NCBI GenBank assembly: GCA_903901225.1
Contig: CAIUQE010000039.1
Location: 1-50,848, forward strand
Origin: Candidatus Omnitrophota bacterium
GTDB taxonomy: Bacteria > Omnitrophota > Gorgyraeia > Zapsychrales > Fredricksoniimonadaceae
Direction of reading: 5' to 3'
DNA length: 50,848 bases
Part shown: positions 1-50,848 of the stretch, in pieces
Layout: the number at the start of each line of letters is the position of its first letter
Position numbering within the stretch: the first letter of the stretch is position 1
Program-made: the position numbers and the translations under genes
Notes under the pieces: generated by a model
Database searches by the model: none
Told to the model about the DNA's origin: nothing
Seen by the model: only the letters and a program-made list of their open reading frames with translations

Positions 1-87
1 ATTGCCGACGGTCTTTGGCAAATGAAGTTCAGTTTTTATATCCTTGGTTCCGTAGATCTGAGAAAGAACAAGATTATTCGCAACTAA
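1..87 (+). CDS. partial transposase C-terminus (integrase core, IS481-like)
   Basis: Frame 1 reads 28 residues from the window edge to a TAA at 85-87. It contains IADGLWQ followed by F, LG, a D and a basic I/R tail, resembling the last beta-strands of the integrase-core domain of IS481/IS3-type transposases (pattern DGLW..F....LG..D). It would catalyse DDE-type transposition. Only the tail is visible, so neither the DDE residues nor intactness can be judged. A second open frame over the same bases shows no such pattern. Confidence 0.45.
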   Translation: MADGLWQMKFSFYILGSVDLRKNKIIRN

Positions 88-134
88 AAAAGTGTAAAGG
101 ATGTACCCAGTCTAAAACGTAAAGGATGTATCAG
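1..134 (+). mobile_element. right end of an insertion sequence (IS481-like?), cut by the window edge
   Basis: The first 87 bases are open in frame 1 and end a peptide that looks like the C-terminus of an integrase-core transposase. Directly after it come two near-identical direct repeats, GTAAAGGATGTACCCAG at 94-110 and GTAAAGGATGTATCAG at 119-134. Tandem subterminal repeats of this TGTAAA..ATGTA type are, from memory of the family, typical of IS481-like element ends. I place the element boundary at about 134, where the second repeat stops. The left part of the element is outside the window, so family and boundary are inference. Confidence 0.5.
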
Positions 135-203
135 TTGCACATTAACGCAAATCTTCTCGGTTCTCTAAACATTTACAATAAAGGGGGTGTTGAATAAGCA
201 TCC

Positions 204-232
204 TTGTTTATTAACTGGTGTAAGTGTATTAT
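204..232 (+). promoter_or_regulatory. sigma70-type promoter candidate for the kinase/regulator pair
   Basis: TTGTTT at 204-209 and TATTAT at 227-232 are separated by 17 bases. A start near 239 would leave about 75 nt of leader before the kinase ATG at 315, whose Shine-Dalgarno-like GAGGG lies at 303-307 region. The rest of the 135-314 gap is AT-rich with no other gene seen; a short CCGGT/ACCGG inverted repeat lies in the leader. Confidence 0.4.
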
Positions 233-314
233 TTAATATGGAACTACAAGAGTTTTTAGAAAAGCCGGTGTAATGCGCAATTATGGTTTTTACCGGTGAT
301 CGAGGGCAAACGCG

Positions 315-1760
315 ATGAACAAAGTTTTATATTTTCTGATCCTGGGCCTTTTACTGGTCCATCCACTGGCGTTAGCGCAAGCTTCGGCTGAGGGTAAGGT
401 CCCGGGAGTGGGGATCTCGATGCGGCAGGAGATTGAATATGCTGTTATCGCGCTGATCCCGGTCGGGGCGGTTTTTTTCCTGTTGCTGCTCATTGTTTCA
501 CGTTTCGAAGTTGATAAAAAAACCAAAAGCCTGCGCAAGGAGATCGAGGAGCGTAAGAAGCTGGAACTGGCGTCGAATTATTTGAAGGCGATCATTGATT
601 CCGCGGAGGATGCCATTATCGGGAAAGATCTGGAGGGCAATATTTTAAGCTGGAATTCCGGCGCGGAAAAAATATTTGGATATACGGCGGCTGAAATGGC
701 GGGTGTTTCGATCCTGCGACTGATCCCCGCGGAGCGGCACGACGAGGAGAAGGATATCCTCAACAGGATCCGCCGGGGTGAGACGGTGGGGCATTTCGAG
801 ACGCTGCGCCGGAGGAAGGACGGGAGCACGATCGAGGTTTCGGTCACGGCATCGCCGGTCAGGGATATGCAGGGCCAGATCATAGGCGTGTCGAAGGTGG
901 TCCGTGATATCAGTGAACGGAGAAAGCTGGCACAATACGCCCTTGAGATCGCGGTTGCCCAGGCGGCGGTTGAAGGCGCGGAGAAGAGGGCGGCTGAAGT
1001 TGAGGCGGCGTATCAGGAACTGAAAAAAACACAAGCGATGCTGATCCAGTCTGAAAAAATGAACGCGCTCGGCGTGCTGAGCGCCGGCGTGGCGCATGAG
1101 CTGAACAACCCTTTGACGGTCATCATGGCGCTGGCCAGGGATAATCTCGCGGATGAGCCGCAAGACAAGCCGTCGGATTACAGGAACATCGTGATCGCCG
1201 CTGAACGGATGGCCCGGATCATACGCGGGCTTCTGGATTTTTCAAGATTTTCGCCCGAAACAAGGGAGGCATTCAACTGCAATGACCTGATCGAGACCGT
1301 GCTCGGGTTCGTTCAAAAGATCATGATGGGCAACAATGTCGCGGTACAGAAGGATTTTACCCCGGACCTGCCGCTGATCAGGGTGGACAAGAATCGCTTT
1401 GAGCAGCTTGTGACCATCCTCATGGGCAATGCCGTTGACGCCATGGATAAGAAAGGTGTCTTGAAAATAGCCACGCGCAGGGTTAGTGCCGGCGGGAAAA
1501 ATTTTGTCGAGATCGAATTCACGGACAACGGCTGCGGGATAAAGCCGCGGGACATCGAAAGGATATTCGATCCTTTCTTTACGACCAAAAGTCCGGGAAA
1601 AGGCACGGGGCTGGGGTTGTCGGTGGCCGTGTCGATCATCAAGGAGCATAACGGGGAGATATCCGTTGAAAGCCCGCCGCCGGGACAGGCGCGCGGGGCC
1701 GCATTTAAAATAAGGTTCCCGCAAGCGCCGGGGGCCGGGGCAGGCGAGGGGCATGCCTAG
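315..1760 (+). CDS. membrane-bound PAS sensor histidine kinase
   Basis: Autophosphorylating sensor kinase, presumably phosphorylating the receiver protein encoded 12 bases downstream. Residues 1-25 form a signal-peptide-like segment and 42-62 a transmembrane helix; residues 65-85 are a charged linker (KKTKSL..EIEERKK) of the kind that follows membrane helices in many kinases. A PAS domain spans about 86-200 and a coiled coil 205-248. HisKA has the phosphoacceptor H261 in GVAHELNNP, and the ATPase domain shows the N box (NAVDAM), DNGCGI and GKGTGLGLS. Only about 17 residues lie between signal peptide and helix, so there is no large periplasmic sensor domain and sensing is probably by the cytoplasmic PAS. 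The ligand is unknown. Confidence 0.93.
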   Translation: MNKVLYFLILGLLLVHPLALAQASAEGKVPGVGISMRQEIEYAVIALIPVGAVFFLLLLIVSRFEVDKKTKSLRKEIEERKKLELASNYLKAIIDSAEDAIIGKDLEGNILSWNSGAEKIFGYTAAEMAGVSILRLIPAERHDEEKDILNRIRRGETVGHFETLRRRKDGSTIEVSVTASPVRDMQGQIIGVSKVVRDISERRKLAQYALEIAVAQAAVEGAEKRAAEVEAAYQELKKTQAMLIQSEKMNALGVLSAGVAHELNNPLTVIMALARDNLADEPQDKPSDYRNIVIAAERMARIIRGLLDFSRFSPETREAFNCNDLIETVLGFVQKIMMGNNVAVQKDFTPDLPLIRVDKNRFEQLVTILMGNAVDAMDKKGVLKIATRRVSAGGKNFVEIEFTDNGCGIKPRDIERIFDPFFTTKSPGKGTGLGLSVAVSIIKEHNGEISVESPPPGQARGAAFKIRFPQAPGAGAGEGHA

Positions 1761-1772
1761 AAAGGGGCTGTT

Positions 1773-2156
1773 ATGCCTGGAGAAAGCATATTGATCGTCG
1801 ACGATGAACTGCTGGTCGCGGAGGCATTAAAAAGGATGCTGACGCGGGAGAAGTATGATGTCGATAGTGTTTTGAGCGGGGCAGAAGCGCTGGAGAACGT
1901 CAGGCACAAGAAATATGCCCTGGCGATCATTGACAAGAACATGCCCGGGATGAGCGGCATCCAGGCGTGCCGGGAAATAAGGAAGTTTTGCCAAAACCTG
2001 GCCGTGATCCTGATGACCGGCGAGAGCACTGTCCCGCAAGCGGAATTCCTGGCGGCCGGAGGCGGGGCTGTGATGTACAAGCCGTTCCTGAAGGGCGAAG
2101 TGCAGGAGGCGGTCCACAAGGCGCTCGGCCCCGGCAACCTTCTGAAAAATAGTTGA
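1773..2156 (+). CDS. single-domain response regulator (CheY-like receiver)
   Basis: A 127-residue stand-alone receiver. It starts with the acidic pair in ILIVDDE, has the phosphoacceptor Asp in AIIDKNMPG (about residue 51), the conserved Thr in LMTGES and the Lys in YKPF. No output domain follows, so it probably relays phosphate or binds a partner protein. The gene starts 12 bases after the kinase and is almost certainly co-transcribed with it. An AAAGGGG-type Shine-Dalgarno sequence overlaps the end of the kinase gene. Confidence 0.93.
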   Translation: MPGESILIVDDELLVAEALKRMLTREKYDVDSVLSGAEALENVRHKKYALAIIDKNMPGMSGIQACREIRKFCQNLAVILMTGESTVPQAEFLAAGGGAVMYKPFLKGEVQEAVHKALGPGNLLKNS

Positions 2157-2164
2157 TGAACTGT

Positions 2165-2194
2165 TTGGAATTGTTAATTCATGTTTGATATATT
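2165..2194 (+). promoter_or_regulatory. promoter candidate for the secreted protein/MFS pair
   Basis: TTGGAA at 2165-2170 and TATATT at 2189-2194 are 18 bases apart, in the 71-base gap after the response regulator. A start near 2200 gives a leader of about 28 nt that contains AAAGGAG (2215-2221) before the GTG at 2228. Confidence 0.4.
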
Positions 2195-2227
2195 AGAGGT
2201 CAACATCACATAACGAAAGGAGCTGTT

Positions 2228-2602
2228 GTGAAAAAATTCATGATCCTTGTTGTGGCGGCATTGTTCGTGGCGGGCGTTGGCGCGCCGGCATTCGCGGAAA
2301 AAGCCGTGAAGAAAACATCCGAACAGAAGTACGAGCGCATCGTGGCATCGATCGTTTCCATTGACCCCAAGACCAAAACGATCAACGTGACGCGGGAAGA
2401 GAATGGCGAATCGCGGACCGTTGTCATCAGCGACAAGGCCCTGGCGCAGGTGCACGTGGGCGACCGGGTCAGGATCAAGCTCAAGCCCGGCACGAACGAA
2501 TCAGTGGGCTTGAGGATACTCGGGGCCAAGCCCGTGGCTGACGCTGGCACTGCGGCGCCTGCCGCTGCGGCAGAACCCGCGGCAAAGGCCGTCACCAAGT
2601 GA
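2228..2602 (+). CDS. small secreted protein with a beta-rich (OB-like?) core
   Basis: A 124-residue protein beginning at GTG 2228, chosen because AAAGGAG sits 6 bases upstream. Residues 1-23 are a clear signal peptide ending AFA, so the mature protein is periplasmic or secreted. The core has the pattern IVASIVSIDPKTKTINVT, then VVISDKALAQVHVGDRVRIKL, which resembles small beta-barrel periplasmic proteins of the DUF5666/copper-binding-like type. The C-terminal 25 residues are a low-complexity Ala/Pro/Lys tail. It overlaps the transporter gene by four bases (GTGA), implying coupled translation. Function is unknown. Confidence 0.85.
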   Translation: MKKFMILVVAALFVAGVGAPAFAEKAVKKTSEQKYERIVASIVSIDPKTKTINVTREENGESRTVVISDKALAQVHVGDRVRIKLKPGTNESVGLRILGAKPVADAGTAAPAAAAEPAAKAVTK

Positions 2603-3993
2603 ACAAGTTGGGTGACGATGGGGCGTTGCCGCGCGGGCGCATCATCTTTGCCAGCATGGTTGGCACGACCATCGAGTTTTACGATTTCTACATCTATGCC
2701 ACAGCCGCTGTTTCCGTCTTCCCGTTGCTTTTCTTTCCGAAAAGCGACGCGGGGGCGGCGCTGCTCGCGTCCATGGCCACCTTTGGCGTGGCGTTCGTGG
2801 CGCGTCCCGTCGGTTCCATTCTGTTCGGGCATTTCGGCGACCGCGTCGGGCGCAAGGCCACGCTGGTCGGCTCGCTCCTGACCATGGGGATCGCGACGTT
2901 CCTGATCGGCTTGTTGCCGACGCTCTTGCAGGTCGGCCTGCTGGCCCCCGTCTTGCTGACGATCCTGCGTTTTTGCCAGGGGCTGGGGCTGGGCGGGGAG
3001 TGGTCGGGGGCGGCACTCCTGGCCACCGAGACCGCCGGCGACGGGAAAAGGGCCTGGGCGGCCATGTGGCCCCAGCTGGGCGCGCCGTTCGGCTTCATCC
3101 TGGCGAACGGTTTTTTTCTCCTGCTCACCATCCTGTTCCATTATAATTCCGCCGAGGCGCAGCTGCGCGGGGATTTTCTCGCCTGGGGGTGGCGGATCCC
3201 GTTCCTGGCCTCCGTCCTGATGGTGGCCGTTGGGCTGTATGTGCGCTTCCAGCTTGAGGAAACGTCGGTCTTTGCCCGGGCCATGGCGCGCGGGGAAAAA
3301 CTTAAAACACCGCTCGCCGAGGTGTTCCGCCATCATTTAAAGGCGCTCGTCCTGGGCACTTTTATCATGCTGGCCACCTACGGGCTGTTCTACCTGATGA
3401 CCACATGGGTGCTTTCTTACGCTATCGGCAGGACGGAACTGGGGTTCCTGGGGATCGGCTACCGCAATTTTTTGGTGCTCCAGCTTCTTTCCGTGCTTTT
3501 CTTCGCCGGGATGGTCCCGGTCTCGGGCTGGCTGGCCGACCGTCACGGGCGCCGGAGTGTCCTTCTGGTGGTGACAGGGGCCATCATCCTCTTCGGCCTT
3601 TCATTCAGCCGCTTCCTTGATCCCGCGGTCATGGGCACGGGCGAAAGCGCGAACACGGGGCTGATGCTGTTGTTCCTGTGCATCGGCATGGCGCTGATGG
3701 GCCTGAGTTTCGGCCCCATGTCGGCGGTGCTTCCCGAACTGTTCCCGACGAATGTCCGTTACACCGGCTCTGGCATTTCCTATAACGTCTCATCCATTCT
3801 CGGCGCGGCATTGACCCCTTTCGCGGCCGTCTGGCTGGCCCGCAACCATGGTGTCGGTTCTGTCGGGCTTTATCTCGCGGTGCTGGCGGCGCTGACGTTC
3901 ATCGCTCTGTTGATCTCCAAAGAAACACGGCACACCCGGCTTGACGCGCCGGACGCCATCGCGACGGTCGGCATTGAAGCGACGTCCCCGTAG
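2599..3993 (+). CDS. MFS transporter, metabolite:H+ symporter (MHS) type
   Basis: A 464-residue inner-membrane protein with about 12 hydrophobic helices. The start GTG 2599 overlaps the previous stop. The beginning (ASMVGTTIEFYDFYIY) and the loop GHFGDRVGRKATL are signatures of the MHS subfamily (ProP, KgtP, ShiA relatives), as is GLGLGGEWSGAALLATE around residues 128-144. A second copy of the cytoplasmic loop motif, WLADRHGRRSVLL, lies at the start of the second half. Such carriers import organic acids or compatible solutes with protons; the substrate cannot be read here. Length is normal and nothing is broken. Confidence 0.9.
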   Translation: MNKLGDDGALPRGRIIFASMVGTTIEFYDFYIYATAAVSVFPLLFFPKSDAGAALLASMATFGVAFVARPVGSILFGHFGDRVGRKATLVGSLLTMGIATFLIGLLPTLLQVGLLAPVLLTILRFCQGLGLGGEWSGAALLATETAGDGKRAWAAMWPQLGAPFGFILANGFFLLLTILFHYNSAEAQLRGDFLAWGWRIPFLASVLMVAVGLYVRFQLEETSVFARAMARGEKLKTPLAEVFRHHLKALVLGTFIMLATYGLFYLMTTWVLSYAIGRTELGFLGIGYRNFLVLQLLSVLFFAGMVPVSGWLADRHGRRSVLLVVTGAIILFGLSFSRFLDPAVMGTGESANTGLMLLFLCIGMALMGLSFGPMSAVLPELFPTNVRYTGSGISYNVSSILGAALTPFAAVWLARNHGVGSVGLYLAVLAALTFIALLISKETRHTRLDAPDAIATVGIEATSP

Positions 3994-4021
3994 GCGTGAA
4001 TTATTTTCAATTATCACTTGG

Positions 4022-4050
4022 TTGCCTTGCAAAACGAATTAAACTATAAC
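4022..4050 (+). promoter_or_regulatory. promoter candidate for the 18-residue peptide gene
   Basis: TTGCCT at 4022-4027 and TATAAC at 4045-4050 are separated by exactly 17 bases. Transcription from about 4057 would give a transcript of roughly 150 nt ending at the terminator at 4175-4206. The leader contains TAACT/AGTTA, a weak hairpin. Confidence 0.45.
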
Positions 4051-4090
4051 TGAAGTATGGAGTTACAGTTTTTCTTAAGGAAGGGGGTGA

Positions 4091-4147
4091 ATGACAATGG
4101 GAGACAAGGTCGCCAACAAGAAGAAGGCCAAGAAAGTTAAGAAGTAA
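4091..4147 (+). CDS. 18-residue lysine-rich peptide
   Basis: ATG 4091 opens an 18-codon frame, MTMGDKVANKKKAKKVKK, ending TAA at 4145-4147. AAGGAAGGGGGTGA immediately upstream is a very strong Shine-Dalgarno region; it fits ATG 4097 (MGDK...) at about 8 bases slightly better than ATG 4091, so the product may be 16 residues. Short MGDK-initiated lysine-rich peptides occur as unassigned small proteins in several bacterial phyla (recollection, not checked). Half the residues are Lys, which suggests binding to nucleic acid, ribosome or membrane phosphate, but no function is established. It has its own promoter and terminator. Confidence 0.6.
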   Translation: MTMGDKVANKKKAKKVKK

Positions 4148-4174
4148 TTTCTTTTCACCGTTATCGCGTGAAAG

Positions 4175-4206
4175 CCCATCCGAAGAACATATCGGGTGGG
4201 TTTTTC
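4175..4206 (+). terminator. Rho-independent terminator
   Basis: CCCATCCGA (4175-4183) pairs with TCGGGTGGG (4192-4200) over nine base pairs (one G-T), with an 8-base loop, followed by TTTTTC. It closes the small-peptide transcript. Confidence 0.85.
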
Positions 4207-4238
4207 ATTTTATTGCCACGCGCTTTCTTATTGCCTGT

Positions 4239-4326
4239 CAGCTTTCGCCGCGCCGAGCGCCAGGTGCCTTTCCGCCTGGAGCGAAGTGAAGCCGGAAGGG
4301 TGGCGCGGTAAGGCAGGCGAAAGCTG
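4239..4326 (+). repeat. dispersed 88-bp element with 11-bp terminal inverted repeats, copy 1
   Basis: CAGCTTTCGCC (4239-4249) is the exact reverse complement of GGCGAAAGCTG (4316-4326). The interior GCGCCGAGCGCCAGG...CGCCTGGAGCGAAG...GGGTGGCGCG recurs in inverted orientation at 20033-20116 with few changes. The whole can fold into nested hairpins. It has no coding capacity of its own. It sits in the 242-base gap between the small-peptide terminator and the rex promoter. Confidence 0.8.
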
Positions 4327-4349
4327 ATGGGCAGTGGCGCGAAAGCCCC

Positions 4350-4377
4350 TTGACAACGCGGTTTTTGGTGCTATATT
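4350..4377 (+). promoter_or_regulatory. sigma70 promoter of the rex-hydrogenase operon
   Basis: A perfect TTGACA at 4350-4355 and TATATT at 4372-4377 with a 16-base spacer. It is the best promoter match in the window and lies about 70 bases before the rex ATG. All six genes to 12413 are spaced by at most about 20 bases or overlap, so this promoter could serve the whole unit. Confidence 0.7.
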
Positions 4378-4387
4378 TGGATAAATT

Positions 4388-4412
4388 ATTATCGATAGAA
4401 AATTATCGATAA
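4388..4412 (+). promoter_or_regulatory. operator-like double site (ATTATCGATA repeated)
   Basis: ATTATCGATA occurs at 4388-4397 and again at 4402-4411. Each half is itself close to the palindrome TTATCGATAA, so the pair is both a direct and an inverted repeat, with 14 bases between starts. It sits immediately after the -10 box, where a repressor would block initiation. Known Rex sites are TTGTGAA..TTCACAA or TTGTTAA-type, so this would be a divergent Rex operator or the site of another regulator. Autoregulation by Rex is inference. Confidence 0.5.
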
Positions 4413-4448
4413 ATCCTGTTGAGGAACGCCCGTTAACCGGAGGGGATC

Positions 4449-5096
4449 ATGACAACATCGGCACCCGTGGTGGTTTCCCGTTCCACGCTCAAGCGCCTTC
4501 CTTTATATCTCCACGTGCTGGAAGACCTCCAGCGCCAGGGGCGGGAGTATGCCTCGTGTACGATGCTCGCCGGGAAATTTGACTTCGCCCCGATCCTGGT
4601 CCGCAAGGACCTTGAGGTCACGGGGGCAAAGGGGACCGCGAAGATCGGTTTCAAGGTCGTTGACCTGATCAGGGATATCAAGGAGTTCCTGGGCTGGCAC
4701 AACGTTCAGGACGCGTTCCTTGTCGGGGCCGGGAACCTGGGCAAGGCGCTTTTGGGGTATAAAGACTTTGAACTGTACGGGCTGAATATCGTGGCGGTCT
4801 TTGACGCGGACCCCCGCAAGGTCGGCACCAGGGTCTTCAATAAAGAAGTCCTGCCCATGGGGCGGATGCCGGGCCTCGCGAAACGCATGCATATCAATAT
4901 CGGGATCGTGACCGTGTCGGCCGATGGCGCGCAGGCGGTGGTCGATGCCATGGTGATATCCGGGATCAGGGCGATCTGGAATTTTGCCCCAGCGCCCTTG
5001 AGCATACCCGACGGGATCATCCTGGAGAACGCCCGGCTCACGCAGAGCCTGGCGGTGTTGTCTAACAATTTAAAACGGACGTTACAATCCGAATGA
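4449..5096 (+). CDS. rex: redox-sensing transcriptional repressor Rex
   Basis: A 215-residue cytoplasmic repressor that releases DNA when NADH is high relative to NAD+. Residues 10-80 form the winged-helix domain (RSTLKRLPLYLHVLEDL, then ILVRKDLEVTG). The Rossmann domain has GAGNLGKALL at 93-102, then AVFDADPRKVG and the GVVT-like IVTVSADGAQAVVD. The C-terminal helix (LAVLSNNLKR) matches the dimer-swapping helix of the family. The start is supported by GGAGGGG just upstream. Thirteen bases separate it from hydC, consistent with Rex controlling NADH-linked H2 production in its own operon. Confidence 0.95.
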   Translation: MTTSAPVVVSRSTLKRLPLYLHVLEDLQRQGREYASCTMLAGKFDFAPILVRKDLEVTGAKGTAKIGFKVVDLIRDIKEFLGWHNVQDAFLVGAGNLGKALLGYKDFELYGLNIVAVFDADPRKVGTRVFNKEVLPMGRMPGLAKRMHINIGIVTVSADGAQAVVDAMVISGIRAIWNFAPAPLSIPDGIILENARLTQSLAVLSNNLKRTLQSE

Positions 5097-5109
5097 AGGA
5101 GTTTGTCCC

Positions 5110-5613
5110 ATGCCCACGGTAATGCTTAGGAAATTCGAGAAGGTATGCGCGATCGTTGAGAAATACGACAATGATCCCGCCAAATTGATCCCCATCCTGC
5201 AGGAAGTGCAGAACGAGTACCGCTATCTTCCCGAAGAGGTCATGGCGTTCGTGGCCACGACACTGGGATTGTCGCCGGCGAAAGTGTTCGGGGTGGCGTC
5301 GTTCTACGCCCATTTCGCGCTCCAGCCCAAGGGCAAGTACGTTGTGCGCCTGTGCGACGGCACGGCGTGCCACGTCAAGGGTTCCGATGGGATATTGCAG
5401 GCCTTGTACAAGAAACTCGGGCTTGATGAAAAAAACCCCACAACGCCCGACATGCTTTTCACGGTCGAGACGGTTGCGTGCCTCGGGGCCTGCGGCCTGG
5501 CGCCGGTGGTGGTCATCAACGATACGGTGTATGGCCAGGTGACGCCCGAAAAAGCGGCGGCGCTGGTCGATGAGATCAGGGTGAAGGAGGATGGCAGCCA
5601 TGTGTCAGCTTAA
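5110..5613 (+). CDS. hydC: [FeFe]-hydrogenase gamma subunit, NuoE-like
   Basis: A 167-residue thioredoxin-fold [2Fe-2S] protein of the NuoE/HndA family. The four ligands are C82 and C87 in CDGTACHVKG, and C124 and C128 in CLGAC. The N-terminal helical bundle (residues 1-55) carries the usual LIPILQEVQNEYRYLPEE. In the complex it passes electrons near the flavin subunit. AAGGAG lies 8 bases before the ATG. It overlaps the next gene by 14 bases if that starts at 5600. Complete and normal in length. In soluble NADH-dependent or bifurcating hydrogenases this subunit is always linked to hydB and hydA, as here. Confidence 0.93.
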   Translation: MPTVMLRKFEKVCAIVEKYDNDPAKLIPILQEVQNEYRYLPEEVMAFVATTLGLSPAKVFGVASFYAHFALQPKGKYVVRLCDGTACHVKGSDGILQALYKKLGLDEKNPTTPDMLFTVETVACLGACGLAPVVVINDTVYGQVTPEKAAALVDEIRVKEDGSHVSA

Positions 5614-7495
5614 GTCAACGGCGGAAATAACCTTCGCGGGCCGCGACGGCCTGCGCAAGATCGTCATATGCACCGGGACCGGTTGCATCGCCAACGGGGC
5701 GATGGACGTGTTCGCGGCGTTCGCCAGTGCCATGAAGGCGGCGGGGATCGATGTGGTTGACCAGTTCGAAGCCCTCGAGGGGATCCGGGAGGCGAAAAGC
5801 ACCGTTTATCTTTCCAAGAGCGGTTGCCAGGGATTCTGCCAGATGGGGCCGCTGGTCTCCATTGAGCCGGAAGGCATCCTTTACACCAGGGTGAAGGCCG
5901 CGGATGTTAAAGACATTGTCGCGAAGACCTTGCTCCAGGGCGAGGTCATTGACGCGCTGCTGTACGTGGACCCTGTCACAAAAAAGCATTGCCGGTCGCA
6001 GAAGGAGATCACGTTTTACAAGCGCCAGCACCGGTTGGTCCTCAAGCAGTGCGGGGAACTGAATCCTGAAAATATCGCCGAGTACCGGGCCATTGGCGGG
6101 TACGCGGCCGCGGAAAAAGCGTACACGCGCATGACCCCGGAGATCATTTGCAAGAACATGATCGATGCCGGCCTGCGCGGGCGCGGCGGCGGCGGGTTTC
6201 CGACGGGCAAGAAGTGGGAAGTTTGCCGCGTCCAGAAGAACGACAAGAAATATATCATCTGCAATGGCGACGAAGGCGACCCCGGGGCTTTCATGGACCG
6301 TTCCGTCATGGAAGGCAATCCGCACTCCGTGATCGAGGGGATGATGATCGCGGCGCGCGCCATCGGCGCCGATGAGGGGTATGTGTATGTCCGGGCCGAG
6401 TATCCTCTGGCGGTCAAGCGCGTGCGCAAGGCTTGCGCCGACGCGCTCAAGGCCGGGATACTGGGCGATAATGTTTTCGGCACGGGGCTGAAGATGCGCC
6501 TGCACGTCATGGAAGGCGCGGGCGCTTTCGTGTGCGGCGAGGAAACAGCCTTGATGGCGTCCATCGAGGGCGATCGCGGGATGCCCAGGCCAAAGCCGCC
6601 GTTCCCGGCCCAGGCGGGGCTCTGGGGCAAACCCACGGTGATCAACAATGTTGAGACCCTGGCGACGGTGCCGCTGATCCTGGGGATGGGCGTTGAAGCT
6701 TTCCGCGCGCTGGGGACCGCCAGTTCGCCGGGCACCAAGACGTTCGCGCTCACGGGGCACGTGGCCAACACCGGGCTCATTGAGGTCCCCTTTGGCGCGA
6801 CGCTGCGCGAGATCGTCATGGAGATCGGCGGCGGCATCACGGACAAAAAAGGGCGCATTGACCCCGAAGGGTTCAAGGCGGTGCAGATCGGCGGACCTTC
6901 GGGCGGTTGCCTGACCAAAGAGCACCTGGACCTGAAGATGGATTTTGATTCGCTGCGTTCCATCGGCGCGATGGTGGGTTCGGGCGGGCTGGTCTGCATG
7001 AACAAGTCCACCTGCATGGTTGCGGTAGCCAAGTATTTCATGCAATTCACCCAGAAAGAATCCTGCGGCAAGTGCGTGCTGTGCCGTGAAGGGACGAAGC
7101 AGATGCTTTACCTGCTGGAGGATATCGTCGAAGGGCGGGCCACGGGCGACACGCTCGCGGTGCTCGAGGAGCTGGCGACCGTGGTGCAGCGGGGGTCTCT
7201 GTGCGGCCTGGGTAAGACCGCGCCCAACCCGGTCCTCTCGACGCTCAAGTATTTCAAGGACGAGTACATGGCGCATGTCATTGACAAGCGCTGTCCCACC
7301 GGCGAGTGCCGCAAATTGGCCAAACCCGCGATCAGCGCCGACAAATGCAAGGGGTGCACCCTTTGCGGGAAGAAATGTCCGGTGCACGCGATCACGGGTG
7401 AGGTCAAAAAGACGCATGTCATCGATGAGGCTCTTTGTATCAAGTGCGGCGTTTGCGCCCAGGTATGTAAATTCGACGCCGTTACCGGCGTATAA
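5600..7495 (+). CDS. hydB: [FeFe]-hydrogenase beta subunit, NuoF-like NADH/FMN flavoprotein
   Basis: The flavoprotein that exchanges electrons with NADH, about 631 residues. I choose ATG 5600 because AAGGAGG (5584-5590) touches the earlier ATG 5591 directly but is 9 bases from 5600. Domains in order: an N-terminal thioredoxin-like [2Fe-2S] domain (CTGTGC... GCQGFC); the NuoF FMN/NADH domain with GRGGGGFPTGKKW and NGDEGDPGAFMDR; a SLBB segment; the [4Fe-4S] motif ESCGKCVLCREG; and a C-terminal two-cluster ferredoxin (CKGCTLCGKKCP, CIKCGVCAQVC). The extra N- and C-terminal domains are typical of HydB in electron-bifurcating enzymes and absent from plain NuoF. Whether this enzyme bifurcates cannot be decided from sequence alone. 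Confidence 0.95.
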   Translation: MCQLKSTAEITFAGRDGLRKIVICTGTGCIANGAMDVFAAFASAMKAAGIDVVDQFEALEGIREAKSTVYLSKSGCQGFCQMGPLVSIEPEGILYTRVKAADVKDIVAKTLLQGEVIDALLYVDPVTKKHCRSQKEITFYKRQHRLVLKQCGELNPENIAEYRAIGGYAAAEKAYTRMTPEIICKNMIDAGLRGRGGGGFPTGKKWEVCRVQKNDKKYIICNGDEGDPGAFMDRSVMEGNPHSVIEGMMIAARAIGADEGYVYVRAEYPLAVKRVRKACADALKAGILGDNVFGTGLKMRLHVMEGAGAFVCGEETALMASIEGDRGMPRPKPPFPAQAGLWGKPTVINNVETLATVPLILGMGVEAFRALGTASSPGTKTFALTGHVANTGLIEVPFGATLREIVMEIGGGITDKKGRIDPEGFKAVQIGGPSGGCLTKEHLDLKMDFDSLRSIGAMVGSGGLVCMNKSTCMVAVAKYFMQFTQKESCGKCVLCREGTKQMLYLLEDIVEGRATGDTLAVLEELATVVQRGSLCGLGKTAPNPVLSTLKYFKDEYMAHVIDKRCPTGECRKLAKPAISADKCKGCTLCGKKCPVHAITGEVKKTHVIDEALCIKCGVCAQVCKFDAVTGV

Positions 7496-7510
7496 CCATA
7501 GGAGTGCATC

Positions 7511-9529
7511 ATGGATCAGATCAAGTATGTGAACATTGACGGCCGCGACGTCCCCATTGAGGGCGAGAAGAACCTCCTGGCGGTCATCCGCAAGGCGGGG
7601 ATCGATATCCCGACGTTCTGTTACGTGTCGGAACTCAGCGTCTACGGCGCCTGCCGCATGTGCATGGTCGAGATCGAGGGCCGCGGGCTGCAGACGTCCT
7701 GTTCGACGCCGCCGGAACCGGGCCTCAAGGTTAAGACGAATACCGAAGCAGTCCGTCAGACCCGCCGGGTGGCCCTGGAGCTTATCCTGGCCAACCATGA
7801 GCGTGAGTGCACGACCTGCGTCAAGAGCATGAGCTGCAAGCTGCAGGACCTTTCGCGCAAGCTTGGCGTTGAGAAGGTGCGTTTCCGTTCCATCCAGAAG
7901 CCCATGCCCGTCGATGAGGGCAACCCCTCGATCGTCCGCAACCCTAACAAATGTATCCTCTGCGGCGACTGCGTGCGCATGTGCGAGGAGGTTCAGGGGA
8001 TCGGGGCCATTGATTTCGCCTATCGCGGCCATGATGTGGTGGTGCAGCCGGCGTTCGGCAAGGGCCTGGAGGATGTGGAGTGCGTTTACTGCGGCCAGTG
8101 CACGCGCGTTTGTCCGACGGGAGCGCTGACGCCGAAGTCCGAGACCGAAGAGGTCTGGAGGGCGCTGCAGGACCCGAAAAAGACGGTTGTCGTGCAGATC
8201 GCGCCCGCGGTGCGGGTGGCGCTCGGGGAATCGTTCGGGTACCAGGCGGGCGAGCTCACCACCGGCCAGATCGTGGCGGCGCTGAAGATGATGGGTTTCC
8301 GCAAGGTTTTCGATACCTGCTTCTCGGCGGACCTGACCATCCTGGAAGAGGGCAATGAATTTATCCAGCGGTTGACCAGCGGCCTGCCGCTGCCGATGTT
8401 CACCTCGTGCTGCCCGGCGTGGGTCAAGTACATCGAACAGCATCACCCGGACATGATCCCCAACCTTTCGACGTGCAAATCGCCCCAGCAGATGTTCGGC
8501 GCGGTGGCCAAGGGTGTTTTCGCGCCGGAGCTCGGCGTGAAAAAGGAGGACATGGTCGTGGTGTCCATCATGCCGTGCACGGCCAAGAAATTCGAGGCCA
8601 AGCGCCCGGAATTCAGCGAGGGCGGCATCGCGGAGGTGGACCACGTCATCACGACCCAGGAACTGGCCCGCATGATCAACGAGTACGGGATCCAGTTCCG
8701 CACCCTCAAGCCTGAATCCCTGGATATGCCCATGGGTTTTAAGACGGGCGCGGGCGTGATCTTCGGGAACACCGGCGGCGTGATGGAAGCGGCCCTGCGT
8801 TATGTTTACGAAAAGGTCGAGGGTAAGACGCTCGAGAACCCCGATTTCCACGAGGTGCGCGGCGAAGCGGGTATCCGCGAGGCCGAGGTTACCCTCGCCG
8901 GCAAGACCTACAAGCTCGCGGTCATCCATTCGCTGGCCAATGCCAGGGACATCATCGCCAAGATAAAAAGCGGCGAGAAGAAGTATCACTTCATCGAGTT
9001 CATGTCCTGCCCGGCCGGATGTATCAACGGCGCGGGCCAGCCCGTGAATTTTGACCCCGACTACCGCCGCAACCGTACCCGCGGCCTCTACGAAGCGGAC
9101 AAGATGCTGCAGCTGCACAAGTCGCAGGACAACCCTTACCTCAAGGAACTCTACGGGACCAAGCTTGGCGAGGTGGGGGGCGACAAGGCGCATCATCTGT
9201 TGCACACGCATTACAATGCCCGCCGCCGCATGAAAGGGCGCTCCATGGTCATTGTCGACGGCAAGACCACCGACAAGCTCGAGATCCGCGTTTGTGTCGG
9301 GACCAGCTGTTATCTCAAGGGCAGCCAGGACCTGCTGCATCATTTGGCGAAGCATGTCGCGGACCAGGGGCTGCAGGACCAGGTCCAGGTGAAGGCGACG
9401 TTCTGCTTTGAAAAGTGCGACAAGGGGCCGACCATCAAGATCGGCGACAAGGTGATCGACCATTGCGACGTGGCGAAAGCAACGGCGGCGGTCGACAAGG
9501 CCATCGCGGCGAAGTTGAAAATGGCATAA
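7511..9529 (+). CDS. hydA: [FeFe]-hydrogenase catalytic alpha subunit
   Basis: The H2-activating subunit, 672 residues. Ligand sets in order: [2Fe-2S] C37, C48, C51, C64; His-ligated cluster H96, C100, C103, C109; two ferredoxin clusters at C148-C158 and C191-C201. H-cluster motifs are complete: L1 TSCCPAW with the proton-relay C300 and ligand C301; L2 MPCTAKKFE (C356); L3 EFMSCPAGCINGAGQ (C500, C504). L3 has NGAGQ where many enzymes have GGGQ. A small-subunit-like region follows (to about residue 560), then a C-terminal thioredoxin-like [2Fe-2S] domain (VCVGTSC, CFEKC). This is the group A multimeric layout. Maturation needs HydE, HydF and HydG, not found in this window. Confidence 0.96.
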   Translation: MDQIKYVNIDGRDVPIEGEKNLLAVIRKAGIDIPTFCYVSELSVYGACRMCMVEIEGRGLQTSCSTPPEPGLKVKTNTEAVRQTRRVALELILANHERECTTCVKSMSCKLQDLSRKLGVEKVRFRSIQKPMPVDEGNPSIVRNPNKCILCGDCVRMCEEVQGIGAIDFAYRGHDVVVQPAFGKGLEDVECVYCGQCTRVCPTGALTPKSETEEVWRALQDPKKTVVVQIAPAVRVALGESFGYQAGELTTGQIVAALKMMGFRKVFDTCFSADLTILEEGNEFIQRLTSGLPLPMFTSCCPAWVKYIEQHHPDMIPNLSTCKSPQQMFGAVAKGVFAPELGVKKEDMVVVSIMPCTAKKFEAKRPEFSEGGIAEVDHVITTQELARMINEYGIQFRTLKPESLDMPMGFKTGAGVIFGNTGGVMEAALRYVYEKVEGKTLENPDFHEVRGEAGIREAEVTLAGKTYKLAVIHSLANARDIIAKIKSGEKKYHFIEFMSCPAGCINGAGQPVNFDPDYRRNRTRGLYEADKMLQLHKSQDNPYLKELYGTKLGEVGGDKAHHLLHTHYNARRRMKGRSMVIVDGKTTDKLEIRVCVGTSCYLKGSQDLLHHLAKHVADQGLQDQVQVKATFCFEKCDKGPTIKIGDKVIDHCDVAKATAAVDKAIAAKLKMA

Positions 9530-9549
9530 ACCCGGATACAAGGACGGCC

Positions 9550-11265
9550 ATGGGACAGGACGCACAGCAGGTCATCTTCACCAATGAGGCGCGGTGCCGC
9601 GATTGCTACCGCTGTGTGCGCGTGTGCCCGGTCAAGGCGATCAAGGTGGAGGGCAACCAGGCGCGTGTTGACGCAGAGCGTTGCATTGCCTGCGGCACCT
9701 GCGTGCGCGAATGCCCCCAGGGGGCGAAGACGTACCGCAAGGATGGCGCCGTGGCCGCGGAGATCCTCCGTAGCGGCGCTTGCGTGGCGGCGTCGATCGC
9801 GCCGGCGTTCGCGGGTGTTTTTGAGGAATGGGAATATTTCCGGCTGCCCTCGGCCCTGCGCCGGCTGGGGTTCCGGTATGTTGCCGAGACGGCCATCGGG
9901 GCGTACATGGTCGCGCGCGACACGGCCGCGGCCGTGGCCAACGGCGCCCGGGCGCATATCTGCACGGCCTGTCCCGCGGTTGTCAATTACGTCGAGAAAT
10001 ACGCCGGGGACAAAGTCCCGTACCTTGTTCCCGTGGTCTCGCCCATGATGGCGCACGCGCGCCATATCAAGGCGAGGCTCGGCGTGTCGACGAAAGTCAT
10101 TTTCATCGGGCCGTGCGCGGCCAAGAAGGCCGAGGCTGACCGGCGTGAACTCAAAGGGCTTGTTGATTGCGTCCTGACCTTCGAGGAACTCGAAGAGCTT
10201 TTGGCCGAGAAGGGCATTGACCTGGGCACCTGCGAGGAGAGCTCCTTTGACGAAGAGCCTTGCGGCATGGCCCGGCTTTTTCCCGTGGAGGGAGGGTCGG
10301 CCGCGACCGCACGGATGGGCACGGATGTCCTTGATGACCGGTTGCTCTTTGTGAGCGGTTTTGAGGGATTCAGGGAATGCCTGGGATCTGTCGGCGGGAA
10401 GGGCAAGCCGCCCGTGATCGAGCCGCTGTTATGCCCTCATGGGTGCGTGAACGGCCCCGGGATCAGGCGGGAAGGCAATCCTTTCGAGCGCCGCCAGCGG
10501 GTCATCCGTTACGCGCGAACGCGCAAGACTGTCGACGGCCCCCAACCCGCGCCCCTGGACCTGGCGACGTATTTTCAGCCGCGCCCCGTGGCCGGCGATA
10601 TCGAGGTCCCGCAGGAACAGATCCGCGCTGTGTTCGAGAAGGCCGGCAAAGCCCGGCCGGAGCAGCAGCTCAACTGCGGCGCCTGCGGTTACGCGAGCTG
10701 CCGCGACCAGGCTGTGGCCGTGGTGCGCGGCATGGCGGGCATCGAGATGTGCATCCCCTTCATGCGCCGTTTCGCGGAACAGCGTTCGGACCGGATCATG
10801 GTCACGAGCCCCAACGGCATCGTGGTCCTCGACCAGCATTTGAACATTCTCAGTTTTAATCCGGCGTTCGGCGCGATGTTCAAGGCGGGGGCGTCGCTCG
10901 TCGGGGCGCACGTCTCCCGCATCCTGGACCCTGACCCTTTCGAGAAAGTGGCCTGTGGCGAGCAGGAGGTCGTGGATGACCACCGGGATTATCCGCAGTA
11001 CGGGGTGGCGGTCAGGGAGGTCGTGTACGCCTTGCGCGCGGAGCACCAGTACGTCGGCATGTTCATCAATATCACCTCCGAGAAGCAGGACACGGAACGC
11101 CTGCGCAAGGTGAAAGATGAGACGGTGATCCAGGCCCGGGAACTGCACGCCCACCAGATCGAGATGGCCAAGAATTTCGCGAATTTCCTCGGTGAATACA
11201 CGGCCAAAGGCGAGCAGATGGTCGCCAAGCTCCTGGAAGCGGTCAAGGACAAGGAAAAAGGCTGA
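9550..11265 (+). CDS. sensory-type [FeFe]-hydrogenase homologue with C-terminal PAS domain (HydS-like)
   Basis: 571 residues from ATG 9550 (AAGGA just upstream); an upstream extension of the frame only shadows hydA. Two [4Fe-4S] clusters: C16, C19, C22, C26 and C45, C48, C51, C55. The H-domain keeps all four H-cluster cysteines: C141 in ICTACPAVV, C189 in GPCAAKK, C295 and C299 in CPHGCVNG. The residue before C141 is Ala, where catalytic enzymes have the proton-relay Cys. Next comes a four-Cys Fe-S domain (C376, C379, C384, C401), a PAS domain (about 410-512) and a helical tail. This domain order and the Cys-to-Ala change match the putative H2-sensing group C enzymes. Output is probably the phosphatase encoded next, with which it overlaps by one base. 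Confidence 0.88.
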   Translation: MGQDAQQVIFTNEARCRDCYRCVRVCPVKAIKVEGNQARVDAERCIACGTCVRECPQGAKTYRKDGAVAAEILRSGACVAASIAPAFAGVFEEWEYFRLPSALRRLGFRYVAETAIGAYMVARDTAAAVANGARAHICTACPAVVNYVEKYAGDKVPYLVPVVSPMMAHARHIKARLGVSTKVIFIGPCAAKKAEADRRELKGLVDCVLTFEELEELLAEKGIDLGTCEESSFDEEPCGMARLFPVEGGSAATARMGTDVLDDRLLFVSGFEGFRECLGSVGGKGKPPVIEPLLCPHGCVNGPGIRREGNPFERRQRVIRYARTRKTVDGPQPAPLDLATYFQPRPVAGDIEVPQEQIRAVFEKAGKARPEQQLNCGACGYASCRDQAVAVVRGMAGIEMCIPFMRRFAEQRSDRIMVTSPNGIVVLDQHLNILSFNPAFGAMFKAGASLVGAHVSRILDPDPFEKVACGEQEVVDDHRDYPQYGVAVREVVYALRAEHQYVGMFINITSEKQDTERLRKVKDETVIQARELHAHQIEMAKNFANFLGEYTAKGEQMVAKLLEAVKDKEKG

Positions 11266-12413
11266 TGCCTTATTTCCATATCGATACGGAAGCCCAGCAG
11301 GCCTCGAAACGTCCGGGCGCCCCGTGCGGCGACACCTTCCTGGTCAGGCGCACGGTTTACCACACGACCATCGTCCTCGCGGACGGCATTGGTTCCGGGA
11401 TCAAGGCGCATATCGCCTCCCAGATGAACAGTGCCCGCCTCGCCCAATTGTTCGAGGGCGGCGCCTCCCTGCGCGAGGGGTTCCTCAATGTGGTCGGTAC
11501 GATGAGCACCTGGCGAGACCACAGCATGCCTTTCGCGGCCTTCCTGCTCTTGCGCATCCTCAATGACGGGACGGCGACCATCCTTAACTATGAGATGCCC
11601 GCGTCCCTTCTTGTCCACCGCCGGGACGTGGATGTGATCAAGGCTGAGCCGCTGGTCGTGCCGGCCGGGGTGGCCAGCGAGTCGCATTTTCACCTCCTGC
11701 CGGGGGAAGGGGTCCTTCTCATGAGCGACGGGATCGTCCAGGCCGGGATGGGCAAGGATTTCCAGCTTGGCTGGGGGACGGAAGGGGTCCGGGATCTCAT
11801 GGCCCCCCGTGCCGGGAAAGATGTGGATTTCCAGCGGGTGACGCGTGCCGTCATTGATCAGGCGCAGTATCATGACGGCCCTGTGAGCGGCGACGACAAG
11901 ACGGTCCTTCTGGCACAGGTCCGCGCGGGACTCGTTGTGGATGTGCTGACCGGGCCGCCATCGGACAAGGCCGGTGACCGGGCGCTGGTGGATGCCTTTC
12001 TTTCCGCCGAGGGGTTCAAGGTTGTTTGCGGCGCGACCACGGCCGATATCGTGGCCCGGCATTCGGGTAAAAAGGTCGAGGTTGAACAGCGTCCCGCGTC
12101 CTACGCCACGCCCCCGCGCTACTTTATTCCTGGCGTGGATATGGTGACCGAAGGCGCGGTCACCCTGATGCAGGTGTACAATATCATCGAAGAAGAAGGG
12201 CTGGTGGCTCAGGACCGCTCCGCCGCCGGCGATCTCGCGGCGCTCCTGCAGCGCGCGGACTTCATCCGCTTTACTGTCGGGCGTGCCCGCAACCCCGCCA
12301 ATGCCGACATTGTTTACCGCAAGCAGGGCATCCTGCCTCGCGACAAGAGTGTGCCGCTGCTGGCCCAGAAACTCGAACGCATGGGCAAGTTGGTCACCGT
12401 AACTTTTGCCTGA
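11265..12413 (+). CDS. SpoIIE-type PP2C phosphatase, partner of the sensory hydrogenase
   Basis: A 382-residue cytoplasmic protein whose ATG overlaps the previous stop (TGATG), indicating coupled translation. Residues 1-230 match SpoIIE/RsbU-like Mg/Mn-dependent Ser/Thr phosphatases: the metal-site Asp in LADGIGSG (about residue 41), MSDGIVQAG (about 153) and the final SGDDKTVL. No sensor domain precedes it, so it presumably takes its signal from the hydrogenase homologue. The C-terminal 140 residues are an extra domain of unknown role (VTEGAVTLMQVYNII; NPANADIVYRK). Hydrogenase-linked phosphatases of this kind are known in Firmicutes and Thermotogae. Its substrate, perhaps an anti-sigma antagonist, is not encoded nearby. 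Confidence 0.85.
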   Translation: MPYFHIDTEAQQASKRPGAPCGDTFLVRRTVYHTTIVLADGIGSGIKAHIASQMNSARLAQLFEGGASLREGFLNVVGTMSTWRDHSMPFAAFLLLRILNDGTATILNYEMPASLLVHRRDVDVIKAEPLVVPAGVASESHFHLLPGEGVLLMSDGIVQAGMGKDFQLGWGTEGVRDLMAPRAGKDVDFQRVTRAVIDQAQYHDGPVSGDDKTVLLAQVRAGLVVDVLTGPPSDKAGDRALVDAFLSAEGFKVVCGATTADIVARHSGKKVEVEQRPASYATPPRYFIPGVDMVTEGAVTLMQVYNIIEEEGLVAQDRSAAGDLAALLQRADFIRFTVGRARNPANADIVYRKQGILPRDKSVPLLAQKLERMGKLVTVTFA

Positions 12414-12425
12414 CGCTTTGTCCTC

Positions 12426-12491
12426 CCCGCGTAACTCCCTGGAACTCTCTGAAGAAATAAGACGCGGGCAATGCTGAGGATGTATTATAAT
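12426..12491 (+). promoter_or_regulatory. inverted repeat and -10 box before the Met-rich protein
   Basis: CCCGCGT (12426-12432) pairs exactly with ACGCGGG (12462-12468) across a 29-base loop; no T-run follows, so it is not a simple terminator. A perfect TATAAT lies at 12486-12491 but no good -35 is present at the right distance, as expected for an activator-dependent promoter. A weak assignment. Confidence 0.3.
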
Positions 12492-12565
12492 CGTATAGGT
12501 TTAAGTGAGACGTATTGACATCCGGCATTCAGTCCGCAATGAAGTCTTTTACAAGGAGGATCGGT

Positions 12566-12985
12566 ATGAGCAAGGCATTTATAATTATTCTCGTCGTGAT
12601 CGCGTTGATCGGGCTTTCCGCCTGGTTCTCTCCCTGCCGCAAGGGCATGATGTCCGCGAACGGGGGAATGATGGGGGGCAAGGGAAAGATGTGTTGCCAG
12701 ACCCAGGGAAAAGGGCCGATGGAGCCTATGTCCGGACCGGGGATGGGTGAGAGGATGAACAGGGAAGTTCTGGCGTCGCCTGATGGCGGCCTTTTTGTTA
12801 TTTCGGGCAACAGGATCATCAAGTACAACAAGGACCTGGATGTGGTCAAGGAAGTTGAGATCGACGGTAACAGGAACATGATGCCCCAGGGCCGGATGGG
12901 CATGAAAAAGGGATGTCCCATGATGCAGGGCGGCATACAGCCTGAAGGGTTCGGGAAGCCTCTCGCGACATCCGGTAAAAAATAA
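12566..12985 (+). CDS. membrane-anchored Met/Cys-rich protein
   Basis: 139 residues from ATG 12566, chosen because AAGGAGGAT lies 6 bases upstream; earlier in-frame starts lack a ribosome site. Residues 1-22 are a hydrophobic anchor (FIIILVVIALIGLSAWF) ending in a Cys. Residues 27-65 are very rich in Met, Gly and Lys with a CC pair, and Met returns near residues 110-125 (MMPQGRMGMKKGCPMM). Between lies a short beta-propeller-like strand pair (VISGNRIIKYNKDLDVVKEV). Clustered Met and Cys suggest a periplasm-facing soft-metal (Cu or similar) binding role, which is inference. I recognise no named family. Confidence 0.75.
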   Translation: MSKAFIIILVVIALIGLSAWFSPCRKGMMSANGGMMGGKGKMCCQTQGKGPMEPMSGPGMGERMNREVLASPDGGLFVISGNRIIKYNKDLDVVKEVEIDGNRNMMPQGRMGMKKGCPMMQGGIQPEGFGKPLATSGKK

Positions 12986-13008
12986 AATTGGATCACCAGA
13001 GGATTCCT

Positions 13009-13356
13009 GTGTCGGTAGAGAAAGCCAGGGCGCACTATATAGGGAAAGAAGGTTTCGCGAAGCTTAATTGCGCGCAGGCGATCCTGACCGCGTATAAGGA
13101 CAGGTTTAACCTTTCGCAGGAGGCCATAGATAAATGCGGCGCCTGCGGGAGGGGCGGCGCGCCCGGCGGCGAGTGCGGGGCGCTGTATGCCGCCAGGGTC
13201 ATTTTCGGGAGCGCGCGTCCGGCGCGGGTCAAAGCGTGTGAGGATGCCCTGCTGGCCGCGGGCGGATCGACCCTGTGCGCCGAGATCCGGGCTGCCAGGA
13301 AATTGTCCTGCGTGGGATGCGTCACAACGATCGCGGCGCGCATCGCAAAAACATGA
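13009..13356 (+). CDS. C_GCAxxG_C_C family redox protein
   Basis: 115 residues. GTG 13009 is preferred because AGAGGA lies 5 bases upstream; a TTG at 12988 would add seven residues. The protein begins with KARAHYIGKEGFAKLNCAQAIL, then CGACGRGGAPGGECGALYAARV, and ends with two more Cys in LSCVGCV. This spacing defines the C_GCAxxG_C_C family, small putative redox or Fe-S/selenium-linked proteins whose biochemistry is not settled. It follows the Met/Cys-rich protein by 23 bases and precedes rubrerythrin, a plausible redox-stress group. Confidence 0.85.
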   Translation: MSVEKARAHYIGKEGFAKLNCAQAILTAYKDRFNLSQEAIDKCGACGRGGAPGGECGALYAARVIFGSARPARVKACEDALLAAGGSTLCAEIRAARKLSCVGCVTTIAARIAKT

Positions 13357-13464
13357 GAACGTTAGGGTCCGGAAATTATACCCGCGTACAATTGCTTGTT
13401 TTTCCCGGTGTCATAAAATCATGCCACACCCTTTCACACATACGGGCCAACCAGAGGAGTCATT

Positions 13465-14082
13465 ATGAAAAAAGAATTAAGAGAGCGTTTCGCGGCATAC
13501 CGCGGGGGAAAATCCATCCAGGGAACGGCGACGGAGAAAAACCTTCTCAAGGCGTTTGCCGGTGAATCGCAGGCGCGCAACCGGTATAGCATGTTCGCCG
13601 ACGCCGCCCGGGAAGAGGGTTTTGACCAGGTCGCTGCCATTTTCACGGAGACGGCGCATAATGAGGAGCACCATGCCCAGATCTTTTTCGCGTTCCTTGA
13701 AGGCGGGGCGGTCGAGATCCTGGCGGGCTATCCGGCGGGCAGGGTGGGCGGCACCTATGACAACCTTGTGGCGGCCGCGGACGGGGAACATGAGGAGTCC
13801 GTGGAACTTTATCCCAGTTTCGCCGATGTCGCCCAGGAGGAAGGGTTCATCAAGATCGCGAACCAGTTCCGGATGATAGCCAGGATCGAGAACGAACATG
13901 AAGAGCGTTACCGTGCGCTCGCGCTGAACGTGAAAGAAGGGAAGGTCTTCGCGAAAGACGCGGAAACGGCGTGGGTCTGCCGTGAGTGCGGCCATGTCCA
14001 CATCGCCCGTCAGGCGCCAACCGCGTGCCCCGTATGCCAGCGGTCCCAGGCGGTATTCGAGGTCAAAGCCAGGAATTACTGA
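13465..14082 (+). CDS. rbr: rubrerythrin
   Basis: 205-residue cytoplasmic non-haem peroxidase that reduces H2O2 with electrons from rubredoxin-type donors in anaerobes. The ferritin-like diiron domain spans about residues 20-160, with iron ligands expected among E34 in AGESQARNRY, the NEEHHAQ motif around 66-72, and ENEHEERY around 142-149. The C-terminal rubredoxin-like FeS4 site is C172/C175 and C188/C191 (CRECG...CPVC). A ribosome site AGAGGAG lies just upstream. It is complete. The 108-base gap before it shows no clear promoter. Confidence 0.96.
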   Translation: MKKELRERFAAYRGGKSIQGTATEKNLLKAFAGESQARNRYSMFADAAREEGFDQVAAIFTETAHNEEHHAQIFFAFLEGGAVEILAGYPAGRVGGTYDNLVAAADGEHEESVELYPSFADVAQEEGFIKIANQFRMIARIENEHEERYRALALNVKEGKVFAKDAETAWVCRECGHVHIARQAPTACPVCQRSQAVFEVKARNY

Positions 14083-14472
14083 TCAGCCGTTGCCGGTCAA
14101 CGACACCAGGATGATCCCTATCATGATGAGCCCTGTGCCGATCCAGCGGCGCAGCCCCACCTTTTCCTTCAGCACAAAGCCCGACGCGATGGCAATGAAG
14201 ACGTAGTGCATGCTGTCGAGCGAAAAAGCGAAGCTGAGCTCCGCTTTTGAAAGCACAAAAAGCCAGAGGAACAGCGACAGGCAGCTGAAGACGAAGCCCA
14301 GCCAGGCCAGCGGCGTCAGGATGATCCTGAGGATGAACGCGAGGATCTGCCGGGGGCCTTTCACGTTCAGGTCCAGCTTGTTGATCGAGGCTTTCAGGCA
14401 GAGCTGGCTGATCGTGTCGCAGGTGCTGGTCATGACGATCAGCAGGATGATCAAAAGCAGGCTTTCTTTCAT
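14083..14472 (-). CDS. small four-helix DMT/SMR-like transporter, subunit B
   Basis: 129 residues with four hydrophobic helices, including FVFSCLSLFLWLFVLSKAELSFAF and GLRRWIGTGLIMIGIILVS at the end, the fold of EamA/SMR half-transporters. It overlaps the gene before it by four bases (14469-14472). Two adjacent, unequal small proteins of this type are expected to form a heterodimer, as in ArnE/ArnF, which flip an aminosugar-lipid across the inner membrane. The neighbours (GNAT acyltransferase and DegT aminotransferase) make an envelope-lipid or sugar substrate more likely than a drug. The exact substrate is unknown. Confidence 0.8.
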   Translation of the reverse strand: MKESLLLIILLIVMTSTCDTISQLCLKASINKLDLNVKGPRQILAFILRIILTPLAWLGFVFSCLSLFLWLFVLSKAELSFAFSLDSMHYVFIAIASGFVLKEKVGLRRWIGTGLIMIGIILVSLTGNG

Positions 14473-14885
14473 GGCGCCACGTCCGTGTTGTCATGGGAGC
14501 TCATCGACACGAAGATCACGCCCGCCAGGATGAAAAAGATCCCGGCCCACCGCAGCGGTGAAACGTATTCATGCAGGAACAGCCACGAGATCAGCGCGAT
14601 GAAGACGTAGCTGAAGCTCGTGATGGGTGTGGCCACGCTCAGGTCGATCTTCGAGAGGATGGTCGACCAGCTTACGAAGATCGCGCTCACGCACACGAGG
14701 CCGATCCACAGATGCGGGTTGACGATCATGCTGTGCGCGAAGGCCGTGATGTCCCCCAGGCCGCGGATGTGCAGGTCGTTCTGGGAGAGCGCGCTTTGCT
14801 TGAAACAGAAATGGGCGTAGGTCTCAAGGAAGTCGTTGAGCACCAGGAAGATGATGATCCGCAGCGTCAGGCCGTTCTTACCCAT
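14469..14885 (-). CDS. small four-helix DMT/SMR-like transporter, subunit A
   Basis: 138 residues with four predicted membrane helices (LRIIIFLVLNDFLETYAHF; WIGLVCVSAIFVSWSTIL; ITSFSYVFIALISWLFL; WAGIFFILAGVIFVSM). The motif FVSWSTILSKIDLSVATPI matches the conserved middle of EamA-like half-transporters and aligns with the corresponding part of the next gene product, so the two are paralogues. It overlaps the upstream GNAT gene by eight bases and the downstream paralogue by four, giving a compact three-gene operon. A two-subunit flippase for a lipid-linked sugar or acyl intermediate is the best guess. Confidence 0.8.
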   Translation of the reverse strand: MGKNGLTLRIIIFLVLNDFLETYAHFCFKQSALSQNDLHIRGLGDITAFAHSMIVNPHLWIGLVCVSAIFVSWSTILSKIDLSVATPITSFSYVFIALISWLFLHEYVSPLRWAGIFFILAGVIFVSMSSHDNTDVAP

Positions 14886-16002
14886 GGGTTTTCAGGTCCT
14901 TGTCGTTGTGCGCGGGCGTCAGGCAGGCGCTGGCCGCGCGCAGGAGGCTGTTGATGAGCCTGTTGTTGTGCCGCATAAAAACATGCAGGGGGACCAAAGT
15001 CCCGCCCAGCCGCAATTTCGCCGCGTAGTCCGTCTGCCCGACCTGGTAGCAACGCGCGCCATTCTTCAGGCACCACTCGATGTTGTAAAGCCAGCTGAAA
15101 AAATACAGGTTGTGCTGCCGCGCGAGGGCGTAATCAAAGCCGATGAACTTGTCGATCAGCGTGTCCTCGTGACGGAAGCAGAGGTTGAACGCGGCCAGGC
15201 GGCCGTCGATATAATACAGGAAGAATTTGGTGCCGGCCATGTTCTTCCCGGCGTTGATGAAGAACTCGGGTGTCAGCTTTTCGAACCGGACCGTTCCCGC
15301 GTTGTAGGTGTTGAGGTAGAGCGCGTAGACATCGTCGATGATCGCTTCAACGTTGCCGGTGACGCGGACATCGATCGCGGTCTGGGCCTGGGCTTTCCTG
15401 AGTTTGCGCCGCATGTCCTTGCGGGTTTCTGCGCCGAGGCTCAGGAGATAATCCTCCATGGACGCGAAGTTCAGGCCGATGGCCACTCCCGGAAAACTTT
15501 CAGCCCTGAAGAAGCCCTGCCGTCCCAGCGGTTCGACGAGCGCTACGTCTTTGTCCAGAAGGTCTTTGAACAAAGCACAGGGCAGGTGCCGGTCACGGCA
15601 AAGGGTTGTGATGGCGTCGTTCAGCCCGGCCATCAGGCGCCCTTTATCCGCCGCGGCACGGTCGAGGCCGATCACGCCGTTCTCGCCGAAGGGGGAGCCG
15701 ATGAACAGTGTCTTCATGATGAGCAGGCGCGGGAATATCTTGCGGGCCACCTCGATGGCCCTGCGCGCCGCGCCGTCGATGGCGATCGCCAGGTCAAGGT
15801 CGCCGGTGAAGACCGGGGCCAGGAGGGCGGGAACGCCGCCGTCCATGACCACGATATAGGAAAAGCTGATGCCTTCAAGCCGGGAGGCCTCGATGGTGCG
15901 GTAAAAGTCATACCCTTCCGGGATGTCGCCGACAAGCCGGCCCCAGACGCCGCGGTCGATCTCTTCGATGGAGGGATATATTTTACTGGTTACGAGGTTC
16001 AT
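14878..16002 (-). CDS. GNAT/FemAB-like acyltransferase (CelD/BcsL type)
   Basis: 374 residues, soluble. It matches the double-GNAT-fold family of Acetyltransf_6/FemAB-like proteins: the central KDMRRKLRKAQAQ helix, followed about 90 residues later by FFLYYIDGRLAAFNLCF and CLKNGARCYQVGQTDYAAKLRLGG. Such enzymes transfer acyl or aminoacyl groups to sugars or cell-wall precursors and often lie in envelope polysaccharide loci. First gene of the minus-strand operon, divergent from the DegT-type aminotransferase across 69 bases. The donor and acceptor are not predictable from this sequence. Confidence 0.8.
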   Translation of the reverse strand: MNLVTSKIYPSIEEIDRGVWGRLVGDIPEGYDFYRTIEASRLEGISFSYIVVMDGGVPALLAPVFTGDLDLAIAIDGAARRAIEVARKIFPRLLIMKTLFIGSPFGENGVIGLDRAAADKGRLMAGLNDAITTLCRDRHLPCALFKDLLDKDVALVEPLGRQGFFRAESFPGVAIGLNFASMEDYLLSLGAETRKDMRRKLRKAQAQTAIDVRVTGNVEAIIDDVYALYLNTYNAGTVRFEKLTPEFFINAGKNMAGTKFFLYYIDGRLAAFNLCFRHEDTLIDKFIGFDYALARQHNLYFFSWLYNIEWCLKNGARCYQVGQTDYAAKLRLGGTLVPLHVFMRHNNRLINSLLRAASACLTPAHNDKDLKTHG

Positions 16003-16071
16003 TTTATCTCTGGATATATTTCAGAACCTAATTTAACATAAACACCATGATATTAAAGGCGATATTTTTTT

Positions 16072-17274
16072 ATGGCGATCTTTAGAGAGATCCCTCCGAC
16101 CGCCGGCCTTCCGATCCATGGGCCGGACCTGTTGTCTCTTTTCAGGCCCGGCAGCCTTGAGGAGGATTTCCGCCGGTATCTTGGCGTCCCTTGTGCCCGC
16201 GTGACCTGTTCCGGCACCGCGGCATTTTATTTTATCCTGGAAACGCTCAAGGGCCTCTCGGATAAAAAGACGGTCATCCTGCCGTCGTTTGTCTGCCCGC
16301 TGGTCCCGCTGGCCGTGCTCCGCGCCGGGCTCAAGGTCGCGCTGTGCGATACATTGCCGGACCGTTTTGATCTTGATCCGGCGTACCTGCAACAGGTGTG
16401 CGCAGGGCAGGACATCCTCGCCGTTGTGGCGGTGCACCTGGGCGGCATTCCCGTTGATATGGAGCCCCTCGTGCGGGCGGCCAGGAGTTGCGGTGCGTTC
16501 GTGGTCGAGGATTGCGCCCAGGCGCTGGGTGCGGCGCACCGGGGCCGTAAGGCGGGGACGCACGGGGATTTTTCGTTCTTCAGCCTTTGCCGCGGCAAGG
16601 GGCTTACCATGTATGAGGGCGGCGTCGCGGTCGCGGTGCAGGCGCGCCATGCCCGGGCGCTGGAGCTGACGATCGACCGGCTGGCCCGCGTTGATCCGCG
16701 CGCCGAGACCTTGAGGGTCCTGGAGCTTTTGGGGTACTGGGCCTTTTACCGGCCGCTGTTGTTCTGGTTTGTTTTCAAGCTGCCCCAGGACCACTGGATC
16801 CGTCGCGGCGACAGGGTGAGGGCGTTCGGGGAGATGTTCGCGGCGGATTTTCCGACGCACCGGGTGTCATGGCTGCGCCAGGCGGTTGTCCACGCTTCTT
16901 TCGGGCGACTGGAAGAGAGTATCGCGCGCCAGAGGGAGAAGGCCGCGGCGTACTTTCGGGAACTGGCGAGGGTTCCCGGCCTGCGCTGCGTCACGGAACT
17001 TCCCGGCGATATGGCGGTATATCCGTATGTGACAGCCATGTTTGACAGCCCGGCGGCGAGGGACAAGGCCTGGGAAAGGCTCGAGGGGCTTGGCCGGGGC
17101 GTTTCGATCATTTATGTCCACGCGCTGCCGGATTATGATTATTTGCGCGCGGCGATCCCCGCCGAGCCCTGCGCGCGGGGTCGTCACCTGGCGGCGGCAA
17201 CGCTGACGTTCTCCACCAGCGGGTTTTTGACCGCCGCTGACCGCGCTATTATTTTGAAGGAGCTGCAACGATGA
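16072..17274 (+). CDS. DegT/DnrJ/EryC1/StrS-family aminotransferase
   Basis: 400-residue PLP-dependent enzyme of the sugar aminotransferase family. The cofactor site is recognisable: VTCSGTAAFYF near residue 45-54, VVEDCAQALG with the pyridine-binding D147, and the Schiff-base Lys K176 in GDFSFFSLCRGKGL. Since K176 is present it should be an active aminotransferase rather than a dehydratase. It probably makes a 4-amino or 3-amino NDP-sugar. It is divergent from the GNAT/flippase operon, a combination reminiscent of aminosugar-lipid modification. The gene overlaps the next one by four bases (ATGA). Confidence 0.9.
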   Translation: MAIFREIPPTAGLPIHGPDLLSLFRPGSLEEDFRRYLGVPCARVTCSGTAAFYFILETLKGLSDKKTVILPSFVCPLVPLAVLRAGLKVALCDTLPDRFDLDPAYLQQVCAGQDILAVVAVHLGGIPVDMEPLVRAARSCGAFVVEDCAQALGAAHRGRKAGTHGDFSFFSLCRGKGLTMYEGGVAVAVQARHARALELTIDRLARVDPRAETLRVLELLGYWAFYRPLLFWFVFKLPQDHWIRRGDRVRAFGEMFAADFPTHRVSWLRQAVVHASFGRLEESIARQREKAAAYFRELARVPGLRCVTELPGDMAVYPYVTAMFDSPAARDKAWERLEGLGRGVSIIYVHALPDYDYLRAAIPAEPCARGRHLAAATLTFSTSGFLTAADRAIILKELQR

Positions 17275-19463
17275 TGTTCATGGATGTTGTCCTGATGGCG
17301 ATTATTGCCGGCGCGGGCCTGCTGCTGATCATCTTGCTGCGTCGCGAGGTCCGGCGGAAGACCAAAAGCCTGTTGCGCGAGATCCTTGAGCGCCGGCGCG
17401 TGGAGAACGAGGTCCGGGAACAGCGCAATGTGGCCACCACCTACCTTCAGGTCGCCGGGGTCATGCTGTGTTCCCTCGACGCTCGGGGACAGGTCACGCT
17501 GATCAATAAAAAAGGCCTTGAGATCCTGGGTTACAATGACGAGCAAGAGCTTCTGGGCAGGAACTGGTTCGACGTTGCCGTTCCCGAAGCGGCTGTCGCC
17601 GATGTCAGGGGCGTGTTTGCCCGGATGATGGCGGGTGATGTTGGTCCTGTTGAATATCACGAGAATCTTGTGAAGACCAGCCGGGGCGAGGAACGCCTGA
17701 TCGCGTTCCATAACGCGCTGCTCCACGACAGTGACGGGCAGGTGGCCGGGGTCTTTTTTTCGGGGGACGACATCACCGCGCGCAAGAAGGCGGAGCGGGA
17801 GCTCAACCTGAGCCGGCTGCGTTACCAGACGCTGTTCGACAAGGCGAGCGACGGCATCATGTTCATGGACAAAGAGGGCCGGATCATCGGGGCCAATGAA
17901 TCCTTCGCGCGGATGCATGGCTACAGCGTCGATGAGATCACAACCATGAATATCCGCGCGCTGATCGTTAACAGCAACTCCCGGCTGGTGCAGGAACGGA
18001 TGGCACAGATCATGCAGGGTGAGACGCTGCAGTTCGAGGTGACGCATATAACAAAAGACGGGCGCGTGGTCCAGCAGGAGATCAGCACAAGCTTCATCAC
18101 CATCGGTACCGAGAAGTTCGTCCAGTCGTTCCACCGCGACATCACCGAGCGAAAATTGCTCGAAGGACGCCTGATCACCATCGCGCGTTCCGACGCGTTG
18201 ACCCAGCTTCCCAACCGCGTGTGTTTCCTGGAGAAGGCGGGGCAGGAGATCCTGCGCGCGAAGCGGACCGGGCATCTGTGCGCGGTCCTGTTCGTTGACC
18301 TTGACCATTTCAAGAACGTGAATGACACGCTGGGCCATTCGGTGGGGGACGAACTTTTGAAGGATTCCGCCGCGAAGCTGGTCACCTGCATCCGTGAAAC
18401 GGATATCCTCGCGCGCCTTGGCGGCGACGAGTTCAGCGTGTTGCTCAGTGATCTGGAAAGCATCAATGACGCGCAAGCCATCGCGGAGCGCATCCGCGAG
18501 AAGTTCAACGCGCCGCGGATCATCGTTGGAAATGATCTTTTTGTCACCGCGAGCGTGGGCATCGCGGTCCATCCCAGTGACGGTGAGCACCTCGAGGATC
18601 TCCTGAAGAACGCGGATACGGCCATGTACGCGGCGAAGGCCTCGGGCCGCAACACGTATTGTTTCTTTGACCAGGTCATGCATGAGAACGCGGCCAGCAA
18701 GATGAAGGTGGAGAGGTATTTACGCGATGCGCTCGAAAAGAAGGAGTTCGCGCTGTTTTACCAGCCGATCGTCAGTATGGCTGATGGCAAAGTCCGGGGT
18801 TTTGAGGCTTTGCTCCGCTGGTTCAAGGCTGATGGTGAACTTGTCCTTCCCGGAGAATTCATCGGCGTGGCCGAGGAGACGGGACTTATCATTGCCATCG
18901 GCGAATGGGCCCTGCATGAGGCGTGCCGGTTCAACAAGCGCCTGTGCGATGAAGGGCACGCGGGCCTGGTGATGTCGGTCAACATGTCCGTGGCCCAGTT
19001 GCGCTGGAAGAACCTGGTCGGGATCATCAAAAGCGCGCTTGACCAGAGCGGCCTGCCGCCGCATTTGCTGGAGGTCGAGGTGACCGAGAGTTTGTTCATC
19101 GAGTCGCTGGACGAGGCTATCGGGGTCCTGAACGCGATCAGGGACCTGGGTGTGCATGTGTCTCTTGACGATTTCGGGACGGGCTATTCCTCGCTGGTCC
19201 ACCTGCTGAAACTGCCCATCGGAAGCCTGAAGATCGACCGCATCTTCATCAGGGAGATCGCCAGGGACGGGGACGAGAACGCCATGATCCCCGCGATCAT
19301 CGACCTGGCGCACAAGCTAAAGCTCCAGGTCATCGCCGAAGGCGTGGAGGCGGGGGCGCAGGTCGAGAAGCTCCTGCGCGACCGCTGCGATTATTACCAG
19401 GGGTACTACCTGAGCAAGCCCATCAAGGCCGATGAAGTCCTTCCTTTCCTGGCCACACATTAG
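17271..19463 (+). CDS. PAS-PAS-GGDEF-EAL cyclic-di-GMP signalling protein
   Basis: 730 residues. One N-terminal transmembrane helix (3-24) is followed by a charged linker (RRKTKSLLREILERRR) like that in the kinase at 315. Two PAS domains span about 50-165 and 180-295. The GGDEF domain has an intact catalytic motif at 384-388 and the EAL domain an intact EALLRW at 512, plus the DDFGTGYSS loop, so both synthesis and hydrolysis of c-di-GMP are possible. AAGGAG lies 8 bases before the ATG, which overlaps the aminotransferase stop, so envelope-sugar synthesis and c-di-GMP signalling may be co-expressed. No RxxD inhibitory site is obvious to me. Confidence 0.94.
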   Translation: MMFMDVVLMAIIAGAGLLLIILLRREVRRKTKSLLREILERRRVENEVREQRNVATTYLQVAGVMLCSLDARGQVTLINKKGLEILGYNDEQELLGRNWFDVAVPEAAVADVRGVFARMMAGDVGPVEYHENLVKTSRGEERLIAFHNALLHDSDGQVAGVFFSGDDITARKKAERELNLSRLRYQTLFDKASDGIMFMDKEGRIIGANESFARMHGYSVDEITTMNIRALIVNSNSRLVQERMAQIMQGETLQFEVTHITKDGRVVQQEISTSFITIGTEKFVQSFHRDITERKLLEGRLITIARSDALTQLPNRVCFLEKAGQEILRAKRTGHLCAVLFVDLDHFKNVNDTLGHSVGDELLKDSAAKLVTCIRETDILARLGGDEFSVLLSDLESINDAQAIAERIREKFNAPRIIVGNDLFVTASVGIAVHPSDGEHLEDLLKNADTAMYAAKASGRNTYCFFDQVMHENAASKMKVERYLRDALEKKEFALFYQPIVSMADGKVRGFEALLRWFKADGELVLPGEFIGVAEETGLIIAIGEWALHEACRFNKRLCDEGHAGLVMSVNMSVAQLRWKNLVGIIKSALDQSGLPPHLLEVEVTESLFIESLDEAIGVLNAIRDLGVHVSLDDFGTGYSSLVHLLKLPIGSLKIDRIFIREIARDGDENAMIPAIIDLAHKLKLQVIAEGVEAGAQVEKLLRDRCDYYQGYYLSKPIKADEVLPFLATH

Positions 19464-19536
19464 CATCGGGGATACCTTAAATATCCCCTAAATGATGATC
19501 TTTTTATTGGACAAAACAGCGCGGGCCTGATATCTT

Positions 19537-19555
19537 GATAATGATTCTCAAGTTC
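19537..19555 (+). promoter_or_regulatory. Fur box upstream of fur
   Basis: GATAATGATTCTCAAGTTC matches 14 of 19 positions of the classical Fur box GATAATGATAATCATTATC. It lies 20 bases before the fur ATG, in position for autoregulation. Confidence 0.65.
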
Positions 19556-19575
19556 AAATTTCAGGGGGGCGGACC

Positions 19576-20010
19576 ATGCTGGATGAAAAAGACAAAAGCG
19601 CGTTGCACGATTTCCTCCTGCGCGAAGGGCTGAAATTCAGCGCCCAGCGCCTGAAGGTGCTCGAGGTCGTGCGCCGCGGGGCGAGGCACCTTACCGCGGG
19701 CGAGATCTACAAGCATACGCAGGCCAAATATCCCGGGATAGGCTACGCCACGATCTACCGCACCTTGCGCCTGCTGTGCCAGGCGGGCCTTTGCGTTGAG
19801 CTCAAATGCGAGGACGGGGTTTGCCGCTATGAATACGCGGGCGGCGCCGTCCACCACGACCATCTCATCTGCACCAAATGCGGCCGTATTGTCGAAGTGG
19901 TGGACCCCGAGATCGAGCGCCTGCAGGAACGCCTTTTTAAGGTCAACGGGTTCTTGCCCCAGCGCCACAGGATGGAGCTTTATGGCATCTGTAACAGGTG
20001 TAAGAAATGA
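19576..20010 (+). CDS. fur: Fur-family ferric uptake repressor
   Basis: 144-residue metal-dependent repressor. The N-terminal winged helix (residues 15-85) includes LKFSAQRLKVLEVV and GIGYATIYRTLRLL. The dimerisation/metal domain begins with VHHDHLICTKCG; C99/C102 and C139/C142 (CNRC) form the structural zinc site. PerR and Zur share this fold, but a Fur box in front of this gene and before feoB favours iron regulation. A GGGGGG-rich ribosome site lies upstream. No terminator is obvious before the repeat at 20033. Confidence 0.9.
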   Translation: MLDEKDKSALHDFLLREGLKFSAQRLKVLEVVRRGARHLTAGEIYKHTQAKYPGIGYATIYRTLRLLCQAGLCVELKCEDGVCRYEYAGGAVHHDHLICTKCGRIVEVVDPEIERLQERLFKVNGFLPQRHRMELYGICNRCKK

Positions 20011-20032
20011 ACTATTCTCCGGCGCCTGAAAT

Positions 20033-20116
20033 CATTTCGCCTGCCTTAACGCGCCACCCTACCGGCTTCGCTTCGCTCCAGGCGGCAGGGTACCTGGCGC
20101 TCGGCGCGGCGAAAAT
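20033..20116 (-). repeat. dispersed repeat, copy 2 (inverted relative to 4239-4326)
   Basis: Its reverse complement matches the first copy nearly throughout: TTCGCCGCGCCGAGCGCCAGG, then GCCTGGAGCGAAG, AAGCCGG, AGGGTGGCGCG and TAAGGCAGGCGA. Ends are ATTTCGCC and GGCGAAAAT, a shorter terminal repeat than in copy 1. It fills the fur-feoB gap and abuts the Fur box; strong folding could also stop transcription from fur. Confidence 0.8.
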
Positions 20117-20154
20117 AAAGCGCACTGAATAGAATTATTTTTTTTGCATCATTG

Positions 20155-20171
20155 TTGATAATGAGTATCAA
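20155..20171 (+). promoter_or_regulatory. Fur box upstream of feoB
   Basis: TTGATAATGAGTATCAA is a perfect palindrome (TTGATA, 5-base centre, TATCAA) and the overlapping GATAATGAGTATCAATATT matches 15 of 19 Fur-box positions. It lies 21 bases before the feoB start, with GAAGGAGG in between. Confidence 0.75.
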
Positions 20172-20192
20172 TATTAAAATGAAGGAGGGCGC

Positions 20193-22508
20193 ATGGCGGT
20201 GGTCAGATTGAGCGAAATACCGGTCAAGGGGACCTGCAGGGTGGTGAAGGTGACGGGCGAGAAGGCGATCCGCAAGCGCTTGCTTGAAATGGGCTTCGTG
20301 AAGGGGACGGAGATCCACGTCACCAAGCACGCCCCTCTCGGCGACCCCATGGAACTGGTGCTCAAGGGCTATCACGTGTCGCTGCGCCGCGAAGAGGCCA
20401 ATGACGTGAACGTCGAGGCTTCGGCCTTTGATCCTGCGGTGGACAAGAAGAAACTCAGGATCGCCTTGTGCGGTAACCCCAACGCCGGCAAGACCAGCCT
20501 GTTCAACGCGCTGACCGGTTCGCGCCAGCACGTCGGCAACTGGGCCGGCGTGACGGTCGAGAAAAAAGAGGGATACACCAACTTTGGTGATTATGCCGTT
20601 GAGGTTGTCGACCTTCCGGGCACGTACAGCCTGACCGCCTTCTCCATGGAAGAGCTCGTCGCGCGCGATTACATCATCCACCAGAGCCCGGATGTGGTCA
20701 TTAACGTGATCGACTCGACGAATCTGGAGCGCAACCTTTATTTGACCACGCAGTTGATCGAACTGGGGTGCAAGGCCGTGGTCGCGCTGAATATGGCCGA
20801 TGAGGCCAAGCATAAGGGGATCGAGATCGATAGGCTGAAGTTGGGCGGGCTTCTGGGCATGCCGGTCGTAGCAACCGTCGGGAGCACGGGGGCGGGGATC
20901 GAGGACCTCCTGCGCGAGGCCGTGGCCGTCAAGGAAGCCAAGGAACCTCTTTCGCGGCACATCCATATCAATTACGGCGCCGAGGCGGAGGAGGAGATCA
21001 AAAAGATCCAGGCCGAACTGCGGAAAGATGACATCCTCGCGAACCTTTATTCCACGCGCTGGTTCGCGGTCAAGCTGCTGGAGCACGACAAGCAGGTGGT
21101 CGATGAGGCCATGGCCAAGTCCAGCGGCCATGAGGCGGTCCTGCGCCAGGTCGAGGTCAGCCACGCGCATATCGAGAATATCCTTGCCGACGAGAGCGAG
21201 ATCATCCTCGCCGACGCGCGCTACGGCTTTATCAAGGGCGTGCTGGCCGAGACCTACAGCCACCGGTCGCTCGACCGGGCCACGTTCTCCGACCAGATCG
21301 ACAAAGTCCTGACCAACCGCGTCCTGGGGATCCCCATTCTTGTCGGATTATTGTGGGTCATGTTCCAGGCCACGTTCAACGTGGGCGCCTATCCGATGGC
21401 CTGGATCAACCTGCTGGTGGGGCAGGTCAGCGGGCTCATCGCGGGGATCATGCCCGACGGCATTCTCAAAGACCTTATCGTGAACGGGATCATTTCCGGG
21501 GCTGGCGGCGTTATCGCGTTCCTGCCCAACATCATGATCCTGTTCCTGTTCATTTCCCTGTTCGAGGACACGGGCTACATGGCGCGCGCGGCGTTCATCA
21601 TGGACCGGGTGATGCACACGCTGGGGTTGCACGGCAAAAGTTTCATCCCCATGATCATGGGCTTTGGTTGCAATACGACGGCGATCATCAGCACGCGGTC
21701 GCTGGAGAACCAGACTGACCGGATGCTGACGATCCTGATCAATCCCTTGATCAGCTGCAGCGCGCGCCTGCCGGTGTACATCCTCCTGGCCGGCACGTTC
21801 TTCGGCAAGAACGCGGGCAACGTGATCTTCGGGATCTATCTGGCGGGGATCGTGCTGGCGATCCTGCTGGGGCGCTTGTTCCGCAAGACGCTCTTTAAGG
21901 GAGAAGCCGCGCCGTTCGTCATGGAATTGCCGCCGTACCGGATACCGAGCGTCAAGAGCATCCTGATCCACATGTGGGAAAAGGGGTCGATATTCCTGAA
22001 AAAGGTCGGCGGGGTGATCCTGATCGCGGCGATCATCATCTGGTTCGTCACCGCGTTCCCGAGGCCGGTCCCGGTGGCCGGGGCCTCGACCGCGGTCTCA
22101 CCGGACGCCATGTCCGAAAGTTACGCGGGGCGCGCCGGAAAGTTCATTGAACCCGTTCTCAAGCCGCTGGGTTTCAACTGGAAGGCGGGCGTGGCGCTGA
22201 TGACAGGCGTCGCGGCCAAGGAGATCGTGGTCTCGACGTTCGGCGTTCTGTATCATATCGGCGGCAAGGTGAGCCGCGACAGCGAAGTGCTGCGCGACGC
22301 GCTCAAGCAGGACATGACGCCGCTCGCGGCGCTCTCGTTCATGCTCTTCACGCTGATCTACATCCCCTGCGTCGGGGCTTTGGGGGCCATGTACCGCGAA
22401 CTGGGGTCGCTCAAATGGACGCTCTTCGGGATCGGGTATAGTATGTCGCTGGCCTGGTGCGTGTCATTCGCCGTATTCCAGGGCGGGTTGTTGCTTGGGT
22501 TTAAATAA
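20193..22508 (+). CDS. feoB: FeoA-FeoB fusion, ferrous iron transporter
   Basis: 771-residue inner-membrane Fe2+ transporter. Residues 1-75 are a complete FeoA-like SH3 domain (RKRLLEMGFVKGTEI) fused in front of FeoB. The GTPase domain has GNPNAGKTS at 94-102, the switch-I region HVGNWAGVTVEKK, DLPGTYS and NMAD. The membrane part has the two Gate repeats, with GFGCNTTAI and the related second-half segment AAKEIVVSTFGVL. Fusion replaces a separate feoA gene, which is absent nearby. A Fur box precedes it, so it should be induced by iron starvation. It is followed 17 bases later by a FeoB-associated peptide. Length and motifs are intact. Confidence 0.96.
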   Translation: MAVVRLSEIPVKGTCRVVKVTGEKAIRKRLLEMGFVKGTEIHVTKHAPLGDPMELVLKGYHVSLRREEANDVNVEASAFDPAVDKKKLRIALCGNPNAGKTSLFNALTGSRQHVGNWAGVTVEKKEGYTNFGDYAVEVVDLPGTYSLTAFSMEELVARDYIIHQSPDVVINVIDSTNLERNLYLTTQLIELGCKAVVALNMADEAKHKGIEIDRLKLGGLLGMPVVATVGSTGAGIEDLLREAVAVKEAKEPLSRHIHINYGAEAEEEIKKIQAELRKDDILANLYSTRWFAVKLLEHDKQVVDEAMAKSSGHEAVLRQVEVSHAHIENILADESEIILADARYGFIKGVLAETYSHRSLDRATFSDQIDKVLTNRVLGIPILVGLLWVMFQATFNVGAYPMAWINLLVGQVSGLIAGIMPDGILKDLIVNGIISGAGGVIAFLPNIMILFLFISLFEDTGYMARAAFIMDRVMHTLGLHGKSFIPMIMGFGCNTTAIISTRSLENQTDRMLTILINPLISCSARLPVYILLAGTFFGKNAGNVIFGIYLAGIVLAILLGRLFRKTLFKGEAAPFVMELPPYRIPSVKSILIHMWEKGSIFLKKVGGVILIAAIIIWFVTAFPRPVPVAGASTAVSPDAMSESYAGRAGKFIEPVLKPLGFNWKAGVALMTGVAAKEIVVSTFGVLYHIGGKVSRDSEVLRDALKQDMTPLAALSFMLFTLIYIPCVGALGAMYRELGSLKWTLFGIGYSMSLAWCVSFAVFQGGLLLGFK

Positions 22509-22525
22509 AAACGAAAGGAACTGTT

Positions 22526-22675
22526 ATGGAAATGGTCATTGTATGCGTTATTTTTGGCGTGGCGGTATTCAGCATGGCGGGGTACCTGAAAAAGTCCGTG
22601 GCCAAGGGGGACGATTGCCACTGCGCTGAAGGCTCCAGCTGCCATGGCAAGTCGAAGTCCGGTAACTGCTGCTGA
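22526..22675 (+). CDS. FeoB-associated Cys-rich membrane peptide
   Basis: 49 codons from ATG 22526 to TGA 22673-22675, with AAAGGAA 6 bases upstream. Residues 2-20 form one membrane helix (MVIVCVIFGVAVFSMAGYL). The tail has five cysteines and two His: CHC, SCH and a terminal CC. Small one-helix Cys-rich proteins directly after feoB belong to the FeoB-associated family and may chaperone iron or sense redox state. It is co-transcribed with feoB at a 17-base spacing. Confidence 0.85.
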   Translation: MEMVIVCVIFGVAVFSMAGYLKKSVAKGDDCHCAEGSSCHGKSKSGNCC

Positions 22676-22683
22676 GCGGCGAG

Positions 22684-22704
22684 CCGGAGAAATCCGGTTA
22701 TAAT
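22684..22704 (+). terminator. weak hairpin after the feo genes
   Basis: CCGGA-GAAA-TCCGG (22684-22697) is a short stem with a GNRA tetraloop followed by TTATAATTTT. The stem is only five pairs, so termination would be partial. A second TATAAT inside it (22699-22704) is an alternative reading. Confidence 0.3.
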
Positions 22705-22705
22705 T

Positions 22706-22735
22706 TTGTCGTGAAGCCGGAAGTTTTGGTATAAT
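22706..22735 (+). promoter_or_regulatory. extended -10 promoter for the hemerythrin gene
   Basis: TGGTATAAT at 22727-22735 fits the extended -10 consensus TGnTATAAT. A weak TTGTCG lies at 22706-22711, 18 bases before the -10. Transcription would start near 22742. Confidence 0.5.
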
Positions 22736-22773
22736 CAACCAAAGATCCTGATAATATTTTTTGTCACGTTTGA

Positions 22774-22798
22774 GGGTCTGTTTTTTAAATCAGGACCC
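22774..22798 (+). other. leader hairpin before the hemerythrin gene
   Basis: GGGTCTG (22774-22780) pairs with CAGGACCC (22791-22798), one bulged G, with a T-rich loop and TTTTAAAG after it. It could act as an attenuator or a stabilising leader structure. No riboswitch class is recognised. Confidence 0.3.
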
Positions 22799-22829
22799 AT
22801 TTTAAAGGGTTATAGGGACAGGAGCCGTT

Positions 22830-23237
22830 ATGCCGATCATGGATTGGAGCGAAAGTTTGAGGGTGGGTATTGATGTTATTGATGAGCAACACGCGAAGCT
22901 GGTCAAGCTTGTGAATCAGCTGTATGACGCGATGGTCGCCGGTAAAGGCAAGCTGGTTCTGGGCACGGTCCTTACGGAACTTATTGAATATACCGTTTAT
23001 CATTTTAATACCGAAGAAGAGCTTTTTAAGCGCCATGGTTATCCGGACGCGGTGAACCATATCAGGGAGCATAATGACCTGGCCCGGACGGCGAAGGAGC
23101 TTAAGATCGCTTACGAGAGCAATAAAGCCACGGTGACGTTTGACACCATGAAGTTCCTGAAAGACTGGCTGGTCAACCATATCATGAAATCAGACAAGGC
23201 TTATGCCCCCTTCCTCAAGAGCAAGGGCGAGAAGTAG
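22830..23237 (+). CDS. bacteriohemerythrin
   Basis: 135-residue single-domain O2-binding diiron protein. The ligands follow the family pattern: H in DEQHAKL (about residue 21), H and E in YHFNTEEELF (about 58 and 62), the HxxxH pair in HIREHNDL (about 77 and 81), and H plus D in NHIMKSDKAY (about 117-122). It begins with the typical WSESLRVGID. It likely binds or delivers oxygen at low concentration, or protects the iron enzymes here. GGAG lies upstream of the ATG. Confidence 0.93.
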   Translation: MPIMDWSESLRVGIDVIDEQHAKLVKLVNQLYDAMVAGKGKLVLGTVLTELIEYTVYHFNTEEELFKRHGYPDAVNHIREHNDLARTAKELKIAYESNKATVTFDTMKFLKDWLVNHIMKSDKAYAPFLKSKGEK

Positions 23238-23315
23238 TTGCGCGCTTGATCTGACCGGCTACAATACTTTCCGTTCTTGCGTTGGCAACATCCGGGATAA
23301 AAGGAGCATTGTTTG

Positions 23316-26300
23316 ATGCAGGCCTTCTTGTCGAGCCAGCTGGATTATATCCTTTTCATTCACGGTTTTGCCCTGCTTCTTCTTTTCACCGTCTGCGTCG
23401 ACATTTACAGGAAAAATAAAACACAACGTTTCTGGCTCTGGCTCGGGGTCCTGGCTTTGGCCGGCAGCGCCTGGCCGTGGCTGCAGCTGGAGGGGTTGAG
23501 CCTGGGTGCCCGCATCCCCCGGGTACCCGTGCTTGACGCCGTGATCCATGAAGGCGCGTTTGCCGGGCCTTTCGGGGTGTTCGTCCCGGCCCTGCGCGCG
23601 CTGGCGGCCAGTGGCCTTGGCGTCATGGTCTGGTATTACCATGAAAAACGCCGCGAACGCCAAAGCTCGCCGGAAGTTGTCCGTTACGTGAAGTTTTCCC
23701 TGATCTGGTCGCTCCTGGTGCTGGCGCTGATGCTGACGGGCGGCTGGCTCTGGACACAGCAGCAGGGGCAGGAAGCGGCAGCCGCGTTGCGCGCGGCCCT
23801 TTATGCTGACGCCCAGCGTTCGGCCATGGCCATCGACTCCGAGATGGTGCGGGAATTATCCGGTACCGCCGCTGACGCGGACAGCCCGGGTTATCACGTC
23901 GTGAAGGCCAAGCTTCAGCACCTGCACAAGGTCATGGCATCGGTCAGGTTCATTTACCTGATGCGGCAGGTGGGCGGGAAGATTATCTTTTTGGCGGATT
24001 CCGAGCTGGCGGGCAGTTCCGACGAGTCGCCCCCGGGACAGGTTTACGACGAGGTATCGGCCAGGCTCGCGGAAGTCTTCAGCACGGGCAAAGGCGGGAT
24101 CGACGTTCCCATGGCCGACCGCTGGGGCCGCTGGATCTCGGCGTTCGTGCCGGTCAATGACGGGCGCACGGGCAAGCTGATCGCGGTCCTGGGGGTCGAC
24201 CAGAGCGCGCGGGATTTTGACCGGGCCGTGGCGCTCGGGCGGCTCAAGGGCCTTGTTCCCGTCGGGATCATTTGTTTCGGCGGACTTTTTGTCCTTACTT
24301 ACTGGCGGAGGTTCATTGTCGCCATGGAACAGGGCCGCGACCTGGACCTGTGGGGTCGCTGGGGCATGGCCGTGATCGTCGCGGGGCTCGGCCTTGTCCT
24401 GACGGCGGGCCTTTTTATGGACCAGCGCGGCAACGCCGTGAACGCGTTCAATACCGTTTTTTTACAGCGGGCCATGATCCGGAGCCAGGGCATTGTCAAG
24501 GAGTTGAGCCAGCAAATGGACAGGCTTGACGGGTTGGCCCGGTTCATGGATTCGAGGAACATTGTCACGCGCGAGGAATTCGCCCAGTATGTGGCGCCGC
24601 TGTTGAAAGGCGTGCCGGTCCATGCCTATGTCTGGGTACCGCGGGTGCCGCGCGAAGACCGGATCTTTTATGAGAGCAGTGCCCGGCAGGACGGCATGGA
24701 GAATTTCAGGATCTATGAAAAAGACATGGCGGGCCGGCGCGTTGCCGTCGGGGACCGGGATGAATATTTTCCTGTGTATTATGTTGAGCCCCTGCAGGAT
24801 AACAAGCCGGCGCTGGGGTTCGACCTTGCCTCGGAGCCCCTGCGGCAGGCGGCCATGGCCAGCAGCCGGGATACGGGAGCATCCGCCGCGACCCCGCCGT
24901 TGGAGCTGGCCTACGACGATCAGAAAAAGATCGGCGTCCTTCTTTTCACGCCGGTCTACGCGAAAGACATTCCCCATTACAATGTCGCCCAGCGGCGCAA
25001 GGGCCTGAAAGGGTTTGTGCTGACGGTTTATAACACGGAGGAGTTCCTGCGCGGCGTCTATTCACGCATGCCGCCCGAAGGGCTGGCGTGCCTGGTCGAG
25101 GACCTTGACGCGCCGGCGGACAGGCGGGTCCTCTACCGTCATGCCGTCAGGGATGGCGCCGTGGACTGGGACCGGATCCTGTTGAAATATGAAACGTCTT
25201 TGGAAGTTGGCGACCGTCACTGGCGCCTGACCATCGTTCCCGGTACGGCGTTCGTGAAAGGTAACCTGAACAGGAATTACAGGTGGTTTCTCCTGTTCGG
25301 TTCTCTCCTGACGGGGCTGGGCGCCATGTTCCTGAATTTCCTGATGCTTTCCCGTTACCGGGCTGAGAAGCTTGTCAAGCTCAGGACAAGGGAATTGAAT
25401 GACGAGAAAGAAGTCCTGGCCAGGAGCCGGGATGAACTGAAGATCGCCAAGGAAAAGGCGGACGTTGCCGCGCAGGCCAAGGGGCAGTTCCTGGCCAATA
25501 TGTCGCACGAGATCCGCACGCCGCTGAATGCCATTGTCGGGTTTTCCGACCTGTTGCAGGCCACGCCGCTGGGGCCCGCGCAAAAGGAATACGCCGATAT
25601 GATCAAAATGAGCAGCACGGCCTTGCTGGCGCTGGTCACGGATGTCCTGGACATTTCGAAGGCCGAGGCCAATGGCATCAAACTGGAGAATGTCAGCTTT
25701 GACCTGGAGTACCTGGTTGGTAGCGTTTTGAGGATGATGAAGGGCAGGATCGACAGCCGCGTGACGGGCCTGGTCTTTGAATACTCCTCGGGCGCGCCCA
25801 CGGTCTTTACGGGTGACCCGACCCGCCTGCGCCAGATCGTGACGAATCTTCTGGGTAACGCGGTCAAGTTCACGCCCAGCGGTGAAATAAAGGTCACGGT
25901 CGAGGTGTCCGGGCCTTTGGCCGGCGGCAGCGCGCGGACGATCGCGCTTTGTGTCCGGGACACGGGGGTTGGTATTCCCGCGGATAAACTGGCGGCGATC
26001 TTCGAGACCTTCACCCAGGCGGACAATTCTATCACGCGGAAATTCGGCGGGACAGGCCTTGGCCTGTCGATCGCGCGGGCGCTGGCCCGGAAAATGGGTG
26101 GGGACATTGCGGTGTCGTCACAGCCCGGCGAAGGCAGTGCCTTCATGCTCACCCTGCCGCTGGAGGCGTCGCCGGCCGGTCCGAATACCGCCGTGGTCAA
26201 CGCGGTTGACCTTAAGGGCCGGAAAGTCGCCATTGTCGATGATAGTGAGATATCGCTCCTGCTGCTGAAAAAATATTGCCTGCGGGCGGGAATGGATGTT

Positions 26301-27350
26301 GTTTTTTGCGGTACAGGCGCGCAGGAGCTGATCACGTGGCTGGAGGGGCAGAAGGACCTTCCGGCGCTCATCCTCGCGGATATCGTGATGCCCGGAATGA
26401 GCGGCATCATGCTGGCCCGGCATTTGCGCGAGGCCGCGCGCTATCGCGGTATCAGGATCATCGCGGTCACGGCCGACACCAGTGCTGACGTTGCCCGGGA
26501 CCTGCAGGAGATCGATTTCGACGGGTATCTGTCAAAGCCGGTCCTGTGGTATGAATTGGCCGGAGAGATACAGTCCGTGCTGGGCACTGTGGCGAAAGCG
26601 AGGGTTGAGGCAACGCCCGCGCCTGCTGAGCCATTGCCCCTGAAGGGCTTGCGGATCCTTATTGTCGATGACAAGGTGTTCAACCAGAAGCTGATGAAGG
26701 TTTACCTGGACACATTCGGTTGCGCGAGCGATTTCGCGCATAATGGCCATCAGGCGCTCGAAATGATCCGTGGCGGCCATTACGACATTTGTTTGATGGA
26801 TCTGCACATGCCCGACATGAGCGGGTTCGAGGCGGCAGGGATCATCCGCAGGGACATTGACAGAGAACTGCCTGTCATTGCCCTGACAGCATCGGCATTG
26901 AAGGAGGACGAGGACCGCGCGCTGGCCAGCGGCATGAACGCCTATCTGGTCAAGCCGGTTGAACGCCATGTGCTCAAGGAACAGCTTCTTAAATGGGCGA
27001 CGGGTTCCGGGCGGAGGGCCCAGACGGCAGCACAGGCGGACAGGAAAAAGGCGATGGCCGCGCTGGGCATCAATGAGGCGACGTATAACGGGCTTTTGAA
27101 ATGTTTTATCGACGACACCCGTGAGGAGATCGGCAAGCTGGACGAGGCGATCGCCGCCGGCGACCGCGCGAAGGTCGTTGAGATCGGGCATGCCATTAAA
27201 GGTATGGCCGGAAATTATTACATCACGCAGGTGCGCGACCTGGCCAAGGCGATCGAGTTCATGGCGAAAGAACACGGCAATGATGGTATCATGATCGAAA
27301 AGGTGGCGGCTTTGAAAGAAGCGATCAGGTCTTTAACAGAAATGCTGTAA
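23316..27350 (+). CDS. CHASE-domain hybrid histidine kinase with two receivers and HPt
   Basis: 1,344 residues. ATG 23316 lies 9 bases after AAGGAG; a TTG one codon earlier is possible. Two N-terminal hydrophobic helices, a third near 128-148, an extracytoplasmic PAS/Cache-like region (about 150-305), a helix pair (about 305-375), a CHASE domain (about 390-610, with [12 protein letters not shown] and [11 protein letters not shown]) and a further helix near 650-675. HisKA has H731 in [11 protein letters not shown]; the ATPase has DTGVGIP and [10 protein letters not shown]. Receivers have D1022 (LADIVMPGM) and D1162 (LMDLHMPDM), and HPt has H1292 ([10 protein letters not shown]). A complete phosphorelay in one chain with two extracytoplasmic sensor modules, so likely a signal-integrating kinase. 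Confidence 0.93.
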
Positions 27351-27364
27351 CAAAGAGAGGCAGG

Positions 27365-28927
27365 ATGAACAGGACGATCCCCAAAGTACTCGTGGTCGAC
27401 GACAAGTCCGCGAACCGGCAGTTGATGCGCGCCGTGGTGGCCACCTTTGATGAGCCGTATGCCGTGAGCGAAGCCGATTCCGGCAAGGCCGCGCTCGAGG
27501 CCGTGGAACGCGAACAGCCGGATATCATCCTGCTCGATGTCATGATGCCCGATATGGATGGTTATGAGGTGTGCCGCCGGCTCAAGGCGAACAAGGAATA
27601 CCGGGATATTCCGCTCCTTTTCGTGACGGCACTCGACAAGACCGAAGACATGGTCAAATGTTTTGCCGCGGGGGCCGTGGATTATATCGTCAAGCCCATC
27701 AAGGGCGAAGAGATCAGGGCCCGCCTCAAGACCCACCTGAGCATCTGGCGGGCGCAGAAGGCCCTGCGCGATGAAGCGGCCAGGTTCCGCGCCATTGCCA
27801 TGTATTCGTCGGACTGGGAGGGCCTGATCGGGCTTGACGGGCGTCCGGTCTGGATGAACGCGGCGACGACGCAGGTCACGGGTTATACGCCCGAGGAATG
27901 CCTTGTCATGCCTGATTTCCCGATGCTCATGATCCATCCTGATGATGTGGCGCTGGTTCAAGCCAGTTACGCGGATGCCATTGATGGTGGGCGCAGCGAC
28001 GAGGGGATCGAATGCCGTATTGTCCGCAAGGATGGCACCCAGCGCTGGGTGATGATCAGCTGGCAGCCCGTGTATGATCCGCAGGGCCTGTTGACCGGGA
28101 GCCGTGCCAGTGCCCGCGATATCACCGCGCAGAAGAATACACTGGCGACCATGGATGTGATGAAAAACCAGCTTGTGCAGGCCGACAAGCTGGCCACGCT
28201 CGGCGAGATGGCCACCGGCCTGGCGCACGAGATCAACCAGCCGCTGGGCGCCATCGCGCTCAGTGTGACGCTGTTTCGGAAGTTGAGCGAGAAAAAAATG
28301 TTGACCGACGAGAAGCTCCAGGCCGGGATCAGGGATATCGAGACCAGCATCAAGCGCATGACCAAGACGATCAACCACCTGCGGGTGTACGCCCGCCGGG
28401 AGGAAGAGCGCGCGTTCTTTTCCGTCAATGTCGTGGAAGGCATTGATTCGGCCCTGGAGTTGATGGGCGAGCAGTTGAGGAGCCACGGGATCGAGCTTGT
28501 CAAGACGGTCGAGCCCGGCTTGCCGGCGGTGCTGGGCGAACCACATCAGCTGGAACAGGTCTGGATCAATTTTATTTCCAATGCCCGCGATTCGATGGAT
28601 GAGAAAGAGACCAGGATCAAGGACGGGCAGCTCGCTTTGGCGGATTACCGCAAATGCCTGACGATCACGGTCGCGCATGACACAGCTTCAGCGACAGTTG
28701 CAATCACATTTGCGGATAATGGCATGGGCATCAGCGAGGAGGAGGCGAAGAAGGTGTTCGAGGCTTTCTTCACGACGAAGCCCCAGGGAAAAGGCACGGG
28801 GCTTGGCCTTTCCATCAGCCGCGGAATTGTTGAAAAACACCAGGGACGCATCGCCATTGAAGGCCGCAAGGGGGAGTATGCCGCGTTGAAAGTGAATTTG
28901 CCCGTCGTCCCGGCCCCGGCGCCCTGA
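27365..28927 (+). CDS. REC-PAS-histidine kinase
   Basis: 520 residues, cytoplasmic. The receiver (1-120) has D58 in ILLDVMMPDMDG. A PAS domain spans about 140-255. HisKA has H288 in TGLAHEINQPLG, and the ATPase ends with DNGMGIS and GKGTGLGLS. It begins 14 bases after the hybrid kinase, so the HPt of that kinase is the obvious phosphate donor for its receiver, which would then control this kinase. No DNA-binding output protein is encoded beside it, so the final target is elsewhere. Confidence 0.92.
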   Translation: MNRTIPKVLVVDDKSANRQLMRAVVATFDEPYAVSEADSGKAALEAVEREQPDIILLDVMMPDMDGYEVCRRLKANKEYRDIPLLFVTALDKTEDMVKCFAAGAVDYIVKPIKGEEIRARLKTHLSIWRAQKALRDEAARFRAIAMYSSDWEGLIGLDGRPVWMNAATTQVTGYTPEECLVMPDFPMLMIHPDDVALVQASYADAIDGGRSDEGIECRIVRKDGTQRWVMISWQPVYDPQGLLTGSRASARDITAQKNTLATMDVMKNQLVQADKLATLGEMATGLAHEINQPLGAIALSVTLFRKLSEKKMLTDEKLQAGIRDIETSIKRMTKTINHLRVYARREEERAFFSVNVVEGIDSALELMGEQLRSHGIELVKTVEPGLPAVLGEPHQLEQVWINFISNARDSMDEKETRIKDGQLALADYRKCLTITVAHDTASATVAITFADNGMGISEEEAKKVFEAFFTTKPQGKGTGLGLSISRGIVEKHQGRIAIEGRKGEYAALKVNLPVVPAPAP

Positions 28928-29034
28928 CACCTGCGCGGAGCCCGGGTCTGCGCCGGATTTTGTTTGGTGGACACCGGGGGTCGCGGGTGATAAACTCCTT
29001 CGATAATTTCAGAAAAAATGGCGGGAGTTGAGGG

Positions 29035-29382
29035 ATGGGCGAGATCAAAGAGATCACGGCGAAGATGTTGCAGTTCCGCGCGGAGCGCGACTGGGAGCAG
29101 TTCCATAACCACAAGGACGTGGCCCTGTCGCTGGTTTTGGAGGCGACGGAGGTGCTCGAACATTTCCAGTGGAAATCCCCCGAGGAAGTTGTCCGCCATG
29201 GCAGGGACCAGAAAGAGGCGCTGGCCGACGAGCTGGCCGATGTCGCCTGGTATCTCTTTGAGTTGGCGCATGACCTGGACATCGACCTTCCTCAGGCCAT
29301 CACTTCCAAGATGAAAAAGAACGCCGCGAAATATCCCGTCGAAAAGTGTAAGGGCCGGCACACCAAATACGACAAGTTGTGA
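29035..29382 (+). CDS. MazG-like nucleotide pyrophosphohydrolase
   Basis: 115-residue all-alpha NTP-PPase. It has the Mg-binding pattern in LVLEATEVLEHFQW (E.xxE) and DELADVAWYLFELAHDL (ExxD), as in the small dCTPase/RS21-C6-like members. Such enzymes hydrolyse noncanonical or excess (d)NTPs to monophosphates. The tail ENAAKYP-like KKNAAKYPVEKCKG is also typical. It stands apart from the kinase by 107 bases and is followed at 33 bases by the SDR gene. Confidence 0.9.
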   Translation: MGEIKEITAKMLQFRAERDWEQFHNHKDVALSLVLEATEVLEHFQWKSPEEVVRHGRDQKEALADELADVAWYLFELAHDLDIDLPQAITSKMKKNAAKYPVEKCKGRHTKYDKL

Positions 29383-29415
29383 CCTCCGGCCGCTTTTCCC
29401 GCGGCCTTATATCCC

Positions 29416-30975
29416 ATGACAAACCCCAACGCCATACCCGAGCCGAAGATTTCGCAGGAAGCTGTCCAGGGCTGCATCGATGTCCTGCAGGCGATGATCA
29501 AGGACAGCGCCCAGCTGGCGTACCTGTCCGAAGAGCAGATGATCGCGCTGCGGACCGCGGCCGGGCAGTTGTCACGGCCCGACCGGGAAGAGATCCGTAA
29601 AAGGACCCGCGACCGCCGGCTGTTGAAACACGCGAAGATCGACGCGCATGAGCGAAGCGTTAGGGCGGCCACGGGTATCCGCACGGCCCGCGAGGCGGCG
29701 GTGTTCACCGCGCCGCAACAGATCACCGGCCCCGCGGCCGCGTCTGCCGACAAGCCCCGTGAACTGATCAATCCCCGCCCGTGTTATGTGTGCAAGCAGG
29801 AATATATCCGGGTCCATTTCTTTTACGATTCGATGTGCCCGAAATGCGCTGAATTTAATTATGCCAAACGCTTCCAGACCGCGTCCCTTGAAGGCCAGGT
29901 CGCCCTGATCACGGGTTCCCGCCTGAAGATCGGCTACCAGGCGACCTTGATGATGCTGCGCGCCGGGGCGCGGGTCATCGCCACCACGCGGTTTCCCGTT
30001 GACAGCGCGTTGCGTTACGCGAAGGAACCGGATTTCGCGCAGTGGGGCGGGCGGCTGGACATTTATGGGCTGGACCTGCGCCACACGCCCAGCGTCGAGA
30101 TATTTTGCAAGTTCATCGAGGCGAAATACGACCGCCTCGACCTTCTGATCAACAACGCGGCGCAGACCGTGCGCCGTCCCGCGGGATTTTACGCGCATAT
30201 GATGGCCCATGAAGCCCTGCATTATGAAGACCTTCCGCCCGAGGCGCGGAGCCTCTTGGGCGCGTTCCAGGCCTGCAAGCGGGAGCTGGGGCTGGACCCC
30301 CGTGGCAGCGGGCGGTTGAGCGAAACGAACCTGCCGGTTTCCTGGAACGGGACAACGCCCGCCATCGGGTTGTCCGCGTCGGCAAAACTTTCGCAGATTC
30401 CTTATGTGTATGACCAGGCTTTGTCGGTCGAGCAGGTGTTCCCTGAGGGGAAGCTGGACGCCGACCGCCAGCAGGTCGACCTGCGCGAGGTCAACAGCTG
30501 GCGCCTGCGTCTGGGCGACATCCAGACCTCGGAGATGATCGAACTGCAGCTGGTGAATTCGATCGCGCCCTTCGTCCTGTGCAACAAGCTTTCGTGGATG
30601 ATGAAGCGCCAGAACACCGGCAAGAAACATATCGTCAACGTCTCGGCGATGGAAGGCAAGTTCCACCGTTTCGTCAAGACCGACCGGCATCCCCACACGA
30701 ACATGGCCAAGGCCGCGCTCAACATGCTGACGCACACTTCGGCGAGCGACCTGGCGAAATACGGCATTTTCATGAACGCGGTCGACACGGGCTGGGTGAC
30801 CGATGAAGACCCTTTCGCCCTTTCCGCGCGCAAGCAGAAGGAGCATGACTTCCAGCCGCCGCTCGATATCGTGGACGGGGCGGCGAGGGTCTGCGACCCG
30901 TTCTTTGACGGGATACTGACCGGCACGCACTGGTGCGGGAAATTCCTCAAGGACTACATGCCGGTCGACTGGTGA
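29416..30975 (+). CDS. zinc-ribbon SDR-fold oxidoreductase lacking the catalytic Tyr
   Basis: 519 residues. Residues 1-115 are a helical, charged N-terminal extension. A four-Cys ribbon follows (C123/C126 CYVC and C141/C144 CPKC). The SDR domain starts at about 160: TGSRLKIG (166-173) is the nucleotide-binding glycine loop, NNAAQ at 246-250 is canonical, and the active-site Ser is S410 (NVSAMEG). The YxxxK position reads T428...K432, so the usual Tyr is missing. A long insert (about 255-375) separates the NNAA and Ser motifs. A similar ribbon-plus-SDR layout exists in poorly characterised proteins of bacteria and protists. No substrate can be assigned. Confidence 0.8.
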
Positions 30976-31020
30976 GGCCGCGCTTTTTTCCTTGATTCAT
31001 ACGGCGACATGGGTATAGTA

Positions 31021-31078
31021 GGGGCGGGTCTGTGACCCGCCCACTTGAGTTCGGAGGGCGGGTGACAGACCCTCCCCT
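31021..31078 (+). repeat. pair of inverted GC-rich palindromic units
   Basis: GGGCGGGTC-TGT-GACCCGCCC (31022-31042) is a perfect nine-pair hairpin. The second unit (31053-31078), read on the other strand, is AGGGGAGGGTCTGTCACC..., nearly the same sequence as unit 1. The two units are therefore inverted copies of a REP-like palindrome between the SDR gene and the coiled-coil gene. They could fold into one large hairpin acting as a transcription barrier. Confidence 0.7.
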
Positions 31079-31103
31079 GCACTATGTTTTAAGGATCCAT
31101 ACG

Positions 31104-31556
31104 ATGGCCACGAAAAACGCTAATCACGACCTGATCTGGACTATCGGCATGCTCGCCGGCCGCACTCGCCGTAGTATCAGCGGCGCGTGGGACAGCCTCC
31201 GGGAGGCCCGTTCGAATTTTGGCGTCAGCCTCCTTTCCAGGGAAGAAATTTACAAGATCATCGCCGAACAGTCCGCGCGGATGAACCCTGAACAGCAGGA
31301 ACTGGCCCTGCAGGCCTATGACCGCCGCCTGAAGGCCATGTCCGAAGCCCTGCACGCCCTTCAGGAAAAGATCGCTGAATTGCAGCTGAGCGGACACCTC
31401 AACGCGCAGACCATGGCGCAGGCCATCGGCGAGGTCCAGTCCGACGAGCATTTCAGCGCGGACGAGCGCAATATCCTGGCGACCATCCTCAAGCAGAACA
31501 TTGTCCTGCAAAAGCCCGAACTTGTTAAAGATAAAATTCCCGGCGACGTTGAATAG
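31104..31556 (+). CDS. small coiled-coil protein upstream of the MamK-like actin
   Basis: 150 residues from ATG 31104, which has AAGGAT 7 bases upstream; the frame extends into the palindromic repeat but no start there is supported. The N-terminus has a weakly hydrophobic IWTIGMLAGRT, and residues 60-125 are long charged helices (MNPEQQELALQAYDRRLKAM; LHALQEKIAELQLSG). No named family is recognised. It ends 14 bases before the actin gene and probably is its binding partner, anchor or length regulator. This is inference from adjacency. Confidence 0.7.
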   Translation: MATKNANHDLIWTIGMLAGRTRRSISGAWDSLREARSNFGVSLLSREEIYKIIAEQSARMNPEQQELALQAYDRRLKAMSEALHALQEKIAELQLSGHLNAQTMAQAIGEVQSDEHFSADERNILATILKQNIVLQKPELVKDKIPGDVE

Positions 31557-31570
31557 ACAAGGAGACCGCG

Positions 31571-32668
31571 ATGGCCAAGAAGAAAGAACCCCTCGACAAG
31601 CAGCAGGACCAGCCCGTTACCGCGGCGAAGGGTGCCGCGACATTCGCCTCCGAGGCCGAAGCCCTTTTCGTGGGCATTGACCTGGGAACATCGTCGTCGG
31701 TCATTGCGGCCAGCAACGGCGTGCGCGAGGTGGTCCCGTCGTTTGTCGGCTTCCCCAAAGATAATATTGCCGAAGAACTCCTGGGCACGCAGCCCTTGTT
31801 CGGCGACGCCGCGCTCAAGCACCGCTTGTCCGTCGAGCTCGTCCGGCCGCTGGCGAAAGGCGTTATCCAGGAGACCAAGGGCGGCGAGAACATCAATTTG
31901 AAGGCGGCCCAGCTTTTGGTCAAGCACCTGCTGCATCTGGCCCGCCCGAAACCCGGGCAGCCCGTGTACGGCGTCATCGGCGCTCCGGCGAGGGCGAGCA
32001 TCGCCAGCAAGCGCATCCTCGTCGACGCGGCCCGCGGCATCCTCAACGCGGTCATGATCTGTTCCGAACCTTTTTCCGTGGCCTACGGCCTGGGTATCCT
32101 CGACCGGGCCCTCATCATCGATATCGGCGCCGGCACCACCGACCTCTGCCGCCTGCACGGCACGTTGCCGACGGACGATGACCAGATCACCTTTGACGTG
32201 GCCGGCGATTACGTGGACCAGGAATTCGCGAAGGCGATCCGCGCGAAGCACCCGGACGTCCAGTTCACGATCAACATGGTCAAGGCGATCAAGGAGCAGA
32301 ACGGTTTTGTCGCCGACAGCGCGGACAAGATCATTGTCAAGTTCCCGGTCAAGGGGCGCCCGCAGGATGTGGATGTGACGAGTGAATTGCGCGCGGCCTG
32401 CCGCGTCATCGTGCCGCCGACCATTGACGCCATCGCGGAGCTGATCGCGTCCTATGACCCCGAGTTCCAGGAAGACCTGCGCAACAACGTGATCCTTGCC
32501 GGCGGCGGCAGCCAGATGATCGGCTTGCCCAAGCTGATCGAGCAGGGCATGAAGGAACTCGGCGGCGGGAAAGTGCGGCGCGTGGAAGAGCCGGTGTTCG
32601 CCGGCGCCAACGGCGCGCTCAAGATGGCCAAGCGCATGCCGCGGAATTTCTGGCAGATACTTGCCTGA
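31571..32668 (+). CDS. mamK: MamK-like bacterial actin
   Basis: 365 residues, an actin/ParM-fold ATPase. Phosphate-1 motif FVGIDLGTSSSVIA (about 33-46), phosphate-2 IIDIGAGTTDLC (about 181-192) and the adenosine motif ILAGGGSQMIGL (about 310-321). From family memory it tracks magnetosome MamK along its length: VGFPKDNI...LLG, RPLAKGVIQE, VIGAPARAS, SEPFSVAYGL, and the end FWQIL. AAGGAG lies 6 bases before the ATG. MamK forms filaments that position magnetosomes; here no mamA, B, E, I, M, O, P or Q is visible, so the filament may organise something else. MreB and ParM are poorer fits. Confidence 0.8.
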   Translation: MAKKKEPLDKQQDQPVTAAKGAATFASEAEALFVGIDLGTSSSVIAASNGVREVVPSFVGFPKDNIAEELLGTQPLFGDAALKHRLSVELVRPLAKGVIQETKGGENINLKAAQLLVKHLLHLARPKPGQPVYGVIGAPARASIASKRILVDAARGILNAVMICSEPFSVAYGLGILDRALIIDIGAGTTDLCRLHGTLPTDDDQITFDVAGDYVDQEFAKAIRAKHPDVQFTINMVKAIKEQNGFVADSADKIIVKFPVKGRPQDVDVTSELRAACRVIVPPTIDAIAELIASYDPEFQEDLRNNVILAGGGSQMIGLPKLIEQGMKELGGGKVRRVEEPVFAGANGALKMAKRMPRNFWQILA

Positions 32669-32749
32669 AACAGGCGTGACGCCGGCGCTTTTCGCGGCCG
32701 GTGATGAGAGTTCTTTCTTTTTGGCGATATCCTGTTAGAATCTGCGCCT

Positions 32750-34672
32750 ATGGCTTTGATCAACCTGCAGGATATTACCGTTGCTTTCGGCGGGCCGCGC
32801 GTCCTCGACCGGCTGGCGTTCCAGCTTGAACCGGGCGAGCGCGTGGCCATGCTCGGCCGCAATGGCGCGGGCAAGACCACTTTCATGAAAGTCCTCGCCG
32901 GGGTGGCCGAAGCGTCCGAAGGCGTTGTTAGTTTCCAGAAAGGCCTGCGCGTTACTTATCTGACCCAGGATGTGCCCGCCGGTATCACGGGGGTCGTCCT
33001 CGATGTCGTCCTTTCCGGGCTTGGCGCGCGCGCCGGCCTGCTTACCGAATATCACCACATCACGCACCAGTTGCACGCATCCTCCGATCCGGCCCTATTG
33101 CGCCGCCTTGATGTGGTGCAGGGCGAGATCGACCGCACCGGCGGCTGGGAAATCGACCACCAGGCGAACGGGGTCATTTCCCGGATGAAGCTTGACCCCG
33201 AGGCGGAATTCACGCAATTGTCCGGCGGGCAGAAACGCTGTGTCCTCCTGGCGAAGGCGCTGGTGCAGAAACCTGACGTCCTTCTTCTCGACGAGCCCAC
33301 CAATCATCTTGACATTGACGCGATCGACTGGCTTGAGGGGTTCCTGAAGGAATTCCCGGCGGCGGTCATTTTTGTCACGCACGACCGCAGGTTCATGGAG
33401 AACGTGGCCACGCGCATCATTGACCTGGACCGCGGCCGGCTCGCGAGCTGGGCGTGCGATTATAAAACTTATCTGGAACGCCGCGCCCATGCCGACGCGG
33501 TCGAAGCGGTCATGGTGGCGAAGGCGGATAAAAAACTCGGCGTGGAAGAAGTCTGGATCCGCCAGGGTGTGAAGGCGCGCCGCTGCCGCAATGAAGGCCG
33601 CGTGAAAACGCTCGAGGTTTTGCGCGAGGAAAAACGCGCGCGCCGCGGCCGGGAAGGTGTCGTGCGCATGAACGCGCAGGAGGCGGACCCCTCGGGCCAT
33701 CTGGTCATCAAGGCCTCGCGCATCGGCTGTTCCTTCGGCGATAATTGCCTGGTCCGCGATTTTTCGGTGAACATCATGCGCGGGGAAAAGATCGGTATTA
33801 TCGGCCCCAACGGCTGCGGCAAGACTACGCTGCTCAAGGTCCTCCTGGGCAAGGCGGCGCCGACCAAGGGCACGGTCCGTTTTGGAACACAGCTGGAAGT
33901 CGCGTATTACGACCAGTTGCGCGAGGAGCTGGATGATTCCAAGACCGTCATCGAGAATATCTGCGGGTCGGGCGACACGGTCATGATCAACGGCAAGCCG
34001 CGCCATATCATCGGCTACCTTCAGGATTTTCTGTTCACGCCCGACAGGGCGAACACGCCGGTGAAGGTCCTTTCCGGCGGGGAGCGTAACCGCATTTTCC
34101 TCGCGCGGCTGTTCATGAAGCCCTCGAACGTGCTGGTCATGGATGAGCCGACCAATGACCTGGACATGGAAACGCTGGAGCTCCTGGAAGAACTGCTCAT
34201 TGAATATTCCGGCACGCTCATCGTGGTCAGCCATGACCGCGCGTTCCTTAATAATGTAGTCACTTCCACCTGGGTGTTCGAGGGCGGCGGTGAGGTGAAC
34301 GAGTATCCCGGTGGTTATGATGACTGGCGCGCGGTGTGCGCGGCGCGCGCGCAGCGGACAGAACCAACTCAAGGCGGGGAGCGGACTTCCAAGCCTGTAA
34401 AAACGGCTTCAGCCTCGAACAAGCCGCAGGGGGCCGCTAAATTGTCTTACAAGCAGGCGCGTGAGCTCGACAATCTTCCCGACCGCATCGCGGAGCTTGA
34501 GATCGAGCAGGAGGAAACCGCCCTGCGCCTGGCTGATCCTGAACTTTACAAGAGCACTCCCCAGGAGATCGCCAAAGTCAAAGCGCGTTCTCAGGCTTTG
34601 GGTGCCGAAATCCTCGAAGCCTACCGGTTGTGGGATGAGCTGGAAACGATCAAGTCTTTATCTGAAGAATAA
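32750..34672 (+). CDS. uup: Uup-type ABC-F ATPase
   Basis: 640-residue soluble twin-ATPase that acts on the ribosome or DNA rather than transporting. First Walker A GRNGAGKTT, signature LSGGQK and LLLDEPTNHLD; second Walker A GPNGCGKTT, signature LSGGER and VMDEPTNDLD. The linker WIRQGVKARRCRNEGRV and the C-terminal coiled coil (about 560-635) are specific to the Uup subgroup. The ATG lacks any Shine-Dalgarno sequence; TAGAAT lies at 32736-32741, only 8 bases upstream, so the mRNA may be leaderless. Downstream is an AT-rich gap. Confidence 0.92.
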   Translation: MALINLQDITVAFGGPRVLDRLAFQLEPGERVAMLGRNGAGKTTFMKVLAGVAEASEGVVSFQKGLRVTYLTQDVPAGITGVVLDVVLSGLGARAGLLTEYHHITHQLHASSDPALLRRLDVVQGEIDRTGGWEIDHQANGVISRMKLDPEAEFTQLSGGQKRCVLLAKALVQKPDVLLLDEPTNHLDIDAIDWLEGFLKEFPAAVIFVTHDRRFMENVATRIIDLDRGRLASWACDYKTYLERRAHADAVEAVMVAKADKKLGVEEVWIRQGVKARRCRNEGRVKTLEVLREEKRARRGREGVVRMNAQEADPSGHLVIKASRIGCSFGDNCLVRDFSVNIMRGEKIGIIGPNGCGKTTLLKVLLGKAAPTKGTVRFGTQLEVAYYDQLREELDDSKTVIENICGSGDTVMINGKPRHIIGYLQDFLFTPDRANTPVKVLSGGERNRIFLARLFMKPSNVLVMDEPTNDLDMETLELLEELLIEYSGTLIVVSHDRAFLNNVVTSTWVFEGGGEVNEYPGGYDDWRAVCAARAQRTEPTQGGERTSKPVKTASASNKPQGAAKLSYKQARELDNLPDRIAELEIEQEETALRLADPELYKSTPQEIAKVKARSQALGAEILEAYRLWDELETIKSLSEE

Positions 34673-35016
34673 ACCCGGATGAAGGGCATCCTGTTGAATA
34701 ACCCCGCCATTATCTTCAAATCATTTGTTTTGAAGCATTTAACAACACATCGTTAATGTCCAATCTGAGCCATTCCGACTTTCTAACAGCAAAAACATTT
34801 CAGTTTGGACATTAAACATCCATTCCTCAAGTTGATTGGATCACCCAAAGCAGAATCTTAACAGATGAATAAAAAATATTAAAATTAATTTTATTTAAAA
34901 ATTTTATCTATTTTGCATTGAGCCCTTGTTTTTCTCCTTTTTATATTACATATTTAGATATAGGTGCGTAGAGGTCTTTGTGTAAAAACCGTATTTAACG
35001 GGCCAGGGTTGATCTT
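34673..35016. other. AT-rich intergenic region before the giant gene
   Basis: 344 bases without a gene. It holds a small GGATG/CATCC hairpin just after the uup stop, a long inverted repeat (separate entry), and a run from about 34868 to 34912 of nearly pure A/T that could serve as an UP element or bent DNA. The base composition contrasts sharply with both neighbours. TTGTTT (34926-34931) and CATATT (34949-34954), 17 bases apart, are a possible promoter for the giant gene. Confidence 0.5.
34753..34815. repeat. 11-bp inverted repeat with 41-bp spacer
   Basis: TTAATGTCCAA at 34753-34763 is matched exactly by TTGGACATTAA at 34805-34815; one base further in, CTG (34765-34767) also pairs with CAG (34801-34803). 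It resembles the paired ends of a small non-autonomous element or a regulator site. No coding sequence lies between the arms. Confidence 0.5.
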
Positions 35017-38000
35017 ATGTTCCAGAAACTGTTGCACTGGAGCTTGTTCAAAGCAATCGCGATAGCGGTTTTGATCGCTTTCGTGAGCCTGATCCCTGTT
35101 GAATCCGGTTATGCCCAGACCCTCCTGCCCAAGCCGGGCGCCATGGTTCCTCTCACCGGCGCTTTCACCCCGACTTTGATGCGCGGTTTGCGCGTCGACC
35201 TTAAAGACCCGTTCAACCTTTATTTCGTCATGAGCAACGGGGAAAAACCGTTCGCGCGGGGTGAGCAGAAGGAAGAATACAAGAAGCTCATCAAATATTT
35301 CATGGCGTCCTTGATCACCCCCAATCGTGACATGTGGGTGAACCTCTCTCCCAAAGAAGCGGACCGCATCATTCCCGATAATTTTTCATTGACCGAAATG
35401 GGCCGCGATCTGCTCGCCCAGGATTACCTGCTGAAACAATTCACCGCGTCATTGATATCGCCTGACACGCGGCTCGGGAAAGATTTCTGGGATCAGATCT
35501 ACCAGAAGGCCCGCGCGCTCTACGGCACCACGGACATTCCGGTCAACACGTTCAACAAGGTCTGGATCGTTGCCGACAAGGCGGATATTTACCAGAAGGA
35601 TGACACGGCCATTTTGGTGGGGAGCCATTTGAAGGTCATGCTTGAGCAGGATCTCATGGCCGCTGACGCGAACAAGGCGCGGTTCGCGGTTGCCGCTGAC
35701 GAGGAAAGCAAGGTTGCGCGGGAACTGGCCGCGGATATCGCGCGCAAGGTGATCGTCCCCGTGATCGAGAAGGAAGTGAACGAAGGCGCCAATTTTGCCG
35801 GGGTGCGCCAGGCCTACAATTCCATGATCCTGGCCACGTGGTTCAAAAAGACGCTCAAAGAGAGCCTCCTGGGACAGGTGTACGCGGACCAGGGCAAGGT
35901 CGCGGGGATCGCCATCAACGACCCCGGCGCGAAAGAGCGGATCTATCAGCAATACCTGCAGGCCTACAAGACCGGGGTGTTCAATTACATCAAGGAAGAA
36001 CTGGACCCGCTCACGCAGGAGCTGCTGCCCCGGAAGTATTTCTCGGGCGGGATGGCGCCGTTTGACGCGTCGATGATCAATATGGTCGCGTTCGATCAGG
36101 CGCGCAATGTTATCAACGGATTGAATGTCAATGTGACCGCGGTGACGCTGACAACGGCCGAGGGGAAACAATTCACCCTTAAAGCTCCGTCTCCTATCAA
36201 TGTAGTTGCGTCGGTTGCTAAATCATCCTGGGAAAAGAAATTGGCGCGTGTGGAGGTTGCGGAGGAAAATGCGCGTCAAGATTACGAGAAAGCGTTTGAG
36301 GATCAACAGGACCGTGCCCAGGGTACCGGCCGTCTCAAGCGGAGGATGAATATGTTGTTCCTCGCGCTCAGCCTGAATTCTTCGTTCATGTCGGCCATGC
36401 CCGCGTCCCTGCGCGCCGAGCCGGTCGCTAAGCCCGCGGTGACACAGACTACCCAGGTCCAGGCGCCCGTGGCGCCCGCGTTGAAGATTGTGGGGGACGA
36501 GACGGATCGTTTCAAGGGCACGACGGCACCGGCGGTGCTGAGCGCCGGTTTTGAGAAGGTCACGAAGGGGCATCGTCTCGAGGGGCATAGGATCAAGGTC
36601 GGGGATGGATTTATGACGATCGAGGTCGGCATGTGGGTGAAGATGGGCGATGTCGCGGATCTGAAAGATGGCGTGCCCCAGGGGGTTTATCCGACCAAAG
36701 AGGGCAAGGTCGTTGTGGCGATATTCAGCAATAACAAGGTGGTCCAGGCGGATGTCGGCGGTACGCAGGCCGTTGTGCCGCAGAAGAGTACGCCGTATCA
36801 ATTCGCCCTGCTGAAGGAGCTGCTGAAAAATAAAAAAATGATCGACAGCCTGGTCCAGGTTGGACGCGGGTTCAATGAAATGAAAGCGCGTGCGTATGCG
36901 GACAGCCTCAAGCAGCGGACCGCGCAGGACGCGGGTGTGGCGCTGGGCAAGAAAGTGTTCGATCCGAATTTTGGGGTCAAGGAGCGTGAGAAAACGATGA
37001 ATGCTACGACCCTTGAGGCCCAAAGCCCGGTCAATGTGATGGTCCAGTCCAACTACTATCAGCGCATGGGGACGTTCAACAGCACTTCGCTTGGCCGCGG
37101 GTGGAATGCGAACATCGGCCCCGTCATCCCATTCAGTCAGCAATTGGAGATGAAAGGGATCATTGCCGCCGGTAACCTGTCGGTCATGAGCATTCTTTAT
37201 ATCGGGGACAATGTTTTGCAGGAGATCAACCGGATGACGTTGCACCCGACGAACGAGCAGAGTTGGCTGATCCAGGGGCATAAGAGCTTTCTGGGAAAAA
37301 TGCTGGGAGCCTTGACCATTGACCGCCCGCTTGTCTACGGCGCGAACAATAAAGATTATGAACTTCAGGCGAACAGGATCACGCGGATCGGGTTACCCCG
37401 GACCATAGGGCAGTTTTTCGGCTTTGCGGCGTACCTGCCGGTTGTCGGGAAGATCTTTGGCCCGCAGGGGGAGCTGCTCTTGAGCGGGGGTTATCATTAC
37501 AAATACGGCGCGCGTGAGATCAGCTTCTACAAGAGCGCGTACCTGAACAATGATGAGAGCAAGATATTCATGGTCGTCGAACGCCAACTCCCGACGGATC
37601 GCGACGAGCTGATGAAGCTGGCGAACAACAAGACATTTAACATGTTCAATCCCGATGATGTTGACAGATACCTCAAGTTCGCGCAGGAAGGCGGCGGCTA
37701 CGCCCGGGGGCTTATCATTGACAAGGTTACCGGCGAGATCCAGTATTCCTTTATTTCTCCGCGCCATCCGAAGGGGTACACGCCCGACGGTGTTGTGCTT
37801 GTTTCTTCGAATGAGAAGTACAAGCAGATGATGGTCAAGGAGACGATGGTCCAGAATGGCGTGGATGAACAGGGGCGCAAGATCATCGCGTTTACCCGTA
37901 ATCGCTTGACCGGCGAGATCCGCAAGATGTATACCGCCGAGAATTTCCCCACACCCAATGAGGAGGAGAAGGAAGACCGCAATAAAGATGTCCTGGAATA

Positions 38001-41000
38001 CACCCGCTGGGCGGCTGAGGTGAATTATTGGCTTTATCATGAAAAGAACGGACCGGAGCCAGTCGAAGTGTCCTATACGGATGAAGATGGGCATACAAAG
38101 TCGGTCATGGTCACGCCGCCGCCGGACGATAAAATGCCGATCGGCATGATCCTTCACGGGCTGACAGGACGGATCTATTTTGCGGGGGAGGAGAATAATT
38201 TTCGGGCAGCCGCGGGTAAAGTCATGTCGCAAAGCGTGATATACGGGAAGAATTATACGGATCCGGTCAAAGAGGCGTTCGGTGCTCTGGTGAATAAAGA
38301 GGGTGAAGTGACGTTGGTCGATAAGATGCCGCTTCTGGTTGAAAAGACTATGCCGGCCATCTCAGGTGTTGGCGCTCCGGCCCCAAAAAAAGCTGTAGAA
38401 GAAAGTCAGCCGGATACGACCGTGGCGGATGTCCAGGTCCTTGATGAGACCGCCGAGGCGCCCGTGGATACGACCCTGGCGGCAGAGCCGGGGAAAGTCC
38501 CGCAGGACAGCCTGGGCACCGCGGTTCGATCCGCCATCAAGCCTTCTGCCGAGGTTCAAAAGAAAGAAAAGAAAGTTCGTCCTGACCAGCCCGAATTCGA
38601 GAACACGGCGAAAGGTCATATCGTCCTGATAAACCGTGCCGGGATAGAATTAAATAACAATGCGTACGGGCCTTTTATTGCAAGACTTAAGGATGAAGTG
38701 GATCAGAATCTGACCAATGTCAGGATCCTTCGTTCCAAGGTACCCAATTACATGGAAAAGGACGCTTACGCGAGAACGGATATCCGCAGCGTGCCTTCGT
38801 ATATTGGCTGGTTGATGCAGCATCTTGACCGGCATAAAGAGTTTGAGGGTATCAGCCTGGATGGGCAGCCCGCGTACAAGGCCTGGGTCACATCCGATGG
38901 CAAAAGGTTCATTCCGGGAAAGATCTTCAATGATACGGCGAATAAAGGCATGCAAAGCGTTGGTGTCATTTATTACATGGACGGGCGGATGCCGGCAGTG
39001 GCCACGAGCAGCAAGGATTTTGTGTCACTGGGCTGGGCGCTGAGGCTGGGGACCGCGAATAATATCCGTGCCGGCAATAAGAACATGGTGATCGTCTCCT
39101 TGCCGGATGGCGAGGTTGAAATGAGCCCGAAGGCCATGGTCAAGGTAGAGAAAGGCCGGGTGGTCGGGGTTTTTACGGCGGGGATCAAAACCCTTAAAGA
39201 GCGCAATGTGCAGTTGCGGACCTTGAGGCAGGGCGGCATTGAGGCCGAGAACCTGGCGACGGGCGAGTTTGTGATCTATGCCCGCAGTAATGTCCTCACC
39301 ACGGCACAGAAAGCGGTGGGCATCCTGCCGGAACGGGATTTCGTGGCGCTCTTGGCCGCGAACAAAGTTGACATGGTCCATGTTGACGGCGAGGCCAAGG
39401 GGGTTAACAGGTTCAGGATATTGAAACAGCCGCGGCCGCGGATGGTAAAAGGCATTGCGTCGGCGGAGAAAGCGCTGACGCTGCAGGAGTTTTACGCCAA
39501 AAATTTCCTTGTTGTCTGGAAAGGGCCCAAGGGCAGGGAGATGACGCAGTTCGTGCCCAGGTCGGCCCTGGAAAGGAACGCGGGCCTGTTGGCTACGGAG
39601 GCAAAGGATATTATCCAACTTGATATTGACGGTAATGAGGCCGCGCGCGCGTTGAGGACAAGGGCCGGCTATCAGGTCATTCCGATGCGTGAGATGCAGG
39701 CTTTTCTTGACAATAATTTTTTGGCGGTTGCCCCCGGGTATAAGACGGCCATGTTCGTGCCTTTTACGGCGATCATCCAGCCGGGCCCACGGGAGGAGAT
39801 CCGGCGTTCGTCGGTCGAGTTCCAGATGATCGATGTCAAGGGCAATAAGATCGCGAACATTTATCTTTCCAGGAATCCATTGGCATCCCGTCTTGAAAAG
39901 TTCGGCCCTAACGGGACAACTCTCATTTACGCCCTTTTCGATTATCACAAGATAAAAGAACCGGGGAAGGCGGATGACGGGATATACCAGTTGTCCCGCG
40001 ACAAGAAACCCATCGGGCAGACGGCGGTCCTCTCGAAAGAGGCCATCGCATTGCTTGACCCGGACGCGGTCAAGGGGCAAAAGGCGATCATCAAAAGTGA
40101 CTATCAGACGGGCGTTTCCACGATCGAAATATTTACCACGTTCAAGGACACCAGGCCGGCCCGCGTGATCGACCCTTTGTCCCAGAGCGTGACGTATAAC
40201 GACGGGAAAGGGCGCTCTGTTCACCGGACCCGCATGCAGCAGCATCATTGGGATGAGGTGCGGTCTTTTGTTGAGAAGTTCTCCAAGGGGAAGCCTTTTG
40301 CAAGCGCATACTCCGCGGCGATCGATCCTAAATACCGCGGCATCGACATCAGCCTCGGCGGGCGGCTGGTGAAGGATGTCTTGGTGTTCAACAAGATCAC
40401 GGAAGAGGACGGGAAAGTCGTGGTGGATTATATCGACGTGACGGGCCGGCGCCCCGGGGCATACGCCATGGCCGGGCGAATGATCTTTGACGCCGAAGGC
40501 AACAAACAGGTCCATTATACGGGCAATATCCTGTTGCCGCAGGAGATCAGCGACGGGAACGATCTGCTGGCGCAAGTGGACAAGGTCGTTTTCAGCAAAA
40601 AAGACGTTTATTACTACGAATCGGGCCCAGTGGGCGGGTTTGATCGCCGCGAGGTTTTTGAACGCCGGGACAATGATTGGATCCCGGTGAGGACCATCCA
40701 TCAGACGCGCGAGGCGGAAATAGCGAGGAATGGCATAGATTACGATCGTTTTATCGCCGAACCAGAGGTCAACAAGATCCTGCTGGCGGCAGGCATTGAT
40801 GGGAAGAGTGTTTTACGCTACACCTCCATTGTTACCAGTGAAGGGGTTGAGATCATTGATTACATCAAACAGTTCGATCCGTTGGAGAAGAAGGTCTTTA
40901 CTGTTTATAAATATAACGACAGGATCTTCAAGATCGTCGTGGCCACGGCGCATGATCCGTTGACGGGCGAGGTCGTGGGGTCGTTCACCCTTAACCATAA

Positions 41001-44000
41001 TTATGAGAGGAATGAGCGGCAGGAATACCTCGGCGACAGGGAGTTAAGCCGCCTCAAGATGAGCGGCCTGGCGAAGGATATTTTCAATCCGACGGTCAGC
41101 GCGTCTTATAAGGAAGTAACGGGTAAGGATCTGTGGCAGGGTTTGGAGCGTGAGGGGATCACGCGGGATACCAAACTCGTTGTGGTCCGCAGCCAGGACC
41201 GTTTGACGGCTTCCGATGGCAAGTTCAGCGACCAGTGGAGCCTGGCGGAATACAAGGTCATGCGCCTCAATGACAACACCGGCAGGGCCCTGGCCACGAT
41301 CAGCGGTAATGGCACGATCGCGATCACGCCCTGGTGGGACCATACCAGCCTGGAAACCCTGACGGCGCAACGGCCGTTCAAGGATTCTGTCATCCCTTCG
41401 CCGAATATTATCCCCGGTTCGGTGCGTATCCATTACACGGGAAAAATGCATGAATGGATCGTTTTTGACAAATTTGAGAACAAGGTTACTCCGGGAGCGC
41501 GTTACCAGGCCAAAGTGGCGGAGTTCCTGGATAATATTACTTATGATGTCCTGACCGGGCGCAAGGTGCGGGAGGAATTCAAGCAGGACCTTTCCCTTAT
41601 TGCCCAGTTGGTCAACAAGACCTCCCAGCGGATCTTTGGTCGGGAAGCCTTTCCCACCAGGAAGATATTGAATTATGATCTCAAGTCCAATTCCAATATA
41701 CCGGTCAATGCGGTTGATGCCAGGGGGCAAGAGGTGGCTCGTTGGAAAGCGGTCTCCTACGATAAGCTGGGGAACCAGACACAGATCATCAAGGAACAAC
41801 ATCCGCTGTTGAAATTCTGGTGGCCCACGATGGCCCGGCATTATGACGGTTACGGCGAGGGGTGGCAGTTCAACGCCAAAGTCACCCAGTTCAGGTCATT
41901 ATTGATGGCCATACTGGCGATCATTGCCGTCCCCGTCACGGTGGTCCTCAGGGCGTTCCAAAGTTCCGCCAAACGCAAGAAGGCGGCCGCGAAGGTCAGG
42001 GCTATGTCGACAGGGCAACTGTACGATGAGGATATTATGATCGCGGCCCAGCAGCGTTTTGCCGCGAAAGTAGTGCCATCCATCCAAGATGGCCCTGACG
42101 GGTACCGTTTCGCCATGACCGGCGATCCTGAATCCCTGTTCCTTTTTAATTTGAACGCTATTTACACCATGGGCATAAGCCGTTATATCAAAGCGCACGG
42201 GATCAAGCCGGAAGATTATAAAAGTGTTGTCGATACGGACGCGCTGGATGCCTGGGACGAGTATACGGCCAGCACCGGGAAATACCTGGCCCAGGAGCTT
42301 GCCCGCAGCGCCACCACGATCGTCTGGGACAAGGTTGTCCTCGATCTGATCGGCCCTGTCATGAACATCGCGATGGGATCAGCGAAAGAGGCCAAAGGAT
42401 CCGGTGGTGATGTGGATGCTCCGGGCAAACTGGAAGAAAAATTGACCGACGCGTTGAAAAACAACAATGATCTTAAGGGTAAGGATCTGGAAAAAATTCT
42501 CGCGAATGATGCTGTATTGAATATTGTCAAAGAAATGGCGGATGTGTTCCGTATCCATATCGAGAGGGAAAAAGAGGCTGTTAAGAAATATGATATTGCC
42601 GACACCCCCATCGACCGGGAGACGCATTTTGCCCTTAAGGAGATCCGGGCCAAATTCCTGCAAAAAAGGCTTGCGCCCTTAAAAAAGGCCCTGCAGGCGG
42701 AGATAGCGACGACCCTTGCGACAGCCGGGTGGGATGATGAAAAAATGGTGGGGTTACAAAAGCAGAACGGGTTGAAAGGCGCCGGTCCCTACGCTCAGAT
42801 CGGGAAGGCTGACCAGCAGATAGGGGACAAGCTGGAGGTGTATTTTGCCACATACCGTGATCTTTTGATAGAAGCATTGGACGCAGACCTGAAGGCCGGG
42901 AATACCGCCAACGGGGAGTTTGAAAAGGTCAGCGCGGAACTGGGGATCACAGTTCCAGGACACAGCGGGTTCGATTACGATCATTTTCAGGCATTTCTCA
43001 AGAAGACCAATTTCGAACCTGCGCCAAACAGGATCATCATTAATAACAAAGGCGAAAAAGTTTATGTCGCCGATGCGGGCGTATTGCTGGGAGAGCTCAA
43101 ACAAGGGAATCTGTCGCGCAAGGATATTGACGGGTATGTCAAGTCATTGAACAGATTGACCTTGAAGACATTCTTCGGTCTCGGCATTAAGGCGATCCAT
43201 CCGCTCCTTTTGGACGGGACGCTGATGCCGCGTTTTATTTTGGGTGGCATCGGCCTGAGCATGCTGACGATGGGGACCGTGTCACTGGGATCCTGGTTCG
43301 CGACGCCGATCATGGGCGTCGCGGCTGGAATTATCCTTGGTGGCATTGGCATTGTCCTGGGGGTGGGGGCTGTCGTTGACTATTTCAAGATATCTCACAG
43401 TGACCATATGCCGATGCCCCTACGTTTGGGCCTGGCCGTGGCAGCGCTGGCCGGCGCCGTAGTCGTTTTCTGGGGGTTGCCGACGGTCGGTGTCGGCCTC
43501 GGTCTTTTTCTCAAAGGCACCATGGGCGTCTCGTTGTTGACCGAAGCTTTTTCCCTTGCCGTATGGCAGCGGTCTGCTTTCGGGCTGAGCCTCAATTATC
43601 ATTATCGCGCGTCCAGTTCGCCGGGGCGCCTTAGGGCCAATATTTTAGTCTGGACGCAGTATTTTTCTTTCATGGCTATTTCTTTTCTGTTCGGCTGGGT
43701 CACGTATGGATTTTTCGCGTCACAAATACTGTTGGGCGCCTGGCCGGTATTGGTCGGGGCACTTGTCATGTTTTGCCTTACGGCGTACGGGACCAATCTT
43801 GCGCTGTGGTTCGGACCGGGATTCATTGCCTCAAGGTTCTTTCCCAAGGAAGGCGCGGATCAGCCCAGTGACATCGCGCGGGAGTGGGCCGGGTTGAAAA
43901 AAGACGAGCGCCTGCTGATCAATTACGTCGGGCCGGTGCTGGGGTCGATCGGCGTGATGAAAGAACATATCGACAAACCGGAGAAAATACCGGTAGCTGT

Positions 44001-46884
44001 TGAGAATGTCATCAAAGAATTGCAATGGCTTGTCGCGGATGATTCACCGGCGGCTTTGGGAACACTGGAAGGGATAAGAAAAACGCTCGGTGTGCCGGCG
44101 GACAGGCCCATGGCCCAGTTTGTCAACGTGGATGTGAGGAAGTGGCTAACGTTGCTGTATTCCAGGGAATCTGAGGCCCACGTTTCACTGATGACCGATG
44201 ATCAGTTATTGGCCAGAGGCGCGGCCCGCGCCGAGGGGGAGATCCCGCTTAATTTGAGCATTGTTTACGATACCCCCCAGGAACGGGAACAGTTGATCTT
44301 TGCCAAAGAGATCAATCAGCTGGTGAGTCTTTTTAATCCGATATCCGAAAAGGGAAGCTTGAACCCCTACGATGCCGGGGTAAGCCTGGTTGGATTGGCC
44401 TATATGTTGCGTGATACGCTGGATCCTGAAGGAGTTCCCCTGGGCAAGAAGACCATATTGGCGTTCACATACAATAATACGTCAGAGAAGAACCAGGATA
44501 CTATCGAGAATTTTCTCCGTCTTTTTGCTCATATTTCCGGCGCTGAAGTTTCCATGAACTTTGTGCCCACAGTGACTTTTTCAAAATCCGGCACCATGAA
44601 CGGTGATCGGAGTTTGTCGCGTGATTACGAGGCTGGCCGGGAGCGGGCCAAGAAGTTAAGCCAGGTCCGCCGGATCCTGATCCTGGACCGTAATTCGAAC
44701 GCGCTCGATCTGCGGCGGCATATCAATGACCTCGTGGCGAGCATGAATAATCCGGAACAGGTGATCATGGTCGCGCACCGGAATACGACCAATACCCGCC
44801 GTTATATAGGCGTGCAGAATTATCTCGTTGAATTCGGGCAGGGCAATGCCATGTTGGGGATGCTGGAGAAGATCGCCACCGGTTGGGAGAACAATATGGG
44901 TGTTTATGGTTGGGATGCCCTTAAGAAAATGAGCAATCCTGACTTTCCCCGGAAGGGTTTTACGCCCGAGACGCGCAAAGCGAACAGGGCCAGGGCCAAG
45001 GCGGCTGGCCTGGGGAGCGAGTATCCTGATCAGTTCGGGATGATCGGGTTTGCCATGAATTCGATGGGGATCAGCGAAGATTACGAGGCCGTCCTTCAGG
45101 AAGCCCATATGCTGGTGGCCCTGGGTTATGATCCATCGTACGCCCTTTCGAAAGCGATCCATCACAAGCGTCGCGAGTCATTTTCCAATTTTGAGCTGGG
45201 CAGCGCGGTGCCGCGTTGGGCCGGCGGGCGCAATCAGGTGATCAGCCGATTTCTGATGCAGACGATTAATGACATTGGCCCTGAGGCGTATGTTGAACGA
45301 GAGGCGAACCGCAATGTGGGGCGCCATTACGTCGGAATGCCCTGGGGGTTCCTCAACCTTATAATGTTACCGGTATCGGTTGTTTTTGGCTTTAATCCAT
45401 TCCAGGGCTTGTGGCTTACGCTGGCCACGGTGGGGACATTGTTCAATCAGATATTGCGCCTCCATGGCTGGGGGGCGATGATCGACGATTCCGGATTTTT
45501 ATTCGGGACAGCGAGGTTCTTGTTCTACCAGTGCCGTGACGCGCCTGTCTTCGCGGTCCGCGTCACACTGGAAATGCTGTCTTTGATCAACAGTTACGGT
45601 GGGCTGACATTTGTTTTTAATGTGTCCGGCGGGGGCGGGATCGCGCACGATACGAACGCCTGGGCGCAGTTAAAAGCCAATCCATTAAGTTTTGTGTCGT
45701 TCAAAAGTGTTGTGGGCCTCGGAGCTTTGACGACCGGATTGATGCTGGTGTCGACCATTTGCGGCTTGACCATGGCACATGTGTCTATGATGTTTTTAGC
45801 CATGTTCTGGGGGGTCAATATGCTGATCGGCCTGTTCGTCAGCGAGAACCAGCCCGGGGTGAAGGTCTGGAATGGTAAAGGCGATAATATAGCGGCCTCT
45901 CTGGGAGGCCTGTCCGCGGTGGCTTTTTCCGCGGCGATCTATTTGCACCTGACACCTTTTATTATCCTGGGATTGCTGGGTATCGCCGGCATGGTTATCC
46001 TCAACAAGTTGGTGACCGGAAATCCCCAGATGAAACGTCTGGTCTCACAATTTAACCGGTATTTTGTCAGGACCTCGGCCGCGACATTATTGTTCGCGCT
46101 GGTTCCGGCAGGTCTTTTCGTGAAGTTCAATATTTGGCCCAATGTAACAGCGATCTTTACGATAAAGGAATTTTTTGTGGGAGTAACGAGTGTGCTGGGC
46201 GGTATATTGGGATTTATAGCGGTTGGATACGGGATCGGTGATCGTGCGGGACGCCGCGTCAAGAAAGAGTACGAGGCCACGGTCGCGAGGTTCTGGGAAA
46301 AACGGGATTCCCTGAAGGATTCGAAACGTATCATCGTCGGGCAAAGGATCCATCAGGTGGATATTTACAGGGATCAAATGGCCTATAAAAGAGCCGCTGG
46401 GGCATTGAAAGAGATCAATGACGAGCTGGATGGCAATATTTCCGTTCCCGTGGTGCTGTTAATGGGCAGCGGGCCGTCGGCCGTTAGGAAACCGGAAGTT
46501 TCCGTTGAGAATAAGGTCGCGGCTGACGCGGTCCTGGCGGTTGAAAAAGAACGGGTTGGTTGGCTGCGACGGAAGTGGGAGGCTCTTAAGATATTGGAAA
46601 AGCATTTGAAGGGCAAGGTGACAGCGGCGGCAATGAAAAACAATGTTTCTTCGTCGGGACAAAACAACGCTGATAAAAGCCAGGTCCCTGACAAAGTCGG
46701 CGGCATCAGCCTCAACGACGAGCATTTGACCATCACCATCAAGGTCGACGGTGCGGGCATGCCACTGCCGGTGCAGTTCCAGGACCCGGACATGGTCAAC
46801 ATCCAGGGGTTGTCACCTGTCATCCGCGAGATATCGCCGGTGACGGCTACTAATATGCCCGTGTTGGCTGAATTGATGAAATAA
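35017..46884 (+). CDS. giant secreted/membrane protein, 3,955 residues
   Basis: Residues 1-33 are a signal peptide (SGYAQ). Residues 34-350 are a module repeated in the next gene product (GTTDIPVNTFNKVWI, LLAQDYLLKQFTASLI, RKYFSGG). A second signal-like segment follows an internal ribosome site at about residue 446. Residues 490-2290 are long and beta-rich, with an acidic Pro/Thr linker near 1115-1190 and scattered YD/RHS-like strands (YDKLGNQTQIIKE). A transmembrane helix lies at about 2295-2317, a charged helical stretch at 2320-2710, a multi-helix block at 2715-2945, a soluble segment at 3080-3430 with E3354-D3355 and R3400-W3401 spaced as in processive GT2 glycosyltransferases, more helices to about 3745, and a C-terminal module (GGISLNDEHLTITIK). 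I recognise no named family for the whole; such giants are reported in Omnitrophota. Confidence 0.85.
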   Translation: MFQKLLHWSLFKAIAIAVLIAFVSLIPVESGYAQTLLPKPGAMVPLTGAFTPTLMRGLRVDLKDPFNLYFVMSNGEKPFARGEQKEEYKKLIKYFMASLITPNRDMWVNLSPKEADRIIPDNFSLTEMGRDLLAQDYLLKQFTASLISPDTRLGKDFWDQIYQKARALYGTTDIPVNTFNKVWIVADKADIYQKDDTAILVGSHLKVMLEQDLMAADANKARFAVAADEESKVARELAADIARKVIVPVIEKEVNEGANFAGVRQAYNSMILATWFKKTLKESLLGQVYADQGKVAGIAINDPGAKERIYQQYLQAYKTGVFNYIKEELDPLTQELLPRKYFSGGMAPFDASMINMVAFDQARNVINGLNVNVTAVTLTTAEGKQFTLKAPSPINVVASVAKSSWEKKLARVEVAEENARQDYEKAFEDQQDRAQGTGRLKRRMNMLFLALSLNSSFMSAMPASLRAEPVAKPAVTQTTQVQAPVAPALKIVGDETDRFKGTTAPAVLSAGFEKVTKGHRLEGHRIKVGDGFMTIEVGMWVKMGDVADLKDGVPQGVYPTKEGKVVVAIFSNNKVVQADVGGTQAVVPQKSTPYQFALLKELLKNKKMIDSLVQVGRGFNEMKARAYADSLKQRTAQDAGVALGKKVFDPNFGVKEREKTMNATTLEAQSPVNVMVQSNYYQRMGTFNSTSLGRGWNANIGPVIPFSQQLEMKGIIAAGNLSVMSILYIGDNVLQEINRMTLHPTNEQSWLIQGHKSFLGKMLGALTIDRPLVYGANNKDYELQANRITRIGLPRTIGQFFGFAAYLPVVGKIFGPQGELLLSGGYHYKYGAREISFYKSAYLNNDESKIFMVVERQLPTDRDELMKLANNKTFNMFNPDDVDRYLKFAQEGGGYARGLIIDKVTGEIQYSFISPRHPKGYTPDGVVLVSSNEKYKQMMVKETMVQNGVDEQGRKIIAFTRNRLTGEIRKMYTAENFPTPNEEEKEDRNKDVLEYTRWAAEVNYWLYHEKNGPEPVEVSYTDEDGHTKSVMVTPPPDDKMPIGMILHGLTGRIYFAGEENNFRAAAGKVMSQSVIYGKNYTDPVKEAFGALVNKEGEVTLVDKMPLLVEKTMPAISGVGAPAPKKAVEESQPDTTVADVQVLDETAEAPVDTTLAAEPGKVPQDSLGTAVRSAIKPSAEVQKKEKKVRPDQPEFENTAKGHIVLINRAGIELNNNAYGPFIARLKDEVDQNLTNVRILRSKVPNYMEKDAYARTDIRSVPSYIGWLMQHLDRHKEFEGISLDGQPAYKAWVTSDGKRFIPGKIFNDTANKGMQSVGVIYYMDGRMPAVATSSKDFVSLGWALRLGTANNIRAGNKNMVIVSLPDGEVEMSPKAMVKVEKGRVVGVFTAGIKTLKERNVQLRTLRQGGIEAENLATGEFVIYARSNVLTTAQKAVGILPERDFVALLAANKVDMVHVDGEAKGVNRFRILKQPRPRMVKGIASAEKALTLQEFYAKNFLVVWKGPKGREMTQFVPRSALERNAGLLATEAKDIIQLDIDGNEAARALRTRAGYQVIPMREMQAFLDNNFLAVAPGYKTAMFVPFTAIIQPGPREEIRRSSVEFQMIDVKGNKIANIYLSRNPLASRLEKFGPNGTTLIYALFDYHKIKEPGKADDGIYQLSRDKKPIGQTAVLSKEAIALLDPDAVKGQKAIIKSDYQTGVSTIEIFTTFKDTRPARVIDPLSQSVTYNDGKGRSVHRTRMQQHHWDEVRSFVEKFSKGKPFASAYSAAIDPKYRGIDISLGGRLVKDVLVFNKITEEDGKVVVDYIDVTGRRPGAYAMAGRMIFDAEGNKQVHYTGNILLPQEISDGNDLLAQVDKVVFSKKDVYYYESGPVGGFDRREVFERRDNDWIPVRTIHQTREAEIARNGIDYDRFIAEPEVNKILLAAGIDGKSVLRYTSIVTSEGVEIIDYIKQFDPLEKKVFTVYKYNDRIFKIVVATAHDPLTGEVVGSFTLNHNYERNERQEYLGDRELSRLKMSGLAKDIFNPTVSASYKEVTGKDLWQGLEREGITRDTKLVVVRSQDRLTASDGKFSDQWSLAEYKVMRLNDNTGRALATISGNGTIAITPWWDHTSLETLTAQRPFKDSVIPSPNIIPGSVRIHYTGKMHEWIVFDKFENKVTPGARYQAKVAEFLDNITYDVLTGRKVREEFKQDLSLIAQLVNKTSQRIFGREAFPTRKILNYDLKSNSNIPVNAVDARGQEVARWKAVSYDKLGNQTQIIKEQHPLLKFWWPTMARHYDGYGEGWQFNAKVTQFRSLLMAILAIIAVPVTVVLRAFQSSAKRKKAAAKVRAMSTGQLYDEDIMIAAQQRFAAKVVPSIQDGPDGYRFAMTGDPESLFLFNLNAIYTMGISRYIKAHGIKPEDYKSVVDTDALDAWDEYTASTGKYLAQELARSATTIVWDKVVLDLIGPVMNIAMGSAKEAKGSGGDVDAPGKLEEKLTDALKNNNDLKGKDLEKILANDAVLNIVKEMADVFRIHIEREKEAVKKYDIADTPIDRETHFALKEIRAKFLQKRLAPLKKALQAEIATTLATAGWDDEKMVGLQKQNGLKGAGPYAQIGKADQQIGDKLEVYFATYRDLLIEALDADLKAGNTANGEFEKVSAELGITVPGHSGFDYDHFQAFLKKTNFEPAPNRIIINNKGEKVYVADAGVLLGELKQGNLSRKDIDGYVKSLNRLTLKTFFGLGIKAIHPLLLDGTLMPRFILGGIGLSMLTMGTVSLGSWFATPIMGVAAGIILGGIGIVLGVGAVVDYFKISHSDHMPMPLRLGLAVAALAGAVVVFWGLPTVGVGLGLFLKGTMGVSLLTEAFSLAVWQRSAFGLSLNYHYRASSSPGRLRANILVWTQYFSFMAISFLFGWVTYGFFASQILLGAWPVLVGALVMFCLTAYGTNLALWFGPGFIASRFFPKEGADQPSDIAREWAGLKKDERLLINYVGPVLGSIGVMKEHIDKPEKIPVAVENVIKELQWLVADDSPAALGTLEGIRKTLGVPADRPMAQFVNVDVRKWLTLLYSRESEAHVSLMTDDQLLARGAARAEGEIPLNLSIVYDTPQEREQLIFAKEINQLVSLFNPISEKGSLNPYDAGVSLVGLAYMLRDTLDPEGVPLGKKTILAFTYNNTSEKNQDTIENFLRLFAHISGAEVSMNFVPTVTFSKSGTMNGDRSLSRDYEAGRERAKKLSQVRRILILDRNSNALDLRRHINDLVASMNNPEQVIMVAHRNTTNTRRYIGVQNYLVEFGQGNAMLGMLEKIATGWENNMGVYGWDALKKMSNPDFPRKGFTPETRKANRARAKAAGLGSEYPDQFGMIGFAMNSMGISEDYEAVLQEAHMLVALGYDPSYALSKAIHHKRRESFSNFELGSAVPRWAGGRNQVISRFLMQTINDIGPEAYVEREANRNVGRHYVGMPWGFLNLIMLPVSVVFGFNPFQGLWLTLATVGTLFNQILRLHGWGAMIDDSGFLFGTARFLFYQCRDAPVFAVRVTLEMLSLINSYGGLTFVFNVSGGGGIAHDTNAWAQLKANPLSFVSFKSVVGLGALTTGLMLVSTICGLTMAHVSMMFLAMFWGVNMLIGLFVSENQPGVKVWNGKGDNIAASLGGLSAVAFSAAIYLHLTPFIILGLLGIAGMVILNKLVTGNPQMKRLVSQFNRYFVRTSAATLLFALVPAGLFVKFNIWPNVTAIFTIKEFFVGVTSVLGGILGFIAVGYGIGDRAGRRVKKEYEATVARFWEKRDSLKDSKRIIVGQRIHQVDIYRDQMAYKRAAGALKEINDELDGNISVPVVLLMGSGPSAVRKPEVSVENKVAADAVLAVEKERVGWLRRKWEALKILEKHLKGKVTAAAMKNNVSSSGQNNADKSQVPDKVGGISLNDEHLTITIKVDGAGMPLPVQFQDPDMVNIQGLSPVIREISPVTATNMPVLAELMK
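36341..36354 (+). promoter_or_regulatory. internal ribosome site and ATG inside the giant gene
   Basis: GGAGG at 36341-36345 lies 6 bases before the in-frame ATG 36352. The codons that follow give MLFLALSLNSSFMSAMPASL, a signal-peptide-like segment after KRR. Translation from here would make a secreted protein of about 3,510 residues without the N-terminal module. Alternatively it is the relic of a fusion between two genes. Confidence 0.45.
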
Positions 46885-46926
46885 ATTTCAAATTTCAGAT
46901 AGGATAAATGCAAGAGTGAGGAGGCC

Positions 46927-49119
46927 GTGTTGTTCAATAACTCCGAGTTTATTATTATACGAAGAATGATCGCCGTGATTCTGATCGTAACGTTGGCCTT
47001 GGGCCCCCAATTCAGTTATGCCCAGAGTGCGTTTGTTGCAACGCTCCCTGAACCGGGGCAGATGGTGGGACGGTCCCCGGCGTTTGTCCCGGTCCTTGTT
47101 AAAGGCCTTGTCATCCATCCCGACAAGCCTCTCAATTTTGATTTCATTGTGGATTCCGGAAATGACTCTGCAGGACAAGTCGCTGTCAAAGAGCAGAGCG
47201 AAAAGATCGTTAAATATTTCCTCGCCGCGTTAACGGTCCCTGAAAAATCCTTGTGGGTGAACCTTTCGCCCTATGAAAAAGACCGCATGATCGACGAAAG
47301 TTTGGGCCAGACGGTGCTTGGCCGTGACATGCTGGCGCAGGATTATGTTCTCAAGCAGGTGACGGCGTCGTTGATCTATCCGGAAGACAATCTGGGTAAA
47401 GAGTTCTGGAACCGTATTTACAAAGAAGCGCAGGAGAAGTTCGGCACGACCGATATCCCGGTCGATACGTTCAATAAAGTCTGGATCACGCCGGAAAAAG
47501 CAGAGGTATTTGAAAAAGACAATGCCGTCTATGTGACACAAGCAAAGCTCAAGGTGATGCTCGATTCCGATTACCTCGCCGCACAAGGATCAGGGAACGG
47601 AGAATTAGCCGTTTCCCTCCCCGCGGTGGGGAGGGATCAAGGGAGGGGGGATTCAAAAGCAGAGTTTACGAAGAACATTATCCGTCAAGTCGTCCTCCCG
47701 GCTATTGAGGAAGAAGTCAATCAGGGCAAGAACTTTGCCGCACTGCGGCAGGTCTACTGCGCCGCCATTCTCGCCAAGTGGTATCGCGAACTGGTTCAGG
47801 ACACGCTGATGTCACAAGGGTATGTTGGAAAAAACAAGATCTCCGGCGTCAGCAGTGACGACAAGACACTTAAGGAACAGATCTACCAGCGGTATATCGC
47901 GGCGTACAAGCAGGGCGTGTTCAATTACATTAAAGAAGAGGCGAATGCACTGACGGGTGAAACCACGCCGAGGAAGTATTTTTCAGGCGGGTTGTACAAG
48001 TTTGGGGATATCAAGTTAGACAAGGCCCAAGGCCCCGAGGCGGTTGTCAAAGTGGGGAAGGTTTTTGAGGTGGATTTTGCGATGGATGGGGCGAAAGATG
48101 CGTCGATGGTCAATGTTACTCCCGCTGAGGCGTTGGCCTACCAGGAGGAAATGCGTCGTAATTTTGTTGAGCTTGATAAGAAGGCGGCGCTTCAATTTGG
48201 CGATACAACATCTTCCCAGGCTGTAGTTGATGCCATTAGCCACAATAATGGCAATAGGGAAAGCATGTTCCACCATATTCTTGTGGCAGGCAATCAGGAT
48301 GTAAGGCGTATTTACAAGGCCGTGCAGGATCTTGTTAAAGAAAATGTCGGAAAAGACACACCCGTGATTAACATGTCTTTGGATGAACTTCATGTGACCA
48401 TTTCCAACGATGAGATCGCTCCCATGGGGGCGTTGACATTATCTTTGCAGGAATTGACCGATGCGCTGCGTCAAGATAATGGTGATCTCAGGCCTTTTGA
48501 TATCGCGCTGGTAGGGCCCCATTTAATGCCCAATGGGGTTGTGGTCATGGAATATACGACATCAGCACCGGCATTCCTTCAATTGCGCAAGGCCGCGCTG
48601 GCACGGTATAAGGCTCACCCGTTGTCGGAAGATAACAGGGATTTTGTTCCGAATATCATGCACAGTACGGTCGCTGTTATAAGAGATCCGCAGATACCGC
48701 GGCAGGCTCTGCAGGCACTGAAGGTAAAGTTGGATGATTACCGGTCAAAGCTTCAGCCGGTTCATATCACGGTCAACACGATCACGGCGACGCATTTTCT
48801 TGAGGAATCCCGTCGTTTCGTCGCGTCGCTGGATATGGGTCTTTCTGTTGTCGACGCGTCAAGGGATGATCTTCAGCAAATATCTTCTGCGTTGTCGGAG
48901 CAGGCCGACCCGGCCATGAACGGCGGTATCGATATCAAGAACATCGACGTCAACAAGACCGGCCATGGCCGAATTAAATTTAACGATGCCACCCTGCAAC
49001 AGATCTTCAACGGCGGATTTGACGGCTTCACGCCCGTCTTCATCAAAATGATGCCGGTAAATGATCCGTTGATGCTCCTGGGTGTTGCCCCTGCGGCACC
49101 AAAAGAAGTAAAAGTTTGA
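46927..49119 (+). CDS. secreted protein sharing the giant protein's end modules, with a 2H-phosphoesterase-like domain
   Basis: 730 residues if started at GTG 46927; TTG 46930 fits the GAGGAGG upstream better. Residues 14-33 are a signal peptide ending SYAQ. Residues 38-358 align with the giant protein's N-terminal module almost throughout (WVNLSPYEKDRMI; MLAQDYVLKQVTASLIYPE; GTTDIPVDTFNKVWI; RKYFSGG). Residues 445-620 carry two HxT motifs, H489-V-T491 and H579-S-T581, 90 residues apart, as in 2H phosphoesterases of the LigT/CPDase superfamily. The end (GGIDIKNIDVNKTGHGRI) resembles the giant protein's end. It follows the giant gene by 42 bases and is likely co-transcribed. An RNA- or cyclic-nucleotide-type substrate is speculative for a secreted protein. 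Confidence 0.85.
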   Translation: MLFNNSEFIIIRRMIAVILIVTLALGPQFSYAQSAFVATLPEPGQMVGRSPAFVPVLVKGLVIHPDKPLNFDFIVDSGNDSAGQVAVKEQSEKIVKYFLAALTVPEKSLWVNLSPYEKDRMIDESLGQTVLGRDMLAQDYVLKQVTASLIYPEDNLGKEFWNRIYKEAQEKFGTTDIPVDTFNKVWITPEKAEVFEKDNAVYVTQAKLKVMLDSDYLAAQGSGNGELAVSLPAVGRDQGRGDSKAEFTKNIIRQVVLPAIEEEVNQGKNFAALRQVYCAAILAKWYRELVQDTLMSQGYVGKNKISGVSSDDKTLKEQIYQRYIAAYKQGVFNYIKEEANALTGETTPRKYFSGGLYKFGDIKLDKAQGPEAVVKVGKVFEVDFAMDGAKDASMVNVTPAEALAYQEEMRRNFVELDKKAALQFGDTTSSQAVVDAISHNNGNRESMFHHILVAGNQDVRRIYKAVQDLVKENVGKDTPVINMSLDELHVTISNDEIAPMGALTLSLQELTDALRQDNGDLRPFDIALVGPHLMPNGVVVMEYTTSAPAFLQLRKAALARYKAHPLSEDNRDFVPNIMHSTVAVIRDPQIPRQALQALKVKLDDYRSKLQPVHITVNTITATHFLEESRRFVASLDMGLSVVDASRDDLQQISSALSEQADPAMNGGIDIKNIDVNKTGHGRIKFNDATLQQIFNGGFDGFTPVFIKMMPVNDPLMLLGVAPAAPKEVKV
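47614..47636 (+). repeat. palindromic insert inside coding sequence
   Basis: CCCTCCCC (47615-47622) pairs with GGGGAGGG (47628-47635), extended by T/A, followed by AAGGGAGGGGGG. It encodes SLPAVGRDQGRGD within a linker of the 730-residue protein, a stretch with no counterpart in the giant protein's module. It looks like a mobile palindromic element inserted in frame, comparable in kind to Rickettsia RPE elements. Confidence 0.55.
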
Positions 49120-49166
49120 TCCCTTCAGTAGTATAATCCCACATATTGGTTAACCAGGAGGCCCTC

Positions 49167-49745
49167 ATGAACGTCATCGCCATCAACGGCAGCGCGCGCA
49201 AGGACGGGAACACGTCGCTTTTGATCGAAAAGGTTTTTGAACCGTTGCGCCGGGAAGGGATCACGTGCCGGCAGATCCAGCTGGCGGGGAGCACCATCCA
49301 CGGATGCCGGGCGTGTTACGCCTGTTACACGAAGAAGAATGGCCGTTGTTCCTTTGAAGGGGACCCTGTCAATGAATGCATCGCGGCCATGAACGCGGCC
49401 GATGCCATCATCCTGGGCTCGCCCGTGTACGTGGCCGACATCTCATCCGAAATGAAAGCGCTCATTGACCGCGCCTGCCTGGTATCGCGGGCGAACGGCA
49501 GTTTCTTCCGGCGTAAGGTCGGGGCGGGAGTGCTGGCGGTGCGCCGCGGCGGGGCCATCCACGCCTTCGACACGCTCAACCATTTTTTTATGATCTCGGA
49601 AATGATGGTGGTCGGGTCAAGCTACTGGAATTTTGCCTTTGGCCGCGAGATCGGCGAGGTGCTCAAGGACGAGGAAGGCGTGCAGACCATGAAAACCCTC
49701 GGTGAGAACATGGCCTGGCTCCTGAAAAAGATCCATCAGAAGTAG
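49167..49745 (+). CDS. flavodoxin-fold NADPH-dependent FMN reductase / iron-sulfur flavoprotein-like
   Basis: 192 residues from ATG 49167, with AGGAGG 5 bases upstream; an earlier TTG lacks support. The FMN-phosphate loop is NGSARKDGNTSLL. The cluster-like motif CRACYACYTKKNGRC (about residues 47-61) is that of the iron-sulfur flavoprotein/NADPH-dependent FMN reductase family, and LGSPVYVADISSEMKALIDR is the flavin-binding stretch. It is a cytoplasmic electron-transfer or quinone/metal-reducing flavoprotein in anaerobes. TATAAT at 49132-49137 may be its promoter, without a clear -35. It is not part of the giant operon. Confidence 0.9.
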   Translation: MNVIAINGSARKDGNTSLLIEKVFEPLRREGITCRQIQLAGSTIHGCRACYACYTKKNGRCSFEGDPVNECIAAMNAADAIILGSPVYVADISSEMKALIDRACLVSRANGSFFRRKVGAGVLAVRRGGAIHAFDTLNHFFMISEMMVVGSSYWNFAFGREIGEVLKDEEGVQTMKTLGENMAWLLKKIHQK

Positions 49746-49754
49746 CATTCAACA

Positions 49755-49805
49755 GGGACATGTACCAAATCCGTCTTTTGGCTTTGGTACGTGTCGCCAT
49801 AATAT
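49755..49805 (+). repeat. REP-like palindromic repeat, copy A
   Basis: GACATGTACCAAA (49757-49769) pairs with TTTGGTACGTGTC (49783-49795), 13 pairs with one G-T, loop including CCGTCTTTTGG. The unit recurs as copy B at 49873-49923. The arrangement GGGACATGTACC...GTAC.TGTC is of the REP type mobilised by RAYT transposases in other genomes; no such gene is seen here. Confidence 0.75.
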
Positions 49806-49872
49806 TAATTAAATTAGCAAAATAGGAAAAACAGGAGTTTCTTTAATATTGGCGTTATGGTATCATCAAATG

Positions 49873-49923
49873 GGGATATGTACTAAATCCGTCCTTCGGA
49901 TCTGGCGCATGTCGCCATAATAT
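49873..49923 (+). repeat. REP-like palindromic repeat, copy B
   Basis: Same 51-bp unit as copy A, in direct orientation, with about ten substitutions (GATATGTACTAAATCC ... GCGCATGTCGCCATAATAT). Stem pairing is poorer than in A. Its end overlaps the leader of the kinase at 49936. The 67 bases between the copies are AT-rich and hold no gene. Confidence 0.75.
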
Positions 49924-49935
49924 CGGAGTTATACC

Positions 49936-50727
49936 ATGACAACGGGGCGGAAAGCCAGGCCCAAACGCGGCACAAGCGCGCAAAGCGTGCGGAGCAAGCG
50001 CAGTCGCGTCAAGGCGCGGCGGCTCAAGCATCAGGCCGCGGAACAGATCCAGATCAGCACGCTCGCGATGGAAGCGGCCGTTGACGGGATCTTCATGATC
50101 GACGCCCAGCAGCCTTTTTTCCCGGTCATCTACGCGAATCCGGCGTTCCGCGCCATGACCGGCTACAACCGCAAAGATATCCTCGGCAAGAATTATTTCC
50201 TGCTTTACGGCGCGAAAGCCGAGCCTCTCATTGTCCAGAGGATAAGGGAGACGCTGCTGCAGGGCCACACGTTCCAGGGCGAACTGCTCAACTTTCGCAA
50301 GGACGGCGGGAAATACTGGCATTTGCTGCGCGTGACGCCGGTGCGCGACGCGGGCGGCGGCATCACCCATTATGTGGGCATCCAGACCGACGTGACCACG
50401 ATGCGCCTGAGGGAACAGGAGATCAAGCACCAGCGCGAGGAACTGTTGCACGTCACGCGCATCGGCAAGCTGGCGGAATTCGTGTCGTCGCTTGCGCATG
50501 AGATCACCCAGCCGCTCACCGCCATCCATACCTACGCGCACGCGGCCCGGCGCATCCTTCCGCAGGGAGCGGCACAGCTGCGCGAGATCCTGCAGTACAT
50601 CATTGAAGACGGCCAGCGCGCGGGGGAGGTCATCCGGCGCCTGCGCTCGCTCCTCAAGAAGGTCGAGCCTGAAATGCGGCGCCTTGACATGAACGCGCTT
50701 ATCGACGAGACCACAGCTGTCCGGTAA
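49936..50727 (+). pseudogene. PAS histidine kinase truncated by an insertion sequence
   Basis: 263 residues remain. A basic N-terminal tail (1-40) is followed by a PAS domain (about 42-155) with a LOV/PAC-like YVGIQTDVTTMR end, then HisKA with H188 in SLAHEITQPLT. The frame runs up to LDMNALIDETT and then reads AVR and a stop that belongs to the adjoining element. The whole HATPase domain is missing, so no kinase activity is expected. In intact relatives the same segment continues LDMNALI-E..ALV. GGAG lies 7 bases before the ATG. It might still act as a PAS/dimerisation fragment. Confidence 0.8.
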
Positions 50728-50848
50728 AACTTTTTAGAGGAACTCGAACTGATGTTCGTGTGATTTAAAGCGCTCTAGGCGTTTTGACGATACTTTGAGC
50801 AGATCAATGATGGTCAGAGGCAAGAACAAGGCATCCTGAACCATCTTG
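50717..50848 (-). mobile_element. insertion sequence end, cut by the window edge
   Basis: The element begins with CTGTCCGGTAAAACTTTTTA at about 50717, inside the kinase gene, and its transposase-like frame runs on the minus strand off the right edge. CTGTCCGGTAAAACT-type ends are, from memory, seen in IS4-like elements. Target duplication cannot be checked because the far end is outside. Confidence 0.55.
50734..50848 (-). CDS. partial transposase C-terminus
   Basis: A minus-strand frame enters from the window edge and ends at TAA (complement of 50734-50736) after 37 residues. It contains ALFLPLTIIDLLKVSSKRLE and ends HQFEFL. The position, 17 bases inside a terminal-repeat-like sequence that interrupts a kinase gene, is what marks it as a transposase; the short tail alone does not prove the family. 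Confidence 0.45.
   Translation of the reverse strand, partial: KMVQDALFLPLTIIDLLKVSSKRLERFKSHEHQFEFL

What the first reader, a model, noticed from the sequence alone, without database searches (positions are those of the whole stretch)
35017..49119. Giant 3,955-residue protein and a downstream partner built from the same end modules
Two adjacent secreted proteins share a long N-terminal module (about 320 residues, strongly alignable) and a short C-terminal GGI...-type module, but have unrelated middles: a huge beta-rich plus multi-helix region in one and a 2H-phosphoesterase-like domain in the other. Fixed ends around variable centres suggest a modular export or anchoring system in which the ends address the cargo to the envelope. 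The gene pair is separated by 42 bases.
Basis: partly seen in the sequence, partly recalled or inferred. Interest (0 to 1): 0.85.

Follow-up and report, generated by a model that had tools for sequence, protein, structure and literature searches.

The report
Two-ended export label on many enzymes
In one class of uncultured Omnitrophota bacteria, dozens of unrelated enzymes per genome, including this 3,955-residue giant and its neighbour, are carried between the same two end pieces, which appear to be one previously undescribed export-and-holding unit whose cargo is swapped at exact boundaries.

Summary
The shared N-module (44% identity over 356 aa) occurs in about 40 proteins of this genome, covering 6% of it, and reaches at least 57 copies in relatives. 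Of 66 complete carriers from other genomes, 61 also end in the C-tail; the core of the tail is a GGID[L/F/M] motif. The ends co-inherit, while the middles are unrelated. DNA similarity between paralogues stops at the codons of FSGG and resumes at GGID.

Cargos are mostly cytosol-type enzymes with intact motifs: glucose-6-phosphate isomerase fused to phosphoglucomutase, UDPGP, glucan water dikinase, radical SAM, histidine-kinase ATPase, deaminase, 2H. They are nearly free of cysteine (median 0.2% against 1.06% for neighbouring genes) and follow cleavable signal peptides, so export is likely. The N-module matches no Pfam family and no solved fold. Its only relatives found outside Omnitrophota are secreted Streptomyces megaplasmid proteins in which GGVD directly follows the domain where Omnitrophota insert cargo.

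I infer that the N-module and C-tail together form one holder domain bracketing interchangeable exported cargo. The final destination (surface, or another cell) is not shown. In a congener the giant is present and its partner gene absent.

The parts
35017..46884 (+). Carrier 1: 3,955-aa giant (N-module, giant cargo, C-tail)
   Evidence: ORF; N and C profile matches; orthologue of 4,344 aa in a congener, 60-81% identity by segment
35017..35115 (+). Signal peptide of carrier 1 (cleavage predicted at GYA|Q)
   Evidence: Sequence; AxA-type site in 36 of 37 N-modules
35116..36051 (+). Mature N-module of carrier 1, ending RKYFSGG
   Evidence: Alignment A1, 39 invariant columns; AF2 pLDDT 84, pTM 0.81; no PDB fold match
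36052..46698 (+). Cargo of carrier 1: novel, no Pfam domain, 7 hydrophobic segments, 0.08% Cys
43570..46416 (+). Cargo segment shared with 16,827-, 17,399- and 37,904-aa giant ORFs; family unknown
   Evidence: no PDB or Pfam match with profile A5
46699..46881 (+). C-tail of carrier 1 (GGISLN...)
   Evidence: E 1e-18; AF2 pTM 0.27, little secondary structure alone
46927..49119 (+). Carrier 2: 730-aa partner
   Evidence: absent from the syntenic site in congener L229
46927..47022 (+). Signal peptide of carrier 2 (SYA|Q)
   Evidence: Sequence
47023..47991 (+). Mature N-module of carrier 2, ending RKYFSGG
48379..48783 (+). 2H phosphoesterase cargo (PF13563), motifs HVTI and HSTV
   Evidence: homologue in the 16,827-aa ORF
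48922..49116 (+). C-tail of carrier 2 (GGIDIK...)
   Evidence: E 4e-17

Best explanation
The N-module and C-tail are two pieces of one exported holder domain. A Sec signal peptide takes the chain out of the cytoplasm (inferred from sequence). The 310-residue N-module folds, and the short GGID[L/F]-strand tail at the other end of the protein pairs with it, so that whatever lies between FSGG and GGID is held as a loop (inferred). The class has used this holder to export dozens of low-cysteine enzymes and some very large proteins, replacing cargo at the two Gly-Gly edges while keeping the ends (swap shown; molecular mechanism unknown). The exported set probably works outside the cell's own cytoplasm during the predicted predatory or parasitic lifestyle, on the surface or inside another cell (inferred, destination open). 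The window's gene pair is one instance: two cargos that occur in the same order inside a 16,827-aa giant of the same genome are here carried by two separate holders.
For: About 40 N-module genes in the genome, 36 with both ends in one ORF, 6.2% of the genome. 61 of 66 complete carriers elsewhere have the C-tail, and at least two of the five exceptions look like broken copies. A GGID-type motif lies 12-133 residues from the C-terminus in all 16 divergent class members in which the end was examined. Ends co-inherit: Mantel r 0.65 within the genome, highest of 999 permutations 0.33. Middles share no BLASTP similarity, even where N is 93% and C 80% identical. DNA similarity ends within 4 nt of FSGG in 68 of 85 cases and starts within 3 nt of GGID in 29 of 45. 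Signal peptide with AxA site in 36 of 37; 27 of 36 carriers have no later hydrophobic segment. Cys median 0.20% against 1.06%, P 3e-10; a PGI-PGM cargo has zero Cys in 1,666 aa with its signatures intact. C-tail does not fold alone in AF2. In six Streptomyces secreted proteins the same domain (E 1e-28 to 3e-47) is directly followed by GGVD[L/F] at the position of FSGG.
Against: No contact between N-module and C-tail was observed or predicted directly. The C-tail profile does not match the Streptomyces GGVD strand significantly, so that link rests on a five-residue motif and its position; Streptomyces also has a GGID before the domain. No dedicated machinery was found beside carriers. Low cysteine fits any extracytoplasmic location. 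ATP-, UTP- or NAD-dependent cargos have no obvious substrate outside a cytoplasm.
Confidence: 0.55

Rival explanations
1. Two independent sorting labels: the N-module is a periplasmic chaperone or adaptor and the C-tail is a C-terminal secretion signal read by an outer-membrane translocon, as the CTD is in type IX secretion. The two need not touch each other.
For: C-terminal position, conserved short core and disordered prediction fit a linear signal. Low cysteine fits passage of unfolded chains.
Against: Obligate pairing with the N-module and correlated divergence are not required by this model. SprA search negative but its control was silent. Lineage-specific additions after GGID are unusual for a read-out signal.
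Confidence: 0.2
2. Polymorphic effector system for conflict: a fixed delivery module with variable toxic or host-manipulating domains, delivered into prey or competitors.
For: Streptomyces relatives carry, upstream of the module, deaminase-like (HSE...SERxFCxRC) and PD-(D/E)xK-like regions by eye. Rapid cargo turnover within a genus. Predatory lifestyle proposed for the phylum (PMC10066038).
Against: Most recognisable Omnitrophota cargos are metabolic enzymes rather than toxins. No recurrent immunity gene beside carriers. Cargo is central, not terminal. Pfam did not recognise the Streptomyces regions.
Confidence: 0.3
3. Surface multi-enzyme coat: N-module and C-tail of different molecules dock head to tail, building a cellulosome-like array around the giant proteins.
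For: P0001 and P0002 cargos occur in the same order inside one 16,827-aa ORF; tandem carrier genes on C49.
Against: Divergence of N and C correlates within each protein, which favours intramolecular pairing. The 16,827-aa ORF has neither end module.
Confidence: 0.15
4. Membrane sensors: N-module outside, cargo inside the cytoplasm, in the manner of receptor kinases.
For: Some cargos are signalling domains (HATPase_c, FHA, HD, RelA/SpoT-like).
Against: 27 of 36 carriers have no hydrophobic segment after the N-module, the signal peptides look cleavable and the cargos are cysteine-poor.
Confidence: 0.07

Closest known systems
Secreted hypothetical proteins of Streptomyces megaplasmids (e.g. WP_121549542.1, WP_331747086.1, WP_251091514.1, WP_266737726.1)
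   Same: Homologous domain with WVNLxP, GRxLLxxDxxLK and WI(V/E)P conserved; signal peptide; variable enzyme-like region; GG[I/V]D[L/F] motifs at the domain edges
   Different: Cargo lies before the domain, not between domain and tail; ends in a hydrophobic segment plus arginines (LAxTG-like in some); six plasmid records found rather than tens per genome
Omnitrophota giant ORFs (Seymour et al. 2023, PMC10066038; gigantic proteins noted in PMC12419801)
   Same: Same phylum, shared cargo segments, low cysteine
   Different: The papers, as searched here, do not mention the two end modules, and the 16,827-aa ORF here lacks both
Type IX secretion C-terminal domain (CTD)
   Same: Sec signal peptide plus conserved C-terminal tail on varied cargos
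   Different: A 310-aa N-module is obligatory; no CTD family match; tail lacks a predicted fold of its own
PEP-CTERM / exosortase
   Same: C-terminal short motif; the genome has an exosortase
   Different: No transmembrane segment and basic cluster after the motif
Polymorphic toxin systems (PMC3482391)
   Same: Fixed trafficking part, swapped enzymatic part
   Different: Cargo between two fixed ends, mostly metabolic enzymes, no immunity genes seen

Membership tests
Type IX secretion substrates | CTD of a known family (Pfam/NCBIfam) at the C-terminus | tested here: not met
   hmmscan of both window proteins
Type IX secretion substrates | SprA translocon in the genome | tested here: inconclusive
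   No hit, but no control genome rang
PEP-CTERM proteins | Exosortase in the genome | tested here: met
   PF09721 E 1e-56 at C31:76879
PEP-CTERM proteins | PEP motif, transmembrane helix and basic cluster at the C-terminus | tested here: not met
   C-tail alignments; no C-terminal hydrophobic segment
Polymorphic toxins | Toxin domain at the variable C-terminal end | tested here: not met
   Cargo is central, tail is fixed
Polymorphic toxins | Adjacent immunity gene | tested here: not met
   No recurrent small partner among neighbours; next gene after P0002 is a reductase-like gene shared with the empty site
2H phosphoesterase superfamily (cargo of P0002 only) | PF13563 match and two H-x-[T/S]-x motifs | tested here: met
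Any known family for the N-module | Sequence or fold match to Pfam, PDB or BFVD | tested here: not met
Streptomyces GGID-flanked domain family | Homologous domain | tested here: met
   hmmsearch E 1e-28 to 3e-47 in six proteins

The most novel reading that the evidence does not exclude
A whole bacterial class exports intact central-metabolism enzymes (glucose phosphate isomerase, phosphoglucomutase, UDP-sugar and starch enzymes, dehydrogenases) into other cells as metabolic effectors, each held as a loop in a split domain that acts as an interchangeable cargo bracket.
Probability: 0.25. Interest if true: 0.95.

Novelty: categorically new. Interest (0 to 1): 0.86.

Why it matters
Giant and unannotated proteins are a known puzzle of Omnitrophota, which are proposed predators or parasites and have not been isolated. 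Here is a sequence rule (signal peptide, N-module ending FSGG, cargo, GGID tail) that lists dozens of exported proteins per genome across a class and predicts where each cargo begins and ends. It makes the question of what these cells send out directly testable. Cysteine-free versions of textbook cytosolic enzymes outside the cytoplasm would surprise most biochemists. A natural bracket that accepts cargos from about 200 to 4,500 residues would also interest protein engineers.

Tried and rejected
Known-family identity of the N-module: rejected by Pfam, PDB profile and two Foldseek searches. Tandem duplication as origin of P0002: rejected, its N-module is nearer to carriers elsewhere (58%) than to P0001 (44%). 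Fast divergence instead of cargo swap: rejected, orthologous carriers in a congener keep cargo and ends equally similar. Cargo captured from neighbouring genes: only distant cases, e.g. L033 beside a PLP gene, 29%. Dedicated machinery beside carriers: none recurrent. Identity of the giant's 2852-3800 segment: no PDB or Pfam match; a glycosyltransferase-like look (DRN, SED, PRWAGG) is by eye only. Phage origin: no phage records; three IMG/VR contigs carry the module, not examined. Extending the search to Actinomycetota genomes was not possible. Literature searches found no description of the end modules.

Full report
Observation. Their N-terminal parts align at 44% over 356 residues, E 1e-94. 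The partner holds a 2H phosphoesterase domain (PF13563, E 1.6e-7) with two H-x-[T/S]-x motifs. The giant has no Pfam domain.

Scale. A search of the window's own genome (2.38 Mb, 49 contigs) with the giant's N-module returned about 40 loci. I fetched them and found that almost all end in the same kind of tail, GGID[L/F]N...G(f/v)xPVIxxIxP...LG. 36 ORFs hold both ends and carriers make up 6.2% of the genome. The ORFs with only one end are contig-edge cuts, frameshifts or remnants in most cases. In 37 genomes searched (this one and 36 relatives), 34 have the module, with 57 or more copies in several. In a phylum sample of 285 genomes, 89 are positive and all of these are in the window's class. 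Among the best 79 loci of a scan over 84,980 species nearly all are labelled Omnitrophota; one each is labelled Elusimicrobia or Elulimicrobium and two only 'bacterium'.

Obligate pairing. Of 66 complete N-module ORFs from other genomes, 61 carry the tail, nearly always within 15 residues of the end; of the five others at least two look like frameshifted or broken copies. In divergent families of the class, where the N-module is often single-copy on proteins of 1,100 to 4,900 aa, every end I could read has (G/A)G[I/V]D[L/F/M] 12 to 133 residues from the C-terminus, followed by a lineage-specific extension or by nothing. The shortest are GGIDLRNMRINLR and AGIDLRRMEIKAK at the very end. The motif is therefore the core of the C-module.

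Cargo swapping. The 37 or so middles of the genome share no BLASTP similarity at 1e-3. The identities of the two ends rise and fall together (Mantel r 0.65 within the genome, permutation maximum 0.33). Several pairs have nearly identical ends and unrelated middles, for example L041/L039 with N 93%, C 80%. At DNA level, similarity ends within 4 nt of the last FSGG base in 68 of 85 N-side cases and starts within 3 nt of the first GGID base in 29 of 45 C-side cases (the pairs are not independent). The junction codons vary synonymously, so no fixed recombination site is evident. In congener G003 the giant's orthologue is followed directly by the reductase-like gene that follows P0002 in the window, so P0002 is a gained or lost unit. 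In congener G004 a 4,966-aa carrier shares only the first 1,200 cargo residues with the giant.

What the cargos are. Own genome: PLP-dependent enzyme, GT2, UDPGP, HATPase_c, TPR, methyltransferases, methyltransferase+HD+cytidine deaminase, radical SAM, PGM/PMM, a weak RelA/SpoT match, 2H. Elsewhere: PGI (E 4e-199) fused to PGM, glucan water dikinase-like, M48+ABC1 kinase, GH116, glutamate and alanine dehydrogenases, starch synthase, PRTase, metallophosphatase+FHA. Catalytic signatures are intact where checked.

Export. Signal peptides with an AxA-type site are present in 36 of 37. 27 of 36 carriers have no later hydrophobic segment. Cargos are depleted of cysteine: median 0.20% for 31 own cargos against 1.06% for 77 neighbouring genes, P 3e-10. 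The control set includes a few antisense ORFs, but the effect is large. The PGI-PGM cargo has no cysteine in 1,666 residues, while free-standing PGI and PGM ORFs in other Omnitrophota have 10 and 4. The 16,827-aa giant of the same genome is also poor in cysteine, 0.22%. That the enzymes act outside the cytoplasm is therefore likely; where exactly is unknown.

Structure. AF2 on the N-module gives a confident alpha/beta model (pLDDT 84, pTM 0.81) with no PDB or viral match. The tail alone gives pTM 0.27 and almost no secondary structure except a last helix.

Relatives outside. Six Streptomyces megaplasmids encode secreted proteins of about 760-830 aa with the same domain (E 1e-28 to 3e-47), a variable enzyme-like region before it, and GG[I/V]D[F/L] on both sides; the second follows the domain exactly where Omnitrophota have FSGG and then cargo. 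The simplest reading is that N-module and GGID strand belong to one domain and that Omnitrophota place cargo at the Gly-Gly junction. This would explain the exact edges, the obligate pairing, the shared history of the ends and the tail's failure to fold alone. It is an inference; no contact has been observed, and a circular permutation of the Streptomyces order is an alternative route to the same unit.

The window pair. A giant ORF of 16,827 aa elsewhere in the genome, without end modules, contains segments homologous to the cargos of both window proteins, in the same order (25% over 752 aa; 29% over 201 aa). The same order is seen in an end-open 4,072-aa ORF of G011. So material found within one giant chain is carried in the window by two separate holders.

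Lifestyle. Omnitrophota are proposed predators or parasites with giant ORFs (PMC10066038). Gigantic Omnitrophota proteins with polysaccharide enzymes, kinases, peptidases and methylases have been noted (PMC12419801). I found no paper describing the end modules; the library lacks most subscription journals and preprints.

Noticed in passing
own genome G000:C11:44397-94877 (-), L211-L215: A 16,827-aa ORF without end modules, 0.22% Cys, with homologues of both window cargos in the same order.
   Followed up: partly
G013:C42 (L233) and G003:C26 (L230): Giant ORFs of 37,904 and 17,399 aa carry the same segment as the window giant.
   Followed up: partly
G000:C49:17825-35148 (L047, L048): Five carriers in tandem on one strand with unrelated cargos.
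   Followed up: partly
L142:4189-9186 (+): Complete glucose-6-phosphate isomerase fused to phosphoglucomutase, zero cysteines, as exported cargo.
   Followed up: partly
L172:9003-13817 (+), same protein as L240: Glucan water dikinase-like cargo (PPDK_N + GWD1_pHisD), an enzyme type best known from starch metabolism.
   Followed up: no
L307, L308, L309, L310, L311, L312: Streptomyces megaplasmid secreted proteins with the same domain, deaminase-like or PD-(D/E)xK-like regions by eye, and LAxTG-like wall anchors in some.
   Followed up: partly
L304, L305, L306 (IMG/VR contigs): Three contigs filed as viral carry the N-module; they may be host flank. Not examined.
   Followed up: no
G000:C31:76879-77649: Exosortase (PF09721, E 1e-56) in this genome; its substrates were not sought.
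   Followed up: no
L033:1545-2930: A PLP Cys/Met-metabolism gene sits directly before the carrier whose cargo is a distant member of the same family.
   Followed up: partly
G000:C34, L218:1614-1826 (-): Isolated 71-aa remnant of a carrier's C-terminal end, suggesting carriers also decay.
   Followed up: no
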